A stretch of DNA of 64,000 nucleotides from Sulfuricurvum sp. (GTDB lineage Bacteria > Campylobacterota > Campylobacteria > Campylobacterales > Sulfurimonadaceae): the NCBI RefSeq assembly GCF_030691015.1, contig NZ_JAUYFF010000001.1, positions 248,001 to 312,000 on the forward strand. The letters run 5' to 3'. The position numbers were made by a program, and so were the translations under genes. Numbering within the stretch: position 1 is the stretch's first letter; each line of letters begins with the position of its first letter. Of the stretch, positions 1-64,000 are shown piece after piece. The notes below the pieces were generated by a model. That model saw only the letters and a list, made by a program, of their open reading frames with translations. It was not told the origin of the DNA and did not search any database.

Positions 1-311
1 AGAATCAACTCGAAAAACTCGATGTCGCCGTCGTGATTCACGGTGATGCTTATAAATTTTTCATCAAAGATCTCAAAAACTCCCCTTATAAAAATGACGC
101 AAATCTTCTTAAAGCACACGACCAGCTCGGCAAACGGCTCATCGCTATGGCAAAAAACTACGATGTGGAATTTATCATGTGCGAATCAGGGATGAAATCT
201 CTGAAAATCGACAAAAACACCCTCTATGATTTTGTGAAACTCACCCCGAGTTCTACGATCGGGTTGATCGATAAACAAAACGACCATTTTGCCTATGTGC
301 CGATTCACTAA
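1..311 (+). CDS. DsrE/DsrF-like family protein, 5' end outside window
   Basis: The reading frame is open from the first bases of the window (codons reading N-Q-L-E-K-L-D-V-A-V-V-I-H-G-D), so the gene starts upstream and only its last ~100 residues are seen. The strand-helix pattern 'VAVVIHGDA', followed by a stretch ending 'VEFIMCESGM' with a single cysteine and 'IGLIDKQNDHFAYVPIH', fits the small DsrE-like fold that includes sulfur-relay and periplasmic COG1416-type proteins. A GTG at 33 could start a shorter product but would cut the first strand. The stop codon directly abuts the porin start at 312, so the two are probably cotranscribed. The function is not known; family assignment is moderately sure. 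Confidence 0.7.
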   Translation, partial: NQLEKLDVAVVIHGDAYKFFIKDLKNSPYKNDANLLKAHDQLGKRLIAMAKNYDVEFIMCESGMKSLKIDKNTLYDFVKLTPSSTIGLIDKQNDHFAYVPIH

Positions 312-1568
312 ATGAGCATCCGACTCAATACTATCATTCTACTCATTGGGAGCATTGCGCTCAATACTTCAGCTTTAGCTCAAAGTCTTGAAGAGATGTT
401 TAGCAAAGGGAAAATGAATGCTCAGCTTCGCGCATTCTGGTACGACGGCGACCGTGAGCTACGGATCGACCGAACCGCCCTCACACTCGGAGGGATTTTG
501 AGCTATAAAACAGCCCCTTACGAAGGGTTCAGCGGAGGCGTTTCGTTCTTTTCGAGTAACGGAGTTACCTCGCTGACACAGATGCCCGAATCGGGGCAAA
601 CCCATAACCTCAACCCTAATGGCAGTTCCATCAACACTCTTGGCGAAGCCTACCTCCAATACAGTGGATATGATACCGTTGTGAAATACGGACGCCAGCG
701 TCTCGACCTCCCCCTCTCAAACGACTACTACAACCGGATGCTCCCCAACAGTTTCGAAGCACTCAGTTGTGAGAATCGTTCCATCGACCATGTCACCCTC
801 AAAGGTGCTTATATCACGGGGTGGAAATACAAAGGCTCCGATACCTTCGTCTCACCCACCTACTCGCTCGGGATTGACCGTGACATCGCCGTCCTGGGAG
901 CGATCTATTCTCCGGCATCACCATGGAAAATCGAACTCTTCGACACCTATGTCCATGATGTGATGAACGCCCCTTATCTGCAAATCATCGACAATGCTAT
1001 TTGGAAATCGTCCGATGGGACAACCTTTTCGGGAGCATTACAATATCTGAGCGAACAGAGTATCGGAGACAATGCCGCAGGAGAAGTCGATACCTATCTG
1101 CTAGGGCTACGAGGAACTCTAACGAAGGGTGAGTGGAGTCTGAGCGCTCTATACACCCGTATCGGCGATCAGAGCTTGCTAGGGACAGGCGGACGGTATG
1201 AGAAGATGGGGTGGGGAGCCTTTATCACCTACACCGATCTGCAAATCGACGGAGAGAGTGAAAACGCAGGTGCGGAAGCGTACGGAGGAGTCCTCACCTA
1301 TCGCCCTGATTCGACGTTCGAGATTTCGGCCAAATATATGCGGATCGATCAAAGCGACGCTATCCAATCCAACCCCGCATCGCTCACCCAAAATCCCCGC
1401 CCCGATTCGGACGAGGTCAATATCGATGCGACCTATCAGCCGCGTAAAGAATTTCGTTTGCGAACCCGTTTAGCACGTATCAATTATGAGCGTGACAGCA
1501 CGTCACTCTATCAGAACAAAGCATACGATGAGACTAATGTGAGAATTATTGCCGATTATATGTTTTAA
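312..1568 (+). CDS. Opr-family outer membrane porin
   Basis: A 418-residue exported beta-barrel protein. Residues 1-23 are a clear signal peptide ending 'SALA', and the mature N-terminus 'QSLEEMFSKGK' is typical of Opr/OprD-like porins in Campylobacterota. The body alternates aromatic and polar residues, as in beta strands, and the last residue is Phe ('ADYMF'), the usual signal for outer membrane insertion. It should be a passive channel for small solutes; the substrate cannot be told. The start abuts the preceding stop with no obvious ribosome site, suggesting translational coupling. The gene ends 8 bases from the convergent DUF3147 gene. Confidence 0.85.
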   Translation: MSIRLNTIILLIGSIALNTSALAQSLEEMFSKGKMNAQLRAFWYDGDRELRIDRTALTLGGILSYKTAPYEGFSGGVSFFSSNGVTSLTQMPESGQTHNLNPNGSSINTLGEAYLQYSGYDTVVKYGRQRLDLPLSNDYYNRMLPNSFEALSCENRSIDHVTLKGAYITGWKYKGSDTFVSPTYSLGIDRDIAVLGAIYSPASPWKIELFDTYVHDVMNAPYLQIIDNAIWKSSDGTTFSGALQYLSEQSIGDNAAGEVDTYLLGLRGTLTKGEWSLSALYTRIGDQSLLGTGGRYEKMGWGAFITYTDLQIDGESENAGAEAYGGVLTYRPDSTFEISAKYMRIDQSDAIQSNPASLTQNPRPDSDEVNIDATYQPRKEFRLRTRLARINYERDSTSLYQNKAYDETNVRIIADYMF

Positions 1569-1575
1569 GTGATCG

Positions 1576-1926
1576 TTATAACTCAATCCCTATTTTGCCC
1601 AATACCCAGATCATCGCATAATAGGCCATAATAGTGATAAGCGCCGCTATCCCCAAACTCAGATAAAAGTTAAGCCCTTTTTTCAGCAGAAGAGGCAAAG
1701 TCGCAAAAAGTGTCAACGAAGGGATTACAAGCCAGAATATCGACATCGAGAGCTGAGATATTTTTTCGACGTCCTTTGTCTCGGTGTAAATCCATATCAT
1801 GGCTAGAATTGAGATCAATGGTAATGAAGCGAGAAGCCCTCCCATGAATGAACTCCGTTTGGCGACTTCAGCTATCGCCACGAGAAGAGATGCGGACAAT
1901 ACTATTTTTAGGATAATGTAGACCAT
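1576..1926 (-). CDS. DUF3147 family membrane protein
   Basis: A 116-residue hydrophobic protein with about four membrane segments and almost no soluble part. The run 'EVAKRSSFMGGLLASLP' between the first two segments is characteristic of the DUF3147 family, whose role is unknown. A good ribosome site (AGGGAG) sits about seven bases before the ATG. It lies 30 bases downstream of the cation transporter gene on the same strand, so the two are probably one transcript. I can support inner membrane location only. Confidence 0.7.
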   Translation of the reverse strand: MVYIILKIVLSASLLVAIAEVAKRSSFMGGLLASLPLISILAMIWIYTETKDVEKISQLSMSIFWLVIPSLTLFATLPLLLKKGLNFYLSLGIAALITIMAYYAMIWVLGKIGIEL

Positions 1927-1956
1927 TTTTTTCTCCCTTTTACCTACGCTGCAGCA

Positions 1957-2844
1957 TCAAAACTCAAATACATCGATATAAATGTCAAGTCTATGCTGTG
2001 GAAGTATCTTTTGAATTTTATGCTTCAATTCTTTGATATCTTGCTCAATTTCAGATCCCAGTTTATCATCTTTGACATTCATCGAGATAACCAATAAAAC
2101 TTCCTCCGAACCGATGAACATACTCCGTACCGAATTGATATGTACCAGTACATTTGACTCTTCTTTTACGAGATTCTTGATCTGTCGGATTGTCTCACGA
2201 TCCAAACTTTCACCGACGAGTAATTTTTTAAGCTCAACGAACAGCAGCGTCGATAGGGATAAGAGTAAAATACCGATCATCAGTGCCGCAATCCCATCGA
2301 ATATGGGGTCGACATATAAAGAGAGAACAAGCCCTACGGCTAAAATAAATAGCCCTAACAAGGCACCGGAATCTTCGATAAGAACCACCAGAATATGAGA
2401 CGAGGAGCTTTTTTCGATCGTTTTAAAGATATCTTTGAGTTTTGTTCCGCTCTCTTTGAGGGCAACTTTTAACGCTCCCCCCTCAAGTATCACGGCGAGG
2501 ATGATAATACCTACGATGAGCCACGGATGTTGAATCTCTTGGGGGTCCATGATCTTGTGAATCCCCTCATAGAGTGAAAATAATCCGCCAAGCGAAAAAA
2601 GGACAACGGCAACAACAAACGACCAAAAGAAGTTGGCTTTTCCCTGCCCGAATGAATGAGCTTCCGATTTCCCCCGTGCCGCCTGTTTTTGACCGACTAA
2701 TACCAGAGCTTGATTTCCGCAATCGGCAGTGCTGTGTATCGCTTCCGCCATCATCGAAGCCGAGCCGGTAAAAAAGGCGGCAAGACCTTTTGCCACAGCG
2801 ATAATTCCATTGGCGACCAAAGCCGTCTTGACACTTTTTGACAT
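1957..2844 (-). CDS. Cation diffusion facilitator (CDF) family transporter
   Basis: A 295-residue CDF protein predicted to exchange a divalent metal for protons across the inner membrane. Membrane helix 2 carries 'EAIHSTADCGNQ', with the His and Asp of the HxxxD metal site; helix 5 has 'LIEDSGALLG', the Glu-Asp version seen in the ZnT9-like branch rather than the usual HxxxD. A cytoplasmic C-terminal domain follows helix 6, with 'VHINSVRSMFIGSEEVLLVISM'-type alternating strands. Length and topology (six helices) are normal. Substrate is likely Zn, Fe or Co, but the branch is poorly defined. The start is ATG with AAGG about ten bases upstream. Confidence 0.88.
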   Translation of the reverse strand: MSKSVKTALVANGIIAVAKGLAAFFTGSASMMAEAIHSTADCGNQALVLVGQKQAARGKSEAHSFGQGKANFFWSFVVAVVLFSLGGLFSLYEGIHKIMDPQEIQHPWLIVGIIILAVILEGGALKVALKESGTKLKDIFKTIEKSSSSHILVVLIEDSGALLGLFILAVGLVLSLYVDPIFDGIAALMIGILLLSLSTLLFVELKKLLVGESLDRETIRQIKNLVKEESNVLVHINSVRSMFIGSEEVLLVISMNVKDDKLGSEIEQDIKELKHKIQKILPQHRLDIYIDVFEF

Positions 2845-2910
2845 TAGTAAGAACCTTGGGAAGGAATACGCTTAGATGAAGAGGGATGAGAGGGTGTCCT
2901 GTCCATGGGC

Positions 2911-3315
2911 TTAGTAACTCATCGAACCGGCATTGATCAAACCGATAGCAATCGACATAAACGCCATAAACGTACCGACGGAGAGGTCACCGTTATCGAT
3001 ATGTTTTTTAACCGAGAATTTGCCGCTCAAACGAGTGAGGATCAGTGCAAAAATAAGTTGTATCGACATCGCGACACCGGCCCACATCACAAAATCGATA
3101 TACGAAACACTATGAACCAATGCACTGTAAAGTGGGATTGAGAGACCTAAGATAGCTCCGCCGAATCCTAGTGCCGCTGCTGTGTTGTTCGCACCGAAAA
3201 TCATTTGATAATCATCATACGGAGTAACTTTCGCATAGAGAAAAAGAAATAGGCCAAAAACCGCTATTGCGGTAAAGAAGAAAAGGGCAAATGAGAGAAA
3301 ATAGTCTATAAACAA
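2911..3315 (-). CDS. DUF350 family membrane protein
   Basis: A 134-residue protein with four predicted membrane helices. The central 'NNTAAALGFGGAILGLSIPLYSAL' region is the hallmark of the DUF350 (YjfL/UPF0719) family, whose function is unsettled. The start is a TTG with AAGGA five bases upstream; no ATG or GTG further upstream is better placed. It is separated from the CDF gene by 66 bases on the same strand and may share its transcript. The last helix ends close to the C-terminus 'INAGSMSY'. Confidence 0.75.
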   Translation of the reverse strand: MFIDYFLSFALFFFTAIAVFGLFLFLYAKVTPYDDYQMIFGANNTAAALGFGGAILGLSIPLYSALVHSVSYIDFVMWAGVAMSIQLIFALILTRLSGKFSVKKHIDNGDLSVGTFMAFMSIAIGLINAGSMSY

Positions 3316-3358
3316 GTTAATCCTTTGTTATACATAATGCAATGATAGCCAAAAAAAA

Positions 3359-3955
3359 TTAACGGCACGTCACGTTTGCGTCCACTGTCGCCTCTTCTTT
3401 TTTGGCGTGAGCGCATTGCGTTTTGCTCATTACGACATCGCTAAAACGGGTTTGCCAAAGGAGGGTATTTTTCATTTTCGCAGTATGCAGATCATTACGT
3501 ATAAACTTGGATCCTCCTATTTCAGAATTCCGAAAATCGGTTTTACGGAGAATTGCATCGGTGAAATCGGCTTTCCACACTTTCGCATCCCGTATATCGG
3601 CACGGCTCAAATCACTTCCGTTAAAATGTACCCCTTTGAAATTCGCCCCTTTGGCGTGCATTCCACGCAAATCAGCACGCTCTAATGTCGCTTTCCAAAA
3701 AACGGCTCCTTCTGCATTCGCGCCGCGCAGACTGCACCCGTTGAAATCGCCCATCTCGAAGATGCTACCTCTCAAATCCGCTTTGCTAAGATCGCTTCCG
3801 TGAAAATCACCGCCGCTAAAATCTCTCCGGCTCAAATTCGCATCCCGCAAATCACAGCCGATACACTCTTTCTCTTCCAACGCTTTTTTAAGATGGATGG
3901 CATCATAAGCACTTAGAGTGATCCCTAAAACAATTGCTAACAAGAGTCCTCTCAT
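3359..3955 (-). CDS. Exported pentapeptide-repeat protein
   Basis: A 198-residue protein with a short N-terminal signal ('MRGLLLAIVLGITLSAYDA') followed from about residue 35 to 175 by tandem A(D/N)LxX pentapeptides such as 'DLRDANLSRRDFSGGDFHGSDLSKADL'-type units, expected to form a right-handed quadrilateral beta helix. Two cysteines in 'KECIGCDLRDANL' near the repeat start, plus two close to the C-terminus, suggest disulfides or thiol chemistry in the periplasm. Its ATG overlaps the stop of the thioredoxin-like gene (ATGA), so the two are translationally coupled, which makes a thioredoxin partner plausible. Function unknown. Confidence 0.8.
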   Translation of the reverse strand: MRGLLLAIVLGITLSAYDAIHLKKALEEKECIGCDLRDANLSRRDFSGGDFHGSDLSKADLRGSIFEMGDFNGCSLRGANAEGAVFWKATLERADLRGMHAKGANFKGVHFNGSDLSRADIRDAKVWKADFTDAILRKTDFRNSEIGGSKFIRNDLHTAKMKNTLLWQTRFSDVVMSKTQCAHAKKEEATVDANVTCR

Positions 3956-4350
3956 TTAATCCCCCGAATACGGCGTAACTCACCCAAAAACGGTTGGGGG
4001 CGTTTAGACCCGATGATCGTCTCTTTTTTATTGCCCGCTTTGTCGATAAAAAACATCGTCGGAATCCCGAAAAAATCGTACCCGTCAGGGAGTTTGCTTT
4101 TATGGACATTTTTCTCGATTACAATGAAATGACGGTTCATATAGAGTTCCACCTCTTTATCGTGAAACACTTTGCTTTTCATATAAGCACATTCGGGACA
4201 ATCGTCCGTGGTATACATCATTAATACTATTTTATTTTCTTTTCCCATTTGGAAAACCGCCTGTTTAAATTGCTCATCATTCTGAATGGTTCCACCCCAC
4301 AGGGTTAAAACAGCGGCACAACTTAAAAAAAATACTCTCAACATTCTCAT
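3952..4350 (-). CDS. Periplasmic thioredoxin-fold protein (CPEC active site)
   Basis: A 132-residue protein with a signal peptide (residues 1-20, 'FFLSCAAVLTLWGG') and a thioredoxin-like domain. The active site is C51-P-E-C54 in 'TTDDCPECAYMK', and the cis-Pro segment is 'FFGIPTMFFIDKAG', as in SoxW/DsbE-like proteins. It probably reduces or oxidises disulfides of exported proteins. It is first in a two-gene operon with a cysteine-bearing pentapeptide protein. The ribosome site AAGGA lies six bases from the ATG. A perfect inverted repeat at 4356-4379 lies immediately upstream. Confidence 0.82.
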   Translation of the reverse strand: MRMLRVFFLSCAAVLTLWGGTIQNDEQFKQAVFQMGKENKIVLMMYTTDDCPECAYMKSKVFHDKEVELYMNRHFIVIEKNVHKSKLPDGYDFFGIPTMFFIDKAGNKKETIIGSKRPQPFLGELRRIRGIK

Positions 4351-4355
4351 TCCTT

Positions 4356-4379
4356 ATACTATTACTATCACAATAGTAT
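4356..4379 (-). promoter_or_regulatory. 8-bp perfect inverted repeat upstream of the thioredoxin-like gene
   Basis: ATACTATT and AATAGTAT are separated by eight bases and end six bases from the start codon region, overlapping the place where the 5' leader and ribosome site lie. It may be a repressor operator or an mRNA hairpin that hides the ribosome site. No known regulator is recognised. Confidence 0.45.
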
Positions 4380-4461
4380 CATTTTTACTCCCCGATTTCC
4401 GCGTAAAGAGTGTACTTATCACTTATTTTAAGAGAAATACCCCTATTAAGCTCATATCCTA

Positions 4462-4490
4462 TTGACAAAAAAGGTTACAACCGCTATAAT
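4462..4490 (+). promoter_or_regulatory. Consensus sigma-70-type promoter for tRNA-Lys/tRNA-Glu
   Basis: TTGACA at 4462-4467 and TATAAT at 4485-4490 are both perfect and are 17 bases apart, 43 bases before the first tRNA. A full -35 match is uncommon in Campylobacterota, where -35 boxes are usually weak, and fits a strong stable-RNA promoter. Confidence 0.85.
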
Positions 4491-4532
4491 TCCCGTCCAT
4501 AAATTGTGCTGGAACAGTTTATTGTTATTTAC

Positions 4533-4608
4533 GTCCCGTTAGCTCAGCTGGTAGAGCATTTCACTTTTAATGAAGGGGTCGATGGTTCGAATCCATCACG
4601 GGACACCA
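4533..4608 (+). tRNA. tRNA-Lys (anticodon UUU)
   Basis: A 76-base cloverleaf: acceptor GTCCCGT pairs with ACGGGAC, the D arm is GCTC-GAGC, the anticodon arm is TTTCA-CTTTTAA-TGAAG with TTT at the anticodon, the T loop is GGTTCGAATCC, and CCA is encoded. Transcribed with the tRNA-Glu that follows 22 bases later. Confidence 0.97.
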
Positions 4609-4630
4609 CTTTTTTCAACCACATTTATGT

Positions 4631-4705
4631 GGCCCCATCATCTAATGGTTAGGATTCCAGATTTTCATTCTGGCCATACGAGTTCGAATCTCGTTGGGGT
4701 CACCA
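4631..4705 (+). tRNA. tRNA-Glu (anticodon UUC)
   Basis: A 75-base cloverleaf: acceptor GGCCCCA pairs with TGGGGTC (one G-U pair), the anticodon arm is CCAGA-TTTTCAT-TCTGG with TTC at the anticodon, the T loop is AGTTCGAATCT, and CCA is encoded. It shares the strong promoter upstream of tRNA-Lys. Confidence 0.96.
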
Positions 4706-4766
4706 CTTCATTTTTAAAAAATCATGCTACACTTTCCTCTATTTTATGCCGTTTAAATGAGTCTTA

Positions 4767-6215
4767 ATGAAAAATAAAAACAATTTCTATATAGTCATCA
4801 CTGTTTCGATATTAATGATATTCCTCTCAATCAGTATTTCACTCATTAACTTTATGGTTTCTCTCCATGCCACCGAAACCGACCTAAAAACCCGTTCCCT
4901 CCCGCTGACAGTAGACAATATCTACACCGAAATCCAAAAACACGTCATCGAACCCAATTTGGTCGCGTCCATGATGGCACACGATACATTTCTCAAAGAC
5001 TGGCTCATCAACGATGAACAAAACAGCGAGAAGATCATCCGTTATCTTGAAACGATCAAAAATAAATACGGTATGTTCGTCGCCTTTTTAGTTTCGGAAA
5101 AAACCCAAAGCTACTACACCCAAAACGGGTTTCTTGAACATCTCAGCAGTTCAAAACCTAATAATGCGTGGTATTTTAATTTTAAAAAAGTACAAGAGAA
5201 CAATGAAATCAATCTCGATTTCAATAACAATCTAGACAATTCCCTGATTATGTTTATCAATCATAAAATTTACGACAACGAGTACCATTTAGTCGGAGCC
5301 ACCGGAATCGGACTGAAAATTTCCTATATCAACGATATGCTCAAACGGTTTCGACAGGAGTACAATTTCACCGTCATGTTCGTTAACGAAGAGGGTCAAA
5401 TCATTTTATCCGAACGGACCGACAGCAAAATCCAAAACCTTTCCGATACTCCGGAGCTGAAAAGCCTGAGTGATCAGATCATCGTCAAAGACTCCAAAAT
5501 TCTCGAATACCAAAAAAACGGCGAAAACTATCTCCTCAAGACCAAATACATCCCTGAACTCGATCTGTACCTCCTAGTAGAAGCCAAACTGGATGACTTT
5601 ACCGCAAATGTACGCCAGACGTTTTATCTGAACCTTGCCGCTTCACTGCTGGTAACCGTCATTATCACATTTATCATTCTCCTAATGATCCGTGGATACA
5701 ACGAAAAGCTCGAATTTATGGCACGTAACGATACGCTAACCGGATTGATGAATCGAAGCGCATTCAATGATTCCTTTAATGATTTTCTCCACCTTTCCAA
5801 ACGAAACGGTGATCCTCTGAGCCTTATCTTTTTTGATATCGATAACTTCAAAACCATCAACGATACACTGGGGCATCAGGTGGGAGACAGTGTCCTCATC
5901 CGCATTGCCGAGCTCCTTAAAGCCCGTCTCCGCCGCACCGATATCGTCGGCCGCTGGGGAGGTGAAGAATTTATCCTCGGATTGATTGATACGGATCAAG
6001 AAAATGCCGAGGTGATTGCCGAAACACTGCGCAGCGCATTCGAAGAAGACGCTCGTCTCATTCATCTCGCCCCTTCCCCTGTAACCGCGAGCTTCGGGAT
6101 TGTCACCGCCCGCACCGGCGATACGATAGATACCCTTCTCACACGAGCCGATTCGGCAATGTACCGTGCAAAAGAGCTAGGGAAAAATCGAATAGAAACG
6201 GCGTTAGAACATTAA
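4767..6215 (+). CDS. Membrane diguanylate cyclase with dCache-like sensor
   Basis: A 482-residue protein that should make c-di-GMP from two GTP. Membrane helices lie near residues 8-30 and 288-308 and flank a ~250-residue periplasmic domain whose end ('HLVGATGIGLKI') resembles double Cache sensors. The GGDEF domain follows; its active site is GGEEF at residues 398-402, with an RxxD inhibitory site (R-R-T-D) five residues before it, so activity and product inhibition are both expected. It is preceded by two tRNA genes and ends with a 4-base overlap against the opposing phosphodiesterase gene. The signal sensed is unknown. Confidence 0.88.
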   Translation: MKNKNNFYIVITVSILMIFLSISISLINFMVSLHATETDLKTRSLPLTVDNIYTEIQKHVIEPNLVASMMAHDTFLKDWLINDEQNSEKIIRYLETIKNKYGMFVAFLVSEKTQSYYTQNGFLEHLSSSKPNNAWYFNFKKVQENNEINLDFNNNLDNSLIMFINHKIYDNEYHLVGATGIGLKISYINDMLKRFRQEYNFTVMFVNEEGQIILSERTDSKIQNLSDTPELKSLSDQIIVKDSKILEYQKNGENYLLKTKYIPELDLYLLVEAKLDDFTANVRQTFYLNLAASLLVTVIITFIILLMIRGYNEKLEFMARNDTLTGLMNRSAFNDSFNDFLHLSKRNGDPLSLIFFDIDNFKTINDTLGHQVGDSVLIRIAELLKARLRRTDIVGRWGGEEFILGLIDTDQENAEVIAETLRSAFEEDARLIHLAPSPVTASFGIVTARTGDTIDTLLTRADSAMYRAKELGKNRIETALEH

Positions 6216-8182
6216 GATTCAGAGGCAATAGTATCGGTAGGCTCTCCGAAATAATACCCTTGTGAATAATCGACATCCAGCTCTTTCACTTTTTCAAAAA
6301 CATTTTTAGAGTGGACAAACTCGGCAACCGTTTTGATATTCATATTTTTGGCAAAACTGACAATCGACTTTGTAATCATTTGAGAATTTTTGTCACTATC
6401 GATATTTTTAATCATCGATCCGTCAATTTTAATATAGTCCACTTTCAACTTCATAAGATACTCAAAATTTGAATACCCCGTACCGAAATCATCAATAGAA
6501 ATTTTTGCACCGTATTGTTTGACATTATTGATAAACTCTAAAACTTTATCAAAATTTTCGATCCCTTCGGACTCTATAATTTCAAAGACAATTTTGTGAC
6601 CGATCCCTGACTCTTCCAACTTTTTCAAAATATAGGTATAGATATCTTTGTTCAAAATATCTTCGACCGATATATTGATAGAGACAAAGTAAGGCAAATG
6701 CTGGAATTTTGCAAATGTTTTTTCTATCATAATTTTTGTCAATTGATGATAAAGCTTATTCTTTTTGGCAAGCTCTAAAAAATGGATAGGGGCTATGTAC
6801 AATCCGTGATCGTCCATCATCCGCATAAGTGCTTCGTATTTGACGATTTTCTGTGTTTTGGTATCCACAATCGGTTGGAAGACAGGGACGATTTTATCTT
6901 CTTCTATCGCTTTTCTAAGACGTTTGGTCCAGTCAAAATTTTTCTCATACTCTTTCGTCATTGCCATTGAAGAATCATAAATCAAATAATTCTTTTTAGT
7001 TTTTTTAGCTAGTTTTAGCGCAACGTCCGCATTCACAAGCAGCATCTCCGAACCATACGATATCCCCATTGTCGCGCTGAGGCTTACCTCACTTTTTTCA
7101 TCTATTTTAAAACTTTTTTGAGCGATTTTTTCACTCAGGAATGACGCAAAGATTTTAAACTCATTCATATCTATTGTACTGTTACATATGTGGGCAAATT
7201 CATCCGAATGAAGTCGATAAAGCCCCTTGTTATCAATCATAATCTCTTGTAAAAATTGTGCAAATTCCTTTAAAATCAAGTCTCCTGCCGGATCACCGTA
7301 GAGATCGTTTATCTCTTGAAATCCATCGATATTAATAATGATTAAAAATATATTTTGCCCCTCATCGAGCTTTTCCGTCAATCTTCTTCTGTTTTCCAAA
7401 CCGGTTAAACTGTCAAAATAAAATTGGTGTTCGATCGAATCGAGCATACTGTTAAAAACATCCTTGATCGAATCGATCTCTTCGATATTGTCATTCACTT
7501 CAATCCGTTTTCTCATATCTTGAGAGGCCGTTATATTTTTTATCATATTGGAAAAGTTTTTGATCGGTTTTATCAAATACTGATTGAGTTCTATAAAGAT
7601 AGAGAGATAGATAACAATCGAAAACAGTACGATAAAGACAATAAAAAAGTTTATCATCTCAGTGAGTGGCACTTTTAAATTATCGATCGGATAAGAGACG
7701 TCAATGACCCCTAAAACATCTCCTGCATTCACATTGATATGACATTTTAAACAATTCTCTTTTGCGATGACCGGATAATAATATTCGATCATTTCAGCAT
7801 CGGAAATATTTAATATCTCTTCGCCTTGAATAGCTCTTGCAATATTTTTATCCGTCTCTCTGGCAATCTTATCTTTTTCAATTTCCCCAAACAACTGAAC
7901 AACCCGTTCACTGCGGTATACATTGACTTTCATATTGGCATCGACACTGTTTAGTCTTGCGATAATCTCTTCCAAATCATCTTTGTTCCACCCTCTTTGC
8001 ATAGCGGAATAGAGGGTTTCAAAGACGAGCATACTCGTTTTTTTAGCATCCACATGAGCCAGATTTGCAATCGCGTCTCTCTTCATATATTCACCGTACA
8101 AATACGCGGCCAAGAGAGTTACAAACATCGTAATAAAAATTATTTTTGCCGCAATCTTTGTATAGGTCGTTTTATTTTGCAT
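6212..8182 (-). CDS. Haem-type sensor GGDEF/EAL c-di-GMP phosphodiesterase
   Basis: A 656-residue protein: membrane helix at 10-30; periplasmic domain of about 140 residues carrying a CxxCH haem-attachment motif (C144, C147, H148), as in Tll0287-like/DUF3365 sensors; second helix near 175-197; a HAMP-like linker; GGDEF domain at ~250-400; EAL domain at ~425-650. The GGDEF active site is degenerate (H-S-D-E-F, 325-329), so cyclase activity is unlikely. The EAL domain keeps E450-A-L, the Asp pair D564-D565 in 'DDFGTGYS', and the Lys in 'KIDGSM', so it should hydrolyse c-di-GMP. A redox or gas signal through covalent haem is a reasonable inference. Confidence 0.88.
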   Translation of the reverse strand: MQNKTTYTKIAAKIIFITMFVTLLAAYLYGEYMKRDAIANLAHVDAKKTSMLVFETLYSAMQRGWNKDDLEEIIARLNSVDANMKVNVYRSERVVQLFGEIEKDKIARETDKNIARAIQGEEILNISDAEMIEYYYPVIAKENCLKCHINVNAGDVLGVIDVSYPIDNLKVPLTEMINFFIVFIVLFSIVIYLSIFIELNQYLIKPIKNFSNMIKNITASQDMRKRIEVNDNIEEIDSIKDVFNSMLDSIEHQFYFDSLTGLENRRRLTEKLDEGQNIFLIIINIDGFQEINDLYGDPAGDLILKEFAQFLQEIMIDNKGLYRLHSDEFAHICNSTIDMNEFKIFASFLSEKIAQKSFKIDEKSEVSLSATMGISYGSEMLLVNADVALKLAKKTKKNYLIYDSSMAMTKEYEKNFDWTKRLRKAIEEDKIVPVFQPIVDTKTQKIVKYEALMRMMDDHGLYIAPIHFLELAKKNKLYHQLTKIMIEKTFAKFQHLPYFVSINISVEDILNKDIYTYILKKLEESGIGHKIVFEIIESEGIENFDKVLEFINNVKQYGAKISIDDFGTGYSNFEYLMKLKVDYIKIDGSMIKNIDSDKNSQMITKSIVSFAKNMNIKTVAEFVHSKNVFEKVKELDVDYSQGYYFGEPTDTIASES

Positions 8183-8318
8183 TTTTCACCTACTTAAATT
8201 ATAAAATTAACTTAATTTCTTTAGATATAGAACCTATTATGATACCGAATAGGGGGTGAAAACTATCTTAAAAGAAACTCTACGTTACAATTGTATTGTC
8301 TGTATAAAGGGATTCATT

Positions 8319-9062
8319 ATGTTAAATAAACTACTTTTTTTGCTCTTCATCACGGCTCTGTCACTCTCCGCCGATGAGCCTGCACAATGGGGTGAAAATG
8401 TGAGCGGCGTCGTCAGAACGTTTAATTCCTCCAAAAAAGAGATCGCTCTCACCTTCGATGCGTGCGGAGGAAGTTTTCGCAGTTCACAGTACGATGCACA
8501 ACTGATCGATTTTCTATCGAATAACCATATTCAAGCTACCCTCTTTATCAACACCCGCTGGATACAAAGCAATCCGGAAATTTTTGCCAAATTAGCGGCA
8601 AATCCGCTGTTTGAGATAGCCAACCACGGTACGGCACACCGCCCCCTCTCGATCAACGGCAAAAGCGTTTACAATATACCCGGTACCGCTTCAGCTGAAG
8701 AAGTTGCAAAAGAGATCAACGGTAACGGAGATTTGATCGAGAAACTCACCGGCAAACGCCCCCTGTTTTTCCGTTCCGGCACCGCCTATTATGATGAGTT
8801 CTCCGTCGCCATTGCTCATCAAAACGGTGTTGAAATAGCGGGATTCAGTGTATTGGGAGATGCGGGAGCAACCTTTAGTGCGCCCAAAGTGACGCAACAG
8901 CTCCTAACTTCCCACAGCGGCGATATTCTCCTTTTTCATATGAACCATCCCGAGGGGGGTACCCGTGAGGGGATCATAGAGGGGGTTACCAAGCTCAAAG
9001 CGGACGGCTTTAGCTTCGTCCGTCTCAGTGAGGTAAAAGATCGCCTCAATCGTCTCCCCTAG
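8319..9062 (+). CDS. Exported polysaccharide deacetylase (NodB domain)
   Basis: A 247-residue protein from the ATG at 8319, preferred over a GTG at 8256 because it has AAGGGA seven bases upstream and opens directly into a signal peptide ('LLFLLFITALSLSADE'). The NodB domain shows 'LTFDACGG' (catalytic Asp and motif 1), 'NHGTAHRPLS' (metal-binding His pair), 'FFRSGTAYYDE' and 'LLFHMNHPEG'. It should remove acyl groups from a cell-wall or surface polysaccharide in the periplasm; the substrate is not clear. It is followed by lipid-phosphate genes 40 bases downstream, a cell-envelope context. Confidence 0.88.
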   Translation: MLNKLLFLLFITALSLSADEPAQWGENVSGVVRTFNSSKKEIALTFDACGGSFRSSQYDAQLIDFLSNNHIQATLFINTRWIQSNPEIFAKLAANPLFEIANHGTAHRPLSINGKSVYNIPGTASAEEVAKEINGNGDLIEKLTGKRPLFFRSGTAYYDEFSVAIAHQNGVEIAGFSVLGDAGATFSAPKVTQQLLTSHSGDILLFHMNHPEGGTREGIIEGVTKLKADGFSFVRLSEVKDRLNRLP

Positions 9063-9102
9063 CCCTAAATATGATACAATCTTCTTAGAAAAAGGGGAGA
9101 AC

Positions 9103-9747
9103 ATGCCATTCAATCTAAAATTTATCTCCGGAGAATCGTGGATACTCTCACTACTCCTCTTCTCAACCGCGTTCATTCTCTTTATTTTTCTTGCTCACTA
9201 TCTGAAAAACAATTACGTCGTCAATTTTGATCAGAGCGTTCTAACGTGGTTCCATACGATCCGTCATCCGTATCTGGATCATTTTTTCTCTACCATCACA
9301 TGGATGGGATCGTTATGGATTCTTTTGCCACTCTATCTTGTATTGACCCTCACGCTGACTCCCCATATAGCCCATTTTGAAAAAATCTTGGGCATCACCT
9401 TTTGGGGAACGGTTATCACCGTCTATGCGCTCAAATTTGAATTCGAACGCAAACGTCCTCTCTTTTTCGGAGCTATCCATGAACTTCCGCTGGATCCTTC
9501 GTTTCCGAGTGCCCATACGGCGCAGATCACCGCATTCGCCCTTGGACTCACTCTCGCACTCGCCGGTACTCAAACCCTCTATCAAGGGGTAATCTCCTCA
9601 CTTCTTTTGGTACTCGTTTTATCGGTTTCCGCTTCACGGATGTATCTTCAAGTCCATTTTCCGACCGATATCGTGGCGGGGATGCTCATAGCTTTTATGT
9701 GGGCCGTTATTACCGGATGGATTGTTAAAACGGGGGTATTGGGATGA
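9103..9747 (+). CDS. PAP2-family membrane phosphatase
   Basis: A 214-residue protein with about six membrane helices and the three PAP2 motifs: 'KFEFERKRPLFF', 'PSFPSAHTA' and 'SRMYLQVHFPTDIVAG', which carry the catalytic His residues and the Arg/Lys phosphate ligands. It should hydrolyse a lipid phosphate such as undecaprenyl diphosphate or phosphatidylglycerophosphate at the outer face of the inner membrane. Its last four bases overlap dgkA, which makes phosphatidate from diacylglycerol, so the pair points to lipid recycling. The ribosome site is AAAAAGGGGAG about five bases from the ATG. Confidence 0.9.
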   Translation: MPFNLKFISGESWILSLLLFSTAFILFIFLAHYLKNNYVVNFDQSVLTWFHTIRHPYLDHFFSTITWMGSLWILLPLYLVLTLTLTPHIAHFEKILGITFWGTVITVYALKFEFERKRPLFFGAIHELPLDPSFPSAHTAQITAFALGLTLALAGTQTLYQGVISSLLLVLVLSVSASRMYLQVHFPTDIVAGMLIAFMWAVITGWIVKTGVLG

Positions 9748-10133
9748 AAAACAAATTTTTAGAGACAGGGGAGCACGGCTATCATCCGCTGCGAAAATTC
9801 AAAATCATCCTCTCCGGTCTCCGTTTTGCCGTTATCTACGATTTTAGTGTTTTGTACAAAATTATCCTCTCGATCCTACTCCTCATCCCCGTTATGCTCT
9901 ATAAAGAGTGGGTCGATGCCTCCTTGATCATTCTAGCCACAGGGGTTATGATTGCGGGAGAGCTCTTCAACACAGCGATAGAAGCGGTATGCGATTTTAT
10001 GGAAACACAATGTAATGAAAAGATTCGTATTATCAAAGATATAGCCGCGGCGGCGGCAGGGATAACTATTTTTACATGGCTCGTCGTTTTGCTGATCGAA
10101 TTTATTAAAATCCTTCCTCATATTACAGGGTGA
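9744..10133 (+). CDS. dgkA: Diacylglycerol kinase
   Basis: A 129-residue integral membrane enzyme that phosphorylates diacylglycerol to phosphatidate. 'GELFNTAIEAVCD' (E73 and E80, matching the two key glutamates of E. coli DgkA) and 'KDIAAAAAGI' are the family signatures. Three membrane helices are visible, plus the N-terminal amphipathic region 'HPLRKFKIILSGLRFA'. Start overlaps the PAP2 stop by four bases, so the two are translationally coupled. Confidence 0.93.
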   Translation: MKNKFLETGEHGYHPLRKFKIILSGLRFAVIYDFSVLYKIILSILLLIPVMLYKEWVDASLIILATGVMIAGELFNTAIEAVCDFMETQCNEKIRIIKDIAAAAAGITIFTWLVVLLIEFIKILPHITG

Positions 10134-10161
10134 TCACTATGTATCTTCAAGGAGTTCCTCT

Positions 10162-10350
10162 ATGTGCCTTATTTTAACCTTTGCCTTTATTGTGGCCACC
10201 TTCTCTTTTTTCTCGCAAGGACTTATCCCCCATGCTGTTATCAGCGGACTTCTTGCCTCCCTTTCACTTTTCTTCTTGATCCGAAAACTGATCTTTAACG
10301 GACGATGTATTTTTGGAAAAGAGACCGACTGTAATAAAAAATTAAGCTAA
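10162..10350 (+). CDS. Small two-helix membrane protein, unknown function
   Basis: A 62-residue protein with two hydrophobic segments (about residues 3-22 and 25-42) and a short basic/cysteine-bearing tail ('FNGRCIFGKETDCNKKLS'). AAGGAG lies about seven bases before the ATG, and the gene sits between dgkA and a metal permease on the same strand, so it is likely real. I do not recognise a family. The two tail cysteines could bind metal, given the downstream permease, but that is speculation. Confidence 0.55.
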   Translation: MCLILTFAFIVATFSFFSQGLIPHAVISGLLASLSLFFLIRKLIFNGRCIFGKETDCNKKLS

Positions 10351-10394
10351 TATACTCATAATTCGATAATAGTTATTGTTTTCAGGAGTATGTT

Positions 10395-11459
10395 GTGTAT
10401 TTAATTTGGGAAGCGTTTTGGGGTTTGAGTGTCGCGATGGGGATTTATATCCTTTTTGGTCTGTTAGCTGCAGGGGTACTGCACCAGCTTATCCGAGAAA
10501 AGTGGATTCAAAAGCATTTAGGTTCCAATACACACAACTCCGTCTTCAAAGCCGCCCTATTCGGAGCTCCCCTCCCCTTATGTTCGTGTAGTGTTATCCC
10601 GTTTGCGGCATCTCTCAGACGAAACGGTGCATCCAAAGGATCAACCCTCTCCTTTTTGATTTCAACGCCGATAACAGGTATTGATTCGATGTTAGCGACC
10701 TTTGGAATGTTCGGAGGGATTTTTACCCTCTATCGAGTTTTTACTTCCGTTGTAATAGCGATTGTTGCCGGAATGCTTATGAATATATTTGAACCCAAAG
10801 AGACTGTAAATAAAGGGTTTACGTTCACGGCAAATGCTCCGATAGCTTCCCCTAAGGTAATACAAATTACCCAATCGGAACCCCGAAATCCGTTTTCTTT
10901 CATGGCGGTTTTTCACTACGGACTGGTAACATTGCTTGGAAGTTTCAGCAAACCTTTATTATTCGGACTTTTACTCGGTGCGTTTATTACGGCGGCTATC
11001 CCCTCCAATCTCCAGGAACTCTTTAATGACAACCGCTTTTTAAGTTACATTATAGCCGTCGCAATCGCAGCCCCCATGTATGTATGTGCTACAGAATCAC
11101 TTCCGATAGCGGCATCTCTTATGATTGCCGGAGTTTCTCCCGGCGCCGCCTTTATCTTTTTAAGTGCAGGGCCGGCTACCAATACGGTAACGATGGGAGC
11201 CGTCAAATCGATGCTTGGAATGCGTGCGTTAGTAATTTATCTCTCGGTGATTGCCATTGGCAGTATTGCATTCGGTGCATCAATCGATTTGCTATTTGAC
11301 TCTCTCTCGATTAATATGGATGTAAACCTGAACGAGAAGCATGGGATAGTAGAAGAGGTAGCGGCAGTTTTAATGCTCGGATTGATCGGATGGCATTTGG
11401 TTCGCGGATGGTTTCAAAAAAAGGATAAAAACTGCAAGGGCGGATCATGCTGCTCATAA
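10395..11459 (+). CDS. SO_0444-type Cu/Zn efflux permease (ArsP/DUF318 family)
   Basis: A 354-residue permease with about nine membrane helices. The sequence 'GAPLPLCSCSVIPFA' (C63 and C65) is the signature cysteine motif of this family, and a matching pore segment 'AAPMYVCATESLPIAASL' follows in the second half. The C-terminus ends in a short cysteine-rich tail (C-K-G-G-S-C-C-S) that probably binds soft metal ions. It should export Cu, Zn or arsenic compounds; which one is not decidable here. The start is GTG with AGGAG six bases upstream. mntP follows 55 bases downstream, so this is a metal-export pair. Confidence 0.85.
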   Translation: MYLIWEAFWGLSVAMGIYILFGLLAAGVLHQLIREKWIQKHLGSNTHNSVFKAALFGAPLPLCSCSVIPFAASLRRNGASKGSTLSFLISTPITGIDSMLATFGMFGGIFTLYRVFTSVVIAIVAGMLMNIFEPKETVNKGFTFTANAPIASPKVIQITQSEPRNPFSFMAVFHYGLVTLLGSFSKPLLFGLLLGAFITAAIPSNLQELFNDNRFLSYIIAVAIAAPMYVCATESLPIAASLMIAGVSPGAAFIFLSAGPATNTVTMGAVKSMLGMRALVIYLSVIAIGSIAFGASIDLLFDSLSINMDVNLNEKHGIVEEVAAVLMLGLIGWHLVRGWFQKKDKNCKGGSCCS

Positions 11460-11514
11460 ATAGGTACTAAAACTTTGTCCGCTATAATGGCGCACTTATT
11501 TTTCAGGACGCTTT

Positions 11515-12072
11515 ATGAACGAAACCCTTCTCATCCTCGCCGTCGCATTGGCAATGGACTCTGTCGCCGTCTCCATCGCGATCGGATCAAAATACAAAGA
11601 TCTTTTACTCTCCAAAGCCTTTTTTACAGCTGCCGTTTTCGGTTTTTTCCAGGGGGCGATGCCCATAGCAGGCTATTTCATCGGAATCAGCTTTGCCGAC
11701 TATGTTCAAGCCTTCGATCACTGGATCGCCTTTGTCCTCCTCGTAGGTCTTGGGGGGAAAATGCTTTACGAAGCGTACAAAAATGAATTCGATGAAGAAG
11801 TTACCGATCTCTCCGCTAAAACGCTTATCACTCTTGGGATTGCTACGAGCATCGATGCGATGGCGATCGGGGTAACTTTCGCTTTTTTACAAACCGATAT
11901 CTATAGTGCGGCAGGTGTCATTGCACTGGTCACATTTGTCCTCTGTGTCGCGGCCGTCTATGTCGGGAAGAAATTAGGTTCATTGCTGGAGAGTAAAGCG
12001 GAGATGCTCGGAGGACTTATCCTAATCGGATTGGGAACCAAGATCCTCTTAGAGCATTTAGAGGTTCTTTAA
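11515..12072 (+). CDS. mntP: Manganese efflux pump MntP
   Basis: A 185-residue membrane protein with six helices arranged as two repeated halves. The two conserved Asp-containing motifs are 'LAMDSVAVSIAIG' and 'TSIDAMAIGVTF', which line the metal path in MntP. It exports Mn(II) and protects from manganese overload. AGGA lies about seven bases upstream of the ATG. No yybP-ykoY-type riboswitch was recognised in the 55-base leader. The stop abuts the convergent gene that ends at 12073. Confidence 0.9.
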   Translation: MNETLLILAVALAMDSVAVSIAIGSKYKDLLLSKAFFTAAVFGFFQGAMPIAGYFIGISFADYVQAFDHWIAFVLLVGLGGKMLYEAYKNEFDEEVTDLSAKTLITLGIATSIDAMAIGVTFAFLQTDIYSAAGVIALVTFVLCVAAVYVGKKLGSLLESKAEMLGGLILIGLGTKILLEHLEVL

Positions 12073-12435
12073 TTACCAACCGTCCGTTGCATGATTATCG
12101 TGTTTTGATTTTTTATAGCGGCTGGCATTTACCCGTTTCTCGAGCTGATTTTGAGCATAAAAAAGTTCCTCTTTAATCGTTTCAATCTCCTCATCACTCG
12201 CTCGGAAATCAAGAATCTTCTGTCCTAGCGCTTCAAGGACGAGGTATTCATCCTTATAGAGTTTGACCGCTTCATTTTTTTCTAAAAAGCGAAAATTCAT
12301 ATCTACTTTTTGATCAAACTGCTCTTTTGTCGGACTATCGCTTTTTGCGAGAAACGAGAGTATTCCGTTGATAAAACGACCCAATAGCCGAATGTAGCGG
12401 AGCCGTTTTGCATTTTCTGTTTTAGATTCGCCCAT
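12073..12435 (-). CDS. Small charged helical protein, unknown function
   Basis: A 120-residue, mostly helical, highly charged protein with no signal or membrane segment. The N-terminal part ('RLLGRFINGILSF') is amphipathic; the C-terminal part is predicted coiled coil ('DEEIETIKEELFYAQNQLEKRV'). I recall similar short proteins in Sulfurimonas-like genomes but no assigned function. Its end meets the mntP end base to base, and it is divergent from the rhodanese gene, sharing a 62-base promoter region. Confidence 0.6.
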   Translation of the reverse strand: MGESKTENAKRLRYIRLLGRFINGILSFLAKSDSPTKEQFDQKVDMNFRFLEKNEAVKLYKDEYLVLEALGQKILDFRASDEEIETIKEELFYAQNQLEKRVNASRYKKSKHDNHATDGW

Positions 12436-12497
12436 AAAACCTCATATTAATCATTCATCGATACAATACCGCTATTATACCCTTAAGAGGATTTAGT

Positions 12498-12899
12498 ATG
12501 CGTATTCTATTCATTGCCATTTTGCTTTTGGCTACAACGTTGATGGCCGATTACTCCGCCCAACCGATCGATAAAAAACTGATTGATTCCAAAATCAAAA
12601 TCATCGATATCCGAACTCCATCGGAATGGAAAACAACAGGGCTAATCAAAGGTTCCATCCCTATCATGTTTTTTGACGAACAGGGAAACTACAACGTCGA
12701 AGCTTTTTTGGGAAAACTGAATAAAGTGGTCAAAAAAGGGGAAAAGTTTGCCCTAATCTGCAACAGCGGAAACCGTACTCAAATCGTCGGTAATTTTTTA
12801 GGAAAACAGCAAGGGTATAACGTTATCGATTTGCAGGGGGGGATTCAATACGCCATCGGCAAAAAGATGCCTATAGAGCCGTATAAGCCGAATCCCTAA
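12498..12899 (+). CDS. Exported rhodanese-like protein
   Basis: A 133-residue single rhodanese domain behind a signal peptide (residues 1-17, 'LFIAILLLATTLMAD'). The active-site loop is 'C88NSGNRT', with catalytic Cys and the Arg that shapes the anion pocket; 'IIDIRTPSEW' and 'GLIKGSIPI' are the other rhodanese hallmarks. It should carry sulfane sulfur in the periplasm, which fits a sulfur-metabolising organism, but such proteins are widespread. AGAGGA lies six bases before the ATG. It ends in a 4-base overlap with the opposing gene. Confidence 0.85.
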   Translation: MRILFIAILLLATTLMADYSAQPIDKKLIDSKIKIIDIRTPSEWKTTGLIKGSIPIMFFDEQGNYNVEAFLGKLNKVVKKGEKFALICNSGNRTQIVGNFLGKQQGYNVIDLQGGIQYAIGKKMPIEPYKPNP

Positions 12900-13210
12900 C
12901 GTAAGAATTCGAGCAAATCGATATACTCTTTTTCGATGACACCGAGATTTTCGAGCATCCGCATCTCATCAACTCCCGGATTTTCACTCAAAAATTCCCG
13001 ACGCCATTGAATATTATCTTGCAGCTCCGTAAGTCCGGTAGAGAGGTACTCGATCATCGAGTCGATATCGGCTCCTCGGATCACCCCTTCCGTATCCGCT
13101 TTATAAAACAGCAATGCGTAATCACCCGTTTCATGAGAAAAACGGAAATCTTCGGCAATATTATGAACAATCGTCTTGATTCGCTCCTCTTTTATGAGCC
13201 GTTTTGCCAT
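12896..13210 (-). CDS. Small acidic protein, unknown function
   Basis: A 104-residue soluble protein, rich in Glu and Asp, with no export signal. Predicted mostly helical; 'DIDSMIEYLSTGLTELQDNIQWRREFLSE' and 'ENLGVIEKEYIDLLEFLR' are the longest helices. I do not recognise a family. It reads towards and overlaps the end of the rhodanese gene by four bases, and is divergent from the cyclase at 13306. Clear start (ATG, weak ribosome site) and typical codon use support it as a real gene. Confidence 0.55.
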   Translation of the reverse strand: MAKRLIKEERIKTIVHNIAEDFRFSHETGDYALLFYKADTEGVIRGADIDSMIEYLSTGLTELQDNIQWRREFLSENPGVDEMRMLENLGVIEKEYIDLLEFLR

Positions 13211-13305
13211 TGTTTACCTCCCGTTTAAAGTCCCCTATTGTAATAGCTTTTGGTATAGGAGTTGCTTAGATAAAAGTATCCAATCCATAAAGATTAATCA
13301 AAATC

Positions 13306-14514
13306 GTGAAATCTCTTAAACTTAAAACAAAACTTCTTTACTTATTGTTGCTTGTAGGATTTGGACTCGTTGTAGTAGGATTGATCGGTTATATCAATAT
13401 TCAAAATATCAAACGGAATATGGATACCCTCTATTTCGGCTCCCTTCTCCCCTTGAGCGAACTAAACTCCATCTCCTCTATCTATCATAATGATCTCGCC
13501 TCTTCCGTCTATCAATGGAGCAACCAACTCCTCAGCGACGAGCAGGCATCCCAGAATATCGTGCAGGGACTAGATCGGATCAATACCTTATGGGGATCGT
13601 ATATTTCCCATCACAAACGTCCCGAAGAGATGGCATATGTTAAATATACCGAAGGACAGATACAAAATATCGGCAATTATTTTATTCAGGTGCGCTCTTT
13701 AATCAACGACCCTGACCGATCTCACCCCCTCTCGCTTATGAGTATGGATGATAATCTCCAATCAATCCACACGACCCTTCAGCAGCTCATTACCTATGAA
13801 AATGCCGTAGCAAAATATGAACACTCTATGCTATTGACACAATACGAGAATGCTCTAATACAGCTGGTTTTCTTTCTTGGGGTTATTTTGGCACTGGTTA
13901 TGGGACTGGCATGGACGATATTCGCCCGTATTGAAGTTCAGCAACAGCAATTAATTGCTTCGAGTGAAACGCTGAAGCATCTGAACCTAAAACTCGAGCA
14001 AGCCTCTTATACCGATTCGCTGACGGGGATGTTCAACCGACGTTATTTTAATATTGTATATGAGAGGGAATTTAAACGCGCGCTCCGCTCTAATAACCCT
14101 TTTGTTTTTATGATGCTCGATATCGATTATTTCAAGCAATACAACGATACCTACGGTCACTTACAAGGAGATGTCGCCCTTCAAGCCGTAGCCAAAGTAC
14201 TCAAAACCACACTCCAGCGTCCGGGCGATTACCCGTTTCGATTGGGGGGAGAAGAGTTTGGGATTATCCTTACCGATATCGATTGTAATAATGCTCGCAG
14301 TATGGGTGAAAAAGTACGCGAAGGGATTGAGAACCTAAAAATTGAGCATAAAGGGTCTAAAATTTTACCTACCCTCAGTATCTCAATCGGTGGAATTTGT
14401 ATCACTCCCACCGTTGATATGAGCGAAGATGCCCTTATCCATGCGGCAGATACAAACCTCTATGCCGCAAAAGAGCGAGGACGCAATCAAGTGATGTTCA
14501 GCAATAAATTATAA
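13306..14514 (+). CDS. Membrane diguanylate cyclase with four-helix-bundle sensor
   Basis: A 402-residue protein: membrane helices near 8-28 and 184-206 flank a ~150-residue all-helical periplasmic domain, similar to the four-helix-bundle sensors of chemoreceptors. After a short coiled coil, the GGDEF domain has GGEEF at 314-318 and an RxxD inhibitory site (R-P-G-D) five residues before it, so an active, feedback-inhibited cyclase is expected. The start is GTG without a strong ribosome site, but the first helix requires it. It ends two bases from the opposing SUI1 gene. Confidence 0.87.
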   Translation: MKSLKLKTKLLYLLLLVGFGLVVVGLIGYINIQNIKRNMDTLYFGSLLPLSELNSISSIYHNDLASSVYQWSNQLLSDEQASQNIVQGLDRINTLWGSYISHHKRPEEMAYVKYTEGQIQNIGNYFIQVRSLINDPDRSHPLSLMSMDDNLQSIHTTLQQLITYENAVAKYEHSMLLTQYENALIQLVFFLGVILALVMGLAWTIFARIEVQQQQLIASSETLKHLNLKLEQASYTDSLTGMFNRRYFNIVYEREFKRALRSNNPFVFMMLDIDYFKQYNDTYGHLQGDVALQAVAKVLKTTLQRPGDYPFRLGGEEFGIILTDIDCNNARSMGEKVREGIENLKIEHKGSKILPTLSISIGGICITPTVDMSEDALIHAADTNLYAAKERGRNQVMFSNKL

Positions 14515-14515
14515 A

Positions 14516-14854
14516 TTATTTCGGATTTTTGAATTTGAATGAAAGTTTTTCTAGCTGTTCACGTACTTTTGGGGCAATGTCGCCTTGAAATTCCATCCAG
14601 TGCTCTTTATACGCACCGCCGCACGCCAATGACTTTTTGAGCGAAGAGAGCGTTTTTTGAGCATCTTCTTCGCACAGGCTGAATGGGCCCACTAAGGTTA
14701 CCGCTTTCCCTTTGCGTTTTTCTTTTTGAAAGACGAGACGGTGAGCAGAGGGTTCAAGAGTTGTGAAAACTTTTGCGGTTTTTTCCTCTTCCATACTCCA
14801 CTCCTCGCCCCAAGAAGCTCCTAGATCGAGTGAAAGTTTCATCCCCCGACTCAT
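14516..14854 (-). CDS. SUI1/eIF1-family translation factor
   Basis: A 112-residue protein with a C-terminal SUI1-like domain: 'KRKGKAVTLVGPF', 'LKKSLACGGAYKEHWMEFQGDIAPKVREQL', the same strand-helix layout as YciH and eIF1. In E. coli YciH takes part in start-site fidelity or stress-time inhibition of initiation. The N-terminal 40 residues are variable. It is the last gene of a minus-strand operon that begins with an ABC-F ATPase; its start overlaps DUF1653 by four bases. Confidence 0.85.
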   Translation of the reverse strand: MSRGMKLSLDLGASWGEEWSMEEEKTAKVFTTLEPSAHRLVFQKEKRKGKAVTLVGPFSLCEEDAQKTLSSLKKSLACGGAYKEHWMEFQGDIAPKVREQLEKLSFKFKNPK

Positions 14855-15057
14855 TGCACCTCTCCGCAGTATTCAAATCGTTTCACCCCGTTAGGTAAAA
14901 TTTCAATAAACATTTTAAGGGGACGAACCCATAATCCCCTCTCACCGTAAAGGGGACGATATACAACAAGGCTCTCGGAGGTTTCGGAGTGTTTTGCCAC
15001 CCCGATCACTTCGTAATGTTTCCCCTTGTAATGGCGATAAAGACCGCTTTTAACCAC
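14851..15057 (-). CDS. DUF1653 family protein
   Basis: A 68-residue protein with the DUF1653 signature 'GLYRHYKGKHYEVIGVAKHSET' at the N-terminus (here split by motif: G-x-YRHYKGxxY) and 'VVYRPLYGERGLWVRPLKMF' after it. The fold is a small beta barrel; function is unknown. It lies third in the ABC-F operon, overlapping both neighbours (8 and 4 bases), so it is translated with them. Confidence 0.85.
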   Translation of the reverse strand: MVKSGLYRHYKGKHYEVIGVAKHSETSESLVVYRPLYGERGLWVRPLKMFIEILPNGVKRFEYCGEVQ

Positions 15058-15886
15058 GTGCTACCTTTTGAATCAAAACACTGATCCCCTCTTTTTCCGC
15101 CAACTCCCCTTTATTCGCCAGTGAGAGGATCGGATTCATACAGTATTTATCGTTATCATACACGACCACAATAATTTCGTCCCCCTCTTGTAAAAAGTTT
15201 GTCTCACCGAAATGGGTATAGCGGGTAGCTCCGATACTGATAACCGCTCGTGCAGGATATCCTGCATCTTTGAGATAGCTTCCTATCGCCTCCAACGGGC
15301 CGAAATCCACTTGGATATTGATTTGGTTTTTAAGCCAATCGATCAGTTTAGTGTGAAAATAGCTGTACCCCGTCAATTCAACATCTTCGCCATAGCGCAT
15401 CAATATTCCCTCGCGCCGTAGAAACGAAGCAATACGATAGCTATCCATCACTCCGCCCTTGTCAAACGTATCGATCGGAATGAGGGTAGAGGATAACCCC
15501 TTGGAAGCTTCGCCCCAATTTTTTTTGTGGCTGATCTTTGCAGCTCCCTCTTTGCGGAGAGAGCAATCGTTATAGGCACCGAAAAACTTCGGAGTAATGC
15601 GGATGATTTTCCCCTCGCTGTCATATTCCAAATCACAAATAAGGGCGACTTCAGGTTCCATCTGGACATTGCACTCCTCTTGGGGAAGAATGATGGTATC
15701 ACTACTGAGAGGATAGATTCCAAGCTGCCCTTTGCGTCCGGGCATATAAAAAGGGAACACCCCTTTGGGACCGTTAGGATCATCGGTTACGACATCTTTA
15801 AAATCGGCGCTTTCACCGGCTTGTTCGAGATGGAGGGCGAAGTTACCTGCTACTCCAAAACCGACATACTCTTTATAATGTGCCAC
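15050..15886 (-). CDS. DUF5718 family protein (FAH-like fold inferred)
   Basis: I place the start at the GTG at 15886, giving 278 residues beginning 'AHYKEYVGFGVAGNFALHL'. A longer open frame to 15997 lies entirely over the ABC-F 3' end and has no family-like sequence, so it is rejected. The middle resembles fumarylacetoacetate-hydrolase-fold proteins: 'MEPEVALICDLEY', 'FFGAYNDCSLR', 'ISIGATRYTHFGE'. No catalytic role is known. It overlaps ABC-F by 14 bases and DUF1653 by 8 bases. Whether it is an enzyme or an RNA/ribosome-associated protein cannot be told. Confidence 0.72.
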   Translation of the reverse strand: MAHYKEYVGFGVAGNFALHLEQAGESADFKDVVTDDPNGPKGVFPFYMPGRKGQLGIYPLSSDTIILPQEECNVQMEPEVALICDLEYDSEGKIIRITPKFFGAYNDCSLRKEGAAKISHKKNWGEASKGLSSTLIPIDTFDKGGVMDSYRIASFLRREGILMRYGEDVELTGYSYFHTKLIDWLKNQINIQVDFGPLEAIGSYLKDAGYPARAVISIGATRYTHFGETNFLQEGDEIIVVVYDNDKYCMNPILSLANKGELAEKEGISVLIQKVARG

Positions 15887-17477
15887 TTGCTTTTGCCTCA
15901 GCAAACTCTTCGTACGAACCTTTGAAATCGATATAGGTGCCATCAAGGTGTAATTCAATAATGCGATCCGCGAATGCATCAAGCAACTCACGGTCATGAC
16001 TCACACAAATAACATTCCCTTCGAAATCCAATAGCGCCTCACCGAGAGCAATAATCGCTTCAAGGTCAAGGTGATTGGTAGGCTCATCGAGTACGAGGAA
16101 ATTCCCCCCCTCTAACATCATTTTAGAGAGCATCATACGATGTTTTTCTCCCCCTGAAATCTTCTCAACACTTTTCTCTTGCTGTTCACCGTTGAAAAGC
16201 ATACGCCCTAAACAGTTACGGATCTCGGAGATTTCACGTTTCGGATCAAACCCGCGAAGCCAATCGTACAGGGTACCGTCCCCTTTGATTTTATCGGTCG
16301 TATCTTGAGGGAAATAACTGTATTCAATCGTCGCTCCCCATGTCACGGTTCCGCTTGTCGGCTTCATCTCTTCCATAAGAATTTTACACAAGGTTGATTT
16401 ACCCGCACCGTTGGGACCGATAATAGCGATTTTTTCACCCGGAGCCACCAAAATGTCAAAGTCGCGCAAGACATTCAAATCATCATAGCTGTGAGAAACA
16501 TTCGCTACACGCAACGCTTCATCCCCCATAGGACGCTTCGGTTTAAAGACGATACTTGGGTCACGGCGAGATGATGGTTTGATATCTTCAATAGTCAATT
16601 TATCAAGTTGTTTCTGACGGGAAGTCGCTTGTTTTGCTTTTGACGCATTCGCGGAGAATCGACGGACAAACGCTTCGAGTTGCTCTTTCTCTTTTACTTT
16701 TTTATCGCGATCAAGCTGTGCTTGGTTCGCCATAACGGTAGAGGCGAGATACCAGTCATCATACGTCCCCGTAAATTCACGAATTTTTTGGAAATCGACG
16801 TCGAGAATATTAGTAACGACGGCATTAATGAAGTGACGGTCATGTGAGATAATGACCAATGTCCCCTCATGACGTTGAAGCTCACGCTCCAACCATCCGA
16901 TCGTGTCGATATCGAGGTTATTTGTCGGCTCATCGAGGAACAAAACATCCGGTTTCGGATAAAGGACCTGAGCAAGGAGGACTTTAAATTTCTCTGATGA
17001 AGGGAGGCTTGACATCAAATCATTATGATGTTCTGCTGAAATACCGACATTTTCTAAAATCTTTGCGATTTGGACATCGTATTCATACGTCGGATCTTCT
17101 TCGACCGAAATCATCTCCAACTCTGCAAGACGATCATTGGTTTTTTCATCTTCGAAATCGCCGTTGGCATATAGATGTTCTTTCTCTTTGATTGCGTCAT
17201 ATAGACGTTTATTACCCCACAATACTGCATCGGCAATCGTGAAATCTTCAAACGCAAACTGATTTTGCCCCAAAATACCTACTTTGAGACCCGGCTCAAT
17301 AGAGATATCCCCTTCGTATTCTTTGATCTCACCGCTGAGAATTTTCAAGAATGTTGTTTTTCCCGCGCCGTTCGCACCGATAAGACCGTAACGTTTGTTA
17401 CGATCTAGTTTGAGGTTGATCCCCTCAAATAAAATTCGGCTTCCGAAGCGCATTGTTAATTTTGTGACTTGTACCAT
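15873..17477 (-). CDS. ABC-F family ATPase, YbiT-like
   Basis: A 534-residue soluble protein with two ATP-binding cassettes joined by a ~80-residue linker ('FVRRFSANASKAKQATSRQKQ'), as in the YbiT group of ABC-F proteins, which act on ribosomes rather than membranes. Walker A motifs: 'GANGAGKTT' and 'GPNGAGKST'; Walker B: 'LFLDEPTNNLD' and 'LVLDEPTNHLD'. The first signature is degenerate ('LPSSEKFKV') while the second is normal ('ISGGEKHR'). It heads a four-gene overlapping operon with DUF5718, DUF1653 and a SUI1 factor. An upstream TATAAT (complement of 17507-17512) is a candidate -10. Confidence 0.92.
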   Translation of the reverse strand: MVQVTKLTMRFGSRILFEGINLKLDRNKRYGLIGANGAGKTTFLKILSGEIKEYEGDISIEPGLKVGILGQNQFAFEDFTIADAVLWGNKRLYDAIKEKEHLYANGDFEDEKTNDRLAELEMISVEEDPTYEYDVQIAKILENVGISAEHHNDLMSSLPSSEKFKVLLAQVLYPKPDVLFLDEPTNNLDIDTIGWLERELQRHEGTLVIISHDRHFINAVVTNILDVDFQKIREFTGTYDDWYLASTVMANQAQLDRDKKVKEKEQLEAFVRRFSANASKAKQATSRQKQLDKLTIEDIKPSSRRDPSIVFKPKRPMGDEALRVANVSHSYDDLNVLRDFDILVAPGEKIAIIGPNGAGKSTLCKILMEEMKPTSGTVTWGATIEYSYFPQDTTDKIKGDGTLYDWLRGFDPKREISEIRNCLGRMLFNGEQQEKSVEKISGGEKHRMMLSKMMLEGGNFLVLDEPTNHLDLEAIIALGEALLDFEGNVICVSHDRELLDAFADRIIELHLDGTYIDFKGSYEEFAEAKASGTL

Positions 17478-17590
17478 TGCAAAACTCTTTACATAAAAAT
17501 TACGCGATTATATCCAAATTCAAATTATCCTCTCCTAACCCTTATTATGACGACTCAAAGAAAGTCGTTACAATATGTTAGCGGCAGTTC

Positions 17591-17619
17591 TTTACACTGT
17601 AATAGCCTTAGGCTATACT
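17591..17619 (+). promoter_or_regulatory. Promoter with palindrome in front of the CoA ligase gene
   Basis: TTTACA (17591-17596) and TATACT (17614-17619) are 17 bases apart, 54 bases before the ATG. A 15-base palindrome, ATAGCCT-T-AGGCTAT (17602-17616), fills the spacer and runs into the -10 box, the position of a repressor or MerR-type operator. The regulator is not known. Confidence 0.6.
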
Positions 17620-17672
17620 ACTTAATCTGCTTCCTCATTTTGAAGTATTAAAAAACTCCCTAGGAGATATTC

Positions 17673-19598
17673 ATGCTCGAATCTGAACTTTACCCGCTAC
17701 TCTCACAATCGGGATTCCAAATTCCTCCGTTTCGCCGCTTCGCTCTGAATGAGCCTATTGCACTCGATTTTTACCCCGTAGCTCTCAAAGTCGAATCTCC
17801 TAAAATCATCCATAAAAGCGATGTGGGCGGAGTGAGTATTTCACTCAGTACTCAAGATGCGGTAGAAGCGGCACGAGATCAGATGATACGCCGAATCGGT
17901 GAGCACAATATCGTACTGGATTCTCATGATGGCTTTATTGCGACCGCTATGATTCAAGGGGAGGAACTCTTCGCCGGTGTTATCGATGATCCGATTTTCG
18001 GGCAAATCATCCTTTTCGGAAAAGGGGGCATTTTACTGGAGCTCTACCGTGACGTCTGCTATATTGATATCCACGCAGGTGAAATCGAGATTCTCCGCGC
18101 CATCCGTACCACCAAAATAAGCAAACTTTTTGAAGGGTTTCGGGGTTCAAAACCGATGATGGAAGAAATCATCAAATTTATTCAGAACCTCCAACGCTTT
18201 ATCAAAAACAATCCGAAAATCCGCGAGTGTGATCTCAATCCCGTCATTTTCAATCCTAAAGGGCTACACGTCGTGGATGCGCGAATCGCGTATCATACAC
18301 AGAGCCTGAAACCCGCATCTGATATACGTGTGCGTCCTAATTTTTTCGACAACCGCACTGTTGCCGTTATCGGCGCATCCAATGATCCCAATAAAGTGGG
18401 TTATGCTATTGCCCACAATGCTCTCTCTTTTAAAGGGAAACTTTATTTGGTCAATGCAAAAGGGGGGACGTTTGAGGGTCATCAGCTCTATTGTTCACTG
18501 AATGATATTGACGAAACGATTGATACCGCTGTTATTACCATCCCCTCTTCTCACGTCATCGAAACGATAGAAGCCCTCATTCCCAAGGGCGTTAAAAATC
18601 TTATTATCGTCTCGGCAGGCTTCAAAGAGGTGGGTGACACCCGCAGCGAAGAGCGTTTAAGCGAGTTGGCAAAGCAGCACAATCTCAATATTATCGGACC
18701 GAATTGTTTGGGGTACTACGAATCGACCCAAAGCCTTAATCTCACCTTCGGCTCATCCAGCATTAAACAAGGTTCTCTTGCTCTCATCGCCCAATCGGGA
18801 GCCGTCCTCTCCTCCCTTATGGACAAGGCGACCCAAGAGGGGATTGGCTTTTCCCATATTCTCTCGGCAGGGAATATGGCCGATATGGGTTTTGCTGACA
18901 TCATTACGATGCTCTCTGCCGATCCCCAATGTGAAGCAATCTCGCTGTATGCAGAGGGGATACAGGAGGGGAAAGCATTTTTAGAGACGCTACGACGTTG
19001 CCCGAAACCGATCCGTGTCTATAAAGCGGGGAAATCTCCGCAGGCACGAAAAGCGGCTTTTTCCCATACGGGAAATCTCAGTGGAGACTATCCGATGTTT
19101 CGAGGTCTTTTAGAGAGTGTCGGCGTTAAAATGGTCGATTCTATCGAAGCACTCCTTTACGCCCAAAATTTTGAGAACATTGCCGTCATCACCAACGCAG
19201 GAGGACCGGGTACGATTATCACTGATGTTATCATTGAGAGGGGATCAAAACTCTATACCCTGAGTGAAGACGATCTTAGTGCCCTTGACGCCGTATTACC
19301 CTCCAACTGGTCACGCAATAATCCTATCGATATTATCGGTGATGCTCGCAGTGAGCGATTTGAAGCGACATTGCGATGTGTCGATGCGATGGAGGGAGTC
19401 GATCTGATCTATCTTCTCATCACCCCTCAAATGATGACCGATACACTCAATATTGTCCGTCTTTTAGATCAATCATGGAATAAACCCGTTTTCCCTATCC
19501 TTTTAGGGGGTGCTATGATGAGTGAAGCTCTCCTCTTTTTACGCTCACATTCTAAGCCGTGTTTCACCACATTACACGAGGCGGGAGCGTTTTTGTAA
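17673..19598 (+). CDS. ADP-forming acyl/acetyl-CoA synthetase, ATP-grasp half first
   Basis: A 641-residue enzyme of the NDP-forming acyl-CoA synthetase family, which interconverts acyl-CoA + ADP + Pi and acid + CoA + ATP. An ATP-grasp_5 domain comes first (residues 1-~215, 'KVESPKIIHKSDVGGVSI', 'GVIDDPIFGQIILFGKGG', 'ECDLNPVIF'), then a CoA-binding Rossmann domain (~225-350, 'VAVIGASNDPNKVGYA') and the ligase domain ('SHTGNLSGDYPMFRGLLE', with the conserved His). This is the reverse of the common alpha-then-beta order. AGGAGA lies six bases before the ATG. No GNAT acetyltransferase domain is attached. The acyl substrate is unknown; acetate is a default guess. Confidence 0.85.
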   Translation: MLESELYPLLSQSGFQIPPFRRFALNEPIALDFYPVALKVESPKIIHKSDVGGVSISLSTQDAVEAARDQMIRRIGEHNIVLDSHDGFIATAMIQGEELFAGVIDDPIFGQIILFGKGGILLELYRDVCYIDIHAGEIEILRAIRTTKISKLFEGFRGSKPMMEEIIKFIQNLQRFIKNNPKIRECDLNPVIFNPKGLHVVDARIAYHTQSLKPASDIRVRPNFFDNRTVAVIGASNDPNKVGYAIAHNALSFKGKLYLVNAKGGTFEGHQLYCSLNDIDETIDTAVITIPSSHVIETIEALIPKGVKNLIIVSAGFKEVGDTRSEERLSELAKQHNLNIIGPNCLGYYESTQSLNLTFGSSSIKQGSLALIAQSGAVLSSLMDKATQEGIGFSHILSAGNMADMGFADIITMLSADPQCEAISLYAEGIQEGKAFLETLRRCPKPIRVYKAGKSPQARKAAFSHTGNLSGDYPMFRGLLESVGVKMVDSIEALLYAQNFENIAVITNAGGPGTIITDVIIERGSKLYTLSEDDLSALDAVLPSNWSRNNPIDIIGDARSERFEATLRCVDAMEGVDLIYLLITPQMMTDTLNIVRLLDQSWNKPVFPILLGGAMMSEALLFLRSHSKPCFTTLHEAGAFL

Positions 19599-19725
19599 AG
19601 TTTTGACTTGGGGTTTGGATTAATCGTAAATGTACAATTTTTTTTAACATTCCCATAAGATTGTAATTGCTAGAATGTGTCAAGGATTATGCTGGTTATA
19701 GTTCGATTTTTTCACGGAGTACAAT

Positions 19726-19998
19726 GTGACACAAATTTATGTCGGGAACATTCCCTACGGCAAAGACGAAAATGATCTTAAAGATCTTTTCGGACAATAC
19801 GGTGAAGTTAGCTCAGTTAAGTTCGTAAATGATAAAGAAACAGGCCGTTTTCGCGGTTTCGGTTTCGTTGAAATGGCGAACCAAGACGAAGCTAATAAAG
19901 CGATCACTGCTCTTGAAGGTAACGATTTCGGCGGACGTACACTTCGTGTTAACGAAGCTCGTCCACGCGCTCCACGCCCTCCACGCGACCGCTGGTAA
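19726..19998 (+). CDS. RRM-type RNA-binding protein
   Basis: A 90-residue single RNA-recognition motif: RNP2 'IYVGNI' (4-9) and RNP1 'RGFGFVEM' (43-50) are intact, with a basic Pro/Arg tail ('RPRAPRPPRDRW'). Such glycine-poor, short RRM proteins in bacteria are often cold-induced RNA chaperones. The start is GTG with GGAG eight bases upstream. A rho-independent terminator follows directly, so it is probably monocistronic. The 127-base leader upstream has a run of nine T's but no recognised RNA element. Confidence 0.93.
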   Translation: MTQIYVGNIPYGKDENDLKDLFGQYGEVSSVKFVNDKETGRFRGFGFVEMANQDEANKAITALEGNDFGGRTLRVNEARPRAPRPPRDRW

Positions 19999-20005
19999 TC
20001 ACAAC

Positions 20006-20040
20006 CATGAAGCCCTAATGGGCTTTCATGCCTCTTTTGT
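20006..20040 (+). terminator. Rho-independent terminator after the RRM gene
   Basis: CATGAAGCCC and GGGCTTTCATG form a ten-pair stem with one bulged T and a four-base loop, followed by a T-rich stretch. It closes the RRM transcript eight bases after the stop codon. Confidence 0.75.
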
Positions 20041-20086
20041 TTTCCCCTTTAGCTCTTCTCAATCATCTTAATTTTAAAGACATACC

Positions 20087-20290
20087 ATGACATATACGCT
20101 CACAGAACCATTTATCGAACTCCATAAACTGATCAAACTATTAGACCTTGTCGATACCGGCGGACAAGCCAAAGTATTAATCGAAAACTCCCATGTATTC
20201 CGTAACGGTGAAATCGAAACTCGCAAACGGGCAAAGATCAAAAAAGGGGAGACGATTACGATCGGTGACGTCGTAATCGAAGTGATCTAA
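20087..20290 (+). CDS. S4-domain RNA-binding protein (YbcJ/YaaA-like)
   Basis: A 67-residue protein consisting of a single S4 domain: 'FIELHKLIKLLDLVDTGGQAK' then 'VLIENSHVFRNGEIETRKRAKIKKGETI' and 'IGDVVIEVI'. Such small proteins bind structured RNA, probably rRNA or tRNA; a specific role is not known. It lies between two terminator-like elements, so it may be transcribed on its own. Confidence 0.9.
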   Translation: MTYTLTEPFIELHKLIKLLDLVDTGGQAKVLIENSHVFRNGEIETRKRAKIKKGETITIGDVVIEVI

Positions 20291-20294
20291 TCCA

Positions 20295-20323
20295 TTGTTA
20301 TTTAATGGAGTTTTCACTATAAT
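20295..20323 (+). promoter_or_regulatory. Promoter for ctpA-purCSQ block
   Basis: TTGTTA (20295-20300) and TATAAT (20318-20323) are 17 bases apart, 44 bases before ctpA. A weak stem, TCCATT-7-AATGGA (20291-20309), overlaps the -35 and may also end the S4 transcript. Confidence 0.6.
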
Positions 20324-20366
20324 TGCTGATCTTATTTAACGGCTCTACACAAGGTTCAAAAAACGT

Positions 20367-21689
20367 ATGAAAAATACAAAAATGATGGTTGTCGGTTTTG
20401 TTAGTGCTGTAGCGGTCAGTATCGCCCTTTCCACATCGCTGTTGGCAAAAAGCAACACCGCTGTTCCAGCTGAAGCCTCTGTAGAAGCCTCACGTCTCCA
20501 ATCACTCGCTAAATTTACCAAAGTTTTGGGAATCGTCGAACAGTACAACGTAGACGGTCTCACCATCGATCAGCTCATCGATAAATCGCTTCAGGGGATG
20601 CTCTCCAACCTTGATGCCCATTCCACTTATATGGATAAAAAAAGCTACGATAATCTTAAAACCCAAACTGACGGTGAATTCGGAGGTTTAGGGATTACGG
20701 TCGGTATGCGAGATAACGCTCTCACCGTTATTGCTCCAATAGAAGGTACTCCTGCGGACAAAGCGGGTGTTAAAGCGGGCGATATTATCCTTAAAATCAA
20801 TGACAAATCAACCCTCAGCATGACCATTGACGATGCCGTCAGTTTAATGCGCGGAACCCCTAAAACACCGATTGATATCACGATTGTCCGTAAAGGGTCC
20901 GCTGATCCGATCAAATTCCACATCATCCGTGATATCATCACCGTTGAATCGGTCTATACCCGCACTATCGGCAAAGATATTCTTTATATCCGTGTCACCA
21001 GTTTCGATAAAAAAGTCGCAGCTGATGTCAAAAAAGCAATTAAAAAACACGCCGCAAAAACCAAAGGGATCATTCTCGATCTCCGCAACAATCCGGGAGG
21101 ACTCTTGGATCAAGCGGTTGAATTGACTGACCTGTTCGTAAGCGAAGGGGTTATCGTTTCCCAAAAAGGGCGCAATAAAGCTGATGATATTACCTACAGC
21201 GCTACCAAAAGTTCAACGATCACCGATCTTCCTCTCGTTGTTTTGGTCAACGAAGGTTCGGCCAGTGCCTCAGAGATCGTCAGCGGAGCACTTCAAGATT
21301 TGAAACGGGGTGTCATCGTCGGAGAAAAAACTTTCGGTAAAGGCTCGGTTCAAGTCGTTATGCCTATCACTGAAACGGAGGGGATCAAACTCACCGTTGC
21401 CCGATATTATCTCCCTAGCGGCCGTACGATCCAAGCCGTCGGTGTAGCACCTGATATCGAAGTAATCGCCGGCGAAGTCAAAAATCACGACAAAACATTT
21501 AACATCAAAGAAGCCGATCTTAAAAAACATCTCGAATCCGAACTCGAAAAAGAGGGTGGAATGATCGATGTAACCGAAGCCAATGCAACCAATAAAACAA
21601 TTATTACCCCAGAGCAAATGAATAAAGATATTCAGCTCAAAGAGGGTGTCGATATTATTAAAGCCCTAATCATAGTCAAAGGAAAATAA
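20367..21689 (+). CDS. ctpA: Carboxy-terminal processing protease, S41 family
   Basis: A 440-residue exported serine protease. Signal/anchor helix at ~5-26, PDZ domain at ~95-180 ('[16 protein letters not shown]', '[13 protein letters not shown]'), then the S41 domain with catalytic Ser in '[17 protein letters not shown]' and Lys in '[11 protein letters not shown]'. It trims or degrades envelope proteins in the periplasm. It starts the block ctpA-purC-purS-purQ, with purC two bases downstream; the same order is recalled from Campylobacter jejuni. The purine genes may thus share its promoter. Confidence 0.92.
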
Positions 21690-21691
21690 CC

Positions 21692-22402
21692 ATGGAAAAA
21701 CGCGATATCATCTACGAAGGAAAGGCTAAACGCCTCTTTAGCACCGACGATGCCAACCTTGTCATTGCCGAATTTAAGGATGATCTGACCGCATTCAACG
21801 GCGCAAAAAAAGATAATGAATCGGGTAAAGGGGCATTGAACAATAAGATCTCAACCGAATTATTTAAGATGCTCGCTTCACGCGGTGTAGAGTCCCACTT
21901 TGTCGAGATGTTAGATGATACCCACATGCTTTGTAAAAAAGTGGACATTATCCTCATCGAAGTGATTGTCCGTAATATCGCGACAGGAAGCCTCAGTAAG
22001 AATCTAGGAATCGCTGATGGAACCGTTCTTCCGTTTACATTGGTCGAATTCGATTACAAAAACGATGCACTAGGTGATCCTAAGTTAAATGACCAACACT
22101 GTCTCATATTAGAGCTTGTTAAAAATGAAGCGGAACTCGATCAACTGCGCGCTATGGCACGTGAAGTGAACTCTATTTTACGTCCTTATTTCCATGAAAA
22201 AGGGCTTAATTTGGTCGATTTCAAACTTGAATTCGGTCGTGATGCGAATGGAAAAATCATCCTTGCCGATGAGATCAGTCCCGATAACTGCCGTTTTTGG
22301 GATTTAGCGACAGGTGAAAAAATGGATAAAGACCGTTTCCGTCAAGGTCTTGGCGGACTCAAAGTCGCCTATGAAGAAGTATTAAATAGAATATTGGGGT
22401 AA
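21692..22402 (+). CDS. purC: Phosphoribosylaminoimidazolesuccinocarboxamide synthase
   Basis: A 236-residue SAICAR synthetase, which joins aspartate to CAIR with ATP in purine synthesis. The N-terminal '[11 protein letters not shown]' ATP-binding motif, '[12 protein letters not shown]' and '[14 protein letters not shown]' are diagnostic. Full length for the bacterial enzyme. It starts two bases after ctpA and is followed by purS three bases later. Confidence 0.97.
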
Positions 22403-22405
22403 TGA

Positions 22406-22648
22406 ATGAAAGCAATCGTAAATGTATTTTTGAAAAACGGAGTTCTTGACTCTCAGGGTAAAGCGGTACAACACGCCCTCTCAGGTCACGGTTTTGACAG
22501 TGTCAAAGATGTCCGTGTCGGCAAACAAATCATTATTGAGATGAACGAATCAGACGCAGCACTCGCTAAAGAGAAAGTTGCCCATATGTGTGAAGAGCTT
22601 CTTGCCAACACCGTTATCGAAGATTATGAAATTGAGATCCAAGCATGA
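22406..22648 (+). CDS. purS: Phosphoribosylformylglycinamidine synthase subunit PurS
   Basis: An 80-residue small subunit of the PurSQL complex that converts FGAR to FGAM. 'VFLKNGVLDSQGKAVQHAL' and 'VRVGKQIIIEM' are the family signatures. It bridges PurQ and PurL; purL itself is not in this window. Its stop overlaps the purQ start by four bases, so the two subunits are made together. Confidence 0.95.
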   Translation: MKAIVNVFLKNGVLDSQGKAVQHALSGHGFDSVKDVRVGKQIIIEMNESDAALAKEKVAHMCEELLANTVIEDYEIEIQA

Positions 22649-23319
22649 AAGTCGGCATCATCCAATTTCCGGGGACAAACTGTGAGTACGATACCCAGCA
22701 TGCGTTTGCCGCATTAGGGTGTGAAACACAAATTCTTTGGCACAAAGAAGAGTCTATCCCCTCTGACATGGATTTGGTAGTAGCTGCCGGGGGATTTAGT
22801 TATGGAGATTATCTCCGAAGCGGTGCCATCGCAAAAATGTCTCCGATTATGAAAGCACTTAAAATATACGCGGAAAATGGAGGAAAAGTACTCGGTATCT
22901 GTAACGGGTTTCAAGTACTCACCGAAACCGGTCTCCTTCCGGGTGCCTTGAAACGTAACGAAGGGCTCCATTTTATCTCGCGTCATCATCATCTAAAAGT
23001 GGTCAATAACGACAATGACTTCCTCCGCCATTGTGCAGTTGATCAAGTGGTCAACATCCCTATCGCACACCATGACGGGAACTTTTACATTGATGCCGCA
23101 GGTTTAAGTGAGCTTTATGCGAACAATCAAGTCCTCTTGAAATATACCGACAGCTCAGGAAACATCGATAATCCTAACGGATCGGTTGACTCAATTGCCG
23201 GCATTTGCAACAAATCTAAAAATGTCTTTGGTCTTATGCCCCATCCTGAACGTGCGATGGAAATGCTTTTAGGCTCAGATGACGGTCGAGCTATGCTTGA
23301 AGGGTTCATAAACGCTTGA
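22645..23319 (+). CDS. purQ: Phosphoribosylformylglycinamidine synthase subunit PurQ
   Basis: A 224-residue class I glutamine amidotransferase that supplies ammonia for FGAM synthesis. The nucleophile elbow is 'LGICNGFQVL' and the catalytic His-Glu pair is in 'LMPHPERAME'; 'VKVGIIQFPGTNCE'-type start and 'AGGFSYGDYLRSGAIA' are typical. Normal length. It overlaps purS and the next gene by four bases each. Confidence 0.97.
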   Translation: MKVGIIQFPGTNCEYDTQHAFAALGCETQILWHKEESIPSDMDLVVAAGGFSYGDYLRSGAIAKMSPIMKALKIYAENGGKVLGICNGFQVLTETGLLPGALKRNEGLHFISRHHHLKVVNNDNDFLRHCAVDQVVNIPIAHHDGNFYIDAAGLSELYANNQVLLKYTDSSGNIDNPNGSVDSIAGICNKSKNVFGLMPHPERAMEMLLGSDDGRAMLEGFINA

Positions 23320-24467
23320 AAACACTAGCCTTTTTCTTTCTTTTTATATCGCAGGTACTTTATTCTGAGCCCTCCGTTCTCACCGAGCAAGCGCCTGCGA
23401 CAGGCGAAGAGGTAACACCAGCGACAGTAGAAAATGCTTCAGAGATAGATACTCTTTTCTCCGGAATATCCTCATCAGGGCTAACCCTTCAGTTTACAAA
23501 TCTTCCGGAACACCCTTATGTCGGTGAAATCGTTGCCCTCAACGTTAAACTCACTCCCGTCGATGTCGCATCAGGAAATATCGAGTATACCCTTCAAAAT
23601 GAGGAGGGCATTCGGATTTTCAGCGATACCCCGCGGCGTAGTGTCAAAGATGACGGTGTTTATGATACCTTCTATTTCTTAGTTCAGTCATCCGCCATTA
23701 GATTCCCGGATATTACCGCAACAATTACTTCAACAGGAACAACATCGCAGACGCTAACAGGAACCACACTAAGTGCTACAACACTGAGTCCTCCTTCAGG
23801 CTTTGCCAATATTCTTGCCGAAAAATTTGAAATTATTAATTACAAAACGACCCCATATAACAATGAGAGCAATGTTCTTATATTTACGGCAAAAGCGACT
23901 CGATGTAATATCAGTGACTTTAGTGTTCCTAATGCGATAAAACAAGGGTTTGAATCTAAACTCTCTAATGTCGGCGAATCGCAAATGACCTACTATGTGA
24001 TTATCCCCAATAGTGAACAAAACATCAATTTCTCTTTTTTCAATCTCAAAAAGCAACGCTATGAATCCTTAACAATCCCTATCGTTGTGGATGACGATAC
24101 CGTCTCGACGGGACAAAGTGATCTCTCTCCGACCGATGCACGTCATACAGAGCTCAAAGTAGGTGCTGCTGCCGTTACCGTCTTTATTTTCTTTGCTCTT
24201 TTTTACTGGAGACGGGAAAAATGGTATTTATATCTTTCCGCTGTTCCGATGTTCTACATTGTCTATGCATTGCTTCCAAATCAAAATATCTGTGTCAAAA
24301 AAGATGCTCCTATTTATTTGCTTCCGATTAAAAACGGAACCATTTTTGAGATGACCCTTCAAGAAGAACATTTGGAAGCAGAAAAAGAGGTAGGTGAGTT
24401 CGTTAAAATACATCTAAGCAACGATAAAGTCGGATGGGTGAATCAACGTGATCTTTGCTCGAATTAA
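23316..24467 (+). CDS. Exported/anchored protein with C-terminal SH3-like domain
   Basis: A 383-residue protein with a signal peptide ('TLAFFFLFISQVLYSE'), a ~240-residue beta-rich periplasmic region, two membrane segments near 286-300 and 307-322, and a C-terminal SH3-like domain ('ICVKKDAPIYLLPIKNGTIFE' onward, ending 'GWVNQRDLC'). A TTG overlapping the purQ stop is the likely start. The position between purQ and plsC matches a putative periplasmic protein recalled at the same place in Campylobacter jejuni. A role in envelope maintenance is only a guess from neighbours and architecture. Confidence 0.75.
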   Translation: MKTLAFFFLFISQVLYSEPSVLTEQAPATGEEVTPATVENASEIDTLFSGISSSGLTLQFTNLPEHPYVGEIVALNVKLTPVDVASGNIEYTLQNEEGIRIFSDTPRRSVKDDGVYDTFYFLVQSSAIRFPDITATITSTGTTSQTLTGTTLSATTLSPPSGFANILAEKFEIINYKTTPYNNESNVLIFTAKATRCNISDFSVPNAIKQGFESKLSNVGESQMTYYVIIPNSEQNINFSFFNLKKQRYESLTIPIVVDDDTVSTGQSDLSPTDARHTELKVGAAAVTVFIFFALFYWRREKWYLYLSAVPMFYIVYALLPNQNICVKKDAPIYLLPIKNGTIFEMTLQEEHLEAEKEVGEFVKIHLSNDKVGWVNQRDLCSN

Positions 24468-25143
24468 GTGGCTTTATGCGGTAATCGTCATCTTCAGCGG
24501 AATGACGCTGATGATCGCGACGTTCTATCTTCTCCCGAAACCTTATGCCGTTAAATTTTCGGCATGGTTTATCCGTCTTCTCGTCTTTGTCCCCGTCCGT
24601 GTTAAAGGGACTCCCGATCCCGATGCCCAAATGTATTTAATTAACCACCAAAGTGATATCGATATCGGCGTTATGGAGACGATCAGTACCAAAGATTTGG
24701 CTTGGGTCGCCAAAAAAGAGCTTTTCAATGTCCCGTTCTTCGGACTGGTTGTCCGTCTTCCTAAGGACATCGCATTAGAGCGAGAAAGCAAAACTGCCCT
24801 CGTCAAACTGATCAAAGACTCCAAAGACCGACTCGATCACGGGCGTGTTATAACTATCTTCCCTGAAGGAACCCGTACCGAAAGCGGAAAAATGAAGCCG
24901 TTTAAAGCAGGGGCTAAAATGGTCGCTGATAAATTCAGCCTCAAAGTCCAACCCGTTGTCCTCATTGCCACCGCATGGCATTTCAGCAATAAACGCAAAG
25001 ACTTTAACCCCGGAACGATTACCGCGATCTATCTGGACCCTTTTACCGCCGATAAAAGCAACCCGGAATGGCTAAATGAAACCCGTGATCTAATGCAAAA
25101 GGTATATGATGATGAGTTGGCAAACCATCCTCGCTATCGGTAG
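24448..25143 (+). CDS. plsC: 1-acyl-sn-glycerol-3-phosphate acyltransferase
   Basis: A 231-residue membrane acyltransferase that makes phosphatidate from lysophosphatidate. Motif I is 'INHQSDIDIG' (NHxxxxD, catalytic His-Asp), motif III 'FPEGTRTESGK', and 'VQPVVLIA' is motif IV. One N-terminal membrane helix. The GTG start lies 20 bases inside the preceding gene, and the end overlaps crcB by 38 bases, so translation is closely coupled. Confidence 0.93.
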   Translation: MIFARIKWLYAVIVIFSGMTLMIATFYLLPKPYAVKFSAWFIRLLVFVPVRVKGTPDPDAQMYLINHQSDIDIGVMETISTKDLAWVAKKELFNVPFFGLVVRLPKDIALERESKTALVKLIKDSKDRLDHGRVITIFPEGTRTESGKMKPFKAGAKMVADKFSLKVQPVVLIATAWHFSNKRKDFNPGTITAIYLDPFTADKSNPEWLNETRDLMQKVYDDELANHPRYR

Positions 25144-25498
25144 CGGTGCCTTTTTAGGTGCGGTTCTTCGTGCCTATATGAACGGTGTTGTTAACCATCA
25201 CTTTCCCCACTCCCTCCCTTTTGGAACGCTCTCGGTTAATCTGCTGGGGAGTTTTATTATCGGTGCCCTATTCGCCTATTTCAGTTACACGACACTCTTT
25301 AGCGTTCACATGAAGTCATTTCTTACTACCGGTTTTTTGGGAGGTCTCACCACCTATTCAACCTTTGCCATGGAGACGTTTTTATTGCTAAGCGGCGGCC
25401 ATTTGCTTATGGCGGCGGCAAACATGGCACTTAATACTTTCGGAACGGTTTTGATGGCTGCTTCGGGATATTATCTCTTCAAAAACACTCTATCCTAA
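25106..25498 (+). CDS. crcB: Fluoride channel CrcB/Fluc
   Basis: A ~130-residue four-helix membrane protein that dimerises into a fluoride export channel. 'GAFLGAVLRAYMNG', 'FGTLSVNLLGSFIIGAL' (central Asn), and 'TTGFLGGLTTYSTFAMET' (Phe box and sodium-site TTYSTF) are all present. Three ATGs in a row (25106, 25109, 25112) can start it; the ribosome site AAAAGG favours 25109 or 25112. The gene starts inside plsC. No fluoride riboswitch is visible, as the leader is coding. The end overlaps the opposing ABC ATPase gene by nine bases. Confidence 0.93.
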   Translation: MMMSWQTILAIGSGAFLGAVLRAYMNGVVNHHFPHSLPFGTLSVNLLGSFIIGALFAYFSYTTLFSVHMKSFLTTGFLGGLTTYSTFAMETFLLLSGGHLLMAAANMALNTFGTVLMAASGYYLFKNTLS

Positions 25499-26062
25499 CG
25501 TCACGATTTCATCGGCACACCACGTTGCCAAATCATGATCGTGAGTAATCAACAATACACCCATCCCCTGAGCGTGTTGTACAATCAGTTTCATAATATC
25601 GAGTTGATTCAGATTATCGAGTGCCGAAGTCGGCTCATCCAGAAGGAGCAGTTTCGGCTTCATCAATAATGCCCTCAAAATAGAACATCGCTGCAGCTGT
25701 CCACCTGAGAGTTTATGAGGAAGCGTATCCAAATGAGACTCTTCCAACCCCATCTGATCCAAGAGCTTCTCTACTCCCTCCATCGATGTCACTTCCGCAA
25801 TTTGTTCACGTACCGTATAGGTAGGGTGAAACGAGCTGTAAGGGTCTTGAAACACCTGAGAGAAGGATAATGATCGAATAGAACCTGATGAGGGTTTACG
25901 GTGCCCTAAAATAAGCTCAAACAGTGTCGATTTTCCGACACCGCTAGGGCCTACGATAGCTTTAATCTCCCCCTCTTTGAGAGAGAGTGAAAAATTATCG
26001 AATATTTTTATATCTTTACTATATCCAAAAGATATATTTTCGATATCTAAAATGGGTTTCAA
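25490..26062 (-). CDS. Orphan ABC ATPase (Dpp/Nik-type cassette)
   Basis: A 190-residue single ATP-binding cassette: Walker A 'GPSGVGKST', Q loop 'SQVFQDPYSSFHP', signature 'LSGGQLQR', Walker B 'LLLDEPTSALD', H loop 'LLITHDHDLA'. The Q-loop sequence 'FQDPYSSFHP' is typical of dipeptide/nickel-type ATPases (DppF/NikE), but the ~60-residue C-terminal extension of those proteins is missing. No permease or binding protein is adjacent. Its start overlaps the proA stop by four bases. Partner unknown. Confidence 0.85.
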   Translation of the reverse strand: MKPILDIENISFGYSKDIKIFDNFSLSLKEGEIKAIVGPSGVGKSTLFELILGHRKPSSGSIRSLSFSQVFQDPYSSFHPTYTVREQIAEVTSMEGVEKLLDQMGLEESHLDTLPHKLSGGQLQRCSILRALLMKPKLLLLDEPTSALDNLNQLDIMKLIVQHAQGMGVLLITHDHDLATWCADEIVTLG

Positions 26063-27291
26063 CGAATCTGACCTTTTCCGTACACTTTGAATTTGTAGGT
26101 CGTCAACCCCTCAACACCCATCGGTCCGCGCGCATGGAGTTTGTTGGTACTGATCCCCACTTCGGCACCGAATCCGAATGCACCTCCGTCGGTAAATCGG
26201 GTGGATGCATTGACGTACACTGCCGCCGCATCAATAGCGTCCATAAACCGCTCAGAGGTCGTGATGTTTTCGGTGATGATCGCTTCGGAGTGCCCTGAGC
26301 CGAAACGGACGATATGACTGATTGCCCCATCGACTCCGTCAACGATACGGATATTGAGGATATTTGCCAAATACTCCGTATCAAAATCCTCCTCGGTTGC
26401 GGGGGCTACACTGATAATTTCACGGGTTTGATCACACCCTTTAAGCTCTGTATGGGCTCGATCAAACGCCTCTTTTAGCATCGGTAGGATATGTTGCGCA
26501 ATCGGCTCGTCTACGAGCAGCGTCTCCATCGAGTTACACACACCCGGACGCTGAACTTTCGCGTTGAGCGCAATGGCTATCGCATTTTCGATATTCGCGT
26601 CTTTATCGATATAGGTGTGACACAGTCCTTTGTCGTGTTTGACGACGGGGACACTCGAATTTTGGCTCACAAATCGGATCAAAGCTTCTCCCCCGCGCGG
26701 AACGATCAAGTCAACGTAGCGATCCATTTTAATGAGTTTCGCTACCCCCTCACGCGTCGCATCGGGCAAGAGTGCTATCAATTCTTTCGGGAGGTTGTTA
26801 CGCAATAGAACCTGCTGTAAGACATCGGCAATGACCTTGTTAGAATGCTCCGCCTCTTTTCCCCCTTTGAGGACACAACCGTTCGAACTTTTAAAACAGA
26901 GTGCGGCCGTATCGGAGGTGACATTCGGACGGGATTCGTATATGATCCCGATCACCCCGATAGGGATGCTCACTTTCTCGATTTTTAGCCCCGCTTCGGT
27001 GACCCATCCCTCGATCACTTTTCCGATCGGATCTTTGAGCGCGGCGATCTCTTCAATCGCTACTGCCATCGACTCAATCCGTTTTTCATCGAGCAATAAT
27101 CGCTCTTTCATTGATGGAGCTATGTCGTTTTCATCCGCACTGCGCATATCGAGGGCATTGGCTTCAATGATATTCATCGTGTTGGCACGAAGGGATTCGG
27201 CCATCTCGCGAAGGATTCGGTTACGCTCGTTTCCGCTCATCGTCGCCAAAATGCGGCTGGCAGATTTTGCTTTTTCTAAAAAATGTTCCAT
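26059..27291 (-). CDS. proA: Glutamate-5-semialdehyde dehydrogenase
   Basis: A 410-residue NADPH-dependent enzyme of proline synthesis that reduces glutamyl phosphate. The catalytic Cys is in 'RPGVCNSMETLLV', and 'GVIGIIYESRPNVTSDTA' and 'DLIVPRGGEALI' are family signatures. proB is not adjacent. An extended -10 (TG-T-TATAAT, complement of 27316-27324) lies 25 bases before the start. It is followed by an overlapping orphan ABC ATPase. Confidence 0.97.
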   Translation of the reverse strand: MEHFLEKAKSASRILATMSGNERNRILREMAESLRANTMNIIEANALDMRSADENDIAPSMKERLLLDEKRIESMAVAIEEIAALKDPIGKVIEGWVTEAGLKIEKVSIPIGVIGIIYESRPNVTSDTAALCFKSSNGCVLKGGKEAEHSNKVIADVLQQVLLRNNLPKELIALLPDATREGVAKLIKMDRYVDLIVPRGGEALIRFVSQNSSVPVVKHDKGLCHTYIDKDANIENAIAIALNAKVQRPGVCNSMETLLVDEPIAQHILPMLKEAFDRAHTELKGCDQTREIISVAPATEEDFDTEYLANILNIRIVDGVDGAISHIVRFGSGHSEAIITENITTSERFMDAIDAAAVYVNASTRFTDGGAFGFGAEVGISTNKLHARGPMGVEGLTTYKFKVYGKGQIR

Positions 27292-27345
27292 GATAGTTCC
27301 CTTTTAATTAGGGATATTATAACAAATGAGGATTAAGAAGGAGAA

Positions 27346-27363
27346 TTTCCCCCTTAGGGGAAA
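27346..27363 (-). terminator. Probable terminator between dnaK and proA
   Basis: Read on the minus strand, TTTCCCC and GGGGAAA form a seven-pair stem with a four-base loop 16 bases after the dnaK stop, followed by a pyrimidine-rich tail (TTCTCCTTCTT). It would separate the heat-shock transcript from proA. Confidence 0.5.
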
Positions 27364-27378
27364 AGAGGAGAGATGCAA

Positions 27379-29259
27379 TTACTCGATTTCAGCGTCGATG
27401 ACGTCGTCATCTTTTTTCGCTGATGAAGATGCAGCAGCTTCGCCGCCTTCATTTTGTTTGTACATTTGCTCTGCCATTTTGTGGCTCGCATCTGCCAATT
27501 TTTTGGTCGCCGCTTCGATCTCTTCTTTGGTAGCATCGGTATTTTTCAACACTACTTTCAATTCTTCGAGAGCTGTTTCGATCGCAGCTTTTTCAGTTGC
27601 ATCGATTTTGTCTTCCATCTCTTTGAGAGATTTTTCGGTTTGGCTAGCAAGTGCATCGGCTTGGTTGCGAAGATCTACGATCTCTTTACGTGCCGCATCT
27701 TCAACTTTGTGAGCTTCCGCGTCTTGAACCATTTTGTTGATCTCTTCTTCACTCAATCCTGAACTTCCGGAAATCGTGATAGACTGAGATTTACCTGTCC
27801 CTTTATCGGTCGAGCTAACAGTTAGGATACCGTTGGCATCGATGTCAAACGTTACTTCGATTTGAGGTACACCGCGTGGTGCGGCAGGGATACCGGTAAG
27901 CTCGAACAATCCGAGAGATTTGTTATCGCGGGCGAACTCACGCTCACCTTGACCTACAGAAATACTAACCGCTGGTTGGTTGTCTTCCGCAGTCGAGAAC
28001 ACTTGCGATTTTTTAACCGGAATAGTAGTCCCTTTTTCGATGATTTTTGTCATTACGCCGCCGAGAGTTTCGATCCCGAGTGACAATGGAGTAACATCGA
28101 GAAGAAGTACGTCTTTAACGTCTCCGCGAAGAACTCCACCTTGGATAGCGGCACCTGCTGCAACGACTTCATCCGGATTTACCCCTTTGTTAAGAGTTTT
28201 TCCGCCGAATTCATCGGATACCATTTTTTGTGCGATTGGAAGACGAGTTGATCCACCGACCATGATAACTTCGTTGATTTCCTTGTTGCTAAGGCCTGCA
28301 TCTTTCATCGCTGTTTTGATATGGCTGATCGTCTCTTTAACGAGAGTATCGATCATCCCCTCGAATTTCGCACGGGTCAATTTCACAACTAAGTGTTTAG
28401 GACCTGATGCGTCTGCGGTGATAAACGGAAGATTGATCTCTGTTTCTTCTGCTGAAGAGAGCTCTTTTTTCGCATTTTCAGCCGCGTCTTTGAGACGTTG
28501 AAGCGCCATTTTGTCCGCTTTGAGGTCGATTCCGTGATCGGATTTGAACTCATTTGCGAGGAAGTCAACGATTTTATTATCGAAGTCATCCCCACCGAGA
28601 AACGCATTACCGTCGGTTGAAAGAACCTCGAAAGTTCCCTCAGAGATTTCAAGAACCGTAACGTCGAATGTTCCGCCCCCTAGATCGTAAACGAGAACTT
28701 TTTCATCCCCTTTAGAATCCAAACCGTATGCAAGCGCAGACGCAGTAGGCTCGTTGATGATACGAAGAACGTTAAGACCTGCAATCGTTCCCGCCTCTTT
28801 GGTCGCTTTACGCTGTGCATCATTGAAGTACGCAGGAACGGTAATAACCGCATCGCTTACCGCTTGTCCGAGGTAGCTCTCTGCATCCGCTTTCAATTTT
28901 GAAAGGATTTTAGCCGAGATCTCTTGTGGCGTATAGATTTTACCCGCAACGTCAACCGCAGCCATACCGTTTTTATCGACGATTTTATAGGTAACTTTGT
29001 CGTGCGCCTCTTTTGCTTTCTCTTCGTTCATCATAAGACCCATGATACGTTTGACCGAGTAGATCGTTTTATCCGGATTTGTGATCGCCTGACGTTTTGC
29101 AGGATCACCGACGAGGATTTCCCCTTTATCAGTAAATGCTACTACGGAAGGAGTAGTGTTTTTTCCCTCTTTATTCGGGATAATTTTTGCTTCGCCGCCT
29201 TCATAGACTGCAACACATGAGTTTGTTGTTCCTAAGTCGATACCAATAACTTTTGACAT
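27379..29259 (-). CDS. dnaK: Molecular chaperone DnaK (Hsp70)
   Basis: A 626-residue Hsp70 that binds and refolds proteins using ATP, with DnaJ and GrpE. The actin-like ATPase starts '[13 protein letters not shown]', with '[12 protein letters not shown]' and 'VGGSTRLP'; the interdomain linker '[13 protein letters not shown]' leads to the substrate domain; the C-terminus is the usual acidic 'DDVIDAEIE'. Full length. It lies 21 bases after grpE and shares its heat-shock promoter. Confidence 0.99.
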
Positions 29260-29280
29260 AATATATTCCTTGTTTTAAAT

Positions 29281-29820
29281 TTAGTTTGCAATTACGACCA
29301 TTGCATCCCGCAATGTTCGCTCTTTATATCGAAACCCTTTTTGAAAAGTGTTTACGATAGCTCCGCTCTCATGAGCATCACTGTCCACACGCTGTACTGC
29401 GTTATGAATATCGGGATTGAACGGTTCACTCTCATCGACAGGAGTTACCCCGTGTTTTTCGAGAACGCTTAAAAGCTGTTTCATCGTGAGTTCAACACCC
29501 TCTTTGAGCTTTTCAAGTAAAACATTTGCATCTGCTTCGATAGCCGTTGCGCCGATTGCCATAGAAAGCGAATCGACCACGGGGATCAAATCTTTTGCAA
29601 ATTTTTCGTTTGCGTACTCTAGCGCTTGATATTTCTCACGCTCAAGACGTTTTTTGATATTGTCGAAATCGGCATGTACGCGAGCGTACTTGTCTTTCAA
29701 CGACGCTAATTCAGCCGTAATAGTTTCTAATTCGCTCATACTCTCAACGACTGCTTCCTCACCCTCTTGGAGGGCTGGTTGTTCATCGTTGATCACTTCT
29801 TCATTTACTTCGTTTGACAT
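29281..29820 (-). CDS. grpE: Nucleotide exchange factor GrpE
   Basis: A 179-residue GrpE that releases ADP from DnaK. An acidic N-terminal region (~1-30), long coiled coil ('ELASLKDKYARVHADFDNIKKR') and C-terminal beta domain ('HNAVQRVDSDAHESGAIVNTF', 'LRDAMVVIA') are as expected. AAGGAG lies about 12 bases before the ATG. In many Campylobacterota hrcA precedes grpE; here the upstream gene is a divergent anion permease and hrcA is not present. Confidence 0.96.
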   Translation of the reverse strand: MSNEVNEEVINDEQPALQEGEEAVVESMSELETITAELASLKDKYARVHADFDNIKKRLEREKYQALEYANEKFAKDLIPVVDSLSMAIGATAIEADANVLLEKLKEGVELTMKQLLSVLEKHGVTPVDESEPFNPDIHNAVQRVDSDAHESGAIVNTFQKGFRYKERTLRDAMVVIAN

Positions 29821-29855
29821 AAGTTTATACGACTCCTTTTTTGAAATCCGGTGTT

Positions 29856-29885
29856 ATTATAATGAATTGAGTCACCTGTTGTCAA
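29856..29885 (-). promoter_or_regulatory. Promoter of grpE-dnaK
   Basis: On the minus strand TTGACA (complement of 29880-29885) and TATAAT (complement of 29856-29861) are both perfect and 18 bases apart, 35 bases before grpE. A HAIR-like repressor site overlaps the -35 and spacer. Confidence 0.75.
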
Positions 29886-29886
29886 G
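29866..29886 (-). promoter_or_regulatory. HAIR-like (HspR) operator over the grpE -35
   Basis: The minus strand reads CTTGACA-7-ACTCAAT, compared with the HspR consensus CTTGAGT-7-ACTCAAG: 11 of 14 bases match with the correct spacer. One arm coincides with the TTGACA -35 box, so part of the match could be due to the promoter itself. No CIRCE element (the HrcA site) is seen. Confidence 0.5.
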
Positions 29887-29911
29887 GGGTGTATGAATAT
29901 TTTTATGCAAA

Positions 29912-29938
29912 ATAGTTGAGTCTTATACTATCAACTAT
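29912..29938. promoter_or_regulatory. Second HAIR-like inverted repeat between grpE and the anion permease
   Basis: ATAGTTGA and TCAACTAT are perfect 8-base arms 11 bases apart. Its core GTTGAGT-7-TATCAAC again resembles the HAIR layout (10 of 14) and starts 49 bases from the first element. It lies between the divergent grpE and permease genes and could act on either. Confidence 0.4.
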
Positions 29939-29987
29939 AAAAAGCCCCCTAAAATGCTATAATAAGAACCGCTATAAAGGGGACAAT

Positions 29988-31385
29988 GTGAATATCAAAC
30001 GGTTTTATCCTCCGCTATTATTGTTGCTCTTTGCACTAGGTGTGTGGTTTACCCCCCCTCCCCTCTCTATTTCCCTATCAACGTGGCATCTTTTTACGAT
30101 CTTCATCACCACTATCGGTGCTATTTTATTTAACATCCTCCCCATCATTGCCGCTGCTATCATAGCCCTTGCAGTCAGTGTATTGGCGGAAGTCATTGAG
30201 CCTGCCAAAGCCTATGCGGGATTTTCGGAGAGCTTTATCCTCCTTATCGTTGCGGCATTTTTGGTTTCCCATGCCGTCCACAAATCAGGGTTAGGAAAAC
30301 GGCTCTCTTTGCATATTATCCGTAAATTCGGACATTCGACTCTGGGGTTAGGATACAGTGTTATCGCCACCGATATCCTTATTGCCCCCGCGTTTCCGAG
30401 TAATACCGCCCGAAGCGGAGTCCTCTACCCCATCGTTTATGGTCTCGCCCATGACTGCGGTTCAAAAGTTGGAGATAATACCCATCGCAGAGCGGGTAGC
30501 TATCTGATGATGACTTCGATGGCCGGACTCACCATCTCCTCGGGTCTATGGCTTACGGCTATGGCGGTCAATCCTGTGGGAGTGGGAATTGCGGCGAAGA
30601 TGGGAATCCATATCACGTTTGGCAGCTGGCTTTTGTACGCGATTGTTCCGACCCTGATCGCGTTTGCCCTCATCCCGTGGATGCTGTATCGTATCTACCC
30701 CCCGGAAATGAAAGAGACCCCAGATGCCCCTCAAAAAGCCGCAGTTGCGTTGGAGCATATGGGGCGCATCAGCCGTAACGAGTGGATCACCGCCGGCGTC
30801 TTTGTCTCAATGTTGACCCTTTGGGCGCTCTCAGGGATATTTCCTATCGATAAAGCAGCGGTTGCCTTCGGAGGGTTGGGGATTTTGATGGCGACGAGAG
30901 TATTCGGGGTCGATGATTTCAGAAGTCAAGGAGAAGCACTCAGCACCCTCATCTGGTTTGCTATTCTCTTCGGTCTCTCTACCCAACTCGCCGAACAAGG
31001 GTTTATGAACGCCATCGCCGAACACTTTACTCACTACTTAGGAGGGCTTTCATGGATGTGGGTCTATCTTGTATTAATCACAATTTATGTGTTGATCCAC
31101 TACCTCTTTGTCTCTCAAAGTGCTCACCTTTTAGCATTGTTCGGTATCTTTTTAGCCATCGGTGTCCAATCGGGCGTACCGGGAGAGTTGATGGCGATGA
31201 TGCTGCTGTTTGCCACCAACTTTAATGCCACGATTACCCCGCAAGGCTCATCGTGCAATGCGATCTATCTCAGTTCCGGCTACATCAGCGCCCGTGATAT
31301 CTATATCTACGGCGGTGCAGTGACACTCCTGACCTTTCTCATTTTTATCCTTATCGGTACGCCGTGGATACTGGCTCTCGCATGA
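29988..31385 (+). CDS. DASS-family (SLC13-like) anion symporter
   Basis: A 465-residue permease with about 12 membrane helices. I start it at the GTG at 29988, with AGGGGA four bases upstream, because the 24 residues before it are unlike a membrane N-terminus. 'AFPSNTARSGVLYPIVYGLA' and, near the end, 'TPQGSSCNAIYLSSGYIS' are the paired SNT/ATP-like substrate motifs of DASS transporters. Probable substrate is a dicarboxylate such as malate or 2-oxoglutarate, or sulfate; sodium coupling is inferred from the family. The end overlaps the AsmA-like gene as ATGA. Confidence 0.88.
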   Translation: MNIKRFYPPLLLLLFALGVWFTPPPLSISLSTWHLFTIFITTIGAILFNILPIIAAAIIALAVSVLAEVIEPAKAYAGFSESFILLIVAAFLVSHAVHKSGLGKRLSLHIIRKFGHSTLGLGYSVIATDILIAPAFPSNTARSGVLYPIVYGLAHDCGSKVGDNTHRRAGSYLMMTSMAGLTISSGLWLTAMAVNPVGVGIAAKMGIHITFGSWLLYAIVPTLIAFALIPWMLYRIYPPEMKETPDAPQKAAVALEHMGRISRNEWITAGVFVSMLTLWALSGIFPIDKAAVAFGGLGILMATRVFGVDDFRSQGEALSTLIWFAILFGLSTQLAEQGFMNAIAEHFTHYLGGLSWMWVYLVLITIYVLIHYLFVSQSAHLLALFGIFLAIGVQSGVPGELMAMMLLFATNFNATITPQGSSCNAIYLSSGYISARDIYIYGGAVTLLTFLIFILIGTPWILALA

Positions 31386-32644
31386 AACGTATTCGCAACT
31401 TTCACCACACTATGCCGGGAAGAGTACTCCTCTTTATTCTCGGCTTAATCGTAGTTCTCGCATTGCTCCTCTTCACTCCGGTGGGGAACCGCATCATGAG
31501 CCCTATCGTCGAGAAATCACTCACCTCAGCACTCTCAACGCCAATTCAAGTTCAAGAGTTTTCCCTCACCTATAACCGTTTTCAACTCGTTATCCAAGAT
31601 CGCTTTGGCAATACCCTCTCCACCCAAGGGGGCTTTTCACTGCTGACACTCCGAATGTATGCTCATTACCGAATTGAGTGTTTTGAGAACAACGGATTCA
31701 ATCCTATTTCTCAGCCGTTTAAAACAGAAGGCTCCCTCAGCGGCGGTATTGCTTCTTTCACTATTCACGGAACCGGAGATATCTTCGGAGGCAATCTTCT
31801 CTATCAAACAGAGCTCCACCGCTTTCATCTCGCCTCTCTCCATCTCAAAATGGAGGAAATCAACTATCAAAAGCTTCTCCATCTGCTTGACTACCCCTCC
31901 AAAACCGAGACTTTGCTCAGCGGTGAAATTACATTAAAAGGGTTCGATCAACGTGACATAGAGGGAGACATTGTCCTCAACACCAAGACCGAGCACTTTA
32001 CACCGACCCCGATTTTGGAAGATAGCAACGGATCGTTCACTCTTAAATCGTTTTTAGCAGATCCTGACGGGCAGATAAGACCTTTTCATGTAAAAGTGAT
32101 ACTTGACGCTTCGTTAGAGCACGCCGGAGTTTTAGAGCAGTTTGTCGGTATCCCCTTAGCCGGAGCCTTTAAAGTGAAAGGGAGAATCGAAGGGGATGAA
32201 AAATTCTTACGTCTGCGCGCCTCTAGCGATGTTGCCCGGAGTGATACTTCCCTTACGATTCTTATCCCCGAGCTGGAGCCCTCTTCCATCATCTTTGATC
32301 TCAAAGGGGGAGATGCCGAGCAAACCTTTGGACTGTTTGCTACCCCCTCGCCTATACAAGGAGAACTTTCTGCCTATGCGGAACTCAAGGCCAACAGCGG
32401 ACACATTAACATTGCTATACTCAATGGGGTAACGATCCCTAACACGTTAAAGCAGCACTATCAGATCACACAGCCTCTCATTCACTTTGATGCGGATGTC
32501 AGTGCCGATATAACAAAAAAAGGGGTTCATTACCAAGCCTCCTTCACATCTGATTTAAGCCGCATGGAGATCGATGCTACGACTACCCACGATCAAATGC
32601 TTCGAGAACTTTTAAAGAGTATTCCGAAGAATAGGACAAAATAG
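31382..32644 (+). CDS. AsmA/TamB-like membrane-anchored periplasmic protein
   Basis: A 420-residue protein with one N-terminal membrane helix (about residues 12-32, 'VLLFILGLIVVLALLLFTP') and a long beta-strand-rich region, including 'LSGGIASFTIHGTGDIFGG' and 'LSGEITLKGFDQRDIEGDI', typical of AsmA-like proteins thought to bridge the periplasm for lipid transport. The ATG overlaps the preceding stop (ATGA), so an upstream in-frame ATG at 31364 is not preferred. The family link is by pattern only. Shorter than E. coli AsmA (~600). Confidence 0.65.
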   Translation: MKRIRNFHHTMPGRVLLFILGLIVVLALLLFTPVGNRIMSPIVEKSLTSALSTPIQVQEFSLTYNRFQLVIQDRFGNTLSTQGGFSLLTLRMYAHYRIECFENNGFNPISQPFKTEGSLSGGIASFTIHGTGDIFGGNLLYQTELHRFHLASLHLKMEEINYQKLLHLLDYPSKTETLLSGEITLKGFDQRDIEGDIVLNTKTEHFTPTPILEDSNGSFTLKSFLADPDGQIRPFHVKVILDASLEHAGVLEQFVGIPLAGAFKVKGRIEGDEKFLRLRASSDVARSDTSLTILIPELEPSSIIFDLKGGDAEQTFGLFATPSPIQGELSAYAELKANSGHINIAILNGVTIPNTLKQHYQITQPLIHFDADVSADITKKGVHYQASFTSDLSRMEIDATTTHDQMLRELLKSIPKNRTK

Positions 32645-34020
32645 TGGCTAATTGCTCATCAAAAAACTACACTATCAAAGAATTGTGTAAAGCTGGTATG
32701 ATCAATCAAGCAGAACTTGATATCCTTTTTGAAGACAAAAAAAGTTGGTACACTATATCCAATGGAAAAGAAGATTGGGATAATTCAAAAGATAAAATAA
32801 CTGAATTCACTTCTGCATTTAGCAAAGTCTTATCTTACATGAAAACTCAAAAAATGGATTTGCGCTATATCCATTTCCCACACTTTGATATTGATAAATA
32901 CAATCTAAATGATAATAGTGTAATTTTCTCAAAATGTATCTTTGAAGGTGCATCTTACTTTGCTGGCATCAGGTTGGGAGCTAACAGCCAATTTTTCAAA
33001 ACTATATTTAATGGTGAAGTTGATTTTAGTCATGCAATATTCACTGGTTATGTTAATTTTAATGAAGCTAGTTTTGCAGGTGAAGTCTTTTTTTATCAAA
33101 GTACATTCAATGGTAATGTTGATTTTAATCAAGCAACGTTCAAAGATGATGTCGATTTTTCAGAAACTCAATTTGATCATCAAGCTTCTTTCAAGAAAAC
33201 AATATTTTGTAATTACGCTAACTTTGAAGGAGCTACCTTTGCTAAAAAGTTCTCCTTATATAATGCTAAAATTAAAAAATTCAATTTACTTAATACTTTT
33301 TTTGATGATACAAATCTTTTAAATATATCTGCATACAATAATGACCTAGAAAATGGCAAAGTACTTACAAAAGATAACTTTGTAAACAAAGAAACAGCAA
33401 GACTCATCAAAGGTCATCTTGACTCCCATAATAACATCACTGAGTCTAATAAATATTTTGCTCTCGAACAAGAACTCTATTTCGATGAACTGAAAGATCC
33501 AAATTCTACTGAACCAAATCGATGGCAAACAATCACAACTCTTTTTTTAAATAAATATGTCTCTCATTTCGGTACCGACTGGCTAAGATCACTTATAGTG
33601 CTTATCCTCTTTGGATATATTGTAATGATCGGATACATGGCATTTGACCATATTGGATGGTTAGTGGATGACAAAGATAAAAGTGTCATTCATTTTAACT
33701 TGTATCAGTATCTTCCACTTACATTAACAATGATTTCAGGTTGGGGTTTTCTATACCGCTACACTTTTACTAAAGATATTTATCTTATTCTTATAGCTAT
33801 TCCATTTATAGTCTTGGCTTTTTTCATAGCAGATGCTAATAATCTTGAAATACGAACTTTCACCAATTACATTGTTCAAATCACCAACCCTATCGGCGCA
33901 TTCAAAGATGTTGAGCTATACAAAGGAATCGAGTTTTACGCCACCATCGTTCGAATCACAATCGCAGTCATGATCTATCAATTCATCGTAGCATTTCGGA
34001 ATAATACTAGACGCTCTTAA
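32644..34020 (+). CDS. Pentapeptide-repeat protein with C-terminal membrane domain; likely acquired
   Basis: A 458-residue protein in four parts: an N-terminal helical region (1-90), about 20 pentapeptide repeats of the xFxxx type (92-215, e.g. 'VDFSHAIFTGYVNFNEASF'), a linker (215-300), and a membrane domain with helices near 313-334, 355-372, 378-396 and 433-450. The DNA is much more AT-rich than its neighbours (15 of 60 G/C at 33001-33060; 18 of 60 at 33061-33120; versus 29 of 60 at 32281-32340 in the gene upstream). Start GTG overlaps the AsmA stop by one base. I recall related proteins in other Campylobacterota, without known function. Confidence 0.75.
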   Translation: MANCSSKNYTIKELCKAGMINQAELDILFEDKKSWYTISNGKEDWDNSKDKITEFTSAFSKVLSYMKTQKMDLRYIHFPHFDIDKYNLNDNSVIFSKCIFEGASYFAGIRLGANSQFFKTIFNGEVDFSHAIFTGYVNFNEASFAGEVFFYQSTFNGNVDFNQATFKDDVDFSETQFDHQASFKKTIFCNYANFEGATFAKKFSLYNAKIKKFNLLNTFFDDTNLLNISAYNNDLENGKVLTKDNFVNKETARLIKGHLDSHNNITESNKYFALEQELYFDELKDPNSTEPNRWQTITTLFLNKYVSHFGTDWLRSLIVLILFGYIVMIGYMAFDHIGWLVDDKDKSVIHFNLYQYLPLTLTMISGWGFLYRYTFTKDIYLILIAIPFIVLAFFIADANNLEIRTFTNYIVQITNPIGAFKDVELYKGIEFYATIVRITIAVMIYQFIVAFRNNTRRS

Positions 34021-34596
34021 CTATTTATTCTCCGCATCGGTGAGGGTGAGGCAGAGGATCACTTTTTTACCGTTCGTATGAAGTACCTCAGAGGCTTCGC
34101 TAAGAGTTGTCCCCGTCGTGACGATATCATCAACCAAAATGACCTCATTTTCCGCAAATGATGTATATCGAAACTGCCGAGGATTCAACAGCCTCTCTTC
34201 GGCGCTTTTACCCGCATATTTATGGTGATTCGTCGCGCGAAGTTTTCCATACTGGGGGGTAATGTTTGGAGATTTTAATGCACGGTTTAACACCGCCGTA
34301 TGAGAGTAGCCGCTTAGTGCATGATCGTCGATGCCGAGGGAGGCGACACGATTTTCGTACTGCCACTCTTTTGCGAATGCCCCGAATGCACACTTCGCTA
34401 AAATCGTATAGATGTAGTATCCGACATCGGTATGTTTGCTCAGTAGCAGCGGTTCGATATCGTTGTAGGGAAAAAAGGAGTAGACGGGAATATTCCCAAG
34501 AATTTTGCGTTTATGGAGTTGCGGAGTTAGCAGAGAATCTCGACACGCGGAGCAGATATGTGAGAAGCTAAGCCGCTCGCACATCATGCAACGCAT
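34021..34596 (-). CDS. ComF-family phosphoribosyltransferase-like protein
   Basis: A 191-residue ComF/GntX-like protein. The N-terminus has a four-cysteine metal-binding motif (C3, C6, C16, C19 in 'RCMMCERLSFSHICSACR'), and the C-terminal half carries the PRPP loop 'VILVDDIVTTGTTLSEA'. In competent bacteria ComF aids DNA uptake; the enzyme activity is unknown. It starts two bases after lepA and ends next to the convergent acquired pentapeptide gene. Confidence 0.9.
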   Translation of the reverse strand: MRCMMCERLSFSHICSACRDSLLTPQLHKRKILGNIPVYSFFPYNDIEPLLLSKHTDVGYYIYTILAKCAFGAFAKEWQYENRVASLGIDDHALSGYSHTAVLNRALKSPNITPQYGKLRATNHHKYAGKSAEERLLNPRQFRYTSFAENEVILVDDIVTTGTTLSEASEVLHTNGKKVILCLTLTDAENK

Positions 34597-34598
34597 AA

Positions 34599-36389
34599 CT
34601 AGTCCATTTTGAGGACGGACATAAATGCCTCTTGGGGAAGCTGAACTTTCCCGATCGCTTTCATCCGTTTTTTACCCTCTTTTTGTTTGTCGAGGAGTTT
34701 ACGTTTACGGGAGATATCCCCGCCATAACATTTGGCGGTAACATTTTTACCCATCGATTTGACCGTCTCGCGGGCAATAACACGATTACCGATACTCGCT
34801 TGGATCGCCACTTCGAAAAGCTGACGCGGGACAATCTCTTTCATGTTCGTAACCAATGCTCGGCCGCGCATATCGGCAGACGTGCGCGGAACGATAACGC
34901 TGAGGGCATCGACTACATCTCCCGCCACACGAACATCGAGTTTGACCAAATCACCCTGACGAAATTCGATAGGATCGTAGTCGAAACTCGCGTATCCTTT
35001 CGACGTTGATTTGAGTTTATCGTAAAAATCAACGACGATTTCGTTCATCGGCATGACATAGATGAGCATGACGCGTGTCTCATTGAGATACTCCATCTTC
35101 TCTTGCATGCCCCGTTTATTGGTCAAAAGGGTGATCACATTCCCCAAATAATCGGTCGGAACGATCACCGTTGCTCGAACATACGGCTCTTCGATTTTCT
35201 CGATCGTTTGCGGCTCAGGAAGTTCACTCGGATTTTGGACTTCAATCATCGTTCCATCGGTCTTGTAAACTTTATAGATAACGGACGGTGCGGTTGCGAT
35301 AAGATCGAGATTAAACTCCCGCTCTAGTCGCTCTTTAACGACCTCCATGTGAAGCATCCCCAAAAAGCCGACACGGAACCCAAAGCCTAGAGCAACCGAT
35401 GTTTCCGGCTCATAACTGAGGCTACTGTCGTTGAGTTTGAGTTTATCGAGAGCATCGCGCACCGCTTCAAACTCATCGGTATCGATAGGGTAAAGCCCCG
35501 CAAATACGAACGGTTTAGCAGGGGCATATTCACCCACCGGTTCACGCGTCGGATTTCGTGCATCGGTAATCGTATCGCCGACACGGATAGATCCCACCTC
35601 TTTAACCCCCAAGATCACAATCCCGATCTCTCCGGCTTTGATCGCTTGCGTTTTTTGGCGACGAAGCGGGTGAGGGTACATCAACTCCAGCACTTGATGG
35701 TTTTCATCATTGTGCATCAGCTTAATCATCTGCCCCATTTTGATCTCACCATCAAACACACGTACCAGTGCCATAGCCCCTTGATACGCATCAAACCATG
35801 AATCGTAAATAATCGCTTTGGTCGTAGCGGATGGGTCACCGCTAGGTGCAGGGATACGATCGACGATCGTATCGATCAGTTCACGGATACCGACCCCTGT
35901 TTTGGCTGAAATCATCACCGCATCGGTGGCATCGATCCCGATGGTTGTTTCAATCTCCTCAGCTACCCGTTCCGGCTCTGCGGCGGGGAGATCGATTTTG
36001 TTGATAACGGGGATGAGGGTGAGGTTGTTTTCCATCGCCATATAGACATTCGCGATGGTTTGTGCCTCAACCCCTTGTGCCGCATCGACAATCAGTAAGG
36101 CTCCGTCAGACGATGCAAGTGACTTACTTACTTCATAGCTAAAATCGACGTGGCCCGGAGTATCTATCAGATTGAGGATGTAATGCTTGCCCTCTTTAAC
36201 GTAATCAAGACGAACACTTTGGGCTTTAATCGTAATCCCGCGCTCTTGCTCGATATCCATCGTATCCATCATCTGTTTACTAAGCTCACGGTCACTGACT
36301 GCTCCGCACTCTTGGATGATACGGTCGGCTAACGTACTTTTACCGTGGTCAATGTGGGCAATGATTGAAAAGTTGCGAATATTATCCAT
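34599..36389 (-). CDS. lepA: Elongation factor 4 (LepA)
   Basis: A 596-residue translational GTPase. G1 'AHIDHGKST', G3 'DTPGHVDF', G4 'NKIDLP' are intact; the C-terminal domain unique to LepA ends '[21 protein letters not shown]'. It acts on the ribosome, affecting assembly or back-translocation. Full length. One base overlaps prs upstream; comF follows. Confidence 0.98.
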
Positions 36390-37318
36390 TAGCTGAACAA
36401 ACTGTTGACACTTTCATTATGATAAACACGACGAATGACTTCGGCGAAGAGAGGGGCAACACTTAAAACCTTGACTTTATCGCTTTGACCGCGAAGAACT
36501 AAGGTATTGGAGATGACAAGTTCATCAAGCTCACCGTTGTTGATATTCTCATACGCGTTTCCGCTGAGAACACCGTGAGTAGCACAGGCCATAACCGATG
36601 TTGCACCCCGTTTTTTCAAAGCAGCCGCCGCTTTAACCATTGTCCCTGCCGTATCGACCATATCATCGATCATAATGATATCTTTACCGGCAACGTCACC
36701 GATGATGTTCATCACTTCCGACTCGTTCGCTTTTTCACGACGTTTATCGACGATAACCATATCTAGACCCAATTTTTCGGCAAAATAACGTGCGCGCGCT
36801 ACCCCGCCGATGTCCGGAGAAGCAATAACAGGATTTGAGAGATTTTTAGAGCGAATGTACTCTTCAAAAATAATCGCCCCGTAGAGGTTATCGACCGGGA
36901 TATCGAAGAATCCTTGAATCTGACCTGCGTGCAAATCGATCGTCACGACACGGTCGATCCCCGCTGTTTCGAACATATCGGCAACAAGTTTCGCGGTGAT
37001 AGGGACACGAGGAGCCGCTTTACGGTCTTGTCGTGCATATCCGAAATACGGAACAACCGCTGTGATTGAGTTAGCAGATGAGCGGCGAAGGGCATCGGTC
37101 ATAATCAACAATTCCATCAAATTATCATTCGATGGTGCACCCGTTGATTGGATGATAAAAACATCGCGTCCGCGAACACTCTCGGAGATTTGAACGTTAA
37201 TCTCTCCGTCACTGAAACGTTTGATTAGAGCTTTGGAGAGGGGAACATCGAGGGTTCTGCACACTTCCGCCGCAAACTCGGTACACGCTGAACCGCTGAA
37301 AATTTTATATCCGCGCAT
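36389..37318 (-). CDS. prs: Ribose-phosphate pyrophosphokinase
   Basis: A 309-residue class I PRPP synthetase, making PRPP from ribose 5-phosphate and ATP for purine, pyrimidine, His and Trp synthesis. '[10 protein letters not shown]', the divalent metal site '[12 protein letters not shown]', and the PRPP loop '[13 protein letters not shown]' are intact. Normal length. It starts 65 bases after argJ and runs into lepA. Confidence 0.98.
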
Positions 37319-37383
37319 GGGTCTTCCTGTTGCCTATAAATTATCGCGATTATAGCAACCTATCACTTTAGTAACGGTTAAAA

Positions 37384-38571
37384 TTATGTGCGATAGTCAG
37401 CGTTTATCTTTACGTATTCATGCCCTAGATCACATCCGTACGCAATGAATTCACCGTCTTGTAACCCGATATCACAATGTATCGTAAAGGCACTTTTTTG
37501 CATAACGCTCGCGGCGAGAGGTTCAAGTTTTTCATCAAACAACAACTCCCCTTTTTTGTAGACGCATACCTCATCAAACCAGATACTCAAAAACGCTTCA
37601 TCACACATAATCCCGCTGGCACCGACCGTAGAAGCGATCCGTCCCCAGTTGGGATCTTGACCGAACAGTGCTGTTTTAACGAGGAGTGAATTACTGAGTG
37701 CTTTCGCCGCGATTTCCGCCTCTTTATGGTTAATCGCTCCGCTTACCTTATACGTAACAAGCTTCGTAGCTCCCTCACCGTCACGTACCATCTCCTTGGC
37801 TAAAAAGAGCATAATGGATTCTAGCGCTTCTTTGAAAGCTTCCGGATGAAACACTCCGCTCTCCCCGTTCGCCATTACCAACACAGTGTCGTTCGTCGAG
37901 GTATCCCCATCGACACTCGCGGCATTAAACGTCGTATGGACACCCTCATCGAGAATACTTTGCATGGTTGTCTTATCTACCGCCGCATCGGTCGTAATAA
38001 AACAGAGCATTGTCGCCATCGCAGGATTGATCATCCCCGCACCCTTCGCCATCGCACCGATACGAAACGATTTTCCATCCTCTAATACCACTTCATAAGC
38101 GATCCGTTTCGAGAAGGTATCGGTTGTCATAATCGCTTCGGAAGCATTGATCCCCTCGCGAGCGGTAAGATCGAAATGCATCGCCCCTTCAATAATCTTC
38201 GCTTTCGGTAGACGTACCCCGATAACTCCCGTCGAACTCATCACAGGGTTTTGGATCACGGGAAATTTCTTTTGCACTGCCGATAAAACATCGTCTATAT
38301 CATCGATTCCGGCACGTCCTGTCATCGCATTGGCATTTTTGGCGTTGATCAGGACAAAATTTCCTTCAAACTCTCCCTGTGCACGAAAATGGCGTATCGG
38401 GGCCGCCGTCATTTTATTGGTGGTAAACACCGAGGCAATCGCACACGGCTTTTGTGAATAGATAAAAGCGAGGTCTTTGGCCCCCTCTTTTTTTAATCCG
38501 ATGTGTATCCCATCAGCAAAGAACCCTTTTGCCGCACACACACCGCCTTCAATAGCTTTTAATTTATACAT
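37384..38571 (-). CDS. argJ: Bifunctional ornithine acetyltransferase/N-acetylglutamate synthase
   Basis: A 395-residue self-cleaving Ntn enzyme of the cyclic arginine pathway. The cleavage site is 'KGAGMINPAMATML', with the new N-terminal Thr acting as nucleophile. 'INAKNANAMTGRAG', 'GVIGVRLP' and the C-terminal 'YVKINADYRT' are typical. Overlaps the K+ channel stop by eight bases. Confidence 0.97.
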   Translation of the reverse strand: MYKLKAIEGGVCAAKGFFADGIHIGLKKEGAKDLAFIYSQKPCAIASVFTTNKMTAAPIRHFRAQGEFEGNFVLINAKNANAMTGRAGIDDIDDVLSAVQKKFPVIQNPVMSSTGVIGVRLPKAKIIEGAMHFDLTAREGINASEAIMTTDTFSKRIAYEVVLEDGKSFRIGAMAKGAGMINPAMATMLCFITTDAAVDKTTMQSILDEGVHTTFNAASVDGDTSTNDTVLVMANGESGVFHPEAFKEALESIMLFLAKEMVRDGEGATKLVTYKVSGAINHKEAEIAAKALSNSLLVKTALFGQDPNWGRIASTVGASGIMCDEAFLSIWFDEVCVYKKGELLFDEKLEPLAASVMQKSAFTIHCDIGLQDGEFIAYGCDLGHEYVKINADYRT

Positions 38572-39700
38572 ACTTAAGTTCCTCCGGTTTTTCTTGTTTT
38601 TTCACCAATGCTTTGGTAAACAAAATCCCTTTCTGAGTCCCGATAACCAGCAGTTTAGACTCACTCATAACTAAAACATCCCCTTTGGGCATCGGCATCA
38701 TTTTTCCGTCTTTTTTCGTAATTCCGATAACGGATACATTTGCGATATCGCGTAAATGGGTCTCTTTAAGCTTTTTAAGAACCATCCAGCTCGTTTTAGG
38801 GACAAATATCTCTTCCATATCGAGCGGAGTATCGCTTTTATATAAAAACTGCTCGAGTAAATTTTCCATGTCGGGACGTGCGGCCATTGCCGTGATACGC
38901 TGCGCGGTCAATTTCGTCGGAGAGACCACCGTATCGGAACCCAGTTTTTTGAGTTTATCGATATCGTTCACACCCTCTGCCGAACTGATAACATAATAAG
39001 GTGCAGGAATCTTATGCTCTTTTTCAAAGAGTCGCACCGATGCGATAAGGGCAATATTGTCCGCAATGGAACTCGATAACGTAATAAGCCCTTTGGCAGA
39101 ACTGAGATGCGCTTTTAGCATCGCCTCTTCCGTATGGGGTTCGGCTTGAATATAATAGGGATATTTATACTGCTTTGCCAGTGCTTCCATATCTTCTCTC
39201 GGATCGATTACAACAAAAGGAATTTGATTCGCTCGCAGCTGTTTTGTCACCTGCACCGCATATTCATTATGATAGCAAATGACAAAATGCTTTTTAAGAC
39301 GGGCAATCCGATACAACATTTTTCTCTCCTTCAAAATTTGCTTGAGTTCTCCGCGATTAATCACATCAACGATAATACCTATTGCTAGCGTAAATACTGC
39401 AAATCCAAAAATAATAAGGGTAATCGTGAAAAGTTTACCTAGAGGGGAAAATTCTCCCTCTCCGAGAGATCCAAATCCAACCGTCGTGAAGGTGTATCCC
39501 GTTTGGAATAATGCATTGATAAGAGTATGGCCTTCGATGTACATATAGCCGAGCGTGCCGAAAATCATACAAAGCTGGATTAAAATCAGGGGGGTTCTAA
39601 AAGGGAGAAACTGAGCGTATAACTCAGCATTCAAAGTGATATCAGGCTTGGGAGAAGGCTCCCAATTGAGAAATTTCTGTAACTTTTGAATAAGATTCAA
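38564..39700 (-). CDS. K+ channel with RCK/TrkA-type regulatory domain
   Basis: A 378-residue protein: N-terminal segment, membrane helix near 35-55, pore loop with filter T73-V-G-F-G-S78, second helix near 87-108, then an RCK_N domain (~125-245) and RCK_C domain (~295-370). The filter is TVGFGS instead of the usual TVGYGD. The first RCK strand 'HFVICYHNEYA' lacks the GxGxxG nucleotide loop, so NAD(H) binding is doubtful. It should conduct potassium and aid K+ homeostasis. It lies between rpmB and argJ. Confidence 0.87.
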   Translation of the reverse strand: MNLIQKLQKFLNWEPSPKPDITLNAELYAQFLPFRTPLILIQLCMIFGTLGYMYIEGHTLINALFQTGYTFTTVGFGSLGEGEFSPLGKLFTITLIIFGFAVFTLAIGIIVDVINRGELKQILKERKMLYRIARLKKHFVICYHNEYAVQVTKQLRANQIPFVVIDPREDMEALAKQYKYPYYIQAEPHTEEAMLKAHLSSAKGLITLSSSIADNIALIASVRLFEKEHKIPAPYYVISSAEGVNDIDKLKKLGSDTVVSPTKLTAQRITAMAARPDMENLLEQFLYKSDTPLDMEEIFVPKTSWMVLKKLKETHLRDIANVSVIGITKKDGKMMPMPKGDVLVMSESKLLVIGTQKGILFTKALVKKQEKPEELKYV

Positions 39701-39721
39701 CGTATACCCTTCAGGGGACGT

Positions 39722-39910
39722 TTACGAATCTTTTTTCAATGTACGAAGTTCAGAAGCAGCGATTTTAAGTTTTTTGGTAGTACCGTCTTCAAGCGTTACG
39801 CGAACAGTACGAAGGTTTGGTAAAAAACGACGCTTAGTTCTATTTTTCGCGTGAGAAACATTGTTTCCGCTCATCGGGCCTTTACCGCTAATAGCACATT
39901 TTCTTGCCAT
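39722..39910 (-). CDS. rpmB: 50S ribosomal protein L28
   Basis: A 62-residue L28, started at the ATG at 39910 ('[21 protein letters not shown]') with AAGGAGCC upstream; a longer open frame to 39979 has no family support. '[13 protein letters not shown]' is conserved. An inverted repeat, GTAAAC-5-GTTTAC (39954-39970), lies in its leader/promoter region. Confidence 0.97.
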
Positions 39911-40070
39911 TTTGAGGCTCCTTGCGTAAATTTTAGTTGCGAATTTTATCGCAGTAAACCCAAAGTTTACCTTAAGCAACGGATCAACCTCATATAAAGG
40001 CTCCTTTAATCATTAGACGATTACAATTAGCGGACTCTATTAAAATAATTAAGATCGGATGCTGTGATAC

Positions 40071-40880
40071 GTGGTTACTCAAGAACAAATTTTGCTTTAC
40101 ATCCAAAATATCCCCCCTGCCCCCTTTGTCGTCAAGCAAACACTTGATTATGTACGGGTCGGTGACCTAACCAAAGCGGCCAAATGTGCAGAAGAAGATC
40201 CGGCACTTAAGCTGTATCTCAGAACGCTGGTAAACCGTCCTATCTACGGGTTTCGCAATGAAGTAAGTGATTTATCGCAAATCTTTAGTATCCTCGGTAT
40301 TTCTACCGCACAACAAATTTTATATAACTATTTAATGACCCTTTTGGCTCCAAAAGAGTGGGGACTTTTCAACCTCAGTTCCCAAGCTTTTTATGACTTG
40401 CAGGCCTCACTCAGCCGTAAATGGGCAAAAATTCTTACTCATCTCAATCTTCTCAATCACGATAACGAAAGTGCTATTACCCTTTTGCCGGCCAGTATTA
40501 TTGTCTGTGATGCCCTATTCGGTGAGTACAAAAGCGAAGTGGAACAGCTCAGAAGTGTTAAAGCATTGGATTACAATACTATTCTTCATAGGCTCACCAA
40601 AATGAGTTTGTTTGATATTTGTACCGAGATTGCACTAAAATGGGAAATATCCCCCTCTATCAGCCGCATCGTCCATGCCTCATCCGGCTTGGATCAAGAG
40701 TTGGCAGCAAACGACAAAATATTGGCGCAATGGATGCATTTATTGCTCTTTTATGAATTAAGCCAAAGTACGTACGTAAGTGCAGGACTCAATGAATTCG
40801 TTGAATTCCAAATTGAATTTGTCCAAGAGATATATGAATCCTTTATGCAGGTGGTGGAGTACGATGAGACCAACGGTTAA
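40071..40880 (+). CDS. HDOD-domain signalling protein
   Basis: A 269-residue soluble protein with an HDOD-type domain over most of its length: 'IPPAPFVVKQTLDYV', 'AAKCAEEDPALKLYLRTLVN', 'GFRNEVSDLSQIFSILGI' (ending in the usual LG-hydrophobic turn). HDOD domains lack the metal-binding residues of HD phosphohydrolases and act in signalling. Start is GTG; no strong ribosome site. It overlaps the CheX-like gene by 17 bases, so the two products probably work together. Confidence 0.8.
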   Translation: MVTQEQILLYIQNIPPAPFVVKQTLDYVRVGDLTKAAKCAEEDPALKLYLRTLVNRPIYGFRNEVSDLSQIFSILGISTAQQILYNYLMTLLAPKEWGLFNLSSQAFYDLQASLSRKWAKILTHLNLLNHDNESAITLLPASIIVCDALFGEYKSEVEQLRSVKALDYNTILHRLTKMSLFDICTEIALKWEISPSISRIVHASSGLDQELAANDKILAQWMHLLLFYELSQSTYVSAGLNEFVEFQIEFVQEIYESFMQVVEYDETNG

Positions 40881-42258
40881 AGGGCGCATTGCCATCTTCC
40901 ACCCGCAAGGATTTTTGGATGGGAACAATGCCCCCTCATTTCTCACTATCGATGATATCAAAGCGACCGAATCACTTAACATCGATATGCTTTTGGTATC
41001 ACTGAAAAAAGTGATCTTTTTTAACAAAAACGGCTTGGATGTTTTTATTCGCCTTTTGGACAGTATCCGATCGCATAAGCATATAGCGGTTGGTTTATGC
41101 GATTACGATTCCGCTAAATTCGCTACGATCAATAAATTTTACGGCAGCACTCTCACTTTTTCTCTTTTCCGTACCGAAAAAATTGCCGAGCTTTTTGTGC
41201 CTAGCAATAAAAACGACTCCAAAACCGTTCTGTTGTACAATGAAGATGCATCGCAACGTTCAGCTATGGCGATTGAACTGTTCGATTACGGCCACAATCC
41301 CGTTATCGCCCAAAGTAAAAAAGAGTTTGAAGAAAAAAAGCAGAGTCCTGATCTCTATTACGCCATTATTGAAGAGACCTATTTAGGATTGTTCGGTCAA
41401 AAAATTGCAACCCGTGTTACCGGCAATGCCATTATTTATACCATTGCCAATTTTTTAGATGCTGAAATCACCGATACGTTTAACATCGCCTACCACAACA
41501 ACTCTCTCAACGTCGGATTTCGACTCTTTATTTTTGACGCGTACAAAGTGGTATCGATGAATATCCATGCCCTTAACTTTTTCACCAAACTCGCCTCATC
41601 TGCGGCCGAATATAACGCTTCTATTTGTTTTGTAGGATTGACGTTTGAAAAAACGCCGCAAAGTTTTAAAAACGATCTCGAAGATGCCGGAATCATGTTT
41701 TTTGATCAAATGGAAGATATCCTTAAAAATAAAGAGTTGCTGCAAGAGCTCGGCGGAAGCAGCTCTTCTTCCTCTAAACAAATTCGAACCCTCACAAAAG
41801 CACTTATTAATGAACTCCCCGGTTTTATCGATGCCACTGTTTCAACTATTGCCATGATGACCAATGCTCAAGCGGTTAAAGAGTCGATGAACATCCAAAC
41901 GTTGGAAATTAAAAACGCCGCAAATCAATACGCTAGTTCCATTGGATTTTACGGCGATTTGGACGGAATGATTATCCTAATCTTCCCTAAAGATATTGCA
42001 AAAAAAGCATGTTCACTCCTCATTGGAGAGGATAGCGAAGACGAAGAGGCGATACTTGACTCACTGGCGGAGTTTGTAAACATCATCGGCGGACGTGCAA
42101 AAGCCCTCTTGGGTGAGAAAAAAAACCGTGTCGATATTACCCTTCCTCGTACGTATGCAGATGTTAATTCTCTTTTAGAAATGGCACAAAACAAAAAAGG
42201 GGTTCAAGTTAATTTGCGTTTCGAGGGGAGCAACTTTATCTTTTTCCTCACGAGGTAA
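40864..42258 (+). CDS. CheX-like protein with N-terminal STAS-like domains
   Basis: I start this 464-residue protein at the ATG at 40864, with GGAG seven bases upstream; an upstream frame from 40780 is covered by the HDOD gene. The C-terminal ~150 residues match CheX/CheC phosphatases: 'LDSLAEFVNIIGG' with E403 and N406 in the ExxN active site that dephosphorylates CheY-like proteins. The first ~300 residues resemble STAS-type domains ('GRIAIFHPQGFLDGNNAP', 'ASSAAEYNASICFVGL'). A serine run marks the linker at about residue 300. It may remove phosphate from CheY or another receiver. Confidence 0.72.
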   Translation: MRPTVKGRIAIFHPQGFLDGNNAPSFLTIDDIKATESLNIDMLLVSLKKVIFFNKNGLDVFIRLLDSIRSHKHIAVGLCDYDSAKFATINKFYGSTLTFSLFRTEKIAELFVPSNKNDSKTVLLYNEDASQRSAMAIELFDYGHNPVIAQSKKEFEEKKQSPDLYYAIIEETYLGLFGQKIATRVTGNAIIYTIANFLDAEITDTFNIAYHNNSLNVGFRLFIFDAYKVVSMNIHALNFFTKLASSAAEYNASICFVGLTFEKTPQSFKNDLEDAGIMFFDQMEDILKNKELLQELGGSSSSSSKQIRTLTKALINELPGFIDATVSTIAMMTNAQAVKESMNIQTLEIKNAANQYASSIGFYGDLDGMIILIFPKDIAKKACSLLIGEDSEDEEAILDSLAEFVNIIGGRAKALLGEKKNRVDITLPRTYADVNSLLEMAQNKKGVQVNLRFEGSNFIFFLTR

Positions 42259-42277
42259 GAGTACCAAAGCTAGCTAC

Positions 42278-42309
42278 AAATCTTTTTCGCTAAAATAACG
42301 AAAAGATTT
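42278..42309 (+). terminator. Stem-loop between the CheX-like gene and rpe
   Basis: AAATCTTTTTCG and CGAAAAGATTT pair over 11 bases with one bulge and a nine-base loop, ending 16 bases before rpe. The T tract after it is short (TTTTCT), so it may be a weak terminator or an RNA processing site. Confidence 0.45.
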
Positions 42310-42325
42310 TCTAAAGGTGTCCACC

Positions 42326-42967
42326 ATGCTCGTTGCCCCCAGTGTCCTCTCTGCCGATTTCGGTAATTTAGCGCGCGATGTCCGTGCCATTTGTGACGCA
42401 GGGTGCGATTTGGTGCATGTCGATGTTATGGATGGACACTTTGTCCCCAATCTCACCATCGGGCCGGTTGTTGTCAGCGCGATTGCTGCGTCAGCCACTA
42501 AACCCCTTGATATCCATCTTATGGTTCAAAACAATACCTTTTTTGTCGATCTGTTCGCTCCACTCAAACCCGAATATATTACCTTTCATATCGAAGAGGA
42601 AAAGCATCCTCATCGTCTCGTCCATTATATCCGTTCACTCGGGATCAAACCGGGGATCGTCCTTAATCCTCACACCCCCGCTGAAGCGATAGAATATCTC
42701 CTCGGTGATGTTGACATGGTACTGGTTATGTCGGTTAATCCGGGATTCGGAGGCCAAAAGTTTATACCAAGTGCTGTTGATAAGATCCGACGCCTTAAAA
42801 CACTTCGCGATTCCATCAATCCGAACTGCCTTATTGAAATCGACGGCGGGGTAGGCAGTTCCAACATAGCTCTGCTCAAAGATGCCGGAGTCGATGTGTG
42901 TGTAGCAGGAAGCTATGTATTCGGCTCAAAGGACTATAAAACTGCGATTGATAGCCTAAAAGTATGA
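42326..42967 (+). CDS. rpe: Ribulose-phosphate 3-epimerase
   Basis: A 213-residue TIM barrel that interconverts ribulose 5-phosphate and xylulose 5-phosphate. 'VAPSVLSADFGNL' opens the family; 'VHVDVMDGHFVPN', 'DIHLMV', 'MSVNPGFGGQKF' and 'EIDGGV' carry the metal and phosphate sites. ATG at 42326 is chosen over a GTG at 42317 because AAAGG fits it with a nine-base spacer. Overlaps trpF by four bases. Confidence 0.97.
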   Translation: MLVAPSVLSADFGNLARDVRAICDAGCDLVHVDVMDGHFVPNLTIGPVVVSAIAASATKPLDIHLMVQNNTFFVDLFAPLKPEYITFHIEEEKHPHRLVHYIRSLGIKPGIVLNPHTPAEAIEYLLGDVDMVLVMSVNPGFGGQKFIPSAVDKIRRLKTLRDSINPNCLIEIDGGVGSSNIALLKDAGVDVCVAGSYVFGSKDYKTAIDSLKV

Positions 42968-43551
42968 GAGTCAAGATTTGCGGTATCACCAATCTTGAAG
43001 ATGCCCTTCTAGCAATCAATGCGGGAGCCGATGCACTCGGTTTTGTATTTTATCCTGAGTCACCTCGCTATATATCCCCTAAAAATGCTTGTACTATCAT
43101 CAAAAATCTCCCCCCTTTTGTTGAAAAAGTAGCTTTGTTTGTCAATGAAACGCCTGAAACAATCCGCTCTATCTGCCTAGAGACAGGTTGTACTTTGGCA
43201 CAAATCCATTTTGATGTAACAGACGATTTTTTTACCCACATCCATTTCCCTTCACTGCGTGTTGTACGTGCCAAAAAACGAGAAGATATCCTTGAGTATG
43301 CCGATGAATACCGTCTCGTAGATGCTTATTGCGAAAGCTTTGGCGGAAGCGGAAAACGGTTGAATATCGAATGGTTCGAGGGAATTGAGTGTTCTAAAAT
43401 TATCCTTGCAGGAGGACTTGATCCCGAGAATGTCGCCGATTTAAAGCCTTATGGATTTTACGGTGTCGATGTCAGCAGCGGTGTTGAAGCATCATATGGA
43501 AAAAAAGATCCCCTCCGTGTTGCCTCTTTTATCAAAAGGGCCAAAGCGTGA
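42964..43551 (+). CDS. trpF: Phosphoribosylanthranilate isomerase
   Basis: A 195-residue TIM barrel of tryptophan synthesis. 'VKICGITNLEDA' contains the catalytic Cys; 'GADALGFVFYPESPR', 'AGGLDPENVADL' and 'GVDVSSGVE' are diagnostic. It sits between rpe and an exonuclease, overlapping both by four bases, away from the other trp genes. Confidence 0.97.
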   Translation: MRVKICGITNLEDALLAINAGADALGFVFYPESPRYISPKNACTIIKNLPPFVEKVALFVNETPETIRSICLETGCTLAQIHFDVTDDFFTHIHFPSLRVVRAKKREDILEYADEYRLVDAYCESFGGSGKRLNIEWFEGIECSKIILAGGLDPENVADLKPYGFYGVDVSSGVEASYGKKDPLRVASFIKRAKA

Positions 43552-44348
43552 AAATATTAGACCCGAAAGTTTTAACCCGCTTGAGTAAAAACGGTATCCC
43601 GAAAGAGGAGTTTGAATCTTCTCTAGGCAGTGAAGCCGACCTCACCTTGGAGCTTCTCAAAGCCCAAGGGATGAATATCATTTTAGAGAACGGTGTCTAT
43701 CGCTTTCGAAGTAGCACAACATCAGTTGAAGATACCCTTTTTTGTATTGTCGATGTAGAATCTAACGGTTCCAAACCCTCTCATCATCAAATCATTGAAA
43801 TCGGTGCCGTGAAGCTCCAAAACGGAAAAATACTTGATACGTATGAAAGTTTAGTCTATTGCACCGATATCTCTGATCAAATTCAAGAGATTACAGGAAT
43901 CAAAATTTCACAAACCCTGAAAGCCCCTTCTCTGAGTAAAGTGATGCGTGAATTTCGTCTCTTTTTGGGAGATGCCGTGTTTGTAGGGCATGATGCGAAG
44001 TTTGACTATAATTTTGTTTCGGCTATGATGGAGAGAGTCGGACTGCAACGGCTTTTGAACCGTTCATTGTGTACGATAGATTTGGCCGAACGTACCTTTG
44101 AATCGGAACGATACGGCTTAGCCTATCTCAACGAACAGCTTGAGCTTTACCGTGATGCGACACACCACCGCGCCCTCTCCGATGCCATGACGACAACCAA
44201 ACTGCTCAAACGAACCCTTAAACTTCTTCCGACTTCACTACATACGACAGAAGAATTGATTGCTTTTTCAAAAGAGGCAAAAAAAATGAAACGGTTGAAA
44301 CCGGAGAAAAAAGAGAAACAGGAAAAAGAGAAAAAAGGGGAAGAATAA
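43548..44348 (+). CDS. DnaQ-like 3'-5' exonuclease
   Basis: A 266-residue protein with a ~60-residue N-terminal extension, then a DEDDh exonuclease: 'CIVDVESNGS' (Asp-Glu), 'FVGHDAKFDYNF' (Asp) and 'HRALSDAM' (His-Asp). It is likely the proofreading subunit of DNA polymerase III or a related nuclease; its place after rpe matches a dnaQ gene recalled in Campylobacter jejuni. The C-terminus is a long Lys/Glu tail. Start is GTG overlapping trpF. Confidence 0.87.
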   Translation: MKILDPKVLTRLSKNGIPKEEFESSLGSEADLTLELLKAQGMNIILENGVYRFRSSTTSVEDTLFCIVDVESNGSKPSHHQIIEIGAVKLQNGKILDTYESLVYCTDISDQIQEITGIKISQTLKAPSLSKVMREFRLFLGDAVFVGHDAKFDYNFVSAMMERVGLQRLLNRSLCTIDLAERTFESERYGLAYLNEQLELYRDATHHRALSDAMTTTKLLKRTLKLLPTSLHTTEELIAFSKEAKKMKRLKPEKKEKQEKEKKGEE

Positions 44349-44364
44349 GGAAAAACCTTATTCG
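44344..44364. terminator. Bidirectional terminator spanning two stop codons
   Basis: GAATAAGG-AAAAA-CCTTATTC forms a perfect eight-pair stem and includes the stop codons of both convergent genes (44348 plus, 44358 minus). The exonuclease's 3' end is A-rich, giving a T-rich tail for the minus-strand transcript. Confidence 0.65.
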
Positions 44365-45293
44365 GAATACTGTCCTATACTAACAAGACGGTTGTAGCGC
44401 TTTTCAAGGCGTTCTTCATCACTCAAAACTTTGAGCTCGGCAACTTTTCCTAAAAAATACTCTTTAAGGGCTTTAACGGCCCCCTCTTTATCACGATGGG
44501 CACCGATAAGCGGTTCATCCACAATATCATCGATTAAATCAAGATCTTTTAGATCTGCCGAGGTGATTTTAAGAGCTTTTGTCGCCGCTTCAACTTTCGT
44601 CGGATCGTTCCACAAAATAGCCGAACACCCCTCGGGAGAGATAACACTGAAAACAGAGTAACGCATCATAGCAAGGCGGTCAGCCACACCGATCGCCAAC
44701 GCTCCACCGCTTCCCCCTTCACCGATAACGACAGAGACCGTAATCGTGTTAAGGTTAGAAAGCTCCATTAAATTGCGGGCAATAGCCTCACTTTGGTTTC
44801 GCTCTTCGGCACCCAACCCCGGGTAGGCGCCCGGAGTATCGATAAGCATCAAAAGCGGAATCTTGAACTTTTCGGCCATTTTTGCGGCACGAAGAGCTTT
44901 ACGATACCCCTCCGGATGAGGCATACCGAAGTTACGTTTGAGTTTATTTTTGGTTCCGCGCCCTTTTTGTTCCCCGATGACCATCACACGCTCTTCGCCG
45001 ATGGTTCCGATGTAACAAATAATAGAGAGATCATCACGAAAATGGCGATCCCCGTGAATCTCATATTTTTTATCCAACAGAAGGTTGATATAATCGAGTG
45101 CATACGGACGATCTTGATGACGCGCAAGCTGAAGCTCTTGATACGGAGAGAGATTCGCATACGTTTTTTCTACTTCTTTGTCCAACTCTTCCTTGAGAAT
45201 CTCTACGGCGTGTCGGTCATAACGAACCTCTGCCGCTATGATCTCTTCTTGAATTTGACAAATATTCTGTTCAAAATCTAAATAGGTAGCCAA
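44358..45293 (-). CDS. accA: Acetyl-CoA carboxylase carboxyltransferase subunit alpha
   Basis: A 311-residue subunit that, with AccD, moves CO2 from biotin to acetyl-CoA. '[16 protein letters not shown]', '[21 protein letters not shown]' and '[15 protein letters not shown]' are the CoA/biotin-binding signatures. Full length. It follows fabF by 12 bases at the end of the fatty-acid gene block. Confidence 0.97.
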
Positions 45294-45305
45294 AGGCTTG
45301 CCCTC

Positions 45306-46523
45306 TTATATTTTTTTGAAAATGACAACACCGTTAGTGCCGCCAAATCCAAAAGAGTTACTCATAACGATATTGAGTTCTGCTTTTCGTGCCGCATTCG
45401 GAACAATATCCAAATCACAGTTTTCATCCGGGTTTACGTAGTTGATCGTCGGAGGGATAATTCCATCACGCATTGCCATAATACTGACAACCGCTTCGAT
45501 ACCGCCCGCCGCTCCGAGACAGTGACCCGTTTGTCCTTTTGTCGAACTCACAGGAGGACAGTTCTCTTTTCCTCCGAATGCGATTTTAAGAGCCGCAGTT
45601 TCATTTTTATCATTCGTCGGGGTACTCGTTCCGTGCGCGTTAACATAATCGACTTTCGGATTTCCCGCCATTTTAAGTGCCGCTTGCATTGCACGAAGTG
45701 GCCCCTCTAGGCTTGGTGTCGTGATATGGTTCGCATCACCGCTCTCACCGAATCCGATAAGCTCAGCATAAATGCGCGCACCGCGCGCTACCGCCGCATC
45801 ATACTCTTCGAGTACCAATGCCGCCGCACCCTCACCCATAACAAAACCGTCGCGCTCCGCATCAAATGGTCGTGACGCGTGCTTTGGATCATCATTACGC
45901 GTAGAAAGCGCTTTCATCGATGCGAATCCGCCGATCCCGACACCGGTAATTGCCGATTCAGCCGCAACAACGAGCATTTGATCTGCACCGCCGATCATAA
46001 TTGTTTTAGCCGCTTCACTGATAGCATGAGTTCCTGCCGCACATGCGGTCACCGCCGAGAGATTCGGTCCTTGCAAACCGTGATCGATCGTGATAAATCC
46101 GCCGAGCATATTTACTAATGCACCCGGAATGAAAAATGGAGAGATGCGACGAGGCCCTTTGGTCTCAAGAATAATGGAACTACGCTCAATCGACGGTAAT
46201 CCGCCGATCCCTGATGCCGCATCGATACCAAAACGCTCTTTATTAAAATCTTCAGGAAAATTAGCATCCGCCATCGCTTCTTGCGCCGCTTTAATACCAA
46301 GATGGATAAAACGGTCTGCTTTTTTCACCTCTCGTGCATCCATAACCGATTCAGGATCGAAGTTTTTTACCTCACCGGCAATTTGTGCACTTTGTGTCGA
46401 AGCATCGAAAATCGTGATCATGTCAATCCCGCATTCGCCTTCACAAATTGCTTTGAATGAGCTCTCTTTATCATGACCAACGGCATTGATCATTCCCATT
46501 CCGGTTACTACTACTCTTTTCAC
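45306..46523 (-). CDS. fabF: 3-oxoacyl-ACP synthase II
   Basis: A 405-residue condensing enzyme that elongates acyl-ACP, including the temperature-sensitive C16:1 step. The Cys-His-His triad is in 'VTACAAGTHAI', 'NAHGTSTPTNDKNE' and 'KGQTGHCLGAAGG'. Normal length. It starts 104 bases after acpP, with a stem-loop between them. Confidence 0.98.
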   Translation of the reverse strand: MKRVVVTGMGMINAVGHDKESSFKAICEGECGIDMITIFDASTQSAQIAGEVKNFDPESVMDAREVKKADRFIHLGIKAAQEAMADANFPEDFNKERFGIDAASGIGGLPSIERSSIILETKGPRRISPFFIPGALVNMLGGFITIDHGLQGPNLSAVTACAAGTHAISEAAKTIMIGGADQMLVVAAESAITGVGIGGFASMKALSTRNDDPKHASRPFDAERDGFVMGEGAAALVLEEYDAAVARGARIYAELIGFGESGDANHITTPSLEGPLRAMQAALKMAGNPKVDYVNAHGTSTPTNDKNETAALKIAFGGKENCPPVSSTKGQTGHCLGAAGGIEAVVSIMAMRDGIIPPTINYVNPDENCDLDIVPNAARKAELNIVMSNSFGFGGTNGVVIFKKI

Positions 46524-46600
46524 ATTCTCTCCTGATGGTAGATGGTCTGAAACTTTGGCTCCATTAAGCCAATATCTTAGACCATAAAATAAATTTGCTT

Positions 46601-46620
46601 TATCGAGGAAAACCTCGATA
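46601..46620 (-). terminator. Stem-loop between acpP and fabF
   Basis: TATCGAGG-4-CCTCGATA is a perfect eight-pair stem, seven bases after the acpP stop. There is no T run after it on the minus strand, so it may be a partial terminator or a stabilising 3' hairpin that lets acpP be made in large excess over fabF. Confidence 0.5.
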
Positions 46621-46627
46621 ACGGTTT

Positions 46628-46858
46628 TTAGTTTTTGCTTTCGATGTAATTGATTACATCTTGAACAGTTTGGATTTTTTCCGCTTCGTCATCAGGGATT
46701 TCGATATCGAATTTCTCTTCAAGAGCCATTACCAATTCAACAACATCAAGGCTGTCAGCACCAAGATCTTCTACGAATTTAGAATTCTCTTTAACTTCGT
46801 CCGGGTTAACGCTGAGTTGCTCAACCACTACTTCTTTAATATCTTCCAAAAGTGCCAT
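46628..46858 (-). CDS. acpP: Acyl carrier protein
   Basis: A 76-residue acidic protein that carries growing acyl chains. The phosphopantetheine Ser is in '[12 protein letters not shown]'. Four-helix ACP layout and length are normal. It has its own extended -10 promoter and is bracketed by hairpins, consistent with high, separate expression. Confidence 0.98.
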
Positions 46859-46891
46859 AATAGCTCCTGTTCCTATGAATAAAATCGCGAA

Positions 46892-46900
46892 ATTATAACA
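46892..46900 (-). promoter_or_regulatory. Extended -10 promoter for acpP
   Basis: On the minus strand TGTTATAAT (TG-n-TATAAT) lies 33 bases before acpP. The -35 region falls in the preceding hairpin and has no TTGACA match, a pattern compatible with an extended -10. Confidence 0.55.
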
Positions 46901-46906
46901 TATTTT

Positions 46907-46935
46907 ACTTAAGAGGGAAAGTTTTCCCTTTAAGT
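46907..46935 (-). terminator. Terminator/attenuator between fabG and acpP
   Basis: ACTTAA-G-AGGGAAA pairs with TTTCCCTTTAAGT over 13 bases with one bulged G, six bases after the fabG stop. The tail on the minus strand is AAAATATG, so termination is uncertain, but the stem is strong. Confidence 0.55.
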
Positions 46936-46941
46936 CCCTAA

Positions 46942-47685
46942 TTACATAAACATTCCGCCGTTGACTTTGAGGGTCTCTCCGGTGATATAGCTCGCATGAT
47001 CACTGAGTAAAAAAGCTGTTGCTTCCGCAACCTCTTTAGCATTTCCGAAACGGGCCATCGGGATTTTTGCGGTAAATGCGGCTTTCACTTCCTCTTTTAG
47101 CTCATCCGTCATATCTGTGGCAATAAAGCCGGGAGTGATACAATTATAGCGGATACCGCTGGTTGCCGCTTCGATGGCAAAGCTTTTTGTCATCGCGATC
47201 ATACCCCCCTTAGAGGCTGCATAGTTGGTTTGTCCCGCATTGCCTGTTTCACCGACGATGGAAGCCATATTAACGATACTTCCGAATTTTTGTTTGCGCA
47301 TCGCCTTCATCGCTTCGCGACATCCGATAAATGCCGATGTGAGGTTTGCATCCAGTACGCTGGTAAACTCTTCGGCCTTCATACGCAGTGCCAGTTTATC
47401 GTTTGTGATTCCGGCATTGTTAACGAGATACGAAAGTTCACCGTCCGCATCGATAATCGTTTTGATGGCATCCATAAATGCCGCTTCGTCCGCTACGTCA
47501 AACCCGATAACCGCCGCTTGTCCGCCCGCTGATTCAATCTCCGCTTTAACCGCATCCGCCGCGCTCGCGCCGCTTCGGTAGTTGATCCATACTTTCAAGC
47601 CATAGCTTGCCAATACTTTTGCCACTTCCGCTCCGATTCCTCGGCTTGAACCTGTTACTAATACATTTTTACCGCTAAACTTCAT
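46942..47685 (-). CDS. fabG: 3-oxoacyl-ACP reductase
   Basis: A 247-residue short-chain dehydrogenase, NADPH-dependent. '[10 protein letters not shown]' is the cofactor loop; the catalytic Tyr and Lys are in 'NYAASKGG'; 'NVLVTG' opens the Rossmann fold. The start at 47685 is chosen because AAGGA lies six bases upstream; an in-frame ATG at 47691 sits on top of that site. Confidence 0.96.
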
Positions 47686-47703
47686 GCACATTCCTTTTTA
47701 AAT

Positions 47704-49179
47704 TTAAATAAGTGGTGTATCCATCTCAGATGGTATTTCAAGCTCCATCAGTTTTAGAACTGTCGGTGCGACGTTGTTAAGAGCTCCGGAATGAACTTCA
47801 CTCACCCCCTCCGCCATAACGAAACACCACACTTTACCGACCGTATGGTTGGTCAAAACATTACCCGCATCATCGCGCATCTCTTCGCAGTTACCGTGAT
47901 CGGAGGTGATGACAAGAGAATAATCGTTACGTTTGGCCGCTTCAATAATCCGTCCAAGTTCTGTATCCACCGCTTCGACCGCACTCACCGCCGCTTCAAA
48001 ATTGCCGGTATGTCCTACCATATCGCCGTTTGCAAAGTTAACGACGATAAAATCGATCCCCTCATCCATCGCCTTTACCACGGCATCACCCACTTCGGGA
48101 GCAGACATCTGAGGCTGCATATCATACGTTTTAACCTGCGGACTCGGGATCAGTACCCGTGTCTCATTTTCATACGGCTCTTCGATACCGCCGTTAAAGA
48201 AAAAAGTGACATGGGCATATTTTTCGGTTTCAGCCGTATGAAGCTGCCGCAATCCTGCGCGAGAAATTACTTCGGCTAATGTATTTATCGGCGCGTCTTT
48301 CGGAAAAAGTACCGGATAAGGGAAATTTTTATCGTACTGCGTCATCGTTGCCAAATGGGTCGGAACAAATGTTCGATTAAATCCGCTGAACTCTTTATCT
48401 CCGATAGCGGTAGTCAATTCCCGCATCCTGTCACTTCGAAAGTTGAGGGTTAGTACCGCATCCCCCTCTTTAAATCCCTCATAGCCGTAAAATGCCGTAG
48501 GGGTGATAAATTCATCACTCTCTCCGGAAGCATAGGCATTTTCAATGTAATCGGCAACGCTTTGCTCGCTTTTTGGAGTAGCATTCACGATAGCGTCATA
48601 TCCGCTCTGTACACGTTCCCATCGGTTATCTCTGTCCATACTGAAAAAACGCCCGCCGATGGAGCCGATTTTGACATTCGGATAGCCGTGTGCAGTAACG
48701 GTATGGAGAAAAAGTTTTGCCGAGGTTGGAGCCACGTCACGTCCGTCCGTGATCAGATGGAGCCACACCTCTTTCCCCTCTTCGGCAGCGATTTCCGCTA
48801 CTCCCATAATATGATCAATATGTGAATGGACACCGCCATCGGACATAAGTGCAATCAAATGAAGTCTCTTGCTGGTTTTAAGCAATGAGGCAAAAACTTC
48901 ATTATCGGCAAACGTTCCCTCATCAAGAGCAAGAGAGATTTTGACCAGATCCTGATACAATACCCGACCGCTCCCGATCGACATATGTCCCACTTCGGAG
49001 TTACCCATTTGCCCCTCTGGAAGACCCACACTCAAACCAAACGTATCGATCAAAGAGTAAGGGATATCCTTAAATAAGTGATCATACGTCGGTTTTTTAG
49101 CGGTATGAAACGCATTAAAATCGCATTTCGGTGAGTAACCGATGCCGTCTGTAATGACCAAAACGGTTTTTTTGCTCAA
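47704..49179 (-). CDS. gpmI: 2,3-bisphosphoglycerate-independent phosphoglycerate mutase
   Basis: A 491-residue two-metal enzyme of glycolysis/gluconeogenesis. The phospho-Ser is in 'MGNSEVGHMSIGSGR', and 'VITSDHGNCEEM' and 'NHTVGKV' carry metal ligands. Normal length. Transcribed from a promoter at 49213-49241 and followed 18 bases later by fabG. Confidence 0.97.
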   Translation of the reverse strand: MSKKTVLVITDGIGYSPKCDFNAFHTAKKPTYDHLFKDIPYSLIDTFGLSVGLPEGQMGNSEVGHMSIGSGRVLYQDLVKISLALDEGTFADNEVFASLLKTSKRLHLIALMSDGGVHSHIDHIMGVAEIAAEEGKEVWLHLITDGRDVAPTSAKLFLHTVTAHGYPNVKIGSIGGRFFSMDRDNRWERVQSGYDAIVNATPKSEQSVADYIENAYASGESDEFITPTAFYGYEGFKEGDAVLTLNFRSDRMRELTTAIGDKEFSGFNRTFVPTHLATMTQYDKNFPYPVLFPKDAPINTLAEVISRAGLRQLHTAETEKYAHVTFFFNGGIEEPYENETRVLIPSPQVKTYDMQPQMSAPEVGDAVVKAMDEGIDFIVVNFANGDMVGHTGNFEAAVSAVEAVDTELGRIIEAAKRNDYSLVITSDHGNCEEMRDDAGNVLTNHTVGKVWCFVMAEGVSEVHSGALNNVAPTVLKLMELEIPSEMDTPLI

Positions 49180-49212
49180 ATTGACTCCTTCGATTAATCA
49201 AACTTTTGAGTA

Positions 49213-49241
49213 ATTATATTAAAATGTCACTTGCTTTACAA
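49213..49241 (-). promoter_or_regulatory. Promoter of gpmI
   Basis: On the minus strand TTGTAA (complement of 49236-49241) and TATAAT (complement of 49213-49218) are 17 bases apart, 33 bases before gpmI. It may drive gpmI-fabG. Confidence 0.6.
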
Positions 49242-49267
49242 TTTTGTCCTTTAAAGAGTATCCTAAA

Positions 49268-50344
49268 ATGTTATATTGGCTTTATCAAAATACCCCTATT
49301 GATTCTTTTTTCCACTTAAATATTCTTCAATACATCACGGTTCGGGCAGGAGCTGCTTTTTTTATCGGGTTACTCCTCACTCTCTTTTTTATGCCCCGCT
49401 TTATTGCTTGGGCACAACGTTCTGCACGCGTGCAGCCGATTAATGAATACGTCAGTGCCCATCAGGGGAAAGCAAAGACCCCAACCATGGGTGGCATTGT
49501 TTTTGTTGCCTCTACCGTTATCGCCTCCTTGCTGACCGTCAACATGATGAACCCTTTCGTCATCGGCGGACTCCTTACGTTAGTGTTTTACGCCTATATC
49601 GGTTTTACCGACGATTGGGGAAAAATCCGAGGGGGTGACAACCTCGCAGGCCTTAGCGCACGTGCAAAACTGACCTTCCAAATTGTTTTCGGTATTGCCA
49701 TCGGACTATTTTTGATTTATATTGCCAAACTCGAAACGGGATTTTACGTCCCTTTTATCAAATCGAGCCTTTTCGATATGGGAGGATGGAGCGTCGCTTT
49801 TTGGGTCTTTGTTATTATCGCCACCTCTAACGCCGTCAACCTAACTGACGGACTTGACGGTCTAGCTACCGTCCCTTCGATTTTTGCACTACTCTCACTC
49901 AGTATCATCGTCTATATCGTCGGGAATGCCGCCCTTGCGCACTACCTCTTGATGCCTAAAATCCCTGCGGGGGAAGTGATGATTATTGCCAGTGCGCTGA
50001 TGGGCTCACTGCTGGGCTTTTTATGGTTTAACTGCCATCCCGCGCAAGTCTTTATGGGTGATAGCGGTTCTCTCACTATCGGTGCGTTTATTGCGTATAT
50101 GGCGATTATCGGAAAAAGTGAAATCCTCCTTATCCTTATCGGTCTTATCTTTGTCATCGAAACCATTTCCGTCATTTTGCAGGTCGGAAGCTATAAGCTT
50201 CGTAAAAAACGGGTCTTTTTGATGGCACCGATCCATCACCATTTTGAGATGAAAAAGTGGGCGGAAAACAAAATCATCGTCCGTTTTTGGATTATCTCGC
50301 TCCTCTCTAATATCTTCGCACTCATCACATTAAAGATTCGCTAA
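49268..50344 (+). CDS. mraY: Phospho-N-acetylmuramoyl-pentapeptide-transferase
   Basis: A 358-residue membrane enzyme that makes lipid I for peptidoglycan. The acidic motifs 'GFTDDWGKIRGG' and 'NAVNLTDGLDGLA', and 'FMGDSGSLTIG', 'APIHHHFEMKKW' are all present. ATG at 49268 is preferred over a TTG at 49244, which would add eight residues to the usual 'MLYWLY' start. Overlaps murD by one base. Confidence 0.96.
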   Translation: MLYWLYQNTPIDSFFHLNILQYITVRAGAAFFIGLLLTLFFMPRFIAWAQRSARVQPINEYVSAHQGKAKTPTMGGIVFVASTVIASLLTVNMMNPFVIGGLLTLVFYAYIGFTDDWGKIRGGDNLAGLSARAKLTFQIVFGIAIGLFLIYIAKLETGFYVPFIKSSLFDMGGWSVAFWVFVIIATSNAVNLTDGLDGLATVPSIFALLSLSIIVYIVGNAALAHYLLMPKIPAGEVMIIASALMGSLLGFLWFNCHPAQVFMGDSGSLTIGAFIAYMAIIGKSEILLILIGLIFVIETISVILQVGSYKLRKKRVFLMAPIHHHFEMKKWAENKIIVRFWIISLLSNIFALITLKIR

Positions 50345-51552
50345 TGAAAAATCAAAAAATTGCCTGTTTCGGCTACGGGAAAACAACCCGTGCCATTGCA
50401 AAACACTTCGGTCCTTGTACGTTTTTCGATGATAAAATCACCGTCCCCTCTGTCGATGAAGAGGGAAACACCCTCAAACCTGTCGGTGAATTTGACACCC
50501 GTCTCTTCACCCATGAGATCCCCTCTCCCGGTTTTCCTCCGTCGCATACGCTCATTAAAAATGCGCAGCACCTCATCAGTGAATACGATTTTTTTGCTCC
50601 GCAGATGCCGTTCTCGATTTGGATCAGCGGTACCAACGGTAAAACAACGACAACACAGATGGTTGAGCATCTCCTCAGCGACAAAGGTGCTATCAGTGGC
50701 GGTAATATCGGAACGCCGCTTGCCGACATGTCACCCGATGCTCCAATCTGGATTTTGGAAACGAGTTCGTTCAGTATGCATTACAATAATACCGCCCGTC
50801 CCAATATTTATGCCCTTCTCCCCGTTACCCCCGATCACGTGAGCTGGCATGGGAGTATGGAAGAGTATTACAACGCGAAATTAAAGCCTCTCTCGATGAT
50901 GAGAGAGGGGGAAGCGGTCATCTTGCCTAAAATGTTTGCTGACGCTCCGACAAAAGGGTTCAAAATCGTCTATGAAGATGAGAAAGATCTTGCGAAGTAT
51001 TTTGGGTTTGATGCGAGTAAAATTAAATTTAAAGGGGCATTCTTGATGGATGCCATGATCGCGATGGGGATTGATAAAATCCTCTACGACCGCTGCGATT
51101 ATGACCGTATCAATGCCTTTATTCTCGATCCTCACCGTCAAGAGGAGTTCCGTGATGCTCGTGATCGTCTCTGGGTTAATGATTCCAAAGCGACTAATAT
51201 CGATGCAACGTTAGCCGCTCTACGTACCTACAGCGATTATCCGATCCATTTGGTTTTGGGAGGGGATGATAAAGGGGTAGACCTTGAAGAGCTCTTTACG
51301 CCTCTTAAACGCTATGATCTAACCGTCTATGCGATCGGAGCCAATGCCCTCCGCCTTGAAGCGCTCTGCAAGCAATACGCTATCCCCTGCATCCTGTGTA
51401 ACACTCTCGATGTGGCAGTAGAGCAGATCAGCAAAAAACATAACCGTCACAGCATTGCAATGCTCTCTCCAGCGGCGGCAAGTTTGGATCAATTTACCTC
51501 GTATGCAGAGCGTGGAAACCTCTTCAAAGAGCTGGCAAAAGCGACAAAATAG
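50344..51552 (+). CDS. murD: UDP-N-acetylmuramoyl-L-alanine:D-glutamate ligase
   Basis: A 402-residue cytoplasmic Mur ligase that adds D-glutamate. ATP loop 'ISGTNGKTTTTQMVEHLL', central 'ETSSFSMHYN', and 'VNDSKATNIDAT' are typical. Shorter than E. coli MurD (438), mainly in the N-terminal domain, as is usual in Campylobacterota. Confidence 0.95.
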   Translation: MKNQKIACFGYGKTTRAIAKHFGPCTFFDDKITVPSVDEEGNTLKPVGEFDTRLFTHEIPSPGFPPSHTLIKNAQHLISEYDFFAPQMPFSIWISGTNGKTTTTQMVEHLLSDKGAISGGNIGTPLADMSPDAPIWILETSSFSMHYNNTARPNIYALLPVTPDHVSWHGSMEEYYNAKLKPLSMMREGEAVILPKMFADAPTKGFKIVYEDEKDLAKYFGFDASKIKFKGAFLMDAMIAMGIDKILYDRCDYDRINAFILDPHRQEEFRDARDRLWVNDSKATNIDATLAALRTYSDYPIHLVLGGDDKGVDLEELFTPLKRYDLTVYAIGANALRLEALCKQYAIPCILCNTLDVAVEQISKKHNRHSIAMLSPAAASLDQFTSYAERGNLFKELAKATK

Positions 51553-51616
51553 TCGTTTAAGCGGCTTTAAGCTTCTTTTTAAGCTTGTGAAGCTATAATT
51601 TCACCCTCACAAACGT

Positions 51617-51692
51617 GGCCAATTAGCTCAGTCGGTAGAGCAAATGACTGAAAATCATTGTGTCCTTGGTTCGATTCCGAGATTGGCCACCA
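51617..51692 (+). tRNA. tRNA-Phe (anticodon GAA)
   Basis: A 76-base cloverleaf: acceptor GGCCAAT pairs with ATTGGCC, the D arm is GCTC-GAGC, the anticodon arm is AATGA-CTGAAAA-TCATT with GAA, the T loop is GGTTCGATTCC, and CCA is encoded. A TATAAT at 51594-51599 is a plausible -10 with no clear -35. Confidence 0.97.
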
Positions 51693-51735
51693 CCACGTTT
51701 CAAACTCCCTCAAAAATAAAACCCAACACTAAATC

Positions 51736-53796
51736 TTAGAACCTTTTCTCGTACGTTACCAGCCAATTACGCCCTTCACGTCGCAACCCCTCATTTTTTC
51801 CTTGATACGACGGGTACATCACCGGTTCATTAAAAAGATTTTTCGCACTCACTGTTACAGTCGAAGATTCATCCATGTCATACGCTATCGTATGATCGAT
51901 AATCATCGTAGAATCGTAGGTTACTCCGTTACCGGTGTTATCACGATCATATCCCTTTTTAGGACCGCTGTAATACCACGCCGTATTGAAGCTCAACGCT
52001 TCACTCCACGGATAGAGAAAATACCCCTTGCTCAACACCTCAGAAATCTCAGGACTTTGAAATAACACCGGATGAGTATAGCTGGGAGAAAAATACTCTG
52101 TTTTCACATAGGAGAAATTCGCCATCAATTCAGACCCGTTTCCGAAGCGGCGGGTAAACTCCAGCTCTGCCCCTTTGGCGTTGCGCTGTTTATGATTGGC
52201 ATAATCCCCGACAAAAGAGGGAGGCTCATCTTCTATACGGTCAATCACATCTTGCATACGTGAGTAAAATAGGTTGCCTCGTATAATCGTAGACTCATTT
52301 TTATGGGTATATGCCAGTTCATACGTGTCGATCAGTTCCGGTGTCAAATTCGGATTTCCGTTTTTTAACCCTTCCTGTGCCGATTCAAACGCTTCAACGT
52401 ACGAAGGGGCTCTGTACGAGCGTCCATAAACCGCTTTGAAAATATTGCCCTCATCAAGTCGATAGACAGTACCTAAACGGTAACTAAACATCGTTTCAAA
52501 CAACGCATAATTATCTAACCTCACATTGGCGGAGAGATCCCAATCGTTGTTGATCGAATAGATATCCTGAACATAGGCAGATTTAATCCATTGATCGTTA
52601 TCACCGTTTAACAATCCGTATTGTCCATCGAGATACACCAAAGAAGGGCTGAAGAAAGTAGGCCCACCATCTTGCTGATCTCGAATCGTTGCTCCAAAAA
52701 CATTTTTTAGAGTATTGATCTTTTGCGCACCGACCCCGACCATCCACGCATGGTCTTCAATATTTTCCCCCTTAAGGTTCATATCAAGATAGGAATTTAA
52801 TTGCCGATAGGTCGGGTTCATCCGTAATATCATGCCGCTTCCGCCATAATCTTGATACACCGTTGAGTCAAAGCTAAAGGCGTAATAGTTCACTCCGACT
52901 TTCGTTTCCAGACTCAGATCATGATCGAGGGTGTGTCTGTTTTGCAGTTCAACGATACCGCTTTGATTGTGCTGATAACCGCCCTCAACCGGCTCAAGCG
53001 TTTCATTCAATCCGTAAAAATTATCCGCTATTTCCGATTTGTATCGGGCGATCAATGTAAAATCGCTGTTTTTAGCAATGACCCCGATTGAATAATCTTC
53101 GAAACTCTCCAAACTATTATAATCTAAACGTTGATAGGATGCCTCTTGCGCCGCAACGAATGAACTGCCGGCATCTAGTTTTTTGTTGCTATGCTGATGA
53201 TAGCTGTCAATTCCGACATTCCATTGACCTATATTGAGATGCTTGATAAATCCGGCTTTGGTATAATCATAACTCCCCACCGAGCCAAATACCGCATCAC
53301 TCGTCCCGCTCTGCGAACTTTTTGTGATGACGTTGATCGCTCCGCTGAACGCTCCCGGGCCGTAAATCGTCGAAGCCGATCCGCGAAGCACTTCGATTCG
53401 GTCAATCAGTTCCACAGGGAAATCGAGGTAGAAATAGCTGGTGCTATAAAGATCGCTTCCGACATCTACTCCGTCGATATAGAGTTTATACTTGTCGAAA
53501 ACAAAAGTATCGGGATTGTGAGCTCCGCGAATAATCACCTTTTTCCATCCCGTATGGAGAATCGATGTTTCGATCCCCGGAAGCAACCCAATCGCTTCAT
53601 GCAGATTGCGGATACCGATTTTTTTAAGCTTATCGGCATGTAAAATAGAAACAACAGAGGGCTGATAATCGATATTGAGTTTGGTTTTGGTGGCGATGCC
53701 GGTCACTTCATTCAATAATGCACTAAAATCGTCATCAGCATCAATCGTGCTGGAAAAGAAAAGAAGAGTTATAAAAATACCGTAAAATTTCATCAC
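51736..53796 (-). CDS. TonB-dependent outer membrane receptor
   Basis: A 686-residue receptor: signal peptide (1-20, 'FYGIFITLLFFSSTIDA'), plug domain (~40-160, 'LHEAIGLLPGIET', 'IDRIEVLRGSASTIYGPGAFSGAINVIT') and a 22-strand-type barrel ending in Phe ('VTYEKRF'). It imports a chelated metal, haem or similar ligand with TonB energy. Ligand unknown. Its early sequence 'IATKTKLN-DY-P' is shared with the receptor at 53993, so the two are paralogues. It is divergently oriented to that gene across 196 bases. Confidence 0.9.
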   Translation of the reverse strand: MMKFYGIFITLLFFSSTIDADDDFSALLNEVTGIATKTKLNIDYQPSVVSILHADKLKKIGIRNLHEAIGLLPGIETSILHTGWKKVIIRGAHNPDTFVFDKYKLYIDGVDVGSDLYSTSYFYLDFPVELIDRIEVLRGSASTIYGPGAFSGAINVITKSSQSGTSDAVFGSVGSYDYTKAGFIKHLNIGQWNVGIDSYHQHSNKKLDAGSSFVAAQEASYQRLDYNSLESFEDYSIGVIAKNSDFTLIARYKSEIADNFYGLNETLEPVEGGYQHNQSGIVELQNRHTLDHDLSLETKVGVNYYAFSFDSTVYQDYGGSGMILRMNPTYRQLNSYLDMNLKGENIEDHAWMVGVGAQKINTLKNVFGATIRDQQDGGPTFFSPSLVYLDGQYGLLNGDNDQWIKSAYVQDIYSINNDWDLSANVRLDNYALFETMFSYRLGTVYRLDEGNIFKAVYGRSYRAPSYVEAFESAQEGLKNGNPNLTPELIDTYELAYTHKNESTIIRGNLFYSRMQDVIDRIEDEPPSFVGDYANHKQRNAKGAELEFTRRFGNGSELMANFSYVKTEYFSPSYTHPVLFQSPEISEVLSKGYFLYPWSEALSFNTAWYYSGPKKGYDRDNTGNGVTYDSTMIIDHTIAYDMDESSTVTVSAKNLFNEPVMYPSYQGKNEGLRREGRNWLVTYEKRF

Positions 53797-53992
53797 TACT
53801 CTCGTCTACAAAATAGGCAAATTGTACCGCAATTAGCAGTAAATTAACTATCACTTAGAGAATATTCGTAATCCTTTCTTTGAAACAACCGTAATTTTTC
53901 TGTGGCGTGCAAAAGGAGAAGTGCCTTTTATGTTATTATTATGAGTAATCATCCATATAGTCCATTTAAAGCCTTTTTACCACGGAGCGCGA
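53797..53992. other. Intergenic region between divergent TonB receptor genes
   Basis: AT-rich region with no clear Fur box. Candidate -10 boxes are TACAAT on the minus strand and AT-rich stretches on the plus strand. A leader with AGGAG (53921-53925) precedes a tiny reading frame (M-P-F-M-L-L-L) and, from 53941, a 37-codon frame that overlaps the receptor start. These are probably chance. Confidence 0.4.
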
Positions 53993-56062
53993 TTGAAGCC
54001 TTTATCAGTTTTATTTATTTTACTCTTACTACCATCATCACTACTCTTGGCTGAAAATGATGATGATCTTGATAAAGTCTTAGAAGAAGCAACCTATATT
54101 GCGACAAAGACAAAGTTAAATGCCGATTATGTACCCGGAACGGTAACAGTAATCAGCGGTGAAAAATTAAAGTCGCTGGGAATAACCAATCTTGCGGAAC
54201 AAAACGCGTTTGACATGATTGTCGGATTTGATTCATCAACCCTCTCCCTCCGAGGAGCGGGATCAATCTATGGAGCGCAAGGGAATAAAATCAAGTGGAT
54301 GATCAATGACAAGCCGATAAGTTCCGAAATATGGGGAATTCCGAAACTGGGTGTCGGGCAGATAGTATTCCCGATCCCGACAGATGCGGTTGATCGAATC
54401 GAGATCATCAGAGGGCCCGGATCAGCGATTTATGGCGGTAACGCAATTTACGGCGTGGTTAATATTATTACAAAAAAAGAGACGGGTAGTGTGTTTACCA
54501 CTCTATCGCAGATGGAAAGCAATAAATTCGGGAAAGGGGTAGGCGCCTACGGTACTTTTGAAAAAAATGATTTAGAAGTAACCACAATTGTCTCAGCGGA
54601 TAAAAGTGACGGCTGGGATTTGCCGATAACCACCCAATCTCCGGCAAGGGATGGCAATCTTCCCAATGCAAGCAGAAACAATCTTTTTATGGCTGATATA
54701 TCTTATAAAAATTTTGATTTCTGGACATACAGACTGGAAGCCAAGAATGACTATGCACGTTTGCAATGGGACCCCTCAAACTATCTGCCCCAAGATAATG
54801 ATGAGCCTGTTCAATCCAATACCTACACCATGATAGGTGTGCAAGGAAAGTATAATGTTTCCAATGTTGTACTCACCGCAAAAGCCGGTATCAATCAATA
54901 CACCAATCGGGCCGAAGTTGTATTCAAACCGTCATCCGTATTGGGAAATAATCCAAATCACCTAGACGGTGTACGAAAAGTTGATTACGTTGAAAGTACA
55001 AAATATGTTGAAGGAATTGTAGAAACAACGGTTGGATCCAACCGGTTGCTGGGCGGAGTCTATGCCGGTTTTCTCTCTGTTGATCAAGATGATGTTTTAC
55101 AAACGTGGAGCGGTAACAACTATAACCCAGGTATATCAACCAATTTATTAACGGTAAATGATCCTAAAAGAATCAATAGAGCTTTGTACCTGCAGGATGA
55201 AATACTGCTAAATGACCAAAGTACGCTAACCCTCGGAACACGTTATGATACCTACAGTGACGGTAGGAATGCTTTATCTCCTAGAATAGCTTTTGTCTAT
55301 ATGCACGATGAATCCAATATTCTAAAAGCTCAATACTCAAGAGCTTTTAGACCGTCTAGCTTTTCAGAACAGTATTCTCCTAATAATCAGGTTTCAACGA
55401 AAACGTATGAATCAGAAACGGCCGATACGGTTGAGCTCTCTTACATTTTCAAAACAAAAGAGACCTCTATCAAAACAACAGCCTTTCATTCCAGAACTCA
55501 TAATATGATTACGTATCATGATTTTACCTACGAAACGATAAATCTTGAGAGCCCGACAACCGTTAACGGACTTGAACTTGAGTTGAGCAAAAATTATGAA
55601 ACGCTCAATCTTGGTGCAAATATGGCTTTTTATAAATCACACAGAGGAGAAGTACACCTGAGTAGAGGCGGTCTTGTGCTTAATTATGACCCCAGTGAGT
55701 TCGCATTGTCCTCTAAGGTGATGGCAAATGTATTCGCTACCCTCAACAGCGATACGCACTATCCGACGACATTATGGTATCACTATACCGGAAACAAAAA
55801 CAGAGTCAATAATGCTATGCTGGATGCCAATGGCAACATCGTCACTATTTATACTACAAACGGTTCTACACCTGCTCAAGATTATTTGAATATCACACAA
55901 AAAATCAATGGAATATCCAAAGGGGTTGATTTGGAATTCGGTGTCAAAAATGTCTTTGGAAAAACACTAAAAACTCTCTATTTTCCGCTAAATCCGCCTA
56001 ATACGAGTGATGTCCCCTACATGGGGCAGACGTTCTGGGTTAATTTGCTTTATAAATTCTAG
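53993..56062 (+). CDS. TonB-dependent outer membrane receptor, paralogue
   Basis: A 689-residue receptor: signal peptide ('PLSVLFILLLLPSSLLLAE'), plug domain with 'VDRIEIIRGPGSAIYGGNAIYGVVNIIT', and a barrel ending in Phe ('NLLYKF'). The usual plug phrase for the first loop is altered ('LAEQNAFDMIVGFDSS' in place of a typical 'LPGV' segment). The start is TTG, with GGAG five bases upstream; the signal peptide requires it. It is followed by a histidine kinase and a YfiR-like gene on the same strand. Confidence 0.9.
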   Translation: MKPLSVLFILLLLPSSLLLAENDDDLDKVLEEATYIATKTKLNADYVPGTVTVISGEKLKSLGITNLAEQNAFDMIVGFDSSTLSLRGAGSIYGAQGNKIKWMINDKPISSEIWGIPKLGVGQIVFPIPTDAVDRIEIIRGPGSAIYGGNAIYGVVNIITKKETGSVFTTLSQMESNKFGKGVGAYGTFEKNDLEVTTIVSADKSDGWDLPITTQSPARDGNLPNASRNNLFMADISYKNFDFWTYRLEAKNDYARLQWDPSNYLPQDNDEPVQSNTYTMIGVQGKYNVSNVVLTAKAGINQYTNRAEVVFKPSSVLGNNPNHLDGVRKVDYVESTKYVEGIVETTVGSNRLLGGVYAGFLSVDQDDVLQTWSGNNYNPGISTNLLTVNDPKRINRALYLQDEILLNDQSTLTLGTRYDTYSDGRNALSPRIAFVYMHDESNILKAQYSRAFRPSSFSEQYSPNNQVSTKTYESETADTVELSYIFKTKETSIKTTAFHSRTHNMITYHDFTYETINLESPTTVNGLELELSKNYETLNLGANMAFYKSHRGEVHLSRGGLVLNYDPSEFALSSKVMANVFATLNSDTHYPTTLWYHYTGNKNRVNNAMLDANGNIVTIYTTNGSTPAQDYLNITQKINGISKGVDLEFGVKNVFGKTLKTLYFPLNPPNTSDVPYMGQTFWVNLLYKF

Positions 56063-56158
56063 TGAATATCAGACAAGCAGGGTAAAGTTGTCTGAACATT
56101 TAATCATAAATTAACCAATACTTATATATTATTAATTTATGTTACTACACATTGGATT

Positions 56159-57589
56159 ATGATGACACATTCTCTTATCGGAAAATTCGCCTGGGTATTC
56201 TGGCTGCTTTACATTGCGGTTATTGCCCCTATCTTTATCTTTATTCAAATCAATGTCTCATCGGTTCTCAACGAAAGTGAAAAAGCAAAAGTTGAACTGG
56301 TTACCCAAACGCTCAAACCGATTATTTCAGCCTATCTGACATTCGAACAGCAAGATATGCTCAGCGATACTATGCGTACCTTTTTTCAAAATCCTAATAT
56401 TCTGAAGGTATCGTTGATCGGTACAAACCAAAAGGTTATTTTTGAGCAACACTATCCCCACTCCAAAACAGAAGAGACAACAACCTTCTCTACCCCTGTG
56501 AGCGATTCCATTACCCATCAGAAACAAGCTACGCTTGTAATCAGTTACTCAAACAAATTTGTCCATGATCTTCAATATAAACTTTTTCTGCAGCTCATTC
56601 TTCTCTCTTTGTTTGCGTTGCTGATATTTTCCATTACCTACTTGTATTTTCGAAAACAGTTTTTTATTCTCCGCCTTTTGTCAAACTGGATGGGAAGCTA
56701 CACCATAGATAAAGCTACCGAACCGTTCAAAAGTGATAATACGAATACCGAGATATTAACCATCACCTCTTCGGCCAATAAAATGCTCGAAACCATCGAT
56801 AACTATCGTTGTCAAATGGAGCAGATCAATAATGAGCTTGAACATCGGGTCGAGACCGAAATTACCAAGCGTCGTGAAAAAGAACAGCTCCTGGTTCATC
56901 AATCCCGTCTTGCAGCAATGGGGGAGATGATAGAGAGCATTGCCCATCAATGGCGTCAACCTTTGAATATCATCGGATTGGCAATCGCCGACATCAATAT
57001 GAAACGGGCACTTGGGTTGCTTGAAGATGCCGAGATTGAGAAAAATAATGCCATTATCAATAACAATCTTGCTTTTATGTCGAATACTATCGATGATTTC
57101 CGAAACTTTTTCAACATGGATAAAGAGTGTCTCAATTTTGACCCGATCCAACCCATCAATGAAATATTTACCCTTTTAGGCGAACAACTGCGCTATGCCA
57201 ACATCACGTATCTCATACATAAAAAATGTGATGATGAGATCTTCGGTGTTGCCAATGAATTCAAACAAGTGATTTTAAATATTGTCAATAATGCTCAAGA
57301 TGCCATTAAAAGCAAACAAGATCAAATCGGAGGAAAGATCGAAGTCACTTTGCGTTGCGATGCACATCATCTTTATATTGATATCAGCGATACAGGAGGA
57401 GGGGTGCCGCCTTCGATAGTCGAACGTATTTTTGACCCCTACTTTACAACCAAACTTCATAAAAAAGGGACCGGTATCGGACTTTATATGTCCAAAGTCA
57501 TCATCGAACAACATTTTGAAGGCTCCCTCAGTGTGCGTAATACGCATGAAGGTGCCCTCTTCACATTGACTATGGCTCTGAGCCGATAA
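56159..57589 (+). CDS. Membrane sensor histidine kinase
   Basis: A 476-residue kinase: membrane helix ~10-32, small periplasmic domain (~33-140), second helix ~143-165, a coiled-coil linker, then the phospho-acceptor 'IAHQWRQPL' (H263) and an ATPase domain (N box 'ILNIVNNAQDAI', G boxes 'DTGGGVPP' and 'GTGIGLYMSK'). No response regulator gene is adjacent. It starts 96 bases after the receptor and abuts the YfiR-like gene, which overlaps it by one base. An inverted repeat, CAGACAA-11-TTGTCTG (56070-56094), lies upstream. Confidence 0.9.
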   Translation: MMTHSLIGKFAWVFWLLYIAVIAPIFIFIQINVSSVLNESEKAKVELVTQTLKPIISAYLTFEQQDMLSDTMRTFFQNPNILKVSLIGTNQKVIFEQHYPHSKTEETTTFSTPVSDSITHQKQATLVISYSNKFVHDLQYKLFLQLILLSLFALLIFSITYLYFRKQFFILRLLSNWMGSYTIDKATEPFKSDNTNTEILTITSSANKMLETIDNYRCQMEQINNELEHRVETEITKRREKEQLLVHQSRLAAMGEMIESIAHQWRQPLNIIGLAIADINMKRALGLLEDAEIEKNNAIINNNLAFMSNTIDDFRNFFNMDKECLNFDPIQPINEIFTLLGEQLRYANITYLIHKKCDDEIFGVANEFKQVILNIVNNAQDAIKSKQDQIGGKIEVTLRCDAHHLYIDISDTGGGVPPSIVERIFDPYFTTKLHKKGTGIGLYMSKVIIEQHFEGSLSVRNTHEGALFTLTMALSR

Positions 57590-58119
57590 TGAAAAAATCG
57601 ATTCTTCTCTTTTGCATACCGTTTCTCCTATGGGGTAGTACGTATGATGCTACCTTATTGCAGATTGGGGCAAAACTATTTCCCAAAGTCGCAGTGATGG
57701 AAAAAGGGACAAAAGAACGTATTCAATCGAATGTAAATTTTATCATTATTACAACCCCCTCAAATAAAGTGGCTGCACAACGATTATCCGAGATGATTGA
57801 ACGTCAATACGGCGGAACACTTAGCAATTATTCTCTTAACGTCTCAATTGTTTCGGCTAAAGAAGCTTTGGAGATCAAAAATGCGCATGGCTTTATTCTA
57901 CTGCTAGATCCGGATGAGAGTATCCTCTCACCCCTGTTGGAACACGCACATGAGAATAAAATATTGACGTTTAGCTTCGATCCCGTATTACTTCAAAAAG
58001 GGGTGGCAATATCACTGTATATCGGAAGAAGCGTAAAACCTTATATCAATCTAACCACACTCAAACAGGTACCGTTTACTTTTGAATACGGTTTCTTGAA
58101 ACTTTCTCAGTCTTATTAA
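57589..58119 (+). CDS. YfiR-like (DUF4154) periplasmic protein, tentative
   Basis: A 176-residue protein with a signal peptide ('KSILLFCIPFLLWGS') and an alpha/beta domain. The order of strands and helices, 'GFILLLDPDES', 'GVAISLYIGRSVKPYINL' and the C-terminal 'YGFLKLSQ' match the pattern of YfiR/DUF4154 proteins, which in Pseudomonas restrain a partner signalling enzyme from the periplasm. Assignment is by pattern and context only. Overlaps the kinase gene by one base, so the kinase is the likely partner. Ends in a four-base overlap with the opposing cyclase. Confidence 0.6.
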   Translation: MKKSILLFCIPFLLWGSTYDATLLQIGAKLFPKVAVMEKGTKERIQSNVNFIIITTPSNKVAAQRLSEMIERQYGGTLSNYSLNVSIVSAKEALEIKNAHGFILLLDPDESILSPLLEHAHENKILTFSFDPVLLQKGVAISLYIGRSVKPYINLTTLKQVPFTFEYGFLKLSQSY

Positions 58120-59492
58120 GATTTATTAATCTCAATTCTATTTCTGCCGTTTTTCTTCGCTTCGTACATTGCTCCGTCCGCTTTTTCAAAAAGTGTTTTT
58201 TTAGTATCTTCTCCGCTTAGCTGAGCAATTCCAAAACTTAATGTCATATTCTTGTCGACGTAACTAAAGGTATGCGCTTCGACAATCTTTCTTAGATTTT
58301 CTGCTAAATTATACGCACCCGTCATATCGGTTGCCGGGGTTAAAACGACAAACTCTTCGCCCCCCCACCGTGCAAAAATATCTCCGTTTTTGATATTGCT
58401 TTCAACAAGGTTTACCAAGTCAATTAAAAGAATATCACCCGCCTGATGCCCATACGTATCATTTACCAGTTTAAAGTGATCAACATCAAAAATGATCAAA
58501 CTGAGCGGTAGATTATTCTGCTTCGCATTGGCTATCTCTATGCTAAAAATATCTTCAAAATTTTCCCGATTGTTAATCCCCGTCAGTTTATCTCTGAACG
58601 CTTTTTGCTCCAATGTATTTGTCATGGAATAAAGTTCATCAACCTTATTCTTCATCGCTTTATTGATATTTCGCAACTGCTGTTTGGTCTCTTCTAACTC
58701 AGTGATATCGTGTCGGATCGCTATGTACTCTACAACATCTCCATCAACATCCAGAATCGGTATAACGGTGGTATCGACGATGTACTGCCCTCCGTCTTTT
58801 TTCATATTGGTGACCACACCGCTCCAGCTTTTTTTTGCTTTGATGGTGTCCCATAAATCTTTGAAAGCATCTCGAGGCATATCCGGATGTCGGATGATGT
58901 TGTGCGGTTTGCCTATCAGTTCATTTCTGGTGTATCCTGATATCTCACAAAACTTGTCATTGACATAAGTTATAACCCCTTTAGGGTTCGTTTTAGAGAC
59001 AATATTGCTCAAATCAACCGCTTTTTTATATTCCGCCAAAAGATTTGAGTTTTCACTTTTATAATTGCTGTTTGAACTTATAAGATTTTCAAAATTGGAT
59101 GCCAGATCATTCGCCATTTGCAACGTTAACGAATCAATTTCACTTTGGAGTGCATAGGAGAGATTTCCTTTTTCAAAAATCACCTGCTCTATCGCATTTT
59201 TGAGTTTTGTAATCAAGGTAAAAAGATCGGAGACTGTGACATTGTAATTATTCAAAAGTTGTAAAAAATCAATTTTTACTTGGCACTCCGTGACCGTTGC
59301 ACGCCACTCAATTACACTGATGTAACAATCACAAAACTGGTAAAAAAGGTGGGTGTTTTTTTCAATGATAGGTAAAGAGTGTCGATGAAGTACATTTTGA
59401 ACTTCACTTTGATCCATCCAAATTTTTATAATCTCATTTCTGCTTATACGCAAAAAATAGGAAAATTCTTCGCTATTGATAATTTTAATCAC
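58116..59492 (-). CDS. PAS-GGDEF diguanylate cyclase, probably cytoplasmic
   Basis: A 458-residue protein without membrane helices: helical N-terminal domain (1-~160), PAS domain (~165-280) and GGDEF domain. The PAS contains 'NIIRHPDMPRDAFKDLW', a sequence seen in Aer-like redox PAS domains that bind FAD. The active site is GGEEF (377-381). Where an RxxD inhibitory site should be, the sequence is K-N-G-D, so product inhibition may be absent. Tail-to-tail with the YfiR-like gene. Confidence 0.88.
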   Translation of the reverse strand: MIKIINSEEFSYFLRISRNEIIKIWMDQSEVQNVLHRHSLPIIEKNTHLFYQFCDCYISVIEWRATVTECQVKIDFLQLLNNYNVTVSDLFTLITKLKNAIEQVIFEKGNLSYALQSEIDSLTLQMANDLASNFENLISSNSNYKSENSNLLAEYKKAVDLSNIVSKTNPKGVITYVNDKFCEISGYTRNELIGKPHNIIRHPDMPRDAFKDLWDTIKAKKSWSGVVTNMKKDGGQYIVDTTVIPILDVDGDVVEYIAIRHDITELEETKQQLRNINKAMKNKVDELYSMTNTLEQKAFRDKLTGINNRENFEDIFSIEIANAKQNNLPLSLIIFDVDHFKLVNDTYGHQAGDILLIDLVNLVESNIKNGDIFARWGGEEFVVLTPATDMTGAYNLAENLRKIVEAHTFSYVDKNMTLSFGIAQLSGEDTKKTLFEKADGAMYEAKKNGRNRIEINKS

Positions 59493-59625
59493 ATTTACTC
59501 ACTTCTAAATTTTCTTATCTACTCACTACTATTGTTGATTGTAGTATAAAAATAATAAAACTTCTTATAAGTAGAGTGGCTACTCGCTATAATCTTGATA
59601 CTATAATCTCACTCCCGGAGGGCTT

Positions 59626-59895
59626 ATGAAAGGTATTGGCACTGTGTTGGCCGTTTTGATGTTAACGGCAGCCTTATATGCTGAAAACAGAGAAAAAAAA
59701 TGGATACCCATTGAGCCAATCACCTCAAATCACGTTTCTAAGCTTGAGAGTAATACTTCCAAACTTCAAAGCGGCAATAAAACGATTCAAAATTTAAAAA
59801 TCATTAAAAACCTGCTCGATCATGTCAACAAGGGGGGCGTTACTCCAGAAAATGAAAGAACCTGGTACTCCCTTGAGCCAATGGATGATAATTGA
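59626..59895 (+). CDS. Small exported protein, unknown function
   Basis: An 89-residue protein with a signal peptide (1-~19, 'VLAVLMLTAALYAE') and a short polar region rich in Ser, Asn and Lys. GGAGG lies seven bases before the ATG. TATAATCT occurs twice upstream (about 59600 and 59614), giving candidate -10 boxes. No family recognised. Confidence 0.55.
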   Translation: MKGIGTVLAVLMLTAALYAENREKKWIPIEPITSNHVSKLESNTSKLQSGNKTIQNLKIIKNLLDHVNKGGVTPENERTWYSLEPMDDN

Positions 59896-59907
59896 TAGCT
59901 TCCCCTT

Positions 59908-60129
59908 TTATATCAATCCGTCACGCTGCATCCGCTCTTGAAGCGATATAAGGATATAAGCGCTTACCGTTCCTCCATGAAATTCTCGGATTTTATCTTC
60001 CCACTCTATCGGAATAGTAATCAGCTTCTTTTTCTTCTCTTTATCACCTTTGAGATGCTCTTCTCTCTCACTCATTGCGGCAGAACTTTTCACTTTTTCG
60101 ATATTTTGAAGAAAACTTTTTTTTGCCAT
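59908..60129 (-). CDS. Ribbon-helix-helix-like partner of the ParA ATPase
   Basis: A 73-residue basic protein. The N-terminal half is charged and probably flexible; the C-terminal part has a strand ('KLITIPI') followed by two helices ('EWEDKIREFHGG' and 'VSAYILISLQERMQRDGL'), the layout of ParG/CopG-like DNA-binding proteins. It lies directly after a ParA-like gene, as such partners often do. It probably binds DNA, for instance the inverted repeats beside it. Family assignment is tentative. Confidence 0.6.
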   Translation of the reverse strand: MAKKSFLQNIEKVKSSAAMSEREEHLKGDKEKKKKLITIPIEWEDKIREFHGGTVSAYILISLQERMQRDGLI

Positions 60130-60146
60130 TTTATATCCTTTATATA

Positions 60147-60177
60147 TATTTTAAATATTTATTTTATATTTAAAATA
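60147..60177. repeat. 12-bp perfect inverted repeat at the parA-like 3' end
   Basis: TATTTTAAATAT and ATATTTAAAATA are perfect arms, seven bases apart, covering the ParA stop codon and the gap before the partner gene. This may be a centromere-like or operator site for the partner protein, or simply an AT-rich 3' hairpin. Confidence 0.55.
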
Positions 60178-60803
60178 GATTTTACTTCCGCAAATAACTC
60201 ATCCATCTCTTGATCGGCTTTACTAAAAATACGATACTCTTTGATACTTTTGCCCTCACCGACGGAATGGGCGATATCGACCCGTTGCCGTAACACGGAG
60301 GTAAGCAGTTCAAAGTGATCCGACATACAAATAAAATCGACCAAATCCCCAAACCGTTTCATTGCCGGATTGATGTTATTAAAAAGGACATGCGTTTTTA
60401 TACTCTCACCTTGTATATCGGAGAGGCTTCTGAGGATATCTTCGTATTTCTGCAATCCCATCAAATCAAAAGGTTTATCGCTCACCGGGGTGATAAGAAG
60501 ATCCGAAGCTATGATAGCAATGCGATTATAGGCACTGTCAAATCCGCCTGAATCGATAATCGTAAGGGTATCCTCCGAATCTGCCGCTGCATACTCCGCC
60601 AACTCTTCGGCAGTGTTAAAATGGAGCATTTGGATCGGTGCGAGGTGATGTTCTTGGCGCAGAGCATTGGTCACGGTAAGGGAGCGTTGCGTATCAAGAT
60701 CAACGATGCGGGTATCGATAAAATTTGAGAAGTGTACGGCAAGATTCCACGCTACCGTAGATTTACCGACTCCCCCCTTTTGATGCGAAAGGGTAAGGAT
60801 CAT
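60159..60803 (-). CDS. Orphan ParA-family ATPase
   Basis: A 214-residue ParA/MinD-type ATPase. The deviant Walker A is 'KGGVGKST' (9-16) with the signature Lys at 9; 'VDLDTQRS' is motif A' and 'IIDSGGFDS' is the switch II/Walker B motif, as in plasmid ParF-type proteins. It is short, without the N-terminal DNA-binding domain of larger ParAs, and is followed by a small RHH-like gene, not ParB. It would position DNA or another cargo. Not the chromosomal soj-spo0J pair. Confidence 0.85.
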   Translation of the reverse strand: MILTLSHQKGGVGKSTVAWNLAVHFSNFIDTRIVDLDTQRSLTVTNALRQEHHLAPIQMLHFNTAEELAEYAAADSEDTLTIIDSGGFDSAYNRIAIIASDLLITPVSDKPFDLMGLQKYEDILRSLSDIQGESIKTHVLFNNINPAMKRFGDLVDFICMSDHFELLTSVLRQRVDIAHSVGEGKSIKEYRIFSKADQEMDELFAEVKSILNIK

Positions 60804-60817
60804 TTATATGCCTTATG

Positions 60818-60854
60818 TATTTTTAAAATATTGAAAGTATATATTTTAGATACT
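60818..60854. promoter_or_regulatory. AT-rich palindromes upstream of the ParA-like gene
   Basis: TATTTT-T-AAAATA (60818-60830) and AAGTAT-9-ATACTT (60835-60854... arms) lie within 50 bases of the ParA start. They resemble the arms of the repeat at 60147 and may be operators for autoregulation by the small partner. Confidence 0.4.
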
Positions 60855-60949
60855 TAAAGTAGATCAAACCAGAAAGTAAAAAATAACATATTGATTTACC
60901 TATTATCTAAAAGAGGAGTATAATTAACATTATCGCGAAAGGAGCTAGT

Positions 60950-61354
60950 ATGACTGAGCAACAACTTCTTACTTTATTTGTCGGGGTCATCGCGATATGT
61001 ATGGTATTCATTACTATTGTAATTGTTTTAATCGGTATCAATTCGATGAAAACAATGGAAAAAGCACAGGAATTTATGACTAATCTCCAAAATGAACTTA
61101 GTTTCCTCTCTACCAAGGCCGTATTAACCCTCCATGAAGTAAATGGACTACTCGGTCAACTCAAAGAGGAAACAAAATCAATTGGAGATAAATCCAAACT
61201 CTCATTGCATGAATTGCATGATTTGATTTCGTATCTCCATGACGAAACCAAAGAGCTTGCTCTCAAAGCTTCCAACGGCATCGCAAAAGTGACCATCGGC
61301 TCACTCGCAATCGGGGCACTTTCGCAATTTTTAAAGAAAAAAAACACACCTTAG
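60950..61354 (+). CDS. DUF948-like membrane/coiled-coil protein
   Basis: A 134-residue protein: one N-terminal membrane helix (~7-29), a coiled-coil-like region of about 75 residues, and a second hydrophobic stretch near the end. A ~28-residue unit is repeated: 'LTLHEVNGLLGQLKEETKSI' then 'LSLHELHDLISYLHDETKEL'. The pattern resembles DUF948/YtxG-type proteins of unknown function. AAAGGAG is six bases upstream of the ATG, and TATAAT at 60919-60924 is a likely -10. Confidence 0.65.
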   Translation: MTEQQLLTLFVGVIAICMVFITIVIVLIGINSMKTMEKAQEFMTNLQNELSFLSTKAVLTLHEVNGLLGQLKEETKSIGDKSKLSLHELHDLISYLHDETKELALKASNGIAKVTIGSLAIGALSQFLKKKNTP

Positions 61355-61364
61355 GAGAAATAAA

Positions 61365-61673
61365 ATGAATCAAGACAATACTCTCAGCTTTGTATTAGGT
61401 GCCGCGCTCGGCGGAGTTGCAGGATACTACCTCTTTAAACATCAAGACCAAATCGTTGATAAAATCCATGAACTCGAAGGAAATCTCCATATCGATCACA
61501 ACACTCTTATCGACAAAGCAAAAAGCAAACTCGATACACTGACCCAAAGTGTTCAATCTACCATTGAGCGGTATACCCACGGCAATGAAGATAAATCGGC
61601 TGATGAAATTACCGCTATTATGGCTGAATTGGCAAAGCTACGTGAAGAAGTTAGAGAACTCAGAACCCATTAA
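61365..61673 (+). CDS. YtxH-like small membrane protein
   Basis: A 102-residue protein with an N-terminal Gly/Ala-rich helix ('FVLGAALGGVAGYYLF'), characteristic of YtxH-domain proteins, then a long helix of polar residues. It lies ten bases after the DUF948-like gene, with AGGAG before the ATG, so they are one operon. The pair may stabilise envelope or stress responses, which is a guess from Gram-positive YtxGH. Confidence 0.7.
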   Translation: MNQDNTLSFVLGAALGGVAGYYLFKHQDQIVDKIHELEGNLHIDHNTLIDKAKSKLDTLTQSVQSTIERYTHGNEDKSADEITAIMAELAKLREEVRELRTH

Positions 61674-61683
61674 ATTGGGTTCT
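61662..61683 (+). terminator. Hairpin at the end of the YtxH-like gene
   Basis: AGAACCCA-6-TGGGTTCT is a perfect eight-pair stem that includes the stop codon. It is followed by TCTCGAATAC, so the tail is weak; it could serve both this gene and the convergent transporter gene. Confidence 0.5.
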
Positions 61684-61695
61684 TCTCGAATACTA

Positions 61696-62760
61696 TTAAC
61701 GAAGATGACGTGACGTTTTACGAAGCATCCGAAGCGTCGTTAGAGTAAAAGCCACAATCGCCGGTCCGAAGATAAATCCCCAGAATCCAAATGTTGCCAA
61801 TCCTCCCACAATAGCAAAGAAAATCATAAATTCATTCATACGATTTTTTCCGTCACTTAACTTCCGATTGACAAAATTTAGGATCAGCAACTTCACAATA
61901 TTATCAATAAAAAATGCCATCATAGCCCATGAATAGAGTGAAATGATCAGCGCGTTCATGATATTGCCCTCAAAATATTCATGTAGAGCAACCGGAACCC
62001 ATATTAATGCGGTACCGATAACAGGAATAACCGCTGAAATAGCCGTCATAAATCCAAGTAAAAAGGGGTTATATCCTTCAAAAAAAGCAATGAAGATTCC
62101 AAACGCCAACCCTTGCGCCAGCATAACACCGCCCAATGAATAAAATACGACCGCCGTTGTCGTCATCATATCGCTAAAAAATGCCCGCTTAATGGTACGG
62201 GAAAGGGGGATAATAGGAAGAATAAAAAGCATCATACTGCGTCCGTACCAACTCAGAAAAAAGAAAAATACGACAATCATAGCCATCTCAGCAAGCATAA
62301 CCATAAACGTTTGGAGTCCATTACCTAGCCAAGCGGCAAGAGTGGCTATGATCTCATCTTTATGTGCTTTTCCTAAAAGGATCAAATTATCCAGAGGCTC
62401 CTTCATCCATCCTAAAAAAGTGGGAAGATAATCGGTAATCGTATCAATTTGATCACTCAGGGCCCGAAGGGTTCCAACTACATTGGCAGGTTGATCAAAT
62501 AGATAGTATAAAAACATTGCAATAGGAACAAAAAGAATAAGAGAGAGTCCTAATGTCACAATACCGGCCGCAAGAACTGATGCCATAGATGAAAGACGCT
62601 CAATATGGCGTATGTTAGTTTCAACAGCACGATAGAGCGGAAATACAACGATAGCTAATAAAAATGCGATAAAGAAACTTTTTATAAAGGGCAAAAAGAG
62701 CCAGGTGACAAGTCCCAAGGCAGAAAAAATCATAAATCGGACAAAAAGTTTATTTTCCAT
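61696..62760 (-). CDS. AI-2E/PerM family transporter
   Basis: A 354-residue membrane protein with about eight helices. 'PFIKSFFIAFLLAIVVFPLYRAV' and the C-terminal 'IFFAIVGGLATFGFWGFIFGPAIVAF' are the family hallmarks. Members export autoinducer-2, other small molecules, or sodium/protons; the substrate is not known. It starts 12 bases after the ABC exporter ends on the same strand. Confidence 0.9.
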   Translation of the reverse strand: MENKLFVRFMIFSALGLVTWLFLPFIKSFFIAFLLAIVVFPLYRAVETNIRHIERLSSMASVLAAGIVTLGLSLILFVPIAMFLYYLFDQPANVVGTLRALSDQIDTITDYLPTFLGWMKEPLDNLILLGKAHKDEIIATLAAWLGNGLQTFMVMLAEMAMIVVFFFFLSWYGRSMMLFILPIIPLSRTIKRAFFSDMMTTTAVVFYSLGGVMLAQGLAFGIFIAFFEGYNPFLLGFMTAISAVIPVIGTALIWVPVALHEYFEGNIMNALIISLYSWAMMAFFIDNIVKLLILNFVNRKLSDGKNRMNEFMIFFAIVGGLATFGFWGFIFGPAIVAFTLTTLRMLRKTSRHLR

Positions 62761-62772
62761 GAATACTCCTAG

Positions 62773-64000
62773 TTAGTGCTGATGAGTGACAAAGTTTTTA
62801 AAACTTCCGTCTTGATGTTCCAATACTTCACGGCTTCCCTCTTCCAAAACCGTCCCGTTTTCAAGAACATAGATATAATCGGCTCGGGTAATGGTGCTAA
62901 GCCTGTGAGCAATGATAATAACCGTTTTGTCCCGTAAAAACGGTTCCAAAGCTTCAAAAAGTGCCGATTCGGTATGGACATCCAGTGCCGAAGTTGATTC
63001 GTCAAATATAACCGCTTTAGGGTTAGAGAGGACCATTCGTGCGATTGAGAGACGCTGACGCTGACCGCCTGAGAGACGGATGCCCAGCTTTCCAACCTGT
63101 GTTTCCAAGCCCTGTGGAAGCGAACGGACAAAATCTTCAAGCTGTGCAACTTCAAGAGCGTTCCAAATTATCTCATCACTAATCTCATCGCCCATACTCA
63201 GATTAAATCGAAGCGTATCATTAAACATCAGCGGTTGCTGCAAGACAACAAACACCGCCTCACGTACCCGTGAAAAACCGATATCTTTAACACTCACACC
63301 ATTATAGAGTATATTACCAGATGTGGGGGAATAAAAGCCGACCAACAATTGAGAAAGGGTACTTTTTCCGCTCCCGCTCGCACCGATGATCGCTACTGTA
63401 CTGCCTGAGCATATATCGATATTCACCCCCTTCAGTACCGGCTCTTTTTCATCGTATCCAAATACTAAATCACGGGTTTGAATCGAAAGAGAAGTGCTAT
63501 TTTCCAATACATTCGACGTAGAAGAATGTTTCTCCTCGGTAGGAAGGGAAAGCAACTCATTAAGCCTAAAGAGGGCATTTTTGGCATTGGCAAAGCTGTA
63601 CTGCATTGAGAGCAAATCCTGCACGGGGGTCATCATAAACCACAGATATCCGAATATCCCAAACATCAATCCGATGGAGAGATCCGAATAAAGAACCATC
63701 ACTAGTCCAAGTGCTCTAAAAATCTCAAATCCACTGAGAAACAAGGTGTAGGAGTAACGTTCTCCCCGCAACGCCTTGATTCCGTATTCGCTGGCACTCT
63801 GACGCAATCTCTGCGACTGGGTGATCGCACTCGCGATAAACCGCTCCTCTTTGTTACTCGCCCGTATCTGACCGAACAGATCGCACATCTGTGTCAAGTT
63901 ATCGGAGAGTTCGCCGATGGTTCGGTTTTGCTCTTTTTTAAGTTTTCCGACACTTCCCGATATTTTACGGGTCACAATCATAATTAGGGGCTGAAAAACG
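62773..64000 (-). CDS. ABC exporter (membrane-ATPase fusion), 5' end outside window
   Basis: About 408 residues are visible, and the frame stays open to the window edge (codons for V-F-Q-P-L-I before the first Met), so the N-terminal membrane helices lie outside. The visible part holds the last membrane helices and the ATPase: Walker A 'GASGSGKST', signature 'LSGGQRQR', Walker B 'VIFDESTSALD', H loop 'IIIAHRLST'. It is an MsbA/lipid- or peptide-exporter type half transporter; substrate unknown. Confidence 0.9.
   Translation of the reverse strand, partial: VFQPLIMIVTRKISGSVGKLKKEQNRTIGELSDNLTQMCDLFGQIRASNKEERFIASAITQSQRLRQSASEYGIKALRGERYSYTLFLSGFEIFRALGLVMVLYSDLSIGLMFGIFGYLWFMMTPVQDLLSMQYSFANAKNALFRLNELLSLPTEEKHSSTSNVLENSTSLSIQTRDLVFGYDEKEPVLKGVNIDICSGSTVAIIGASGSGKSTLSQLLVGFYSPTSGNILYNGVSVKDIGFSRVREAVFVVLQQPLMFNDTLRFNLSMGDEISDEIIWNALEVAQLEDFVRSLPQGLETQVGKLGIRLSGGQRQRLSIARMVLSNPKAVIFDESTSALDVHTESALFEALEPFLRDKTVIIIAHRLSTITRADYIYVLENGTVLEEGSREVLEHQDGSFKNFVTHQH

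Follow-up and report, generated by a model that had tools for sequence, protein, structure and literature searches.

The grpE-dnaK operon of this Sulfuricurvum sp. raises the question of which heat-shock repressor, HspR or HrcA, controls it and through which operators. In the window, by which we mean the whole stretch of 64,000 nucleotides that was analyzed, the operon lies on the minus strand, with grpE (29281-29820) as its first gene and dnaK (27379-29259) as its second. Its sigma-70 promoter agrees with the consensus at 12/12 positions and consists of a -35 hexamer TTGACA (29885-29880, minus strand) and a -10 hexamer TATAAT (29861-29856, minus strand) separated by an 18-nt spacer. The original prediction placed a sequence CTTGACA-7-ACTCAAT, matching the HAIR consensus in 11 of 14 bases, over a perfect promoter, and this proved correct: CTTGACA-ACAGGTG-ACTCAAT occupies 29886-29866 on the minus strand and scores 11/14 against CTTGAGT-N7-ACTCAAG (the HAIR and CIRCE consensus sequences were taken from PMC7464140); the left arm includes the -35 box, and the right arm falls in the -35/-10 spacer. 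The second inverted repeat, GTTGATA-GTATAAG-ACTCAAC (29935-29915, minus strand; 10/14), was found where it had been placed, 49 bp upstream of the proximal one, and is enclosed by a perfect 8-bp inverted repeat (29912-29919/29931-29938) that gives an extended dyad at 29912-29938. The open reading frame upstream of grpE is not the usual hrcA, again as predicted, but a divergent Na_sulph_symp (DASS-type) transporter gene (29988-31385, plus strand, with a proposed GTG start; the listed frame opens at 29916), which stands outside the heat-shock unit and has in common with grpE an intergenic region of 167 bp that holds the distal repeat. The source assembly (2.33 Mb, 19 contigs) is 99.99% complete, and its GrpE is up to 98% identical to that of named Sulfuricurvum relatives. 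The two repeats are very probably operators of HspR, which of the two known heat-shock repressors appears to be the only one that the family retains.

The score of a single match does not decide this question. HAIR matches with at most three mismatches occur twice in the window against 2.17 expected, and a single match is therefore not significant alone; statistical weight for the 11/14 match was dropped. The looser pattern TTGA-N11-TCAA occurs seven times in the window against 2.29 expected, a number reached in 0/100 shuffles; genome-wide, it was seen in at least 151 places, against 36 for the reversed pattern. In the 2.33-Mb genome, the pattern TTGAGT-N9-TCAA and its reversed control are equally frequent, with 15 places each. 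The surroundings of six of the 15 places of the true pattern were inspected, and four of these lie upstream of chaperone units, namely grpE (two), clpB and cbpA-hspR. It is the comparison of relatives that decides the HAIR question.

Each of the four chaperone units examined in this genome has a HAIR-like site: in addition to grpE-dnaK, the cbpA-hspR operon carries one of 12/14, clpB one of 11/14 that overlaps the -35 box as at grpE, and groES one of 10/14 that ends 3 bp before the -35 box. Within 180 bp upstream, sites of at least 11/14 were found in the family at cbpA-hspR in 29/29 loci (a 30th locus, from another family, is cut by a contig end and cannot be scored), at clpB in 19/26 and at groES in 11/27, against a shuffle background of 0.6-0.8%. 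For clpB and groES, the loci were drawn from another sample of the family, comprising 31 genomes; 20 of these lie outside the hspR and hrcA searches and are classed as lacking HrcA by family. A convincing HAIR is absent from the family groES regions L130, L137, L138, L141 and L142 in a comparison for which two family regions were too short to be scored. The sites might be HspR operators while another regulator or a heat-shock sigma factor provides the main heat induction; this is unlikely, since the promoter is of a perfect housekeeping type and HAIR-like sites accompany every one of the four units.

The genome search revealed a single hspR gene, located downstream of a cbpA/dnaJ-like gene and encoding a 128-aa MerR-type protein that scores 117.2 bits against the NCBIfam model NF047375 (HeatShock_HspR; cut-off 105). 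An HspR match was identified in 29/29 family genomes and in 274/298 genomes of the order (E<=1e-15); the whole-genome searches for hspR and hrcA covered these 298 genomes, as distinct from the 80 named ones introduced below. For hrcA, PF01628 gave no match in the genome at E<=10. This model was rejected as a test of HrcA absence, because it exceeds its cut-off in 0/298 genomes of the order although an order-specific profile matches 191/298; the HrcA of this order is divergent, and the Pfam model is blind to it. Because the Pfam model fails in the order, the order-specific profile (A1) was built from an alignment of nine HrcA proteins encoded directly upstream of grpE in other families, two of which score 300.5 bits and 235 bits (just under the cut-off of 248) against NCBIfam NF003033. 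The A1 profile has no match in the Sulfuricurvum genome (E<=0.001) or in 27 more of the 29 genomes of the family (f1), the one weak match in the family being that of genome G158 (E=7e-4). Near grpE, the profile finds no HrcA in the 29 family and 80 named loci (77/80 of the latter with at least 900 bp of upstream sequence), whereas as a positive control it finds HrcA in 15/21 outgroup loci.

The operator of HrcA is distributed in the same manner. No CIRCE occurs within three mismatches in the 64-kb window (0.01 expected), as the original prediction had stated, and the best CIRCE score at the groES of this genome is only 10/18. The CIRCE core is found with at most one mismatch at four places in the genome against three for the control; the sole exact core, which falls within the coding sequence of a cytochrome-c-like protein, was read as chance. 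Outside the family, 38 dnaK-operon promoters from genomes with HrcA and 26 from genomes without it (by the A1 profile) were compared, of which 34 and 25, respectively, had a promoter of at least 11/12 (four f14 promoters and one f7 promoter were dropped below this value). A CIRCE of at least 13/18 is present at 34/34 of the former and at 0/25 of the latter. In the family, CIRCE scores are 8-13/18 at the dnaK promoters (3/109 reach 13, the rest 8-12) and 9-12 in 25 groES regions, compared with 11-17 at groES in 21 genomes with HrcA and 9-11 in 23/24 other regions lacking it; the exception is a draft f19 genome with a groES CIRCE of 15, which is also without a grpE match and in which hrcA may be present but unassembled. 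That HrcA still controls the operon through an unrecognized CIRCE, its gene having been missed by the searches, would be consistent with the divergence of HrcA in this order, the weak profile match in one family genome and the three promoters at 13/18, and yet is very improbable in view of a profile that matches 191/298 genomes but neither this genome nor the DNA around grpE in 109 family loci, and of family CIRCE scores of 8-13 at dnaK and 9-12 at groES, set against at least 13 at 34/34 dnaK promoters of outgroup genomes with HrcA. The suggestion that HspR rather than HrcA dominates is borne out and can be sharpened: of the two repressors, HspR is the only one found.

Conservation was assessed in 109 regions upstream of grpE, made up of the 29 loci of the family sample and 80 named ones, some of the total perhaps being of the same species. 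In these regions, promoters were picked by their -35/-10 score only (100 at 12/12 and nine at 11/12) to give 104 distinct segments. The invariance of TTGACA is partly by construction, because the promoters were picked by this score. The right arm played no part in promoter choice, and its CTCA is invariant in 104/104 distinct family promoters, the related genomes in these counts not being independent; after thinning to <70% identity, CTCA is retained in 31/31 representatives. The six columns of the right arm average 1.80 bits against 0.67 bits for the 7-bp gap, which has 35 different sequences, and the distance of the right arm from the -35 box is constant while the -35/-10 spacer is 17 in 66 loci and 18 in 43. 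The caveat that one arm shares bases with the -35 box holds for the left arm, which contains TTGACA, but not for the right arm, which lies in the spacer and is conserved on its own beyond the -35 box.

The distal repeat is equally fixed in its position. The best upstream HAIR of the 104 distinct promoters is located at -49 in 95, at -50 in eight and elsewhere in one, and the distal slot reaches at least 9/14 in 108/109 loci against 0.8% of random background offsets. The symmetry of its dyad resides mainly in the TT and A of the core (arm positions 2, 3 and 5 are symmetric in 91, 103 and 103 of 103 repeats) and is weak at arm positions 1, 4, 6 and 7 (35, 46, 21 and 15 of 103); at arm position 4, no dyad covariation was seen among the 103 distal repeats. 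The locus could be nothing more than a strong sigma-70 promoter, whose TTGACA makes the left arm while the remainder of the repeat is chance, as the perfect 12/12 promoter might suggest, together with the approximately two equally good HAIR matches that chance alone would produce in the window; this reading is largely refuted and retains hardly any probability, because CTCA is invariant despite the variable gap, because the distal repeat keeps its distance without serving as a -35 box, and because two genomes of one genus (G043 and G266 of g37) with no HspR match keep TTGACA but show ATCTTT and ATTCAT in the right-arm slot. It is also highly unlikely that the distal repeat, which does lie upstream of the transporter gene in the common intergenic region, serves that gene and is unrelated to grpE, because it is found at -49/-50 from the grpE promoter not only in 33/34 loci with a transporter neighbor but also in 74/74 loci without one that have at least 1 kb of upstream sequence. 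One contig carrying a grpE locus (L178) is filed under a Malikia MAG, probably through a binning error; its grpE product is 91% identical to the Sulfuricurvum-type GrpE.

Between the two operators, the stretch 29893-29910 (minus strand) contains single conserved positions, assigned with low confidence: A at 29894 is invariant in 104/104 and T at 29909 is found in 102/104 distinct promoters, while their neighbors vary. This stretch could possibly be a weak third HspR contact or an UP element, an A-rich promoter element. A regular third HAIR was considered and rejected: TTNA-N10-TNAA occurs between the operators in 32/104 promoters against 0.06% of the background but is absent from this genome, and an A-rich UP element would explain the pattern equally well.

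Across the order, the distribution of HAIR relative to hspR points both ways. The HAIR right arm is present at the dnaK-operon promoters of 34/34 outgroup genomes with HrcA and 24/25 without it (shifted by one base in the last). The two g37 genomes without an HspR match, in which the right arm is lost, have two good CIRCEs in each hrcA promoter (L258 and L259); for G266, an assembly of 230 contigs, the absence of HspR is deduced from its not being among the matches listed. In a further genome with no HspR match, G142, a CIRCE is present and the HAIR score is at best 9/14. Five drafts counted as hspR-negative (G022, G084, G288, G258 and G215; 130-320 contigs) keep a HAIR, which we put down, without proof, to incomplete assembly. 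In one f6 genus, a sequence CTTTATT-N7-ACTAAAG is common to the regions upstream of groES in L265, L266 and L267 (L266 differs in one base of the gap); the corresponding genomes have neither an HspR nor an HrcA match.

The distal operator is distributed less evenly than the proximal one. With a relaxed score of at least 12/14, a distal HAIR at -46 to -53 is found in 96/109 family promoters, in 17/25 others lacking HrcA and in 5/34 with HrcA; in family f6, all ten promoters without HrcA have a distal HAIR, and the single promoter with HrcA has a CIRCE instead. When counted by genome, with f1 left out, the association of the distal HAIR with HrcA loss is strong (17/25 versus 5/34; Fisher p 4e-5), whereas by family, with f1 counted, it is not significant (3/5 versus 2/13; p 0.10). 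On this by-family count, and with two groups lacking HrcA being without a distal HAIR, a causal role of HrcA loss in the gain of the distal operator was not upheld and stays a suggestion drawn from the sequence comparison.

At groES, the HspR site and the -35 box are separated by preferred distances. With a relaxed HAIR score of at least 12/14 and a promoter of at least 10/12, 89/136 regions pass (that of this genome, L127, and 88 others among L117-L376), and the gap from HAIR to the -35 box is 3-5, 13-16, 25-28 or 35-38 bp in 89/89 of them. These classes lie about one helical turn apart and hold in genomes with and without HrcA. When the HAIR cut-off is lowered to at least 11, 103/105 regions remain in the classes (the others have gaps of 29 and 50), and when the promoter cut-off is lowered to at least 9, 96/103 remain, the seven off-class regions being from f18, f11 and f23 with weak promoters. 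An 11-bp period gives R 0.88 on 27 distinct family-gap pairs and R 0.89 (p 1.8e-5; reached in 0/20000 random sets) on a conservative list of 11 spacing states made by family rather than on a tree. None of 300 permuted-arm decoys, run on the same 89 regions with HAIR masked, reaches the real R (the largest gives 0.56), and the share of decoy gaps in the four classes averages 44%, compared with 100% for HAIR. A reversed-motif decoy was found to be unsuitable, because 19/22 of its matches at gaps of 3-38 belong to one of the four classes, and the listed ones mostly sit 12 bp from HAIR itself. HrcA loss as the reason for the spacing was rejected, because the HrcA-less families f7 and f14 have a gap of 26, like many genomes with HrcA. 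If the helical stepping reflects mechanism, HspR must be oriented toward RNA polymerase or toward partners of the polymerase.

From the arrangement of these sites, we infer HspR binding, cooperativity, repression and heat induction as follows. HspR would be made from the separate cbpA-hspR operon under its own HAIR, and would occupy the proximal site of grpE-dnaK, covering the -35 box together with half of the spacer that follows it, as well as the distal site 49 bp upstream, presumably in a cooperative manner. Judging from its homologues, HspR bound at the proximal site would keep RNA polymerase off the promoter, with the distal site helping, and stress would inactivate or titrate HspR so that repression of grpE-dnaK is lifted. 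The HAIR-like sites at clpB, cbpA-hspR and groESL would bring the main chaperones under HspR. In the family, hrcA and its operator CIRCE appear to have been lost, and HspR would therefore be the only known heat-shock repressor of the two remaining; most likely, HspR alone represses the grpE-dnaK, clpB, cbpA-hspR and groES operons, as far as can be judged from sequence.

A more general model, to which we give somewhat less than an even chance, is that one repressor was replaced by the other through operator remodeling: after the loss of HrcA and CIRCE, an additional HspR operator, at a constant distance of 49 bp, may have taken over part of dnaK repression; in the mirror case, the HAIR arm was lost and a second CIRCE is present in the genus that lacks HspR; and HspR may act from a single side of the DNA helix with respect to RNA polymerase. 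The lineage is free-living and sulfur-oxidizing, and HspR seems to act there on chaperone genes without HrcA. The contribution of HspR itself, which is hard to separate in Campylobacter and Helicobacter, would be directly measurable in such a lineage, and the order supplies natural cases in which either repressor is gained or lost together with its operators.

Control by HspR and HAIR is known from Campylobacter, Helicobacter and Streptomyces (PMC7464140, PMC6102357). Among open-licence full texts, no work on Sulfuricurvum or Sulfurimonas was found that deals with control by HspR, loss of HrcA or phasing of HspR sites, and the available part of an article on Nautiliales treats only the abundance of hspR and hrcA and a possible HspR-HrcA link (PMC10696704). 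According to the reports on C. jejuni (PMC7464140) and H. pylori (PMC6032397), HrcA and HspR both act at the dnaK and groESL promoters. As in C. jejuni, where HspR binds several HAIR-like repeats of high and low affinity per promoter at cbpA, clpB, groESL and the dnaK operon, and where the high-affinity HAIRs help HspR onto the low-affinity ones (PMC7464140), the same four units carry sites here. By contrast, the dnaK operon of C. jejuni begins with hrcA, and HrcA occupies CIRCE-like sites where transcription from Phrc and Pgro starts (PMC7464140), whereas here grpE comes first and neither hrcA nor CIRCE was found. The cbpA-hspR operon, with a HAIR of its own, resembles that of H. pylori, where a HAIR covers the promoter of the operon and is essential for binding and repression (PMC6102357, PMC6032397), its mutation abolishing HspR binding and derepressing the cbpA promoter (PMC6102357), and co-encoded CbpA interferes with HspR binding (PMC6032397). 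Given the same gene arrangement, a feedback of CbpA on HspR is plausible here by analogy.

In Streptomyces coelicolor, HrcA is not known to act at the dnaK-operon promoter, and hspR lies inside the dnaK operon itself. HspR controls dnaK there through several inverted repeats (as cited in PMC6102357 and PMC7464140); unlike S. coelicolor, which has three repeats, two are clear here, and hspR is placed in a separate cbpA operon. The control proposed for grpE-dnaK is a known kind in variant form, HrcA-less and with two operators.

Follow-up and report, generated by a model that had tools for sequence, protein, structure and literature searches.

A TonB-dependent receptor, a divergent YfiR-like protein and a histidine kinase as a putative exchangeable signalling unit in Sulfuricurvum

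Organisation of the locus

The window analysed here is a stretch of 64,000 nucleotides from Sulfuricurvum sp. (genome G000, contig C4), and all five open reading frames that a sequence-only reading had described between positions 51,736 and 59,492 were found in their places. Two TonB-dependent receptors (TBDRs), both with complete Plug and barrel domains in Pfam, are oriented divergently: TBDR1 lies on the reverse strand (51736–53796; Plug E 1.3e-16, barrel E 2.5e-34), facing away from the operon, and TBDR2 on the forward strand (53993–56062), as the first gene of the putative operon. The 196 bp between their starts (53797–53992) are presumed to be regulatory; promoter-like sites and terminators in a scan of this region and the locus occurred at chance level compared with shuffled sequences, and no motif was established.

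A histidine kinase (HK) gene encoding two transmembrane (TM) segments (56159–57589, forward strand) lies 96 bp behind TBDR2, and its stop overlaps by 1 bp with the frame of a signal peptide-bearing protein of 176 aa (57589–58119, forward strand). A soluble PAS-GGDEF protein without TM segments (58116–59492, reverse strand) converges on the latter. No response regulator adjoins the HK, and no match to a YfiB-like OmpA/Pal lipoprotein was obtained among the six proteins scanned at the locus. The gene order of the sequence-only reading, with two divergent receptors, a kinase behind the second one, a secreted protein, an opposing cyclase and no regulator, is thus confirmed.

A divergent YfiR-like protein

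By profile and predicted fold, the 176-aa protein is a divergent member of the YfiR/DUF4154 family, as had been suspected from its sequence pattern. The match to PF13689 (DUF4154) covers profile positions 35–142 of 143 with an E-value of 2.8e-4, but its 21.5 bits are 3.4 bits under the curated cut-off of 24.9, which other members of the same divergent group do pass (e.g., G236, G231, G164 and G040:C147). The AF2 model, built from 38 family members, has a pLDDT of 87.5, and Foldseek placed the crystal structures of Pseudomonas aeruginosa YfiR, alone and with YfiB, among its top matches (TM 0.62–0.78 on target), the best figures being those of 4yn9 (E 7.8e-6, TM 0.75 on target) and 4zhu/4yna (TM 0.76–0.78). 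Sequence searches of the PDB with the protein and with its family profile returned no YfiR, which was found by the fold search alone.

The only cysteine, Cys9, belongs to the signal peptide. Equivalents of the two cysteine pairs of P. aeruginosa YfiR, Cys71-Cys110 and Cys145-Cys152 (PMC4655355), are therefore absent, and since the mature protein has no cysteine at all, it cannot have the redox lock that has been described in YfiR.

The kinase and its sensor domain

The TM segments of the HK (residues 13–31 and 142–160) enclose a predicted periplasmic domain (residues ~32–141; coding part 56240–56593, forward strand), which is divergent, CHASE8-like and YfiR-linked. The output part is of the HisKA/HATPase_c type (HATPase_c E 8e-20), with the phosphoacceptor His263 of the H-box, in an HQWRQPLN motif; this histidine is invariant among 10 orthologues. 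Pfam matches of the periplasmic domain are weak (CHASE8 E 0.086, LapD_MoxY_N E 0.16), CHASE8 is detectable in one of 10 orthologues, and the profile of the window's sensor group reached 45% against the CHASE8 group; the case for homology to the sensor of YfiN itself is therefore made by the topology and by the YfiR partner that both have in common. The HK contains no literal copy of YfiN's AAVVF motif, and an invariant Phe62 occupies about that place. The AF2 model of the full HK matched the periplasmic domain of CdgS9 (4u64) weakly, and because this model is poor (pLDDT 58) we took its fold matches as weak support only.

In profile comparisons with HHalign, the HK sensor proved homologous to its periplasmic counterpart in the diguanylate cyclases encoded behind YfiR at sister loci, with a probability of 96.7% over 99 columns, and to that of a GGDEF-EAL group with 93%; control two-TM proteins away from YfiR genes all stayed below 10%. 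Removed from these controls were L040, L078, L114, L119, L121, L124 and L125, which scored high and have a YfiR gene three genes off, along with L106 and L107, linked loci in which one gene had been missed or mislabelled by ORF picking. The output behind the sensor varies between GGDEF, GGDEF-EAL and kinase: sister YfiR loci carry GGDEF, and the window locus carries HisKA/HATPase. As the HK sensor is homologous to that of the cyclases beside sister YfiR genes, one input module appears to drive different outputs.

A profile of the sensor domain (A4), trained on YfiR-linked members with matches elsewhere free to occur, was run through 38 genomes of the genus. Of 58 matches, 54 have a YfiR-like gene no more than 4.3 kb away; three of the other four are at contig ends, and one (G012:C122) is a true orphan. 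Counted in reverse, the matches listed include a sensor within 5 kb for 52 of the 56 YfiR-like genes that were well matched. Three of the four lacking a listed match are close to contig ends, and the fourth (G025:C110) has such a kinase at the protein level. The YfiR-like protein and the sensor domain are thus nearly obligate partners. Classic DUF4154 genes of Campylobacterota are, for their part, often paired with clear CHASE8 proteins, one of them a kinase in the window genome (L089); CHASE8 was matched by the classic loci L089, L090, L094 and L102 and by plasmid proteins.

Linkage of receptor, YfiR-like protein and signalling enzyme

The survey drew on some 100 YfiR-type loci in Campylobacterota, which dereplication at 50% identity reduced to 43; the following counts carry no phylogenetic correction. 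A TBDR is encoded within three genes of the YfiR-type gene in 38 of 43 loci, against a background of 8/641 genes further away, and a two-TM HK or GGDEF protein in 37 of 43 (background 16/641). Both are near in 33 loci, and a nearby TBDR is missing in five. All four YfiR-type genes of the window genome stand beside a TBDR, and five of its 10 TBDRs sit in such loci. The linkage of receptor, YfiR-like protein and kinase, advanced as an inference from this one locus, is therefore borne out; in relatives these genes remain neighbours even where the cassette is elsewhere in the chromosome, so that the dispersal which would have refuted the proposal was not found. On this evidence of gene neighbourhood, TBDR, YfiR-like protein and inner-membrane signalling enzyme appear to travel as one exchangeable unit in the sulfur-oxidising Sulfuricurvum and its relatives.

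The PAS-GGDEF protein does not belong to this unit. The sequence-only reading had counted it as a linked component, and we considered it as the output partner of the cassette; we rejected it because it is soluble, has no TM segment and is kept in just four of 11 HK-YfiR loci (present in L041, L042 and L047). Of the two outputs that had been suggested, c-di-GMP belongs to sister modules with a membrane cyclase and not to this one. In two sister HK modules (L069 and L123) the last gene encodes an OmpR-type regulator, and each of these modules lies next to a two-partner-secretion pair, which may point to surface attachment as an output.

Receptors and a common N-terminal segment

TBDR1 and TBDR2 share 26% identity overall, distributed unevenly: 69% over a 16-residue motif stretch, 34% in the plug and 18% in the barrel. 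The Pfam scan gave no STN domain in either. Both receptors scored far below every substrate-specific NCBIfam cut-off, and searches of PDB and NCBIfam returned just distant catecholate, haem and B12 receptors, far under the specific cut-offs, so that neither receptor was assigned a substrate, be it the chelated nutrient of the sequence-only reading or another.

The N-terminal segment just before the plug reads TGIATKTKLNIDYQP in TBDR1 (53659–53703, reverse strand) and bears a motif that recurs in TBDR2 and other YfiR-linked receptors. This motif, N-x-D-Y-x-P with variants included, was detected in 54 of 56 receptors of divergent-YfiR loci and in none of 20 receptors without a YfiR gene nearby (16 genomes); rows set aside in these counts were actually linked loci, or not the receptor of the module. 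The position corresponds to the periplasm-facing N-terminus of the receptor. From this distribution, the segment may be a candidate docking site for the YfiR-like protein, and common descent of one receptor clade may account for part of the pattern instead of a binding site.

Exchange of receptors and outputs

Counting the window's own, 12 genomes of the genus carry an orthologous HK-YfiR pair, at four chromosomal sites that look like murD-parA, a place beside uvrB, a place beside a citrate-synthase-like gene, and one flanked by a hemE-like and an rmlA-like gene (putative names, taken from the sequence). The receptor at these loci is TBDR1, divergently oriented, in seven and TBDR2 in four (inverted in L044), and both are present in the window only. 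Seven further genomes of the genus have a TBDR1 orthologue (67–93%), each at its HK-YfiR locus; two of these orthologues are truncated where the contig ends. TBDR2 orthologues were found in six other genomes, four at HK-YfiR loci and one, in G031, beside a YfiR-cyclase module (L168). The two receptors thus form a pair in the window, as had been described, but in relatives they are alternatives and no fixed pair. On the tree of HK-YfiR, the internal nodes of which are weak, receptor type is distributed patchily.

Outputs are exchanged as well. At another locus type (L040 type), TBDR and YfiR are accompanied by a GGDEF-EAL protein in most genomes, by an HK in L169 and by both in L170. Furthermore, we identified three natural fusions in which DUF4154, a coiled coil and a TM segment are joined to GGDEF, to a SpoIIE phosphatase or to HK-REC, each with an adjoining TBDR. 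A search of plasmid proteins yielded four DUF4154 loci in Alpha- and Gammaproteobacteria (two in Sphingobium, one each in Indioceanicola and Pseudoalteromonas), and all four consist of TBDR, DUF4154 and either a CHASE8 HK-REC or a CHASE8-HAMP-GGDEF-EAL protein.

Discussion

In the best-studied Yfi system, YfiB is believed to be the part that reads the state of the envelope. In this system YfiR represses YfiN via the periplasmic PAS/CHASE8 domain and YfiB holds YfiR at the outer membrane; many relatives have no YfiB, and what serves as input to them was a question not answered in 2012 (PMC3375315). The recurrent arrangement reported here points to a route that would carry signals from the cell surface to the cytoplasm, with a TBDR standing in for YfiB. 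As in YfiBNR/TpbB of P. aeruginosa, HmsCDE of Yersinia and YfiLRNB of E. coli, a predicted periplasmic protein of YfiR fold is encoded alongside an outer-membrane component. The inner-membrane partner of those systems has a PAS/CHASE8-like sensor between two TM segments; the window HK has the two segments, with a CHASE8 match that is weak (E 0.086). Unlike those systems, the window locus has a TBDR and not an OmpA/Pal-like lipoprotein as its outer-membrane partner, an HK and not GGDEF as its output, and a YfiR-like protein free of cysteine pairs.

We consider it fairly probable that TBDR, YfiR-like protein and HK constitute a three-part transmembrane signalling cassette, in which the YfiR-like protein passes the state of the receptor to the HK through a physical contact that we infer. 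Linkage, family membership, the near-obligate pairing of sensor and YfiR, the exchange of receptors and outputs, and the fusions are what the comparisons show in support of the cassette. By analogy with YfiR-YfiN, the most likely scheme would run from receptor state through the YfiR-like protein to the kinase. The TBDR would serve as input, and the YfiR-like protein would shuttle in the periplasm between it and the CHASE8-like sensor domain of the inner-membrane HK. A change in receptor ligand or TonB state would capture or release the YfiR-like protein and so alter HK activity, leading to phosphorylation of a response regulator encoded elsewhere.

The same genes would also cluster if the YfiR-like protein were a small binding protein for the substrate, taking up the ligand that the TBDR brings in and handing it to the sensor domain of the HK instead of docking on the receptor, which would then be an importer and nothing more. 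Foldseek indeed returned a substrate-binding protein of Rhodothermus marinus (6k1x, E 6.9e-6) and ABC substrate-binding domains (3lkv, 3lft) with the same model. We find this unlikely: TM values on target are 0.75–0.78 for YfiR versus 0.59–0.62 for 6k1x/8wgl, true YfiR was already known to resemble 3LFT (PMC4655355) and yet acts by protein contact, and DUF4154 is also fused straight to coiled coil, TM segment and output. Nor do we give much credence to the YfiR-like protein itself sensing redox or envelope state, with the TBDR merely a target gene of the kinase. Malone et al. proposed a redox input via conserved cysteines for YfiB-less systems (PMC3375315), and some YfiR-HK loci (L053, L065) have no nearby TBDR; against this, the mature window protein is devoid of cysteine, and a target gene would explain neither why two receptors of 26% identity alternate at the same HK-YfiR core nor why TBDRs stand beside outputs as different as cyclase, SpoIIE and HK. 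That the genes cluster around a receptor locus by chance or by position alone, as one locus taken by itself would permit and as the PAS-GGDEF neighbour does, is hardly credible given near-obligate pairing over dozens of genomes, at four chromosomal sites and in other bacterial classes, and it is contradicted by the neighbourhood survey.

Returning to the three-part cassette, a kinase as partner of YfiR has precedents, contrary to the impression left by the sequence-only reading. Malone et al. 2012 described YfiN-like proteins with HK, HPT, GGDEF-EAL and MCP outputs, mostly without yfiB (PMC3375315), so that output modularity, HKs included, is already published. TonB receptors have no occurrence in that paper, and what the present survey adds is the receptor, together with the divergent YfiR group of Campylobacterota. 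The TBDR as a standing partner appears to be the new element: searches for TonB together with YfiR, DUF4154 or HmsC did not find a TBDR as outer-membrane YfiR partner in the searchable open literature, with subscription journals and preprints outside the scope.

In FecA/FecIR-type transducers an outer-membrane receptor likewise reports its ligand to the cytoplasm via a relay, as we propose for the window locus. Unlike FecA, however, the window receptors have no STN domain, no sigma/anti-sigma pair is present at the locus, and the relay would be a soluble YfiR-like protein with a kinase or cyclase. LapD/LapG offers another parallel, as there a c-di-GMP protein of the membrane uses its periplasmic domain to bind a protein of the periplasm, and the LapD orthologue CdgS9 is the one weakly matched by the HK model (4u64); LapD differs in signalling from inside to outside and in binding a protease.

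A broader proposal seems to us plausible, if somewhat short of probable: TBDRs may supply the outer-membrane input that is missing from many Yfi systems without YfiB, their periplasmic N-terminal segment (NxDYxP in the divergent group) docking the YfiR-like protein in a ligand-dependent manner, while the receptor, and with it the ligand, and the output (c-di-GMP, phosphorelay or PP2C phosphatase) are exchanged independently. The recurrent TBDR partner makes the input of YfiB-less systems directly testable, and the natural variants with a swapped receptor or a swapped output that exist inside one genus amount to experiments already set up on the coupling of the two membranes by periplasmic adaptors. 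The prediction is that receptors for uptake control c-di-GMP and phosphorelay signalling as well, with neither an STN domain nor a sigma factor; if true, this would be a plug-and-play surface sensor, the receptor and output of which can be replaced independently.

Fusion proteins from the survey, each encoded beside a TonB-dependent receptor (TBDR) gene, join DUF4154 through a coiled coil and a TM segment to GGDEF (locus L103:2248-3789), SpoIIE (PP2C; L104:5125-7035) or histidine kinase (HK)-REC (L105:5360-7909). SpoIIE is absent from the Yfi outputs named in the text of Malone et al. 2012 (PMC3375315). The genome containing the window (G000) carries a second DUF4154 module, this one classic (L089, G000:C4:628076-628501), ordered GGDEF protein, DUF4154, CHASE8-HAMP-HK and TBDR, and a weak YfiR-like match interrupted by two stop codons (contig C19:196544-196699), perhaps a decayed module. 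Among the 38 genomes searched in the genus, the only clear orphan of the YfiR-linked sensor is a kinase without a nearby YfiR-like gene (L166:6878-8338).

The window also encodes a small signal-peptide protein of 89 aa with a KKWIPI motif (59626-59895, plus strand), which relatives keep. Its gene directly follows the YfiR-like gene in L043 and L048; the PAS-GGDEF gene separates the two in the window, L041 and L047.

A Pseudoalteromonas plasmid receptor adjoining DUF4154 (L174:2911-4971) is annotated in two pieces, plug and barrel, and is possibly a broken gene.

Operons of TBDR, YfiR, HK and OmpR-type regulator (L069:5724-15953; L123:6-10555) adjoin a two-partner-secretion pair, a protein with GLUG repeats and a ShlB-type transporter; these neighbours point to adhesion as a possible output of both operons.
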